A stretch of DNA of 42,020 bases, taken from positions 1 to 42,020 of the forward strand of contig JACREH010000018.1 of assembly GCA_016218345.1 (NCBI GenBank). Direction: 5' to 3'. Below are positions 1 to 42,020 of the stretch, in pieces (the stretch's first letter is position 1; each line of letters opens with the position of its first letter). The translations under genes and the position numbers were made by a program. Under the pieces are notes generated by a model. It was given only the letters and a program-made list of their open reading frames with translations, did no database searches and was not told where the DNA came from. Source of the stretch: Gammaproteobacteria bacterium. GTDB taxonomy: Bacteria; Pseudomonadota; Gammaproteobacteria; Acidiferrobacterales; UBA6901.

Positions 1-1
1 C

Positions 2-154
2 CCCAAGGGCACCGAGATGGTCATGCCCGGGGACAACGTCAAGCTCGTGATCACGCTCATCAACCCGATCGCCATGGAAGACGGCCTGCGCTTCGCCATT
101 CGCGAAGGCGGCCGGACCGTGGGGGCGGGAGTGGTGGCGAAAGTAATTGAATAG
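2..154 (+). CDS. tuf: Elongation factor Tu, C-terminal fragment (truncated by window edge)
   Basis: Frame 2 reads [50 protein letters not shown], the EF-Tu C-terminus; sits directly upstream of rpsJ. Confidence 0.95.
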
Positions 155-242
155 TGCTGAGTGATAAGTGCCGAGTGATTAGTTGAGGAGCGCGCGAAGC
201 GCGCATCAAAAACTAAGCACTTAGAACTTATAACTAATAACT
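153..242. repeat. AT-rich imperfect inverted-repeat element with central gcgcg-cgaa-gcgcgc hairpin
   Basis: Left arm agtgctgagtgataagtgccgagtgattagt pairs imperfectly with right arm actaagcacttagaacttataactaataact. Confidence 0.55.
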
Positions 243-252
243 GGATTTAAAT

Positions 253-564
253 ATGGCAAACCAGAAAATCAGGATCCGGCTCAAGGCGTTCGATCATCGC
301 TTGATCGACCGGTCCGCGATGGAAATCGTGGACACGGCCAAGCGCACGGGCGCGCTGGTGAAAGGCCCGATTCCGCTGCCGACCAAGATCGAGCGTTATA
401 CCGTGCTGCGCTCGCCGCATGTCGACAAGCGATCGCGCGACCAATTCGAGATCCGCACCCACAAGCGCATCATGGACATCATCGAGCCGACCGACAAGAC
501 CGTCGATGCCTTGATGAAACTGGACCTGGCCGCGGGCGTGGATGTCGAGATCAAGTTGAGCTGA
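253..564 (+). CDS. rpsJ: 30S ribosomal protein S10
   Basis: [34 protein letters not shown]...; operon position. Confidence 0.98.
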
Positions 565-576
565 GGTATACCGGAC

Positions 577-1230
577 ATGGCGCTAGGATTAGTGGGCAAG
601 AAGGTCGGCATGAGCCGCGTGTTCAGCGCGGACGGTTCGGCCGTGCCGGTGACGGTGTTCGAGGTCGGTCCGAATCGCATCGCGCAGGTGAAGACCGCCG
701 ATAACGACGGTTACCGCGCCGTGCAGGTGACGATCGGCACGCGTCGCCCGAGCCGCGTGACCAAGCCGCTGGCCGGGCATTTCGCCAAGGCCAATGTCGC
801 CGCCGGTCGCGGGCTGTGGGAATTCCGTCTCGATGCCGGCGAAGGCGACGGGTTGCAGCCCGGCGGCGAGGTCAAGGTTGATATCTTCGCTGTCGGCCAG
901 AAGGTCGACGTGCAGGGCACATCGATCGGTAAGGGCTTTGCCGGCGTAATGAAGCGTCATCACTTCGCCGGCGGTCGTGCCAGTCACGGTAATTCGCTGT
1001 CGCACCGCGCACCGGGTTCAATCGGTCAGCGCCAGACGCCGGGCCGGGTGTTCCCCGGCAAGAAGATGGCCGGTCACATGGGCCATGCCACCTGCACCCA
1101 GCAGAATCTCGAGGTGGTGCGGGTGGATGTCGAGCGCAATCTGTTATTGATCAAGGGCGCGGTACCCGGCCCGAAGGGCGCGGACGTGTTGATCCGTCCG
1201 GCCGTGAAGTCACGCAACAAGAAAGCATAG
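577..1230 (+). CDS. rplC: 50S ribosomal protein L3
   Basis: [16 protein letters not shown]...; [35 protein letters not shown] motif. Confidence 0.98.
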
Positions 1231-1239
1231 GAACGGGAC

Positions 1240-1860
1240 ATGAAAGTCAGTCTCATCAACGAAACCAGCGGCAAGGCGCAGTCGGAGTTTGAACTCTCCG
1301 ATAAGAACTTCGGCGTCGATTTCAACGAGCCGTTGGTGCATCAGGTGGTGGTCGCCTACCAAGCCGGCGGTCGCGCCGGGACGCGCGCCCAGAAGAATCG
1401 CGCCGCGGTGCGCGGCGGCGGTCGCAAGCCGTTTGCCCAGAAGGGTGGCGGCCGCGCGCGCGCCGGTACCATCCGCAGCCCGCTGTGGCGCGGCGGCGGC
1501 AAGGTGTTCCCGGCCTGCAATGCGGATTTTTCGCAGAAGGTGAACAAGAAAATGCAGCGCGCCGCTCTGCGTTCGATCCTGTCGGAGCTGGTGCGTCAGG
1601 ACCGGCTAGTGGCGGTGCCGGACTTCCGGCTCGATGCCCCCAAAACCCAGACGCTCCTCGAGAAGCTCGGCAAGTTCAATGTCGCCGATGTGTTGATCGT
1701 GACCGAGGGCCTGGACCGCAATCTGTATTTGTCGGCGCGCAACCTGCACAAGGTCGCGGTCTGCGATGTCGCGAGCGTCGATCCGGTGAGCCTGATCGGC
1801 CACGAGAAGGTGGTGATGACCGTCCCGGCGCTGAAGCGCCTTGAGGAGTTGCTGGCATGA
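1240..1860 (+). CDS. rplD: 50S ribosomal protein L4
   Basis: [43 protein letters not shown] motif; operon position. Confidence 0.98.
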
Positions 1861-2159
1861 AAGAACAGCAATTATTCGATGTGATCGTGGGGCCGCACGT
1901 TTCCGAGAAGGGCACGCGCGTGGCCGACAAGAATCGCCAATTCGTGTTTGTGGTGCGGCGCGACGCCAGCAAGCCGGTGATCAAACAGGCGGTCGAAAAG
2001 ATGTTCAACGTCCAGGTCGAGGCGGTATCGGTCGTGAACGTCAAGGGAAAATCCAAGCGCAGCGGCAAAACGCCGGGGCGCCGTCAGGACTGGAAGAAGG
2101 CCTATGTGAGCCTCAAGCCCGGTCAGGACATCAATTTCATCGGCGGCGAGTCCGCATAA
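1857..2159 (+). CDS. rplW: 50S ribosomal protein L23
   Basis: [26 protein letters not shown]...; ATGA overlap with rplD. Confidence 0.97.
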
Positions 2160-2168
2160 AGGCGCGTT

Positions 2169-2993
2169 ATGGCACTCGTTAAAGTCAAACCCACTTCCGC
2201 CGGTCGGCGCGCGCTGCTCAAGGTCACCAACCCCGACCTGCATAAGGGCGCGCCGCATGCCGCGTTGATCGAAAAGAAGGCCAAGATCGACGGGCGCAAC
2301 AATTACGGACGCGTGTCGGTGCGCCATCGTGGCGGCGCGCACAAGCGCCATTACCGCGTGATCGATTTCAAGCGCGACAAGGACAACATCCCGGGAAAGA
2401 TCGAGCGCCTGGAGTACGATCCCAACCGTAGCGCGCACATCGCGCTGGTGCTGTACAAGGACGGCGAGCGCCGCTACATCATCGCCCCCAAGGGCGTTGA
2501 CGCCGGTGCCGAGATCGTCTCCGGTTCGGCGGTGCCGATCCGTACGGGCAATTCGCTGCCGCTGCGCAGCATCCCGGTGGGCAGCACCGTGCATTGCGTG
2601 GAACTGAAGGTAGGCCGCGGCGCGCAACTCGGGCGCTCGGCCGGCGCCGCCATCCAACTGGTCGCGCGCGAGGGCAGTTACGCGCAGTTGCGGCTGCGCT
2701 CCGGCGAGGTGCGCATGGTGCACGTCGATTGCCGCGCCACCATCGGCGAGGTCGGCAACAGCGAGCACTCGCTGCGTCAACTCGGCAAGGCCGGCGCCAA
2801 GCGCTGGCGCGGTATCCGGCCGACGGTGCGTGGCGTGGCCATGAACCCGGTCGACCATCCGCACGGCGGCGGCGAAGGCCGCACCTCCGGCGGGCGCCAT
2901 CCGGTGAGCCCGTGGGGCACGCCGACCAAGGGTTACAAGACCCGTGTCAACAAGCGTACCGATGCCATGATCGTGCATCGGCGCAAGAAATAA
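2169..2993 (+). CDS. rplB: 50S ribosomal protein L2
   Basis: [14 protein letters not shown]... [26 protein letters not shown] motif. Confidence 0.98.
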
Positions 2994-3006
2994 GAGGATT
3001 TGAATC

Positions 3007-3297
3007 GTGCCACGTTCCGTTAAAAAAGGACCGTTTATCGACGCCCACCTGGCGGACAAGGTGGCGCGCGCCCATGCCGACGGCAGCAAGAAGCCGATCA
3101 AGAGCTGGTCGCGGCGCTCCACGATCATGCCGGATTTCATCGGCCTGACCATCGCCGTGCATAACGGCAAGCAGCACGTGCCGATCCAGATCACCGAAAA
3201 CATGATCGGCCACAAGCTCGGCGAATTCGCGGCCACGCGCATCTTCAAGGGCCACTCGGCCGACAAGAAGGTCACCACCGAGGAGACCAAAGGGTGA
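3007..3297 (+). CDS. rpsS: 30S ribosomal protein S19
   Basis: [19 protein letters not shown]...; [28 protein letters not shown] motif. Confidence 0.98.
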
Positions 3298-3662
3298 TGC
3301 AAGCCACGGCCATTTTGAGATTCACCCGGCTCTCGCCGCAGAAGGGGCGGCTCATCGCCGACCAGATCCGCGGCCTGTCGGTCGAGCGCGCGCTCGAGGT
3401 GTTGCAGTACAGCAAGCGCCGCGCCGCCAAGCCGGTCAAGAAGACGCTGGAAGCCGCGATCGCCAACGCCGAGCACAATGAGGGTGCGGACGTCGACGAG
3501 TTGAAGGTGCAGTCGATCCAGATCGACGGCGGCCCGAGCCTGAAGCGTTTCCATGCGCGCGCCAAGGGCCGCGGCGCGCGGATCTTGAAGCGCACCAGCC
3601 ATATCACCATCACCGTGGGCGACAAGGCCGTGAAGAAGACCGTCGCCAAGAGGGCAAAGTAA
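3297..3662 (+). CDS. rplV: 50S ribosomal protein L22
   Basis: [36 protein letters not shown]...; GTG at 3294 is an alternative start. Confidence 0.97.
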
Positions 3663-4339
3663 TGGGCCAGAAGATCAATCCGACCGGGTTTCGTCTCGGC
3701 ATCATCAAGGACTGGAACGCGCGCTGGTACGCGGGTACCAAGCATTACGCCGCCAATCTGGCCGCCGACCTCAAGCTGCGCAACCATCTCAAGAAGAATC
3801 TGGCGCACGCCGCGGTCAGCTCGATCATCATCGAGCGTCCGACCCAGAGCATCAACATCACCGTCCATACCGCCCGTCCCGGCATCGTGATCGGCAAAAA
3901 GGGCGAGGACATCGAGAAGCTGCGCCAGGAGATGACCGCGATGGCCGGTCAGCCGGTGCACGTCACCATCGAAGAGATTCGCAAGCCGGAACTGGATTCA
4001 TTGCTGGTGGCCGAGAATATCTGTCAGCAACTGGAAAAGCGCATCATGTTCCGGCGCGCCATGAAGCGCGCCGTGACCAACGCCATGCGCCTGGGCGCGT
4101 TGGGCGTGAAGGTCATGGTCGCCGGCCGCTTGAACGGTGCCGAGATCGCGCGCACCGAGTGGTACCGCGAAGGACGCGTGCCCTTGCACACGCTGCGCGC
4201 CGACATCGATTACGGCGCCGCCGAGGCTCACACCACCTACGGCGTGATCGGCGTAAAGGTATGGATCTTCAAGGGCGAGGTATTCTCGCTGGCCGAACAG
4301 GCGGCGGTTGACGCCGAGGCCGCGAAGAAGGCCATCTAG
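3662..4339 (+). CDS. rpsC: 30S ribosomal protein S3
   Basis: [24 protein letters not shown]...; KH motif [15 protein letters not shown]. Confidence 0.98.
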
Positions 4340-4348
4340 TTTTATTAA

Positions 4349-4397
4349 GGAAGCCTTCTCCCCGTCCCTCTCCCGCAAGCGAGCGAGGGGGAGCAGG
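4349..4397. repeat. GC-rich palindromic element (ccctctcccgc/gcgaggggga type) in the rpsC-rplP gap
   Basis: gaagccttctccccgtccctctcccgcaagcgagcgagggggagcagg; similar segments occur near ruvC and between ruvA and ruvB. Confidence 0.5.
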
Positions 4398-4423
4398 TAA
4401 GAATCTATTTTTAAGGTTGGAAT

Positions 4424-4837
4424 ATGTTACAGCCAAAACGAACGAAGTATCGCAAGCAGATGAAGGGCCGCAACCGCGGTCTGGCGCAGGTCGGCAACAA
4501 GGTGAGCTTCGGCGAGTACGGGCTCAAGGCGACCACCCGTGGCCGGTTGACCTCGCGTCAGATCGAAGCCGCGCGGCGCGCGCTCACGCACTTCATCAAG
4601 CGCGGCGGACGCGTGTGGATCCGGGTGTTCCCGGACAAGCCCATCACCAAGAAGCCGCTCGAGGTGCGCATGGGCAAGGGCAAGGGTAACGTGGAATATT
4701 GGGTGGCGTTGGTGCAGCCCGGGCGCATTCTGTATGAAATGGAAGGCGTGACCGAGGAACATGCGCGCGATGCCTTCCGGTTGGCGGCGGCCAAGCTGCC
4801 GGTGCGCACCACCTTCGTGGCGCGGCACGTAATCTAA
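4424..4837 (+). CDS. rplP: 50S ribosomal protein L16
   Basis: [36 protein letters not shown]... Confidence 0.98.
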
Positions 4838-4843
4838 GGCGGG

Positions 4844-5047
4844 ATGAGCATGAAAATCAGCGATATCAGGGCGCTCAGCCCCGAGGCCAAGGTGCAAGAG
4901 CTCACCGAGCTCAAGCGTGAACAGTTTAACCTGCGGATGCAGAAGGCGACCGGCCAACTCGCGAACAGCGCCAAGCTGCGCGTGATCAAGCGCGATATCG
5001 CCCGCCTGCTTACCGTGATGAACGAAAAGACCGGTATCGGAGCATGA
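4844..5047 (+). CDS. rpmC: 50S ribosomal protein L29
   Basis: [39 protein letters not shown]... Confidence 0.96.
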
Positions 5048-5310
5048 GCGAACAGATCCAAGCGGCACCCACCCTGAGCGGGCGGGTAGTGAGCAGCAAG
5101 ATGAACAAGACCATCACCGTGGCGGTCGAACGCCAGGTGGCGCACCCGCTATACGGCAAGTTCATCCGGCGGCGCAGCAAGCTGCACGCGCACGACGAGA
5201 ACAACGAGTGCCACGAGGGCGACCTGGTGCTGATCCAGGAATGCCGGCCGTTGTCCAAGACCAAGTCCTGGCGCCTGGTGCAGGTGCTGGAAAAGGCGCC
5301 CCAGGAGTAG
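5044..5310 (+). CDS. rpsQ: 30S ribosomal protein S17
   Basis: [44 protein letters not shown]... Confidence 0.97.
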
Positions 5311-5317
5311 GCCGATG

Positions 5318-5346
5318 TTGGGTGGGCGCGTCCGAGCTGGTACAAT
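5318..5346 (+). promoter_or_regulatory. Candidate sigma70-type promoter upstream of rplN (spc operon promoter position)
   Basis: ttgggt (5318-5323), 17 nt spacer, tacaat (5341-5346); E. coli also has a promoter at this junction. Confidence 0.6.
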
Positions 5347-5373
5347 CGACCGTTTTTCAGCGGGGTTTAGGCC

Positions 5374-5742
5374 ATGATACAGATGCAAACCGTATTAAAC
5401 GTGGCCGACAACAGCGGCGCGAAGATGGTGCAGTGCATCAAGGTGCTGGGCGGCTCCAAGCGCCGCTATGCCGGCATCGGCGATGTCATCAAGGTCAGCA
5501 TCAAAGAGGCCATTCCGCGCGGGCGCGTGAAGAAGGGCGACGTGTATGACGCGGTAATCGTGCGCACCCGCAAGGGCGTGCGCCGCAACGACGGGTCGGT
5601 GGTGCGTTTCGACACCAACGCCGCGGTGTTGTTGAATCCGCAGCTGCAACCGGTCGGCACGCGTATCTTCGGGCCGGTGACGCGCGAGCTGCGCAGCGAG
5701 AAATTTATGAAGATTATTTCACTTGCCCCGGAAGTGCTTTGA
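5374..5742 (+). CDS. rplN: 50S ribosomal protein L14
   Basis: [39 protein letters not shown]... Confidence 0.98.
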
Positions 5743-5745
5743 GCC

Positions 5746-6063
5746 ATGCGCAAGATTAAGAAAGGCGACCAGGTCGTCGTCATCACCGGCAAAGACAAGG
5801 GCAAGCGCGGCAACGTGCTGCGCGTGCTCGCCGACGATCGCGTGCTGGTCGAGAGCGTGAACATGGTCAAGCGTCACACCCGTCCGAACCCGAACCGCAA
5901 TATCGCCGGCGGCATTCTGGACAAGGAGGCGCCGATCCATATTTCCAACGTCGCGTTGTTCAACGGCGCGACCGGCAAGGGCGAACGCGTCGGCCTCCGG
6001 CGGCTGGAAGACGGGCGCAAGGTGCGTTATTTCAAACGTAGCGGCGAAGTCGCCGACGTCTAA
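5746..6063 (+). CDS. rplX: 50S ribosomal protein L24
   Basis: [27 protein letters not shown]... Confidence 0.97.
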
Positions 6064-6078
6064 TCGAGTGATTCTGTG

Positions 6079-6618
6079 ATGGCAAGGTTACAAGAGCATT
6101 ATCGGACCAAGGTTGTGCCGGAGCTTATGGCCAAGTTCGGCTATAAGAACGTCATGCAGGTGCCGCGCATCGTCAAGGTCACCATCAACATGGGTGTCGG
6201 CGAGGCGCTGGCCGACAAGAAGGTGATGGACAACGCCGTGGCCGATCTCGAGAAGATCAGCGGCCAGAAGCCGGTGGTGATACGCGCCCGCAAGTCGGTG
6301 GCGGCGTTCAAGGTGCGCGAGAACTGGCCGATCGGTTGCAAGGTGACGCTGCGCAAGACGCGCATGTACGAATTTCTGGATCGCCTGATCAGCATTTCGA
6401 TTCCGCGTATCCGCGATTTCCGCGGGCTGTCGGGGCGTTCGTTCGACGGCCAGGGCAATTATTCGATGGGCGTGAAGGAGCAGATCATCTTTCCGGAAAT
6501 CGATTTCGACAAGATCGACGCCCTGCGCGGCATGGACATCACCGTCACCACGACCGCCAAGACCGACGAAGAGGCGCGCGCCTTGCTGCTGGCGTACAAC
6601 TTCCCGATTAGGAGTTAA
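6079..6618 (+). CDS. rplE: 50S ribosomal protein L5
   Basis: [43 protein letters not shown]...; GTG at 6076 is an alternative start. Confidence 0.97.
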
Positions 6619-6625
6619 GCACCGA

Positions 6626-6931
6626 ATGGCCAAGAAATCGATGGTTTTGCGGGACGTGAAGCGCAAGTCGCTGTCGGCGAAGTACGCCAAGCGCCGCGCC
6701 GAACTCAAGGCGATCATCAGCAACATGAAACTGGACGGCGAACAGCGCCACGCCGCGCAAGTCGCGCTGCAGAAGCTGCCGCGCGATTCGAGCCGTTCGC
6801 GTATCCGCAACCGCTGCCAGTTGACCGGCCGGCCGCGCGGCTACTACCGCAAGTTCGGCCTGTCGCGCTCCAAGCTGCGCGAGGCGGTGATGCGCGGCGA
6901 CGTGCCGGGCGTGGTCAAGGCCAGCTGGTAA
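6626..6931 (+). CDS. rpsN: 30S ribosomal protein S14 (zinc-independent type)
   Basis: [31 protein letters not shown]... [19 protein letters not shown]. Confidence 0.97.
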
Positions 6932-6940
6932 TTTACTGAC

Positions 6941-7002
6941 AGTATTGAGTTTATAGCGATTAGTTAATAGTTATCGATAACCTAGAACTCAATACCTAGC
7001 AC
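6941..7002. repeat. AT-rich inverted-repeat element in the rpsN-rpsH gap
   Basis: tattgagtt ... aactcaata arms around tagttaatagttatcgataa; shares AGTGCT/TAGCACT-like words with the 153-242 element. Confidence 0.45.
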
Positions 7003-7016
7003 TGAGAACCGATTTT

Positions 7017-7409
7017 ATGATGACCGATCCGATAGCCGATATGCTGACACGCATCCGCAACGCCCAGTTGGCGGAGAAGGTGAGCGTGCGCATGCCGGCG
7101 TCCAAGCTGCGTACCGCCATCGCCAAGGTGCTGAAGAACGAGGGTTATATCGAGGACTTCGCCGCCCACGAGGCCGATCGCAAGCCGATGTTGGAGATAC
7201 GCCTCAAGTATTACGCCGGCCGGCCGGTGATCGAGCGTATCGAGCGCGTCAGCCGTCCGGGCCTGCGTATCTACCGCGCCAAGGACGAGTTTCCGAGCGT
7301 GACCGGCGGTTTGGGCGTGGTGATCGTGTCGACGTCCAAGGGCGTCATGACCGACCGCGCCGCGCGCAAGGCCGGTCTCGGCGGCGAAGTATTGTGCATC
7401 GTTTATTGA
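7017..7409 (+). CDS. rpsH: 30S ribosomal protein S8
   Basis: [32 protein letters not shown]... Confidence 0.98.
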
Positions 7410-7420
7410 TAGGTTGAGCC

Positions 7421-7954
7421 ATGTCCAGGGTAGCCAAGGTTCCAGTGACAATTCCGGCCGGCGTCGAGGTCAAGCTCAGCGGCGCGTTGTTGAGCGTGAA
7501 AGGCCCGAAGGGCAAGCTGGAATTCACCATTCATCCGCAGGTCAAGGTGGCCCACGATGGCACACAGGTGACCGTGGGCGCGCAATCGAACGCGCCGACC
7601 GCCAGCGCGCTGTCCGGCACCACGCGCGCGCTCATCAGCAATATGGTGCTGGGCGCGTACAAGGGTTTCGAGAAGAAGCTCAACATCATCGGCGTCGGTT
7701 ACCGCGCCGCGGTTGCCGGCAAGAATCTCAATCTCACGCTCGGCTATTCGCATGCCGTGGTCTATCCGATTCCGGAGGGCATCACCATCGAATGTCCGGA
7801 CCAGACCAATATCGTGGTGCGCGGCGCCGACAAGCAAAAGGTCGGGCAGGTCGCGGCCGAGATCCGCTCCTATCGCGGCCCCGAGCCGTATAAGGGCAAG
7901 GGTGTGCGTTACACCGATGAACACGTGGCCCGTAAAGAGGCCAAGAAGAAATAA
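7421..7954 (+). CDS. rplF: 50S ribosomal protein L6
   Basis: [34 protein letters not shown]... Confidence 0.98.
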
Positions 7955-7956
7955 CC

Positions 7957-8316
7957 ATGGCTATGAATAAGACCAAGGCGCGTCTGCGCCGCGCCCATAC
8001 CACCCGCAAGCGCATCGCCGAATTGCAGGCCGTGCGGTTGTGCATCTATCGCACCCCGCGCCACATCTACGCCCAGGTGATCGACGCCGGCGGCGGGCGG
8101 GTGCTGGCCGCGGCCTCGACCGTCGAGCCGGAAGTGCGCAAGGAAGTAAAGACCGGCGGCAATGTCCAGGCCGCCGCCATCATCGGTCGGCGCATCGCCG
8201 CCAAGGCCAAGGCCGCCGGCGTGACCCGGGTGGCGTTCGACCGTTCCGGTTTTAAATATCACGGCCGCATCAAGGCGCTGGCTGACGCCGCGCGTGAAGG
8301 CGGATTGGAATTCTAG
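7957..8316 (+). CDS. rplR: 50S ribosomal protein L18
   Basis: [39 protein letters not shown]... Confidence 0.97.
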
Positions 8317-8328
8317 GAAAGCAATCTT

Positions 8329-8838
8329 ATGAGCGATCACAACGTCCAAGCCCGCGCCGACAACTACCGCGAGAAGCTGATCACCATCAACCGCGTCGCC
8401 AAGGTGGTGAAGGGCGGACGGGTATTCGGCTTCGCCGCGCTCACCGTGGTCGGGGACGGCGACGGCCGCATCGGCATGGGTCAGGGCAAGGCGCGCGAAG
8501 TGCCGGTGGCGGTGCAAAAGGCCATGGACGACGCGCGCCGAAACATGGTCAAGGTGAATCTCAAGCAGGGCACGCTGCACTATCCGGTGGTCGGTGAACA
8601 CGGCGCCGCCAAGGTCATCATGCGCCCGGCCTCGGAAGGCACCGGCGTGATCGCCGGCGGCGCGATGCGCGCGGTGTTCGAGGTCGCGGGCGTGCAAAAC
8701 GTGCTGGCCAAGTGCATCGGTTCGAGCAATCCGATCAACGTGGTGCGCGCCACCATCAAGGGGCTGTGCTCCATCAACAATCCGGCCGAGATGGCCGCCA
8801 AGCGCGGCAAAAAAGTCGAAGACATTCTGGAGAAGTAA
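8329..8838 (+). CDS. rpsE: 30S ribosomal protein S5
   Basis: [54 protein letters not shown]... Confidence 0.98.
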
Positions 8839-8849
8839 CGGAGCGCGCC

Positions 8850-9035
8850 ATGGCCACGAAAAAACTGAAAGTTACCCTGGTGCGCAGCCCGTTCGGCACC
8901 GGCAAGGTTCACATGGCGTGCGTGCGCGGCCTGGGTCTGCGCCGCATGCATCACAGTGTCGAGTTGCAGGACACCCCGGAAGTGCGCGGCATGATCCGCA
9001 AGGTGTACTACATGGTCAAGTGCGAGGAAGTCTGA
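8850..9035 (+). CDS. rpmD: 50S ribosomal protein L30
   Basis: [61 protein letters not shown]; start moved inward from the ORF track's 8712. Confidence 0.96.
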
Positions 9036-9039
9036 CGTC

Positions 9040-9474
9040 ATGCGCCTAAACACATTGAAACCCGCCCGCGGCAGCAAGGCCGCCCGCAAGCGCCTCGGGC
9101 GTGGCGGCGGCTCCGGTCTCGGCAAGACCAGCGGCAAGGGCCACAAGGGTCAGACCGCGCGTGCCGGCGGCTACCATAAGGTCGGCTTCGAGGGCGGTCA
9201 GATGCCGCTGCAGCGGCGCATGCCCAAGCGCGGTTTTCGGTCCGCGCTCAAGGCCGACAACGCCGAGGTGCGGCTGTCCGAATTGAACAAGATCGACGTC
9301 GCGGTGATCGATCTCGCCGCCTTGAAACAGGCGCAGATCGTCCACGAAACCGCCAAGCGCGCCAAGGTGTTCTTGTCCGGTAAGCTCGAAAAGGCGGTGG
9401 TGCTGCGCGGCGTGGCTGCTACCAAGGGCGCGGCCGCCGCGATCACTCAGGCGGGCGGCAAGGTCGAATCGTAA
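9040..9474 (+). CDS. rplO: 50S ribosomal protein L15
   Basis: [41 protein letters not shown]... Confidence 0.98.
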
Positions 9475-10829
9475 TGGCATCGCTCGGCGCGCGCATTCCC
9501 GGCGGCACCGGTCTGTTGGGCGGCAAGCTGACGGAACTCAAGCAGCGCGTGTTGTTCGTGCTCCTCGGGCTGGTGGTATTCCGCATCGGTTCGTACATCC
9601 CGGTGCCGGGCATCAACGCCGCGGCGCTGGCCGAACTGTTCAACCAGACGCGTGGCTCGATCGTCGATCTTTTCAATATGTTCTCGGGCGGCGCGCTCGA
9701 GCGGTTTTCGCTGTTCGCGCTCGGCATCATGCCGTACATCTCGGCGTCCATCATCATGCAGTTGATGACGAACGTGATACCGACCCTCGAGCAGCTCAAG
9801 AAAGAGGGCGAGAGCGGGCGGCGCAAGATCACCCAGTACACCCGCTACGGCACGGTGGTGCTGGCCGCGGTTCAGGCGCTGGGCGTGGCGATTGCGCTCG
9901 AAAGCCAAGTGGCGCGCGGCATGCCGGTGGTGATCGATCCGGGTATCGGCTTCAAGATGGTCACGGTGATTACGCTCGTGTCCGGCACCATGTTCTTGAT
10001 GTGGCTCGGCGAGCAGATGACCGAGCGCGGCATCGGCAACGGCATTTCGCTGATCATTTTCGCCGGCATCGTCGCCGGTCTGCCGCGCGCGGTCGGCGGC
10101 ACCCTGGAGCTGGTGCGCACCGGTTCGTTCCAGCCGCTGTTCGCGCTGGCGCTGTTCGCCATCGCCATCGGCATCACCGCGTTCGTGGTGTTCGTCGAGC
10201 GCGGCCAGCGGCGCATCACGGTGAATTACGCCAAACGCCAGCAGGGCCGGCGGATGTTCGCCGGCCAGACCAGTCATTTGCCGCTGAAGATCAACATGTC
10301 GGGCGTGATCCCGCCGATCTTCGCGTCGAGCATTATCTTGTTTCCGGCCACTGCCGCCAGCTGGTTCAGCCAGACCGAGGGCATGGGCTGGCTGCGCGAC
10401 CTGGCGACCACGCTGTCGCCGGGTCAGCCGATTTACGTGGTGTTGTACGCGAGCGCGATCATCTTTTTCTGTTTCTTTTATACCGCGCTGGTGTTCAACC
10501 CCAAGGAAACCGCCGACAATCTGCAAAAGTCGGGGGCGTTCGTGCCGGGTATCCGCCCCGGCGAGCAGACCGCGCGCTATATCGACGACGTGATGTCGCG
10601 CCTGACCCTGGCCGGGGCGCTGTACGTAACGGCGGTGTGTCTGATACCGGAGTTCATGATCGTGTACTGGAACGTGCCGTTCTACCTGGGCGGCACCTCG
10701 CTGCTCATCATCGTGGTGGTATGCATGGATTTCATGGCCCAGGTCCAGGCGCACCTGATGTCGCATCAGTACGAAAGCCTGTTGAAAAAGGCCAATCTGA
10801 CCGGCGGCGGCATGGGGCTGTCCCGGTAG
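9474..10829 (+). CDS. secY: Preprotein translocase subunit SecY
   Basis: [18 protein letters not shown]... [15 protein letters not shown] ... [35 protein letters not shown]. Confidence 0.98.
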
Positions 10830-10845
10830 ATTTTTATTAATTTCA

Positions 10846-10878
10846 GCCGCGGATGAACGCGGATGAACATGGATTAAC
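10846..10878. repeat. Short repeat remnant 'gccgcggatgaacgcggatgaacatggattaac' in the secY-rpmJ gap
   Basis: Internal direct repeat gcggatgaac x2; related words in the aspS-nudB inverted repeat. Confidence 0.4.
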
Positions 10879-10901
10879 AGCGTTGGTAGTTGGAGGTCGT
10901 T

Positions 10902-11015
10902 ATGAAGGTCAAAGCATCGGTCAAGAAGCTCTGCCGGAACTGCAAGGTCGTGCGCCGCAAGGGCGTGGTGCGCATCATTTGCTCCGACCCGCGCCATAAG
11001 CAGCGCCAGGGTTAA
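10902..11015 (+). CDS. rpmJ: 50S ribosomal protein L36 (zinc-binding type)
   Basis: [37 protein letters not shown]; absent from the ORF track because it is short; SD ggagg upstream. Confidence 0.96.
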
Positions 11016-11027
11016 GGAGCGAACACC

Positions 11028-11056
11028 TTGATTTTTCACGGTAAAAACCGTATCCT
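11028..11056 (+). promoter_or_regulatory. Candidate sigma70-type promoter upstream of rpsM (alpha operon promoter position)
   Basis: ttgatt (11028-11033), 17 nt spacer, tatcct (11051-11056). Confidence 0.6.
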
Positions 11057-11100
11057 TTCGGGTTTTCGCGCGTCAGGCGCATTGTCGGAGATAGGCTGAG

Positions 11101-11457
11101 ATGGCTCGTATCGCCGGGATAAATATCCCCAATCACAAGCACATCGACGTCGCGTTGACGTCGATTTACGGCATCGGCCGGCCGCGCGCCCGCCGGATCT
11201 GCACCAACGCCGGCGTGGTCGTGACCGCCAAGGTCAAGGATCTCACCGATGCCGAGGTCGAGAAGCTGCGCACCGAGGTCGCCAAGTTCACGGTCGAGGG
11301 CGATCTGCGCCGCACCGTGTCGATGAACATCAAGCGCCTCATGGACCTCGGCACCTATCGCGGCATGCGCCATCGCCGCGGTCTGCCGGTGCGCGGCCAG
11401 CGCACCAAGACCAACGCCCGCACCCGCAAAGGCCCGCGCAAGGCCGTTCGCAAGTAA
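11101..11457 (+). CDS. rpsM: 30S ribosomal protein S13
   Basis: [34 protein letters not shown]... [28 protein letters not shown]. Confidence 0.98.
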
Positions 11458-11471
11458 TTTAAGGAACCGTA

Positions 11472-11891
11472 ATGGCAAATCCGAGCAATCCGCAACAGCC
11501 GGCCGGCGCCGTCGCCGCCAAGCCCAAGAAGCGCGTTAAAAAGAACGTCGCCGAGGGCGTGGCGCATGTCCATGCGTCGTTCAACAACACCATCATCACC
11601 ATCACCGACCGCCAGGGCAATGTGCTCGCCTGGGCGACCGCCGGTGGCGCCGGCTTCAGCGGCTCGCGTAAGAGTACGCCGTTCGCCGCGCAGGTGGCGT
11701 CCGACAAGGCCGGGCGCGTCGCGCAGGAATACGGCGTGAAGGCGCTCGAGGTGCGCGTCAAGGGCCCCGGCCCGGGCCGCGATTCGGCGGTGCGTGCGCT
11801 GCACGTGCTCGGTTTCGAGATCAGCAACATCATCGATGTGACGCCGTTGCCGCACAACGGTTGCCGGCCCGCCAAGCGGCGCCGCGTCTAA
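11472..11891 (+). CDS. rpsK: 30S ribosomal protein S11
   Basis: [45 protein letters not shown]... [13 protein letters not shown]. Confidence 0.98.
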
Positions 11892-11949
11892 CTTTTTCCA
11901 CGGGGATGGCGAGATATCCCGTGGCAGCCAATTAACTGAGGTCAATAGC

Positions 11950-12576
11950 GTGGCACGTTATACCGATTCGAAATGCCGTCAATGTCGGCGCGAGGGTGGA
12001 AAGCTTTTTCTCAAGGGCGAGAAATGCTTTTCCGACAAATGTCCGGTGGAAAAACGCGCCTATCCGCCCGGCCAGCACGGCCAGCGCAAGAGCCGCGCGT
12101 CCGATTACGGCGCGCAGCTGCGCGAGAAGCAGAAGATGCGCCGCATCTACGGCATTCTCGAGGCGCAATTCGCCAACTATTACGTCGAGGCCGACCGTCG
12201 GCGCGGTTCGACCGGCGAGAACCTGCTGAAGCTGCTGGAATCGCGCCTGGATAACGTCGTGTACCGCATGGGCTTCGGCGTCTCGCGTTCGGAGGCGCGC
12301 CAGCTGGTGCGTCACAACGGCATCTTCGTCAACAATAAACGCATCAATATCCCGTCCTACCAGGTGCGCGCCAACGATGTCATCGAGGTCGCGCCGGGCG
12401 TCAAGGAGCAATTGCGCATCAAGGCCGCGCTGGAAGCGGCCGAGCAGCGCGGGTTCCCGGAATGGCTCGACGTGGACACCAAGGGCATGAAGGGCGTGTT
12501 CAAGGCCATGCCGGAACGCAGCGATCTGCCGTCCGACCTGAACGAACACCTGGTCGTCGCGCTTTATTCGAAGTAA
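11950..12576 (+). CDS. rpsD: 30S ribosomal protein S4 (cysteine-rich N-terminus)
   Basis: [44 protein letters not shown]... Confidence 0.98.
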
Positions 12577-12603
12577 CGCCAGCAAGCTAACGAGGATCTC
12601 AGT

Positions 12604-13608
12604 ATGCAGAGTTCTGCCACGGAATTCCTGAAACCCCATCGCGTCAACGTCGAGGCTATCGACGCCATGCGCGCCAAGATCACCTTGGAGCCGCTCGAAC
12701 GCGGTTTCGGCCACACCCTGGGGAACGCCCTGCGGAGAATCCTGCTATCGTCCATGCCCGGCTGCGCCATCGCCGAGGTCAAGATCGACGGCGTATTGCA
12801 CGAGTATTCGAGCATCGAGGGCGTGCAGGAAGACGTCATTGAAATCCTCCTGAACCTGAAGGCGCTGGCGCTGCGCATGCACGGCACTCGTCAAGAGGCG
12901 GTTCTGAAGCTCAGCAAGAAGGGCCCCGGCAAGGTCACCGCCGGCGACATCACGCTCGATCACGACGTCGAGGTGGTCGACCCCAATCATCTGATCGCGA
13001 CGCTCACCAAGAACGGCTCGATCTCGTTGGAGATGAAGATAATGCGCGGCCGCGGCTATCAGCCGGTTACCGCGCGCGCCGAGGAAGAGGGCCGTCCGAT
13101 CGGCGTCATGCAACTGGACGCCTCGTTCAGCCCGGTACGGCGGGTGGCGTACGCGGTCGAGAACGCGCGCGTCGAGCAGCGCACCGACCTGGACAAGCTG
13201 GTGCTCGATATCGAGACCAACGGCGCGATCGACCCGGAAGAAGCGGTGCGGCGCGCGGCCAATATCCTGCAAAGCCAGATTTCGGTGTTCGTGGAGTTGA
13301 AAAGCGCCGAGACCGCGGTGACCGAGATGCCCGAGCCGCATATCAACCCGTTGTTGCTGCGGCCGGTCGACGATCTGGAGCTCACCGTGCGTTCCGCCAA
13401 CTGCCTGAAGGCCGAGAACATCTTTTACATCGGCGACCTGGTGCAGCGCACCGAGTTCGAGCTGTTGAAGACTCCGAATCTCGGGAAGAAGTCGCTCACC
13501 GAGATCAAGGACGTGCTCGCCTCGCATCAGTTGTCGCTGGGCATGAAACTGGAAAACTGGCCGCCGGCCTCGCTCAAGGGCAAGTTGCCCGAGCAGGAAT
13601 CGGCCTGA
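12604..13608 (+). CDS. rpoA: DNA-directed RNA polymerase subunit alpha
   Basis: [51 protein letters not shown]...; alpha-[22 protein letters not shown]. Confidence 0.98.
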
Positions 13609-13643
13609 GCCGGTAACCGGAACTACAAGAACGAGGTTCAATC

Positions 13644-14126
13644 ATGCGTCACCATAAAAGCGGTCGAAAACTGAACCGCACCAGCAGCAGCCGCGCCGCG
13701 ATGTTCAAGAACATGGCGGTTTCGCTCATTCAGCACGAGCAGATCTACACCACCGTGCCCAAGGCGAAGGAACTGCGGCGCGTGGCCGAACCCCTGATCA
13801 CCCTGGCGAAGATCTCGAACCTCGCCAACCGCCGGCTCGCCTTTTCGCGCCTGCGCGACCGCGACGCGGTCGGCAAGCTGTTCGACGTGCTCGGCGTGCG
13901 TTACAAGGACCGCCAGGGCGGTTATCTGCGTATTCTCAAGAGCGGCTATCGCGCCGGCGACAACGCCCCGCTGGCCCTGGTGCAGCTGGTCGATCGCTCG
14001 GCCGCGTCTGCCGAAGCGGCCGCACCGGTAGTGGAAGAAAAGGCCGCCGCCAAGAAAAAGCCGGCGGCCGCCAAGAAGCCTGCCGCTGCCAAGGCCGCCA
14101 AGACGAAAAAGGCCAAAGCCAAATAG
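13644..14126 (+). CDS. rplQ: 50S ribosomal protein L17 with Ala/Lys-rich C-terminal tail
   Basis: [34 protein letters not shown]...; tail [32 protein letters not shown]. Confidence 0.97.
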
Positions 14127-14153
14127 TACGGTTTCTAGCGCTGCGCTTTACTG

Positions 14154-14183
14154 AAAGGCCGGGTTCTCACCCGGCCTTTTCGT
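14154..14183 (+). terminator. Rho-independent-like terminator after rplQ
   Basis: aaaggccggg-ttctca-cccggccttt followed by tcgttt. Confidence 0.85.
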
Positions 14184-14185
14184 TT

Positions 14186-14789
14186 GTATCGCCTAGCGGC
14201 GATAGATTTTATTCTCGCGGTTCCCGCACCGCAGGCGGGTTACTTTCGTTTCGGCGAAAGTAACCAAAGCCATTTTTCCCCATCGTCGCACCCCATACCA
14301 AAGCGCGAGGCGCTTTGGTATGGGGTGCCCTGCGCTCCTCGGTCAGCGAGGGGGTTTTTCGACAGTACGTCCGTGTACTGCGAAAAACGCGCGCATCCCA
14401 TGCGCGCCCCTAGCGGGCCTCATCCTCGTCGACCTCCGGTGCTCGGTGCGACTCAAGGGGCGAGACCCAAACCTAAAAAACCAACCCCAACCAAATGCTT
14501 TAAGGTTTTGACGTCGGTTTTGACGTTCCCCCCTTTCCGGCGCGCCGAGCATCGGAGGCCGAGGCGGATCAGGCCCGACAGGGGCGCGTATGGGATACGC
14601 GCGTTGGCCGCAGGACAGGGACAGTCCTGTCGGCCAACCCCCGCCTCGGCCGAGAAGCGCAGGGGATTTCGCGCCGGAGGGGAGGCGCTTCTTTGGGTAC
14701 TTTCTTGTCGCGACAAGAAAGTACCCCGCCGGCGGTGCGGGAACCGCAAGTATAAATTCCATCGCCGAAGGCGATGCTCGCAGGCGATA
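14186..14789. repeat. Large multi-hairpin intergenic element, copy 1 (about 604 bp)
   Basis: Terminal gtatcgcc.../...ggcgata hairpins; gcggttcccgcaccgc inverted near both ends; two internal inverted homologous arms; same element inverted at 24848-25547. Confidence 0.85.
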
Positions 14790-14813
14790 AAAATAAAATG
14801 GTAGGATGCAGCG

Positions 14814-15539
14814 GTGATCGCCCTGTTCACCGATTTTGGCCTGCACGACCCGTACGTCGGCCAACTGCACGCGGTCCTGGCGCAACAGGCCCCAGGGGTG
14901 CCGGTCATCGATCTGTTTCACGCCGTCCCCAATTACGACATCCGCGCCGCGGCCTATCTGCTGCCGGCCTATACCGCGCTGTTTCCGCCCGAGACGATAG
15001 TCGTGTGTGTGGTCGACCCCGGGGTGGGGAGCGCGCGCCGGGCGGTGATGGTGCGCGCCGACGGGCGCTGGTATGTCGGCCCCGATAACGGGCTGTTTCA
15101 TGTCCTTGCCCAGCGGGCGGGTGCGGCCGATAGCCATGAAATTCTGTGGCGACCGGCGCAGCTGTCGGCGAGTTTCCACGGGCGCGATCTGTTCGCGCCG
15201 GTCGCGGCCACGCTGGCGCGCGGCGAAACCCCCCGGTCCGAACCGGCCGCGCTCACGCCGCCGCCCGGCGAATGGCCTGAGGATCTGGCCCAGGTCGTAT
15301 ATATCGACCACTACGGCAATGCCGTCACCGGCGTGCGCGCGGCGGGGGTGGATCGCAGCCGGAGAATTCGCGTGGACGGGCGGGTGCTGGCCAATGCGCG
15401 TACGTTTTCCGTTATTCCGGCGGGCCAGGCCTGCTGGTACGAGAATGCCAACGGCCTGATTGAATTCGCGGTCAATCGCGGCGACGCCGCCCAGACGCTC
15501 GGGCTGCGCCTGGGCGACAGCTTCGAAATCGAGCGTTAA
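14814..15539 (+). CDS. SAM hydroxide adenosyltransferase family protein (DUF62)
   Basis: MIALFTDFGLHDPYVGQLHAVL... VVDPGVGSARR... DNGLFHVL... HGRDLFAPVAATLARG... IDHYGNAVTG. Confidence 0.9.
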   Translation: MIALFTDFGLHDPYVGQLHAVLAQQAPGVPVIDLFHAVPNYDIRAAAYLLPAYTALFPPETIVVCVVDPGVGSARRAVMVRADGRWYVGPDNGLFHVLAQRAGAADSHEILWRPAQLSASFHGRDLFAPVAATLARGETPRSEPAALTPPPGEWPEDLAQVVYIDHYGNAVTGVRAAGVDRSRRIRVDGRVLANARTFSVIPAGQACWYENANGLIEFAVNRGDAAQTLGLRLGDSFEIER

Positions 15540-15564
15540 AGGACCTCGGAATAAGTAATGTTGC

Positions 15565-15652
15565 CGTCATGCCAGCGAAAGCTGGCATCCAGTCTCGGCC
15601 TGACGGCCGATATCCTTTCAAGGCCTGGATTCCGGCTTCCGCCGGAATGACG
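15565..15652. repeat. Dispersed intergenic palindromic repeat (cgtcatgccagcgaaagctggcatccag ... ctggattccggcttccgccggaatgacg)
   Basis: Two hairpins arranged as an imperfect inverted repeat between convergent genes; pattern common in proteobacterial intergenic DNA. Confidence 0.8.
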
Positions 15653-15694
15653 ATGTACATCAGAGGCTCAATAATCGAGGTTCAATAACCACCG

Positions 15695-18565
<2,871 letters not shown>

Positions 18566-18636
18566 GATAATTTCTGAATAAAAGCCAACATGCTACTATA
18601 CGGCCAATCCCCGCCGGCAGGCAAAAGGAAAGTCGT

Positions 18637-20004
18637 TTGAAACGTAACCCCATGAATTCCCTGGAGCGGCGCGCGGTTGCCTTGCTCGCCTCGATCTACG
18701 CGCTGCGCATGGCCGGGCTGTTCCTGATCCTGCCGGTGTTCGCCCTGTATGCCCAGGACCTCACGGGCCACACGCCGCTCTTGATCGGCATCGCCATCGG
18801 CGCCTACGGCCTCACCCAGGCGATCCTGCAAATCCCCTACGGCATGCTCTCCGATCACCTCGGGCGCAAGCCGGTGATCGCCGCCGGCCTGCTCATCTTC
18901 GCCATCGGCAGCATCATCGCCGCCACCGCCACCAGCATCGAGATGGTGATCGTCGGTCGCGCGGTGCAGGGTGCGGGCGCGATCGCCGCCGCGATCATGG
19001 CCATGGTCTCGGACCTGACGCGCGAGGAGCAGCGCACCAAGTCCATGGCGATTATCGGCATGACCATCGGCGCGTCGTTCGTGTTGTCGCTTATCATCGG
19101 CCCGGTGCTGGACGGCGTGATCGGCGTGCCCGGCATCTTCTGGCTGACCGGCATCCTGGCCGTGCTGGCGATCGGCGTGATCCTGTTCCTGGTGCCGACC
19201 CCGGTGCGCATCGAGCGCGACCGCTCGCGCAATCTGCGCGAGGAGTTCGCGCGCATCCTGCGCGACACCCAGCTGTTGCGCCTGGACGCCGGCGTGTTCA
19301 CCCTGCACCTGGTCATGACCGCGATGTTCGTGGTGTTGCCGGGGGAGATCGTGCGCCACCTCGGGCTTCCCGCGCCCGCCCACTGGGAGCTGTACCTGCC
19401 GGTGATGCTGGCCGGCTTCGTCGCCATGCTGCCGTTCCTGATTACCGCCAACCGCAAGCGTGTCACGCGCAAGGTGCTGGCCGGGGCGGTGGCGGCGCTG
19501 ATCGTGGCGCAAGGGGTGTTTTTCTTCGGCCACACCACTCACACCGGGCTGATCGCCGGCCTGTGGCTGTTCTTCGCGAGCTTCAGTCTGCTGGAGGCGA
19601 TGCTGCCGTCGCTGGTCTCGCGCCTGGCGCCGGGCGAGAGCAAGGGCGCGGCGATCGGCGTCTATTCGAGCGCCCAGTTCCTCGGCGCCTTCGCCGGCGG
19701 CGCGCTCGGCGGCTATTTATCGGGCGTGTTCGGCGCGAGCGGCGTGTTCGTGCTGGCCGCGGCGGTGCTGGGTGCGTGGCTGCTGCTCATCCTCGGCATG
19801 CGCGAGCCGCGCTTCCTCGTCACCCGCGAGCTCCGCATCGGCACCCAGACCCCGGCGCAAGCCGAAAAACTCGCCAAGAAACTCGCCGCCGTCCCGGGCG
19901 TGGCCGAGGCGATCGTCATCGCCGAAGAGGGCATTGCCTATCTCAAGGTCGACACGCACGCGCTGGATGAGCGGGCGTTGAGTAAGGTTTCGGCGCTGGG
20001 GTGA
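18637..20004 (+). CDS. MFS transporter, YajR-like, with C-terminal ferredoxin-fold-like domain
   Basis: 12-TM MFS pattern (GAYGLTQAILQIPYGMLSDHLGRKPVI); C-terminal AEKLAKKLAAVPGVAEAIVIAEEGIAYLKVD; divergent from uvrA. Confidence 0.85.
   Translation: MKRNPMNSLERRAVALLASIYALRMAGLFLILPVFALYAQDLTGHTPLLIGIAIGAYGLTQAILQIPYGMLSDHLGRKPVIAAGLLIFAIGSIIAATATSIEMVIVGRAVQGAGAIAAAIMAMVSDLTREEQRTKSMAIIGMTIGASFVLSLIIGPVLDGVIGVPGIFWLTGILAVLAIGVILFLVPTPVRIERDRSRNLREEFARILRDTQLLRLDAGVFTLHLVMTAMFVVLPGEIVRHLGLPAPAHWELYLPVMLAGFVAMLPFLITANRKRVTRKVLAGAVAALIVAQGVFFFGHTTHTGLIAGLWLFFASFSLLEAMLPSLVSRLAPGESKGAAIGVYSSAQFLGAFAGGALGGYLSGVFGASGVFVLAAAVLGAWLLLILGMREPRFLVTRELRIGTQTPAQAEKLAKKLAAVPGVAEAIVIAEEGIAYLKVDTHALDERALSKVSALG
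19849..20004 (+). repeat. 156 bp direct repeat, copy 1 (3' end of the MFS gene)
   Basis: accccggcgcaagccgaaaaactcgccaagaaactcgccgcc...; matches 22064-22219. Confidence 0.93.
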
Positions 20005-20137
20005 TGGATGCTCGGGCAGGGCGGGGCATTTCGAAATAAGGGTAGCGTCCACCATGTTTTGCGCGGTATTCTTTATCCGTATTTGTGTATATTTTTCAGA
20101 GTCCATGCCACGTTAACCGAAAGACGAGGGATCACCC

Positions 20138-20854
20138 ATGAGCGCCACTTCGACGTCACGCAGTAAGAGCATCGACCGCTTTTATTTTTGGACAGCAATC
20201 GTTTCGTCGTTGATCATCTTTACCGGCTTCGCCCAGACCTTCTATCTCAAGGGGCTGTTCGGCACACCGGTTCTGTCGAATCTGTTGTTGGTGCATGGGC
20301 TCGTCATGACGTTCTGGTTCGCGTTGTTTATCACCCAAACCCGGCTTGTCGCCGCCGGGCGAACCGATCTGCATCGGCGCTTGGGCGTGGTCGGCGCAAT
20401 GTGGGTGGTGCTGATAATAATTGTGGGCATGGCCACGGCCATCGATGCCGTGAGGCGCGGCGCCACCCCCGTGCCGGAAGTCACGCCGCTCATGTTCATG
20501 GCCATTCCGTTTTTCGACGTGGTAGTGTTCGCTGCGCTCGTGGGTGTGGCGCTTTGGTACCGGCGTCGAAGCGCTATTCACAAGCGGCTGATGCTGCTTG
20601 CCACCCTGAGCATCCTGGCGCCGGGCGTTGCCCGCCTCCCGCTGGATTTCATCAAGCAAGGGGGATTGCCGATGATCATTGTCCTGACACTGCTCCCCGT
20701 GATTATTTGCGTGGCCGTGGACACCGTCAGAAATCGTAGACTGCATCCGGCCTTTGGATGGGGCGGCGCATTCGTCATCGTGTCGTGGCCCTTGCGCCTG
20801 ATGGTGGCGGGCACGGCCGCCTGGACGCAATTTGCGGCCTGGTTTGCGGCGTAA
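20138..20854 (+). CDS. Predicted multi-pass membrane protein of unknown function
   Basis: 238 aa with about 6-7 hydrophobic segments. Confidence 0.75.
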   Translation: MSATSTSRSKSIDRFYFWTAIVSSLIIFTGFAQTFYLKGLFGTPVLSNLLLVHGLVMTFWFALFITQTRLVAAGRTDLHRRLGVVGAMWVVLIIIVGMATAIDAVRRGATPVPEVTPLMFMAIPFFDVVVFAALVGVALWYRRRSAIHKRLMLLATLSILAPGVARLPLDFIKQGGLPMIIVLTLLPVIICVAVDTVRNRRLHPAFGWGGAFVIVSWPLRLMVAGTAAWTQFAAWFAA

Positions 20855-20877
20855 ACGGGGCTTCGAATTAAAGCCCG

Positions 20878-20954
20878 GTAGGGTGGGCACGTTGTTTGTG
20901 CCCACGCGTTCGATTCGGAACCCGCGTGGGCAAAGTACTGTTTGCCCACCCTAC
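20878..20954. repeat. Dispersed inverted repeat gtagggtgggca...tgcccaccctac
   Basis: Outer arms gtagggtgggca/tgcccaccctac with inner gtgcccacgcg...cgcgtgggcaaa. Confidence 0.8.
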
Positions 20955-20976
20955 GGGACTTGTTTCTCGGCTGACG

Positions 20977-21840
20977 CTACCGCGTGCCGACGATCACCGT
21001 CGCGGTTGAGCGCATCTGGACGGCGCCGTCGCGCAGCGACTGGCGCGCCAAGTCGAGGACCTCGGCCTGGATCTTATCCCGCGTGGCCGCGTCCGCCTGG
21101 GCGAGCCCGGCCACCACGGGCGCGGCGACGTCGTTCATGAACTCCCAGTACCGCTGCGGCGTATCGTGGACCATGTCGCTCGACACCTCTTCCTCGACGA
21201 TGTCTCGAAGGCCGGCCTCGGCGAACGCCTTGCGCATGTAGCCGGCGGACGCGCAGCGGAACAGGCCCGGCGCGTCCGGCGGTGGCGCCGGCATCGCCAC
21301 GTGGCGGGCGATCGTTCCCATGATGGTGGTCGCCCAGGGATTTTTCGCCGGTTCGCTCCAGACCGCGGCGCAGACCGTCGCGCCCGGCTTGGCGACGCGC
21401 GCGAATTCGCGCGCGGCGGCGGCGACGTCGGGGAAAAACATGAAGCCGAAGCGGCACAGCACGGCGTCGACGCTCGCGTCGTCGAACGGCAACACCCCCG
21501 CGTCGCACACCCGGGTCTCGACGTTGCGCAGACCGCGGCGCGCGGCGTTCTCGACCGTGACCGCCAGCATGCGCTCGGCGAGATCGGTCACCGTCACGCG
21601 ACCGCGCGGCACCCGCGTCGCGGCGGTGAGCCCCGGTTCACCGGTGCCGGCGGCGATGTCGAGGACGTTCGAGTCCTCGCGCAGCTTGGCGTGCCGGATC
21701 ATGGCCTCGCCGTACGGGGCCAGCCAGCCGAGCACCAGCGCGTCCCACTTCTTCCAGCCCGCGGAGAACCGGTCCCAGGTTTCGCGCTGTTGGTCGCGGA
21801 TCTGGTCGAGGTTCGAGGTCGTGGGTGTTTTCGTGTTCAT
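20977..21840 (-). CDS. Class I SAM-dependent methyltransferase (UbiE-like)
   Basis: NVLDIAAGTGEPGLTAATRVPRGRVTVTDLAERML ... CDAGVLPFDDASVDAVLCRFGFMFFPD; start MNTKTPTTSN with gaggaaacc SD; longer starts possible. Confidence 0.87.
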   Translation of the reverse strand: MNTKTPTTSNLDQIRDQQRETWDRFSAGWKKWDALVLGWLAPYGEAMIRHAKLREDSNVLDIAAGTGEPGLTAATRVPRGRVTVTDLAERMLAVTVENAARRGLRNVETRVCDAGVLPFDDASVDAVLCRFGFMFFPDVAAAAREFARVAKPGATVCAAVWSEPAKNPWATTIMGTIARHVAMPAPPPDAPGLFRCASAGYMRKAFAEAGLRDIVEEEVSSDMVHDTPQRYWEFMNDVAAPVVAGLAQADAATRDKIQAEVLDLARQSLRDGAVQMRSTATVIVGTR

Positions 21841-22063
21841 GGTGGTTTCCTCTGTCTGAGTCATGCATCCGGCTGGGGAATAAGGGTTGCGTCCCCTATA
21901 TTTTCGAAGGTTACCTGGCGGTTGTGACCGCGTTGAACGACGTGATGCGGGTAGTGCGCTATGACGACTCTTGCCATCCGTGGTATGGCAATCTCCTTGC
22001 CTTTTGTTCACTTTTGGGTGAGTGTACGTGTGGAAAATAAATCTGTCACCTTTTTGCCGTCGA

Positions 22064-22219
22064 ACCCCGGCGCAGGCCGAAAAACTCGCCAAGAAACTCG
22101 CCGCCATCCCGGGCGTGGCCGAGGCCATCATCATCGCCGAGGAGGGCATCGCCTACCTCAAGGTCGATGCCGGCGCGCTGGATGAGCGGGCGTTGAATAA
22201 GTTTTCGGTCGCGTTGTGA
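22064..22219 (+). pseudogene. Detached duplicate of the MFS C-terminal coding segment
   Basis: TPAQAEKLAKKLAAIPGVAEAIIIAEEGIAYLKVDAGALDERALNKFSVAL*, 156 bp as in 19849-20004; no upstream MFS body. Confidence 0.9.
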
Positions 22220-22256
22220 AATGCTGAGCGCCCAGAATCCTTTTTCTTGCTTCTGA

Positions 22257-23042
22257 CTACCGAAAGATGCGTGTGAAGAAGGCCTTCATTTCGGCCCAGG
22301 ACTTTCGGTCGGCTTCGGCATCGTAGGCGACCGGCAGATTGTATTTCTTCGCGAGTGCATCGGCGTCCGGGCGGGAGAAAAGATGCTTTGTCCCGGGGTA
22401 GTCGACGAACTTGTAGTCCGCCTTTGCGGCCGCCATCTCCTGCTTGAACGTGCTGACTTGCTCCGGCGGGATCATGGCATCCTCCGCGGCGTTCAGCACG
22501 AGGATCTTCGCCTTGATCCCGCCCTTGGACGCGGGATGCTGCGTCGTCAGGTCGCCGTAGAAATTCACCACCCCGGCGATATCCACCCCCTGACGGGCCA
22601 TCTCGAGCACCGTGCTGCCGCCGAATGAGTAGCCGATGGCGGCGATGCGCTTGGCGTCCACCGTGCCGTGCTTTCCCAAGACATCGCGCGCGGCGTTGAA
22701 GCGAGCCTTCATCACGGGCAGGTTGCCCCGGACCGTGCCGGAGAGTTTTCCGGCGTCGTCGGGATGCTCCACCTGCTTGCCATTGCCGTACATATCCACC
22801 GCCAGCGCGGTGTAGCCGAGCGCGGCCAGCGCGCGAGCTCGGTCGCGCACGAAGTCGCCGTGCCCCCACCAGTCGTGTATTACCAGCACGCCCGGGTGCT
22901 TGCCCTGAACGGCATCGTCGTAGGCGAGATAACCCTTGAGCACCGTGTCACCCGCCCGGTACGTTGTTTCTTCGCCTTTGACGGCGGCGAAGGTCGGCGC
23001 GACGGACAGCGCCAACACCAAACCAAGTAATAATCTGAACAT
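22257..23042 (-). CDS. Dienelactone hydrolase family protein with signal peptide
   Basis: MFRLLLGLVLALSVAPTFA; HPGVLVIHDWWG; AAIGYSFGGSTVLEMA; GTKHLFSRPD. Confidence 0.88.
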   Translation of the reverse strand: MFRLLLGLVLALSVAPTFAAVKGEETTYRAGDTVLKGYLAYDDAVQGKHPGVLVIHDWWGHGDFVRDRARALAALGYTALAVDMYGNGKQVEHPDDAGKLSGTVRGNLPVMKARFNAARDVLGKHGTVDAKRIAAIGYSFGGSTVLEMARQGVDIAGVVNFYGDLTTQHPASKGGIKAKILVLNAAEDAMIPPEQVSTFKQEMAAAKADYKFVDYPGTKHLFSRPDADALAKKYNLPVAYDAEADRKSWAEMKAFFTRIFR

Positions 23043-23115
23043 GACACCCTCCTTGACTGCATGGTTGTGGAGTATCGCCCGGATGTGCCACGGACGATAC
23101 AGGCAGGATGTCAGA

Positions 23116-24006
23116 TCAGGCGATCGTGGGATGTCCGCGAACGTCCAGTTTCTTCCCGGTTTCGCTCACTGTGGTGCGCAGCGCCTTGGGAGGTAATCCG
23201 AAGCGCTTGTGGAAATTGGTGGTGAAGCGCGGTACCGACTGGTATCCGCAATCGTAGGCGATGCGGTAAACCGGATGAGACGTCTGGAGTAGCAAGGTCA
23301 GCGCCGTGCCCAGCCGCAACTCATGCAGCAATTCGCGGAAGCCGGTATTTTCAGCCTTCAGGTGGCGGCGCAGGGCGCTCTCGCTGGTGCCCAGGCGCTG
23401 GCACACCTCGCCGATTTCCCACGCGCGTGCGATGTCGGTGGCAAGCAGCGTGCGCACGCGCCGGCTCCAGCTCTCTCCCGCGAAGGCATATGCTAGCAAT
23501 CGTGGATCCTGCTTGGCCAGGATAAGCAGAATCTCCAACAGGCGGTGGTCGCGCAGGTGCGGATCGCCGTTGCTGCCGAGGTAATGTTTGACCGCCTCGA
23601 CCAGCGTGGCATCGTGTTCGAATTTGAGTATGCCAACCGCTTTCTGAATCGCGATAGGTTCGATCTTGTGCGCCATGCGGAGCCGTTCCAGGTCGTCATC
23701 CCGGAAGGGAATGAGCAGCGCCTTGTAATTATGACCGTGCGGATCAACCTCGTTGCGCATCGAAAAATGGGATGGCGCCGGGACGGCGATGGTGGTTCCC
23801 GCCTCGCACGTCATGGTCCCCGGCGCATCGAAGATCCGCTTGCGACCGGACAGAACCATGATAATGCACGGTTCGTAAAACGGAATCTGCCGGATGTGAA
23901 CGGTGTTGTCGCAGGAGATCAGCCCGCAGTCTTTCAGCGGTGTGCGTCCTCGCGGGTTTACCAAACCCGTTTTGAGCGTTTCGACTAATGCTAAAATTTC
24001 GCTCAT
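23116..24006 (-). CDS. AraC family transcriptional regulator
   Basis: C-terminal HTH IGEVCQRLGTSESALRRHLK ... PVYRIAYDCGYQSVPRFTTNFHKRFGLPPKALR. Confidence 0.9.
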   Translation of the reverse strand: MSEILALVETLKTGLVNPRGRTPLKDCGLISCDNTVHIRQIPFYEPCIIMVLSGRKRIFDAPGTMTCEAGTTIAVPAPSHFSMRNEVDPHGHNYKALLIPFRDDDLERLRMAHKIEPIAIQKAVGILKFEHDATLVEAVKHYLGSNGDPHLRDHRLLEILLILAKQDPRLLAYAFAGESWSRRVRTLLATDIARAWEIGEVCQRLGTSESALRRHLKAENTGFRELLHELRLGTALTLLLQTSHPVYRIAYDCGYQSVPRFTTNFHKRFGLPPKALRTTVSETGKKLDVRGHPTIA

Positions 24007-24328
24007 ATCGGAACCCCGGATCAGATTCCAGTTTTTTCTAATATACTCCCACCCGTTTTCCGATGCGAACGCGACCGTCTTTCGGTGTTGCCCCCGTGGC
24101 CATGCGTGAAAAAATGGAAAAAAGAACCGATTTCAACGGCGCTCCCTCGCTTGTTGTGATTGGAGAAACAGCATACGCCCGCGCCTCCCGAGTCGGCAAG
24201 CCGCGCGGTTTTTTCCGACTTTGCATCTTTTCAGAATTATCGTTTAAGATGCCCATTCCCTTAACCGCCCCAGAGCATCGGTACATCCGACAACTCAGTA
24301 CTCCGGGGCTCAACGCAGGAGAAATACC

Positions 24329-24796
24329 ATGGCACGTGGTGTCAATAAAGTCATACTGGTCGGTCACTTAGGCAAGGATCCTGAAGTTCGTTATTCCCCC
24401 AACGGCGGCGCGGTCGCGAATATCACGCTCGCCACCAGCGAATCCTGGAAGGACAAAACCAGCGGCGAGAAGCAGGAGCGCACCGAGTGGCACCGGGTGG
24501 TGTTCTTCGGCCGTCTGGCCGAGATCGCCGGCGAATACCTGAAGAAGGGCGCGCAAATCTACGTCGAGGGCCGCCTCCAGACCCGCAAGTGGCAGGACAA
24601 GGAAGGCAAGGACCGCTACACCACCGAGATCGTCGCCAACGAGATGCAGATGCTCGGCAGCCGCGAGGGCCGCGGCGCGCCGCCGGCCGAGGCCGAGACT
24701 GAATCCGCCGGCGCCGCTGCGCCGCGTGGCGGCAACGGTGGTGGTTCCGCTCCCAAGAAGACCGCGGACGATTTTGACGACGACATTCCGTTTTGA
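24329..24796 (+). CDS. ssb: Single-stranded DNA-binding protein
   Basis: [43 protein letters not shown]...; acidic tip DFDDDIPF. Confidence 0.98.
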
Positions 24797-24800
24797 GTGA

Positions 24801-24823
24801 GCGGGCGGGATTGCCCCGCCCGC
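24801..24823 (+). terminator. Terminator-like hairpin after ssb
   Basis: gcgggcggg-attgc-cccgcccgc; no strong immediate T-tract. Confidence 0.5.
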
Positions 24824-24847
24824 GATCACGCTTAATTGTTCGTTTTT

Positions 24848-25547
24848 GTATCGCCTGCGGCGATAGTTTTTACTTGCGGTTCCCGCACCGCGGGCGGGGT
24901 ACTTAGACTCAGACCCTCCCTGGTCTTCGCCCTGACGGGCAGACCTTAACGCGGTCTGGCCAAATTCGCTCCCAGCGATTTTGTCTTGTCGCGACAAGAA
25001 AGTACCCAAAGAAGCGCCTCCCCTCCGGCGCGAATACCCCTGCGCTTCTCGACCGAGGCGGGGGTTGGCCGACAGGACTGTCCCTGTCCTGCGGCCAACG
25101 CGCGTATCCCATACGCGCCCCTATCGGGCCTGATCCGCCTCGGCCTCCGATGCTCGGCGCGCCGGAAAGGGGAAACGTCAACAGCCCAACCATCAAAACC
25201 ACAACATCTAAGCCCTAATGTTTTTGGGTGTGGGGTCAGTTTTTTTGGTTCGGGTGTCGCCCCCTTGAGTCGCACCGAGCACCGGAGGGCGGCGAGGATA
25301 AGGCCCGCATGGATTTATCATGCGGGGCGCGTATGGGATACGCGCGTTTTTCGCAGTACACGGACGTACTGTCGAAAAACCCCCTCGCCGACCGAGGAGC
25401 GGAGGGCACCCCACCCTAACGCGCAAAGCGCGTTAGGGTGGGGTGCGACGATGGGGAAAAATGGCTTTGGTGACTTTCGCCGAAACGAAAGTCACTCGCA
25501 CGCGCGGCGACACGCGCATGAAAAATGACATCGCCGGATGGCGATAC
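24848..25547. repeat. Large multi-hairpin intergenic element, copy 2 (about 700 bp, inverted relative to copy 1)
   Basis: Reverse-complement architecture of 14186-14789, plus about 80 bp extra near the left end (tagactcagaccctcc...). Confidence 0.85.
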
Positions 25548-25584
25548 AAAATACGAACAGCGGGCGTTGCCTACCCGGCAACGC

Positions 25585-27222
25585 TTACGTCGGGCAAACC
25601 AATTCCCCCAAATGCTGCGTGAGCTGCATGTTCTCCTCCCGCCCGATCGGGACATGAATGACCACCGGTACAGTCTGTTCGAAGCCCCATTTGAGCGCCG
25701 GGCCGAGTTCGTCGGCGGTGTGGATGTGCACGCCCCGGCAGCCGAACGATTCGGCGAGCTTGACCCAGTCGGGGTTGGCGAATTCGACGGCGGTGGCGCG
25801 GCCGTAGCGGTTGCGTTGTTTCCAGTCGATCAGGCCGTAGCGGCCGTCCTCCCAGACCAGCAGCACGAACGGCGCGTTGACGCGGACCGCGGTTTCCAGC
25901 TCCTGGATGTTCATGAGCGCGCCGCCGTCGCCGGCCACGGCCAGCACCTTGCGTTCCGGGTGCACCAGCTTGGCGGCGATCGCGCCGGGCAGGGCGATGC
26001 CCATGCTGGCGAAGCCGTTGGAGATGATGCAGGTGTTCGGCAGGTAGGTGGGGTAGAGGCGCGCGATCCAGATCTTGTGCGCGCCGACGTCGGAGATAAG
26101 AATGTCCTCGGGGCCGAGCGCGGCGCGTGCCTCGGCGATGACGCGCTGCGGCTTCATCGGGAACGAGGCGTCGTCGTGGAACAGGTCGATCTCGCGCTGG
26201 ATGGCGCCGTGCAGCTTGTGGATCGGCCCGCTTTTCCACGGTGTCAGTTGTTCCAGGATTTGCGACAGCGCCACGCGGCAATCGCCGTTGACCTCCTGCG
26301 CCGGCATGTAATAGCTGTCGACCTCGGCCGGGGTCTGATCGATGTGCAGCACCTTGATGCGTTTTTCCGGGTTCCAGCTACGCGGGGCGTATTCGACCAG
26401 GTCGTAACCGATGCTGATCACGACGTCGGCGCGGTCGAAGCCGCAATTGATGTAGTCGCGCGCCTGCATGCCGAGCGTGCTGAGCGACAGCGGGTGGTCG
26501 TGGGGGATGACGCCCTTGCCCATGAAGGTGTGGGCCACCGGAATATTGAGGGTCTCGGCGAAGTGGATCAGGTAGCGGCTGCTGTGGCCGCGGATCACGC
26601 CGTTGCCGGCCAGGATCAGCGGATACTTCGCGGTCTTGAGCAGCGCCACGGCGGCGTCGATCTGGCTCTTGCGCGCCACGTGCGCCTTGGGGTCGGCGGG
26701 GGCGAGCGGCACGACGTCCGCCGGCACCGCCTCCAGCGCCACGTCCTCGGGCAAGTCGATGTGGGTGGCGCCGGGGCGCTCCATCTGGGCGTGGCGGAAC
26801 GCCGTGCGCACCGCCTCGGCCACCGTCACCGAACGCTTGATCTGCATGTTCCATTTGGTGATCGGCTCGAACAACGACACCAGGTCGAGATATTGATGGG
26901 ATTTCTTGTGGGTGCGATCGAGGCTCGCCTGGCCGGTGATGGCCACGAGCGGCGCGCGGTCGCAATCGGCGTCGGCCACGCCGGTGACCAGGTTGGTCGC
27001 GCCCGGCCCGAGCGTGGCCATGCACACCCCGGCCTTGCCGGTGAGCCGGCCGGTGACGTCGGCCATGAACGCCGCGCCCTGTTCGTGGCGGGTGATCACG
27101 AGTTCGATCCCGGCCTCGGCCATGGCCTCGATCAGCTCCATGATCTCCTCGCCGGGCAGGGTGAAAACCCGGCGCACGCCTTCGTTCTTGAGGCAGGCGA
27201 CCAGGGCTTGAGCGGTGTTCAT
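25585..27222 (-). CDS. Thiamine diphosphate-dependent enzyme, acetolactate synthase large subunit-like
   Basis: FTLPGEEIMELIEAMAEAGIELVITRHEQGAAFMADVTGRLTGKAGVCMATLGPGATNLVTGVADADCDRAPLVAITGQ ... AVAGDGGALMNIQELETAVR; no adjacent small subunit. Confidence 0.9.
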   Translation of the reverse strand: MNTAQALVACLKNEGVRRVFTLPGEEIMELIEAMAEAGIELVITRHEQGAAFMADVTGRLTGKAGVCMATLGPGATNLVTGVADADCDRAPLVAITGQASLDRTHKKSHQYLDLVSLFEPITKWNMQIKRSVTVAEAVRTAFRHAQMERPGATHIDLPEDVALEAVPADVVPLAPADPKAHVARKSQIDAAVALLKTAKYPLILAGNGVIRGHSSRYLIHFAETLNIPVAHTFMGKGVIPHDHPLSLSTLGMQARDYINCGFDRADVVISIGYDLVEYAPRSWNPEKRIKVLHIDQTPAEVDSYYMPAQEVNGDCRVALSQILEQLTPWKSGPIHKLHGAIQREIDLFHDDASFPMKPQRVIAEARAALGPEDILISDVGAHKIWIARLYPTYLPNTCIISNGFASMGIALPGAIAAKLVHPERKVLAVAGDGGALMNIQELETAVRVNAPFVLLVWEDGRYGLIDWKQRNRYGRATAVEFANPDWVKLAESFGCRGVHIHTADELGPALKWGFEQTVPVVIHVPIGREENMQLTQHLGELVCPT

Positions 27223-27460
27223 GCCGGGTACTCCATATTATTGTTCGCGATTATTGTTTGCGGCGCGCAGATGCTATCTAAACATATAGACCATCGCCCG
27301 GTTTGTCGATTCAGGGCGCCGGCATTCCCGGCGCGTGCGTCCGATCGGTCGCCGGAATCCGGCTAAGCTGTTATTTATACGGGACAAAACCCTGGAGGCC
27401 GGCACGCGGTTACGCTATCCTCCCGCGACAGGGGTGATGGATTTTGCGTATGCTCACGTC

Positions 27461-28531
27461 ATGACCGACCGCCAACCGATCGATCCCGGGTTGTTCAGCC
27501 GGCTCATCCCGGTCAATTCGCTGAACCCCGAGAATTTTCAGGCGCTCGCCCGGATCACGCGCGTCGAAGAGCTTCCGGCCGGCGGCGTGCTGTTCCGCGA
27601 GGGCGATACCGATAATCACGCCTTGTATCTGTTGACCGGCGAGGTGACGGTGAGCTCGGACAAGTCCAGCATCACGCGCGCCATCGTCGGCGGCAGCGAC
27701 AATGCGCTCTATGCGCTCTCCAATCTCCGGCCGCGCCAATACACCGCCACCGCCCGCACCCCGATCCAGTTCATCCGTCTGGATAACAGCTTGCTCGATA
27801 AAATGATCACCTGGGATCAGGCCACCGGCATCGAGGTCACCGAGTTCGGCCTGGCCGACGGCGACACCGCCTGGATGTTGAAACTGCTGCAGACGCCGGT
27901 GTTCCTGCGGCTGCCGTCGGCCAATATCAATGCGCTGTTCGAGCGCTTCGAGGAGTTGCCGATGAAGACCGGACAGATCGTCATCAAGCAGGGCGACAAG
28001 GGCGATTATTTCTACGTCATCAAGTCCGGCCGCTGCCGGGTGGTGCAAAAACCCGGCGCCGCGGCGCCCGGCGTGGTGGTCGCCGACCTCGCGGTCGGCG
28101 ACGGCTTCGGCGAGGACGCGCTGCTTTCGGACGCGCCGCGCAACGCCACGGTCGCGGCCTTGACCGCCGGGTCGCTGATGCGCCTGGCCAAGCGCGATTT
28201 CGATCCGCTGTTGAAGGAGCCGCTGTTGCAACGCCTGACCCAGGTCGAGGCCGCGGCGCTGGTCGCGGCCGGCGCACTGTTGATCGATGTCCGGCTCGAA
28301 AACGAATACAAAAGACTCAGCCTGCGCGGCAGCGTGAACATCCCGCTCGTTCAGTTGCGCGCCCGCGCCGAGTCGCTCGACAAGAACCGCAAGATCGTGA
28401 CCTATTGCGATACCGGCAATCGCAGTGCCGCCGCCGCGTTTCTTCTGGAGGAGCGCGGCTTCGACGCCTATGTGCTGGCGGACGGCGTCCAGGCATTGCG
28501 CGAGGTCTCGGTGGCCGATGGGCTTCATTAA
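27461..28531 (+). CDS. Protein with two cyclic-nucleotide-binding-like domains and C-terminal rhodanese domain
   Basis: LPAGGVLFREGDTDNHALYLLTGEVTV; TGQIVIKQGDKGDYFYVIKSGRCRVV...GDGFGEDALLSDAPRNATVAA; LIDVRLENEYKRLSLRGSVNIPLVQLR...KIVTYCDTGNRSAAAAFLLEERGF; upstream starts possible. Confidence 0.87.
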   Translation: MTDRQPIDPGLFSRLIPVNSLNPENFQALARITRVEELPAGGVLFREGDTDNHALYLLTGEVTVSSDKSSITRAIVGGSDNALYALSNLRPRQYTATARTPIQFIRLDNSLLDKMITWDQATGIEVTEFGLADGDTAWMLKLLQTPVFLRLPSANINALFERFEELPMKTGQIVIKQGDKGDYFYVIKSGRCRVVQKPGAAAPGVVVADLAVGDGFGEDALLSDAPRNATVAALTAGSLMRLAKRDFDPLLKEPLLQRLTQVEAAALVAAGALLIDVRLENEYKRLSLRGSVNIPLVQLRARAESLDKNRKIVTYCDTGNRSAAAAFLLEERGFDAYVLADGVQALREVSVADGLH

Positions 28532-28550
28532 ATCCAGTACCGAGGTTTGA

Positions 28551-28568
28551 CCCCCGCCTTCGCGGGGG
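28551..28568 (+). terminator. Hairpin after the cNMP-rhodanese gene
   Basis: cccccgc-cttc-gcggggg. Confidence 0.45.
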
Positions 28569-28597
28569 CAGGCTCTGTGCGACGGTCGCATAAATAT

Positions 28598-28712
28598 TTC
28601 CCTCCCCCTTTCAGGGGGAGGGCGAGGGTGGGGGTACCACGTTTGCTGTGGGCCCGCGCAATGGGCCGCACCCCCATCCCCGCCTTCCCCCTTCAAGGGG
28701 GAAGGAGGAAAA
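28598..28712. repeat. Nested palindromic intergenic repeat
   Basis: ttccctcccccttt-cagggggaggg ... gggtgggggtacc ... gcacccccatcccc ... ttcccccttcaagggggaagg. Confidence 0.75.
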
Positions 28713-28828
28713 AAATTACCGCCTTCGGGCGGCAAACGGAGAGTATCGGCGCCTTTGAGACACTTACCGAATCAGCTCCGGCTTTGCTGGGGGCCAGTAA
28801 CTTCGATTGCGCGAGGCGCGGTCAGACC

Positions 28829-29671
28829 ATGACCCGGACGGTGTGCGCGCGCCTGGTACTGATTGCGCTGGTAGCGATCGGCGGCTGTGTCTGGCGCCCG
28901 CCGGCCACCCCTTGGGTGGGCGACGTGGTGCACCCCGTGCCGGTGCGGTTCCTGCTGACCTTCGACGACGGCCCGAGCGGCGCGGCCGAGGACAACCCGA
29001 CCGCCTCGATCCTCGACCAGTTGGCGGCCAACCCCGTCCAGAAAGGCGTCAAGGCACTGTTTTTCGTGCAAACCCGTAACCCCGAGGGCGGCGCCAGCGG
29101 CGTCGGCCGGGAACTGCTGGGCCGCGCCCACGCCGAGGGCCATGTGCTCGGCCTGCACAGCGGCAGCGCCCGCGGCCATATCAAGCATGTCGATTTCCCG
29201 CCGCACGAGCTCGACCAATCGCTCGCCGACGGCGCCGCCGATTTGCGCGCGCTCACCGGCGCGCCGTGGTTGTTCCTGCGCCCGCCCAACTGGGCGCATA
29301 ACGACGCCGTGCTGGCCGCCTACCGCGAACACCGCTTTGGCATGCTGCTCGACGACGTGCGCGCGCGCGACGGCAAGCACTGGGGGTTCAAATGGAACCC
29401 GCGCCTGCACAGCCACATCCATTCCGAGATGGCCGCGGTCGCCGAACAGATCCGCGCCGGCGAGCTGCCGGCGCTGGGCGGCGCGATCCCGGTGATCGTC
29501 ACGCTCCACGACCTCAACACTGCCACCGCCGGCAACCTGCGCGAATACATGCAGGCGCTCATGGAGGGCGCGCGCCGCTCGGGGCTGCGGGTGGACGCCA
29601 AACCGTTTTTCGATTCGCGCGCCGAGGTCGAGCGGGTCGCGCGGCTGCGCGCCGACCCGGCCGCGCCGTGA
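28829..29671 (+). CDS. Polysaccharide deacetylase-like lipoprotein
   Basis: MTRTVCARLVLIALVAIGGC lipobox; RFLLTFDDGPSGAAEDNPTASILDQL; GHVLGLHSGS; ITLHDLNTATAGNLREYM-type end. Confidence 0.8.
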   Translation: MTRTVCARLVLIALVAIGGCVWRPPATPWVGDVVHPVPVRFLLTFDDGPSGAAEDNPTASILDQLAANPVQKGVKALFFVQTRNPEGGASGVGRELLGRAHAEGHVLGLHSGSARGHIKHVDFPPHELDQSLADGAADLRALTGAPWLFLRPPNWAHNDAVLAAYREHRFGMLLDDVRARDGKHWGFKWNPRLHSHIHSEMAAVAEQIRAGELPALGGAIPVIVTLHDLNTATAGNLREYMQALMEGARRSGLRVDAKPFFDSRAEVERVARLRADPAAP

Positions 29672-31272
29672 GCGAGGCCGAACCCGACGAGCGATTGCTG
29701 GCGCGCGCCGTGGCCCTGCACCGGGCCGGCGATCTCGCCGGGGCCGAGCCGCTATATCGCGAGATTCTGGCGCGCGACCCGCGCCACGCCGACGCGCTGC
29801 ATCTCCTCGGGCTCATCGCCCAGGCGCGCGGCGATCTGGCGGCGGCGGCCGAATGGATCGGGCACGCGCTGGCGGCGCAACCCGACAACGCCGCGTTTCA
29901 TTTCAGTCTCGCCAACGTCCGGCACGAACAGAATCAACCGGAGCCGGCGATCGGGCATTATCACGCGGCGCTGCGGTGGCGCCCGGACGACGCCGACACC
30001 CACACCAACCTGGCGGCGGTGCTGGCGAGACTCGGCCGCTGGCCGGAAGCGCTCGACCGCTACCGCGCCGCCCTCGCGCTGCAACCCGACGCGCCGACCG
30101 CGCATTACAACCTCGCCACCGTGCTGAAAAAACTCGGAGACCACGCGACCGCCGCCGGGCATTTCCAGCGCGCCCTGGCGTTGCAGCCCGATTATCCCGC
30201 GGCCCTGGCCGGGCTGGGCGCGCTCTGGCAGGAGCAGGGCCGGAGGGACGCGGCGCGCGACTGTTACGCGCGCGCGTTGGTGCTCGATCCGGACAACGCC
30301 GAGGTCCATAACAGCCTCGGCACCTGGCAGCAGGAGCAGGGCGCGCTCGACCGGGCGTTCGCGTGCTACCGCGCCGCGCTCGCTTGCGATCCCGACTACG
30401 CCGAGGCGCACAACAACCTGGCCGTGCTGCTGCAAGACCAGGGCCGGCTCGACGAGGCCGCCAGCCACTTCCGGCGGGCGCTGGCGCTCGACCCGGCGTT
30501 TGCCGCGGCCCACAAGAATCTGGGCGCGCTCCTGCAGGAGCAGGGCGATACCGCGGCAGCGGTCGCCTGTTACCGCGAGGCGTTGCGGCTGGATCCGGAT
30601 TTTTCCGAGGCACGTTTTAAGCTCGCCGCCCTGACTGGCCAGGAGCCGCCGCCGGCCGCGCCGGCCGACTACGTGGCCGCGCTGTTCGACGGTTATGCCG
30701 AGGATTTCGACGCCCACCTGCTGGGGACGCTGAAATACCGCACCCCCCGGCAGTTGCGCGCGGCGCTGGCCGGGCGGCTGCCGGCCGGGCCGCTGGCGGT
30801 GCTCGACCTGGGCTGCGGCACCGGCCTGAGCGGCGCGGCGTTCCGGGACCTGGCCGGGCGCCTGGTGGGCGTGGATTTGTCGGCCAAGATGCTGACCCGG
30901 GCGCGCGAGCGCGCGCTCTACGACGAGCTCATCGAGGGCGAGCTGGTGGAGGTGCTGGCGGGGCTGGACGAGCGCTTCGATGTGATCGCCGCGGCCGATG
31001 TGTTGGTGTACTTCGGCGAGTTGGCGCCGCTGTTCGCGGCGGTGACGCGCCGGCTTTCGCCGTGCGGCGTGTTCGCGTTTTCCATCGAGCAACATACGGC
31101 GGCCGGCTACGCCCTGCGTCCGACCGGACGCTACGCGCATGGCGCGGACTATGTCCGGGCACTGGCCGACGCGCAGGGTCTGGCAGTGGAATACCGGGAG
31201 CAGGCGGTGTTGCGTGTGGATCGCGGCCGGGATGTGGCCGGCGAGGTGTGGGTGTTGCGCGCGCCGGGGTAG
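29668..31272 (+). CDS. TPR-repeat protein with C-terminal SAM-dependent methyltransferase domain
   Basis: Multiple 34-residue TPRs followed by LAVLDLGCGTGLSGAAFRDLAGRLVGVDLSAKMLTRARER; GTGA overlap with upstream gene. Confidence 0.9.
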   Translation: MSEAEPDERLLARAVALHRAGDLAGAEPLYREILARDPRHADALHLLGLIAQARGDLAAAAEWIGHALAAQPDNAAFHFSLANVRHEQNQPEPAIGHYHAALRWRPDDADTHTNLAAVLARLGRWPEALDRYRAALALQPDAPTAHYNLATVLKKLGDHATAAGHFQRALALQPDYPAALAGLGALWQEQGRRDAARDCYARALVLDPDNAEVHNSLGTWQQEQGALDRAFACYRAALACDPDYAEAHNNLAVLLQDQGRLDEAASHFRRALALDPAFAAAHKNLGALLQEQGDTAAAVACYREALRLDPDFSEARFKLAALTGQEPPPAAPADYVAALFDGYAEDFDAHLLGTLKYRTPRQLRAALAGRLPAGPLAVLDLGCGTGLSGAAFRDLAGRLVGVDLSAKMLTRARERALYDELIEGELVEVLAGLDERFDVIAAADVLVYFGELAPLFAAVTRRLSPCGVFAFSIEQHTAAGYALRPTGRYAHGADYVRALADAQGLAVEYREQAVLRVDRGRDVAGEVWVLRAPG

Positions 31273-31285
31273 CCGGCGGTCGGGC

Positions 31286-31322
31286 CCCAGGCGAAGGGCG
31301 GCGTGGCCGCCCTTCGCCTGGG
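31286..31322. terminator. Bidirectional terminator between convergent TPR-methyltransferase and HU-like genes
   Basis: cccaggcgaagggcgg-cgtgg-ccgcccttcgcctggg. Confidence 0.75.
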
Positions 31323-31330
31323 TTATCGAA

Positions 31331-31654
31331 TTAGGCCATTTCCTTGAGTGTCTTGAGCGGTTGCACCTTGACGACGTTGCGCGCCGGCTTGGCCTTGAAC
31401 ATGACTTCTTCCTTGGTGAACGGGTTGATGCCCTTGCGCGCCGGGGTAGCCGGCTTTTGGATCAGTTTGACCTTCATGAGGCCCATGACGTTGAAGATGC
31501 CGGGGCCGTTTCTGAGATCGCGGCGGATCAAGTTCGCGAGCTCGTCGAACACTGCGGTCACATCCTTGCGCTTGAGATTGGTCTTCTCGGCGATGTGGCT
31601 CAGGATCTCGGACTTGGAGGTGGGTTTCTTGGCAGACTTGTTCTTTAGTACCAT
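31331..31654 (-). CDS. HU/IHF family DNA-binding protein
   Basis: KSEILSHIAEKTNLKRKDVTAVFDELANLIRRDL...PARKGINPFTKEEVMFKAKPARNVVKVQPLKTLKE. Confidence 0.88.
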   Translation of the reverse strand: MVLKNKSAKKPTSKSEILSHIAEKTNLKRKDVTAVFDELANLIRRDLRNGPGIFNVMGLMKVKLIQKPATPARKGINPFTKEEVMFKAKPARNVVKVQPLKTLKEMA

Positions 31655-31988
31655 TATGGTTGCTCCCGATGGTGAGGTGGGTGGGTGAATATCCGTAAAT
31701 TAACATGAATACCGGCGTAAATAGAAGAGCCGAATGCGGATAATCCAGGTATTTTCGCGCCGGTCAAGTGGGGCGGGCCGCCGTCCATCGGCCGGTGGTG
31801 GCGGCGATGCTCGCGACGCGCGTAAGGTATCGCGGCTAAAAAAATGAAACTGATCGAGTTTCCGGTTTCGCGGTACATTAGTGGAAACTGAAATACCGCC
31901 GCCGGCGCTCGACAATTCGCCCCGATGCGGAGCAAAATATTTTTCCGGGCCGGCGTGTCGCCGGCCGAAGCGACGCTCAGGAACCGAC

Positions 31989-32387
31989 ATGGCCAAGCAA
32001 GGTCCGCGCCAACCCGCGGGTGGCTCACACAAAACCAACTCGCTCGATACGATCGTAGCCAAGGCGCGCGCCGATCAGGACGAGCGCCAGCGCGGTTATC
32101 GCGAGCTGTCGCTCAAGCTCCATCCCTGGATCTGCGGGCGCTGCCGGCGCGAGTTCACGCGCGAGAACCTGCACCTGCTCACCGTCCACCACAAGGACCA
32201 CAACCACGACAACAACCCACTGGACGGCAGCAACTGGGAAAACCTCTGCATCTATTGTCACGACAACGAACACTCGCGCTACCTCGATTACTCGGCCGGC
32301 GCCGGCGCCGGTCGGACCGAGGCGACGACCGGCGCCACTCAGAAGTCGTTCGCCGGCCTTAAGGATCTGCTCAAACCCAAATCCTGA
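31989..32387 (+). CDS. YajD-like HNH nuclease family protein
   Basis: LKLHPWICGRCRREFTRENLHLLTVHHKDHNHDNNPLDGSNWENLCIYCHDNEHSRYLD (CxxC...HH...CxxCH). Confidence 0.88.
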   Translation: MAKQGPRQPAGGSHKTNSLDTIVAKARADQDERQRGYRELSLKLHPWICGRCRREFTRENLHLLTVHHKDHNHDNNPLDGSNWENLCIYCHDNEHSRYLDYSAGAGAGRTEATTGATQKSFAGLKDLLKPKS

Positions 32388-32398
32388 CGGAGGCGGCC

Positions 32399-32863
32399 AT
32401 GGAGTTGATCAGCAGCGCATTCCTGTCCGGCCAAACCATCCCCACGCGCCATAGCTGCGACGGCGAGGACCGCTCGCCGCCGCTCGCCTGGCGGGGCGCG
32501 CCGGCCGCGACCCGCAGTTTCGCGGTGCTGTGCGACGACCCGGACGCGCCCGGCGGCACCTGGGGCCACTGGGCGCTGTATGACCTGCCGGCGGCGTGGC
32601 AGGCGCTCCCGGAGGCCTATCCGGCCACGCCCGCGGCCGGCGCCGGCCGGCACGGTCTGAACGATTTCGGGCGCAGCGGTTACGGCGGCCCCTGCCCGCC
32701 GCGCGGCCATGGGCCGCACCAATACCATTTCCGGCTGCTGGCGCTGGACGTGGAGAGCCTGGGCCTGCCGCCGGGCGCGGATTTCCATGCGGTTGCGGAA
32801 CAGGCGCGCCGGCATGCCCTGGCGCAGGCCGAATTGATCGGGGTGTACGAGCGCCGTCGATGA
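32399..32863 (+). CDS. YbhB/YbcL family Raf kinase inhibitor-like (PEBP) protein
   Basis: IPTRHSCDGEDRSPPLAWRGAPAATRSFAVLCDDPDAPGGTWGHWALYDLP...GYGGPCPPRGHGPHQYHFRLLALD. Confidence 0.93.
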   Translation: MELISSAFLSGQTIPTRHSCDGEDRSPPLAWRGAPAATRSFAVLCDDPDAPGGTWGHWALYDLPAAWQALPEAYPATPAAGAGRHGLNDFGRSGYGGPCPPRGHGPHQYHFRLLALDVESLGLPPGADFHAVAEQARRHALAQAELIGVYERRR

Positions 32864-32972
32864 ACGTGGCCTTGGTACGGTTTATGCCCAAAAGCGGCGC
32901 GCACGCACGCTGGCGTTCCCGCCCGGACAGGTATTAAATTCAATCATCGGTATTGCTCTGGAGGGACGTGTC

Positions 32973-33449
32973 ATGGCAATTGCAATTACACTTAAGCAGT
33001 ATCTGGCCAAGAAGGGCGTCGACTACGATCTGGTGTCGCATCCGCGCACGCCCACGACCTTGGCGGCGGCGCATGCCGCGCGGGTGCCGGACGACCGGGT
33101 CGCCAAGTCGGTGATCCTGGAAGACGAGCAGGGCTTCCTGATGGCGGTGGTGCCGGCCTGCCACCGCGTCGAACTCGGTACCCTGCATCACGCCCTGCAT
33201 CGCCGTCTCGGCCTGGCGACCGAGCAGGAAGTGGTGGCGTTGTTTCAAGACTGCGAGATCGGCGCCATCCCGGCGGTCGGCACCGCCTACGGCCTGCCGG
33301 TGATCGTGGATGACAGCCTGACCGAGCGGCCCGATGTGTATTTCGAGGCCGGCGATCACCGCGAGTTGATCCACATGGACACCCGCCAGTTCAAGAAGCT
33401 ACTGCCGCGCGTCAAGCACGGGCGCTTCAGTCACCGGGTCGGCGCCTAG
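32973..33449 (+). CDS. YbaK/ProX-type aminoacyl-tRNA deacylase family protein
   Basis: LKQYLAKKGVDYDLVSHPRTPTTLAAAHAARVPDDRVAKSVILEDEQGFLMAVVPACHRVEL...GAIPAVGTAYGLPVIVDDSL. Confidence 0.88.
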   Translation: MAIAITLKQYLAKKGVDYDLVSHPRTPTTLAAAHAARVPDDRVAKSVILEDEQGFLMAVVPACHRVELGTLHHALHRRLGLATEQEVVALFQDCEIGAIPAVGTAYGLPVIVDDSLTERPDVYFEAGDHRELIHMDTRQFKKLLPRVKHGRFSHRVGA

Positions 33450-33610
33450 TCGGCTTGCCCCGTTTCCCCCGGCCCGCGCCGCTATGGCGTGGGCCGGCGC
33501 GTACCCTAAAACCCCCCGTTCAGGCTATAATCCCCGGCTGTTCCCGGTTGGTTTTTCCGGTTTTGCCCCAATATTTCCGGGGTAACCGGGTTTTCGTTGG
33601 AGATACTCAC

Positions 33611-33895
33611 ATGCCGATCTACGAATACAGCTGTCAGGCCTGCGGCCACTCGCTCGAGGCGATCCAGAAGTTCAGCGACCCAGCGCTGCGCGAGTGCCCG
33701 GCCTGCCACAAGCTGGAATTGAAGAAACAGATTTCCGCCGGCGGCTTTCAGCTCAAGGGCAGCGGCTGGTACGAAACCGATTTCAAGGGCGCCAAAAAAT
33801 CCGCGGCCGCCGAACCGGCCGCATGCCCGGTTTCCGATGCCGCACCCGCCAAGAAAACCGGCGGTTGCGGGGGCGGCGGTTGCGGTTGTCAATAA
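33611..33895 (+). CDS. FmdB family zinc ribbon protein
   Basis: MPIYEYSCQACGHSLEAIQKFSDPALRECPACHKLELKKQISAGGFQLKGSGWYETDFK. Confidence 0.93.
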   Translation: MPIYEYSCQACGHSLEAIQKFSDPALRECPACHKLELKKQISAGGFQLKGSGWYETDFKGAKKSAAAEPAACPVSDAAPAKKTGGCGGGGCGCQ

Positions 33896-34090
33896 TGAAG
33901 CCCTACTTCGCATTCGCTACGTTCGTCTTGCCATAAAAGATGAAGCCCGATCATGTCTTTGTCGGAACAAAGTTCATAGGACGAGCTGCGCTCCGTTCGT
34001 CTTGCCAAGAATGAAGCCCTACTTCGCTCCGCTCCGTTCGTCTTGTCAAAAATGAAGCCCTACTGCGCTCCGCTCCGTTCGTCTTGTCAT
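33895..34090. repeat. Imperfect tandem repeats, about 40-47 bp (atgaagccctacttcgctccgctccgttcgtcttg)
   Basis: Units begin at 33895, 33940 (interrupted), 34011 and 34052. Confidence 0.85.
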
Positions 34091-34097
34091 AAGAAGG

Positions 34098-34748
34098 GTG
34101 GCTAGGTTGCGCCGTTATTTCATCGCCGGTCTGCTGGTGTGGGTGCCGCTCGGTATCACCGCGCTCATCATCGAGACGATGGTGAGTCTGACTTACGGTC
34201 TGCTGCTGCACCTGCCGCTGGCCATGCGTCCCGAGACCTTCTTCGGCATGCACATCCCGGCGCTCGGGGTGGTGGTCTCGGTCGTCGGCGTGTTCCTGGT
34301 GGTGCTCGCCACCGGCATGGTGGTGACTAACATCTTCGGCAAGCAACTGCTGCACCTGGGCGAGCGCATCCTCGAGCGCATCCCGCTCGTCCGGGGCGTG
34401 TACGGCGCGGTCAAGCAGGTGACCGAGACGCTGTTTTCCAGTTCCGGAAAATCGTTCCGCAAGGTCGTGCTGGTGCGTTATCCGCATGCCGGCGCCTGGT
34501 CGATCGCGTTCCTGACCGGCGTGGCCGGCGGTGAGATTCAGCGCAAGAGCGGCAAGCAACTCATCAACGTGTTCATCCCGACCACGCCCAATCCGACCTC
34601 CGGGTTCTTCCTCATGTTCCCGCGCGAGGACGTGATCGAGCTCGACATGTCCGTGGACGACGGGTTGAAGATGCTGCTCTCGGTCGGGGTGGTGGTGCCG
34701 TCTGAAACAAAGTCTCCGGCACGCGCCGCCTCCGGACCGGCGGCCTGA
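34098..34748 (+). CDS. DUF502 family membrane protein
   Basis: [26 protein letters not shown] ... [47 protein letters not shown] ... [42 protein letters not shown]. Confidence 0.93.
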
Positions 34749-34789
34749 TACCCACCCGGCGTTTCGATCGACAACAACCGGAATCTTCC

Positions 34790-36575
<1,786 letters not shown>

Positions 36576-36577
<2 letters not shown>

Positions 36578-36650
36578 CTGCGGATGAACGCAGATGGACG
36601 CGAAAGGAAGGCAACGGCAACCCTGATTACAACCGGGTTCATCCGTGGCT
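36576..36650. repeat. Inverted-repeat element between aspS and nudB
   Basis: agctgcggatgaac (36576-36589) versus gttcatccgtggct (36637-36650), 12/14 complementary. Confidence 0.6.
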
Positions 36651-37115
36651 GAGAAATTATATAAACGCCCCGAGTCGGTGTTGGTGGTGGTGTACGCGCG
36701 CACCGGCAAGGTGTTGTTGCTGAAGCGCGCCGACGGCCCGGACTACTGGCAATCGGTCACCGGCAGCATGCACTGGGGCGATGAGCAACCGCTTGCCACG
36801 GCGGTGCGCGAGCTGCGCGAGGAGACCGGCATAACGGTGAGCCCGCAGGCGTTGCGCGATTGGCGCACAAGCAATCGCTATGTGATTTTTCCCGAATGGC
36901 GCCACAAGTACGCGCCCGGCACCTGCGAGAACACCGAACATGTTTTTTCGCTCGAACTCCCGGAGGAGGTGGCGGTGACGCTTACCCCGGCCGAGCACAC
37001 CGACTATGCCTGGGTGCCGTTGGCCGCGGCCGCCACCCGGGTATTTTCCTGGACCAACCGCCAAGCCATCGAGGCGCTCGCCGGACGCGCGCCGCGCGCC
37101 GTTTCATCCGCGTGA
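36645..37115 (+). CDS. nudB: Dihydroneopterin triphosphate diphosphatase-like Nudix hydrolase
   Basis: EKLYKRPESVLVVVYARTGKVLLLKRADGPDYWQSVTGSMHWGDEQPLATAVRELREETG; sits after aspS as in E. coli. Confidence 0.9.
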   Translation: MAEKLYKRPESVLVVVYARTGKVLLLKRADGPDYWQSVTGSMHWGDEQPLATAVRELREETGITVSPQALRDWRTSNRYVIFPEWRHKYAPGTCENTEHVFSLELPEEVAVTLTPAEHTDYAWVPLAAAATRVFSWTNRQAIEALAGRAPRAVSSA

Positions 37116-37480
37116 AGAATCCCCACAAAGGCGTGACCGGCCTCCGGCGGCTGACCAACGCCCTCGGATATTCGCTGGCCGGTTTGGCCGCCGCGTTCCG
37201 TGACGAGCAGGCCTTCCGCCAGGTGCTGCTGGCGGCGGCGGTACTCATCCCAATCGCGCTGTGGTTGCCGGTAACGCCGGCGGAAAGGGCGCTACTGATC
37301 GGCAGCGTGCTGTTGGCGGCGATCGTCGAGCTGCTCAATTCCGGCGTCGAGGCGGCGGTCGACCGGGTGTCGTTCAAGCGCCACCCGCTCGCCAAACGCG
37401 CCAAGGACATCGCCAGCGCCGCGGTGCTGCTGAGCCTGATCAACGCCGCGGCGGTGTGGTCGGTGATTCTGCTCGGTTAG
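37112..37480 (+). CDS. Diacylglycerol kinase-like (DgkA family) membrane protein
   Basis: GLRRLTNALGYSLAGLAAAFRDEQAFRQVLLAA...IVELLNSGVEAAVDRVSFKRHPLAKRAKDIASAAVLLSLINAA; GTG start overlaps nudB stop. Confidence 0.9.
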   Translation: MKNPHKGVTGLRRLTNALGYSLAGLAAAFRDEQAFRQVLLAAAVLIPIALWLPVTPAERALLIGSVLLAAIVELLNSGVEAAVDRVSFKRHPLAKRAKDIASAAVLLSLINAAAVWSVILLG

Positions 37481-37493
37481 TGATGCGCACGGA

Positions 37494-38144
37494 TTGTCGA
37501 TGAAGCGCATGCCCGCGAACCGGGAGACGGTGGTGCTGTTGAGCGGCCTGTGGCTGCCGCCATGGAGCCTGCATTTGCTCAAGCGCCGCCTGACGGCCTG
37601 CGGGTTCGCGGTGCGCGTGATTCATTACCGCAGCGTGCGCGCCAACCTGGCCGAGAACGCCCATGCCTTGCAGGCCCAGCTCGCGGCCCTTCCGGCCGAC
37701 ACCGTGCATTTCGTCGGTTACAGCCTGGGCGGCGTCTTGATCCGGGCGTTGTTCGAGCATTACCCCCGCCAGCGGCCGGGCCGGATCGTGACCCTGGCCA
37801 CGCCGCACCTCGGCAGCCAGGCGGCCAGCGGCTTGGCGCGTTCCCGCTGGGGACGGACCCTGTTGGGGCGCAGCGTCGGCAACATCGTCGAAGGTGCCCC
37901 GCACGCCTGGACGCCGCCGGCGCGCGATTTCGGCAGCCTGGCCGGCACCGGCGGTCTGGGGCTCGGCCGTTGGGTGGCGCGCCTGCCGGTTCCGCACGAC
38001 GGCACGGTGGCGCTCGCCGAAACCCGATTCCCGGGCGCGACCGATCGCGTCGCCCTGCCGGTGTCGCATGCCGGCATGCTGTTTTCCGACGCGGTCGCCC
38101 GCCAGATTTGCCATTTCCTCAAGACCGGGCGGTTCAGTCATTAG
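37494..38144 (+). CDS. Alpha/beta hydrolase (lipase/acyltransferase-like)
   Basis: VVLLSGLWLPPWSLHLLKRRL...VHFVGYSLGGVLIRALFEHY...IVTLATPHLGSQAA...VPHDGTVALAET...VSHAGMLFSDAV. Confidence 0.85.
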   Translation: MSMKRMPANRETVVLLSGLWLPPWSLHLLKRRLTACGFAVRVIHYRSVRANLAENAHALQAQLAALPADTVHFVGYSLGGVLIRALFEHYPRQRPGRIVTLATPHLGSQAASGLARSRWGRTLLGRSVGNIVEGAPHAWTPPARDFGSLAGTGGLGLGRWVARLPVPHDGTVALAETRFPGATDRVALPVSHAGMLFSDAVARQICHFLKTGRFSH

Positions 38145-38248
38145 CTCCGCTGTCCCCGGTTGGGCCCACCCCCCCACCGATGTTAAACTTCGTCGCATCC
38201 AACCCGGCCGTGGAGCCGGAAATAATTCTGTAACGTGAAGGTGATTCC

Positions 38249-38989
38249 ATGGCCGGTCACAGCAAATGGGCCAATATCCGCAGACACAAGGGCGCGCAGG
38301 ACGCCAAGCGCGGCAAGATTTTCACCCGCCTGATCCGCGAGGTCACGGTCGCGGCGCGCATCGGCGGCGGCGACCCGGCGCACAATCCGCGGCTGCGCAC
38401 CGCCATCGACAAGGCGCTGGCGCAGAACATGCCCAAGGACAACATCGAGCGCGCCATCAAGCGCGGCACCGGCGAACTCGAGGGCGCGCAATACGAGGAA
38501 ATCCGCTACGAGGGCTACGCGCCGGGCGGCGTGGCGGTGCTGGTGGAATGCACCACCGACAACCGCACCCGCACGGTCGGCGAGGTGCGGCATGCGTTCG
38601 CCAAGCACGGCGGCAACCTCGGCACCGACGGGTCGGTGGCCTATCTCTTCAAGAAACTCGGGGTGTTGAGTTATGCGCCGGGCGGCAGCGAGGACAAGAT
38701 CATGGAGGCCGCGCTCGAGGCCGGCGCCGACGACGTGGTGACCGATGACGACGGCGCCATCGAGGTGCTGACCGCGCCGGAGACCTTCCACGCGGTCAAC
38801 GCCGCCATGACCAAGGCCGGGCTGGCGCCGCAACACGCCGAGATCGCGCAGCGCGCCGAGGTGGACGTGCGGCTCGCGGGCGAGGACGCCGACAAGGCGA
38901 TGAAGCTGCTCGAAGTGCTGGAGGATCTGGACGACGTGCAGAACGTCTACACCAACGCCGACTTCCCCGCGGAGCTGGTGCAGTCGTGA
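38249..38989 (+). CDS. yebC: YebC/PmpR family protein
   Basis: [75 protein letters not shown]. Confidence 0.98.
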
Positions 38990-39020
38990 CGGCCGGCGGC
39001 GCTTCCGGCCGGTGGTGGTT

Positions 39021-39150
39021 GGTGCGCTGATGCGTAAAAACACAAGGTTGCCCTCGGCAACTGCTCCATGCGTTGCTCTACCTCCTGCATCCATGCAGTC
39101 GTCTCCCCATCCCTCTCCCGCGGGCGAGGGGGAGTCGGTGCGCTGATGCG
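39021..39150. repeat. 14 bp direct repeat ggtgcgctgatgcg flanking a palindrome-bearing insert between yebC and ruvC
   Basis: Copies at 39021-39034 and 39137-39150; insert contains ccctctcccgcgggcgaggggga. Confidence 0.75.
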
Positions 39151-39712
39151 GATTTTAGGGATTGATCCCGGTTCGCGATTCACCGGTTTCGGCGTGGTCA
39201 ACATATTAAGTTCCGGCAAGATCACCTACATCGCCAGCGGCTGCGTGCGTACCAAGGGCGCGGCCGAGAGCCTGGCCGCCCGCCTCCAGGTCATCTACCA
39301 GGGCGTCAGCGAGGTCATCGCCACCTACAAACCCGAGGCGGTCGCGGTCGAAAAGGTGTTCATGGCGAAAAACGCCGATTCCGCACTCAAGCTCGGGCAG
39401 GCGCGCGCCGCCGCCATCCTGGCCGCGTCCAACCACGGCCTGGACGTGAGCGAATACACCGCCCTGCAAATCAAGCGCGCCGTGGTCGGCCGCGGCCACG
39501 CCCAGAAGGATCAGGTCAAACACATGGTGAAGGTGCTGTTGCAGTTGTCCGGCACGCCCCAGGCCGATGCCGCCGATGCCCTGGCGTGCGCGCTCTGCCA
39601 CGCACACCGCGCCCACACCGAGCGCGCCGCCGGCGCGCTCGTGCGCCGGCCGCGCCGGCTGCGCGCGCTCGGCGCAGCAGTCGAGGCGGGCCGCCTCAAG
39701 GCGGCGCGATGA
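39146..39712 (+). CDS. ruvC: Crossover junction endodeoxyribonuclease RuvC
   Basis: [37 protein letters not shown]...[28 protein letters not shown]. Confidence 0.98.
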
Positions 39713-40302
39713 TCGGCCGGCTGCGCGGCGTGGTGATTTCCAAATCGCCGCCGACCCTGGTGCTGGAGGTGGGCGGGGTGGGCTACGAGATCGAGGCGCC
39801 GATGTCGACGTTTTACGAACTCCCGCCGGTCGGCCAAAACGCGATCCTGCACACCCATCTGGTGGTGCGCGAGGACGCGCAGCTCTTGTACGGTTTTTCG
39901 CGCGAGTCGCAACGGCGCCTGTTCCGCGCGCTGCTCAAGGTCAACGGCGTCGGCCCGCGCGTGGCGCTGGCGGTGCTCTCGGGCCTGAGCGATCAGGAAT
40001 TCCTGTGCTGTGTCGCCAACGAGGATATCGCCCGCCTGACGCGCGTGCCCGGCATCGGCCGCAAGACCGCCGAACGCCTGGTCGTGGAACTGCGCGACAA
40101 GCTCGGCGACCAGGCCAGGGCCGACCGTTCGGGCGCGCCGTCGCCGGAGGCGCCGGCCGATCCGGTGAGCGAAGCGATCAGCGCCCTGATCGCGCTCGGT
40201 TACAAGCCGCAGGAGGCGAACCGCGCGGTGCACGGCGTGGCCGGCGACGGTCTGGCCTGTGAAGAAATCATTCGCCAGGCGTTGAAGGGCATGGCACCAT
40301 GA
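39709..40302 (+). CDS. ruvA: Holliday junction helicase subunit RuvA
   Basis: [39 protein letters not shown]...[17 protein letters not shown]...[20 protein letters not shown]. Confidence 0.98.
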
Positions 40303-40313
40303 GAAAGATTGGC

Positions 40314-40520
40314 TTGGACAACGAGAAGGAAGCCCTATCCCTCTCCCGCCGGAGCGGGAGGCGAGGCGGGGGTATCGCGAGCGTCCGGTGGACGTTCGCG
40401 CCGTCGAGCGGGTGCGCGAGAAGTCCGCGCGCCCCGGCGGGAACAGATTTGGACAACGAGAAGGAACCCTCTCCCAGGCCTCTCCCGCTGATGCGGGAGA
40501 GGGGATTTGGACAACGTCTT
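40314..40520. repeat. Repeated ttggacaacgagaaggaa units with ccctctcccgc/gcgggagaggg palindromes between ruvA and ruvB
   Basis: ttggacaacgagaaggaa at 40314 and 40449; third partial ttggacaacg at 40507. Confidence 0.8.
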
Positions 40521-40524
40521 TTTT

Positions 40525-41571
40525 ATGATTGAAACCGACCGATTGGTGTCCACCCAGGCGCAGCCGGTGAGCGAGGAGGCCGGGATCGAGCGCAGCCTGC
40601 GGCCGGCGCGCATGGCCGAGTACATCGGCCAGACCCACGTCCACGAGCAGATGGAAGTGTTCATCGCCGCCGCCCGCCAGCGCGGCGAGCCGCTCGATCA
40701 CGTGCTGCTGTTCGGCCCGCCCGGCCTGGGCAAGACCACGCTCGCGCATATCATCGCCAACGAGATGGGCGCCGGCCTGCGCCAGACATCGGGACCGGTG
40801 GTGGAGCGCCCCGGCGACCTGGCCGCGCTGCTCACCAATCTGCAACCGAACGACGTGCTGTTTATCGACGAGATCCATCGCTTGAGCCCGGTGGTCGAGG
40901 AAATCCTCTATCCGGCCATGGAGGATTATCAGCTTGACATCCTGATCGGCGAAGGGCCGGCGGCGCGCTCCATCAAGCTCGACCTGCCGCCGTTCACGCT
41001 GATCGGCGCCACCACCCGCGCCGGGCTGCTGACCTCGCCGTTGCGCGACCGCTTCGGCATCGTCCAGCGCCTGGAGTTTTACAGCGTCGAGGAGCTCGCC
41101 AAGATCGTTACGCGCTCGGCCGGTATCCTCGGTATCCGCGCCGAGCCGGGCGGCATCACCGCCATCGCCCGCCGCTCGCGCGCCACGCCGCGCATCGCCA
41201 ACCGGCTGCTGCGGCGGGCGCGCGATTTCGCCGAGGTCAAGGGCGACGGCGTGCTGACCGCGGCGATCGCCGAGCGCGCGCTCGATCTGTTGAACGTCGA
41301 CGAGAACGGCTTCGACCAGCTCGACCGCAAGCTGCTGCGCGCGGTGATCGAAAAATTCGACGGCGGGCCGGTGGGGGTGGATTCGATCGCCGCCGCGATC
41401 GGCGAGGAGCGCGGCACCATCGAGGACATCGTCGAGCCGTTCCTGATCCAGCAGGGGTTCCTGGCGCGCACCCCGCGCGGCCGGGTGGCCACGCGCGCCG
41501 CCTGGCTGCTGTTCGGCCTCAAGCCCCCGGAAGGCAAGGAACCGCAGCGCGGTTTGTTCGAAGGCGAGTAA
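40525..41571 (+). CDS. ruvB: Holliday junction ATP-dependent helicase RuvB
   Basis: [36 protein letters not shown]...[23 protein letters not shown]...; start set at ATG 40525, not TTG 40507 in the repeat. Confidence 0.98.
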
Positions 41572-41577
41572 TATTTT

Positions 41578-41721
41578 TTGCCGCAGAGACGCAGAGAACG
41601 CAGAGAGAAGAGGGCATGAATCCTGAAACGACGATATCGCAGATTTATGGTGAAGATGCCTGGAGTGTTTTTTCTGACTGAAGAATTGCTGTTCTCTGCG
41701 TCCTCTGCGTCTCTGCGGCAA
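41578..41721. repeat. 144 bp element with terminal inverted repeats ttgccgcagagacgcagag.../...ctctgcgtctctgcggcaa
   Basis: Near-perfect terminal inverted repeats in the ruvB-ybgC gap. Confidence 0.88.
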
Positions 41722-41729
41722 GAGTTCAT

Positions 41730-42020
41730 ATGACACCGATTTTTTCGATTTCCGTCCGCGTGTACTACGAGGATACCGACGCCGGCGGTGTGGTATATTA
41801 CGCCAACTATTTGAAATTCATGGAGCGCGCCCGCACCGAGTGGCTGCGGGGCCTGGGTTTCGAGCAGGATGAACTTAGCCGGACCGAGGGAGTCATATTC
41901 GCCGTGCGCGCCGCGCAGGTCGAGTACCTCAAGCCGGCGCGCTTCAACGATGCCTTGGAGGTGACAGTGGAGTTGGCCCGACGCGGCGCCGCCAGTATTA
42001 ACTTCAAACAAGAAGTGCGG
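41730..42020 (+). CDS. ybgC: YbgC-type acyl-CoA thioesterase (truncated by window edge)
   Basis: MTPIFSISVRVYYEDTDAGGVVYYANYLKFMERARTEWLRGLGFEQDEL...; downstream of ruvCAB. Confidence 0.93.
   Translation, partial: MTPIFSISVRVYYEDTDAGGVVYYANYLKFMERARTEWLRGLGFEQDELSRTEGVIFAVRAAQVEYLKPARFNDALEVTVELARRGAASINFKQEVR

Follow-up and report, generated by a model that had tools for sequence, protein, structure and literature searches.

What kind of element occurs twice, in opposite orientation, behind rplQ and ssb on one gammaproteobacterial contig, and what holds its sequence in place? The window (the whole stretch of DNA analysed, 42,020 nt) is one entire contig (C78) of a 1.85 Mb MAG that is 80.6% complete. 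An initial annotation had proposed a non-coding element that could be mobile, a structured RNA, or both. Both natures are supported by the dispersed copies, six element-free orthologous sites and strong covariation reported below. That reading missed the arm as the basic unit, the self-complementarity of the first copy, the divergent pairing of arms, the CsrA-type loops and the class-wide spread.

Architecture of the two copies

Copy 1 (14186..14775, plus strand) starts 59 nt past the end of rplQ (14126) and copy 2 (24846..25549, minus strand) starts 49 nt past the end of ssb (24796). Alignment in reverse complement revealed complementarity of 98% over 189 nt, 86% over 202 nt and 72% over 102 nt and spanned nearly the full length of both copies, which confirms that the element is present twice. 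Copy 1 also matched its own reverse complement end to end (68%), and thus represents two inverted arms around a linker. Copy 2 is inverted relative to copy 1 and owes its greater length to an extra hairpin module of about 80 nt.

The basic unit is a cloverleaf arm of roughly 280 nt, found solo or in divergent pairs. From outside to inside, an arm comprises a terminal hairpin of the ATCGCC/GGCGAT type, a subterminal module in one of two variants (GCGGTTCCCGCACCGC or TGCGCGTTTCGCCGCGCG), a P0b hairpin of the type GGGTACTTTC...GAAAGTACCC, and a cloverleaf core made up of the closing stem P1, P2 in left-type arms, and P3 enclosing P4, P5 and an optional P6. The left terminal hairpin of copy 1 (ATCGCC-TAGC-GGCGAT, 14188..14203, plus strand) is followed inward by a T-rich stretch and is terminator-like for transcription from rplQ, whose own intrinsic terminator (14153..14180, plus strand) lies just outside the element. 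The right terminal hairpin is ATCGCC-GAA-GGCGAT (14761..14775, plus strand). The pattern ATCGCC-N2-8-GGCGAT was identified six times in the window against 0.07 expected, with four of the six matches at element ends, which bears out the terminal hairpins of the initial annotation. Inverted motifs near the ends had also been reported, with a degenerate version at the right end of copy 2. This held for copy 1, where the subterminal motif GCGGTTCCCGCACCGC (14217..14232, plus strand; reverse complement loop GCGGGA) is mirrored by GCGGTGCGGGAACCGC (14732..14747, plus strand). The motif is present at one end only of copy 2, and the other end is not degenerate but has another module, TGCGCG..CGCGCG, which is the norm for most copies in the genome. 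The P0b hairpins of the left and right arms of copy 1 are GGTTACTTTCGTTTCGGCGAAAGTAACC (14238..14265, plus strand) and GGGTACTTTCTTGTCGCGACAAGAAAGTACCC (14695..14726, plus strand), the latter being the best conserved across genera.

A covariance model, R1, was built from 18 arms of the MAG and used to locate the cores, which are given here with the strand that carries their GGA loops. In copy 1, the left core lies at 14264..14466 (minus strand; 174.0 bits, E 1.3e-41) and the right core at 14525..14696 (plus strand; 187.3 bits, E 5.2e-45), separated by an A/T-rich linker (14467..14524). The left core contains P2 (14288..14328, minus strand), P4 (14355..14387, minus strand; a conserved bulge and the CsrA-type minus-strand loop C-ACGGAC-G) and P5 (14389..14407, minus strand; a GGGA loop). 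The right core contains P5 (14584..14602, plus strand; GGGA within the loop) and P4 (14604..14637, plus strand; GGAC-AGGGACA-GTCC, with GGA in the loop). In copy 2, the left-type arm, which has the optional P6 hairpin, was found at 25255..25470 (plus strand; 161.6 bits) and the right-type arm at 25006..25177 (minus strand; 184.1 bits). The extra module of this right arm (about 24903..24983, minus strand) includes a hairpin with an ANGGAN hexaloop (AGACC-AGGGAG-GGTCT, 24911..24926, minus strand), and the same or longer modules occupy the equivalent position at C26b, C92, C71 and C91. Across the genome, extra hairpin modules are inserted at fixed points, and those at C26b, C92, C71, C59 and C31 are longer than the one in copy 2.

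The window holds further repeats. A 145-nt direct repeat (90% identical; 19849-19993 and 22064-22208, 2215 nt apart) is unrelated to the element. Short, degenerate tandem repeats that recur about every 41 nt (GCTCCGCTCCGTTCGTCTTGTCAAAAATGAAGCCCTACT...) lie at 33869-34096, and a 29-nt inverted repeat, TTGCCGCAGAGACGCAGAGAACGCAGAGA, 97% complementary, lies within 41578-41721 and is resembled by a GCCGCAGAGACGCAGAG string on contig C32. The Rfam family of the alpha operon ribosome binding site gave a sub-threshold match at 11031-11133 (29.1 bits, cut-off 38), which falls in the expected ribosomal protein region.

Spread, insertion and fold

BLAST with copy 1 against the host genome, a check the initial annotation had suggested, returned 98 aligned pieces on dozens of contigs, and R1 gave 44 arm matches in the MAG. 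Many contigs begin or end within element copies, so the true copy number is above this count. The copies follow many kinds of genes, with their hairpin ends mostly close to gene 3' ends; the idea that a position after highly expressed genes is special was not upheld as a rule. Solo arms in the MAG are of the left type only. Two of them (L022 and L063, on contigs C35 and C85) share homologous flanking genes, and one was probably copied together with its surroundings. There is also a second arm type with GTTGTT-like loops and without GGA. It was seen at L083, L085, L087, L117, L130 and L136, where loops such as GCCGC[GTTGTTT]GCGGC replace the GGA loops, and it is sometimes paired with a GGA arm.

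Beyond the host genome, R1 detected arms in 24 of the 57 genomes available for the order. The class was sampled with 369 genomes, for each of which only seven candidates were scored; 49 of these genomes, from 41 of 271 genera, had matches. The P0b palindrome is also present in MAG records, including Candidatus Muproteobacteria bacterium and Gammaproteobacteria bacterium. No match was detected in phages or E. coli, and a plasmid search revealed one related element, in Comamonas odontotermitis (NZ_CP083452.1; R1 35 bits). A P0b-like hairpin, CTTTGGTTACTTTCTTTGGGCAAGCAAAGAAAGTAAC, was noted on the Ilyobacter polytropus plasmid pILYOP01 (L208 1201-1242); it occurs at six places in this Fusobacteria plasmid, where the flanking sequence is AT-rich.

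An orthologous site without the element had been named as a sign of mobility. All six family relatives examined have rplQ, SAM_HAT (which encodes a SAM hydroxide adenosyltransferase) and uvrA side by side in this order, with 100-158 nt of element-free sequence between rplQ and SAM_HAT, compared with 687 nt here. A terminator-like hairpin follows rplQ in most of the relatives, and the element sits right behind such a hairpin in the host. Because the six relatives keep this interval without the element, the copy after rplQ is an insertion specific to the host lineage. The copies have inverted TTTGTATCGCC...GGCGATACAAA ends; no target-site duplication was recognised at them by eye and no parent transposon was found. 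The lone Y1 transposase gene of the MAG (L047 1474-2142 from G000:C92, at C92:18160) lies between inverted AAAGTAGAATGTCCCCATTTTTTC sequences, and a link to the element was rejected because these flanks are unrelated to it.

Repeats of this kind are a common source of spurious protein annotations in proteobacteria. A Pfam search of six ORFs across both window copies gave no match and the substitutions follow base pairing; a protein-coding function was therefore rejected, in line with the earlier failure to find a convincing ORF. To measure covariation, 20 left arms from the host genome were aligned with MAFFT without structure. In this alignment 21 of 66 pairs changed on both sides, and the covariation score was 0.193 compared with 0.077 for shuffled alignments and at most 0.034 with slid partners. 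For 40 class-wide arms the score was 0.635 (0.155 shuffled, at most 0.082 slid), in an alignment that was fitted to the model, which makes the test on the host's own arms the stricter one. P2 is swapped almost wholesale between copies, its sequence varying in most of them while the pairing is retained. These analyses make it very likely that the element is under selection as a folded nucleic acid. The stem changes in the host's arms are mostly two-sided (75 cells), with few one-sided states, as concerted correction would also give. A selfish repeat without cellular function could maintain its palindromes in this way if quasi-palindrome-templated repair or replication rewrote one half of a stem to match its partner. 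Such correction does not fix a one-strand loop sequence over 165 different stems or hold the loop spacing within 25-29 nt (both described below), and we consider this explanation highly improbable.

An Rfam search of the window at E values up to 1 revealed no family matching the element copies; the sole contact was a sub-threshold sX6 match that touches only the first 15 bases of the element. A description of the element was not found in the open-licence literature, and subscription papers may describe such repeats. The family, suspected from the start to be undescribed, is real, mobile and structured, and apparently undescribed.

Conserved GGA loops and a candidate ligand

Stems are freely replaced between arms; loops are not. 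GGA loops cap P4 and P5 on the plus strand of right arms and the minus strand of left arms, mostly as C-A(N)GGA(N)-G. A set of 183 distinct arms from the MAG, the order and the class contains 316 distinct stems, of which 165 end in a GGA loop and three in a TCC loop; counted by hairpin, there are 266 GGA versus 4 TCC loops, where dinucleotide shuffles gave 16.6 and 10.9. The form CA(N)GGANG fits 113 of the 165 distinct GGA stems. The class-wide loci were selected with R1, and as this model itself includes GGA, loci found only via P0b or BLAST were checked, giving 9 GGA versus 1 TCC. Copies in the host genome found by BLAST rather than by the model contain 109 GGA-loop hairpins versus 6 TCC. 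GGA is also present in most of the variable inserted modules (AGACC-AGGGAG-GGTCT, GCC-ACGGAT-GGC, ATAC-AGGGAG-GTAT and GCGC-AGGGAT-GCGC); one inserted module type has the opposite loop polarity. The distance between the two GGA loops of an arm has a median of 27 nt and a 5-95% range of 25-29 nt (151 arms). Even without CsrA, the element is an unusually clean case of free stem exchange under strict loop conservation.

Terminator-like sites number 9 and 7 in the copies compared with 1.2-1.3 in shuffles, and a terminal hairpin with a T-rich tail faces inward at three of the four element ends in the window. These counts, together with the location of the terminal hairpins mostly near gene 3' ends, would suit an element whose hairpins act as bidirectional terminators or as mRNA stabilisers like REP sequences, the GGA loops being incidental. 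A terminator needs a single hairpin, however, not a cloverleaf with fixed loop spacing, and incidental loops sit poorly with the 165 to 3 excess of GGA over TCC on unrelated stems; a pure 3'-end role is in our judgement quite unlikely.

The loops instead resemble a known ligand site. The CsrB repeat CAGGA(U/A/C)G sits in hairpin loops, the SELEX consensus for CsrA is RUACARGGAUGU, RsmE structures contain an ANGGAN hexaloop, and one CsrA dimer bridges two sites 10-63 nt apart (PMC7652899). The arm loops and their spacing agree with all four, and arm C51 holds an exact SELEX match, GTACAGGGATGT, in its reverse complement. The stems of the arms are long, unlike the short stems favoured by SELEX sites (PMC7652899). 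Since the loops match the published CsrA/RsmA site, C-A(N)GGA(N)-G, we infer that CsrA is the ligand of the arm loops, and we think it rather probable that the arms of this mobile element serve as binding modules for the CsrA family. An anti-Shine-Dalgarno reading of the TCC strand was dropped because it is the GGA strand that matches a known ligand consensus.

The distribution of csrA was compared with that of the arms. Of 60 relatives, 56 have the gene, as do 41 of another 46 arm-bearing genomes of the class; it was not found in the host MAG (80.6% complete). This was initially taken as a refutation of the CsrA reading. In the relative G001, csrA is preceded by a lysC-like gene (names assigned by position and length), and a search of the MAG for the lysC-like protein gave a weak partial match only. 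As this neighbour is missing too, the absence of csrA is probably due to incompleteness of the MAG. Two relatives, G010 and G054, have no csrA match and arms without GGA loops, a pattern that fits the CsrA reading, several csrA-positive genomes also being without GGA. In genome G178 (95% complete, 470 contigs), GGA arms are present and csrA gave no match, a case that would count against the CsrA reading if this absence is real. CsrA-domain matches are unusually numerous in the relatives G036, G007 and G017, some of them below full length.

Paired arms in related genomes are arranged with their GGA strands divergent in 39 cases and convergent in 3, of which two are in one genome and one is a weak match. 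Seven divergent pairs are separated by 0.7-1.3 kb containing one or two ORFs; these encode HEPN AbiU2, T5orf172, an ion-channel domain, DUF4760 and three proteins without a clear family. The arm-bracketed genes lie at L166 1768-2466, L164 286-1314, L199 953-1531, L173 840-1319, L147, L160 and L077, and divergent arms around a single gene resemble a gene cassette held by structured ends. A gene between divergent arms, in either direction, is transcribed outward into a GGA-sense arm. No sigma-70-like promoter was found in the linker. The GGA strand of solo arms is often antisense to both neighbouring genes. In a full-length transcript of either window copy the two arms are predicted to pair with each other, so that 0-1 GGA loop remains, and the CsrA proposal therefore needs arm-only RNAs.

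Mobility and structure are shown by these results, and the proposed function is as follows. The element is a mobile, non-coding unit of one or two structured arms of about 280 nt, and paired arms diverge such that the GGA-loop strand points away from the centre and towards the terminal hairpin. An arm transcribed outward, which is speculative, would fold as a cloverleaf (the closing stem P1, P2, P3, and P4 beside P5) displaying two C-A(N)GGA(N)-G loops about 27 nt apart, a geometry that one CsrA/RsmA dimer could bridge. Outward transcripts might arise within the linker or from an arm-bracketed gene, and could either titrate CsrA, a sponge action that is likewise speculative, or carry a CsrA-addressed 3' end. 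The inward-facing terminator-like ends would shield the element from neighbouring genes. On a broader and more tentative reading, which we find plausible without counting it as probable, these would be class-wide transposable CsrA/RsmA-binding RNA modules, sometimes bracketing a single cargo gene, that rewire a global regulator by transposition; the arms would give outward transcripts a CsrA-binding end, or titrate CsrA.

The folded molecule could also be DNA. REPIN- or MITE-like hairpins, extruded as cruciforms or single strands and recognised at the GGA loops by a transposase or recombinase encoded elsewhere, would account for the mobility, the inverted pairs, the solo arms beside pairs and the terminal hairpins, and recognition of single-stranded DNA would also give strand-specific loop conservation. 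A wobble comparison aimed at the structured strand does not single out that strand or RNA as the folded molecule: G·U versus A·C was 15 versus 9 among distinct cases free of model bias, and the 181 versus 73 in model-fitted alignments is biased by the fit. Against such DNA hairpins, the loop consensus is the published CsrA site, most of the variable inserted modules carry a GGA loop that a transposase end would not require, the only Y1 transposase gene of the MAG has unrelated flanks, and target-site duplications were not recognised by eye. We therefore regard DNA hairpins as unlikely and retain the CsrA reading. If the loops bind CsrA, a transposable element is spreading binding sites for a master regulator of post-transcriptional control among the genomes of Gammaproteobacteria, and the family would explain a large class of intergenic repeats that lack annotation and are hard to assemble. 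The open literature gave no record of mobile DNA being linked to the Csr/Rsm system.

Comparison with known systems

REP sequences and REPINs with RAYT transposases are structured units that occur solo or in inverted pairs, dispersed between genes and without a gene of their own, and the element is similar in each of these respects. In contrast to REPs and REPINs, its arms are about ten times longer and multi-branched with conserved loops, and no linked Y1 (RAYT) transposase lies between the same repeats. The element shares with MITEs its non-autonomous nature, inverted ends, many dispersed copies and an orthologous site that lacks it; it has no identified parent transposon or target-site duplication and, unlike MITEs, is structured and covarying over its whole length.

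Two RNA groups provide the closest parallels to the loops. The TwoAYGGAY RNA (RF01731), proposed to bind CsrA (PMC4333381), likewise has two adjacent hairpins with AYGGAY loops. Its model scored 37.6 bits against a class-wide arm, below the cut-off of 43, with one partial match in 16 loci, and the larger arm, the arm pairing and the mobility belong to the element and not to the TwoAYGGAY family. The sponge RNAs CsrB/CsrC and RsmX/Y/Z are hairpin arrays with A(N)GGA loops resembling CAGGA(U/C/A)G at a spacing suited to a CsrA dimer (PMC7652899), and the arms, too, present several GGA hairpin loops with the CsrA consensus. The Rfam CsrB, CsrC and Rsm families gave no match to the element loci. 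Compared with these sponge RNAs, the arm is a cloverleaf with two or few sites and no known promoter, and the element is mobile, built of inverted paired arms and dispersed in up to dozens of copies.
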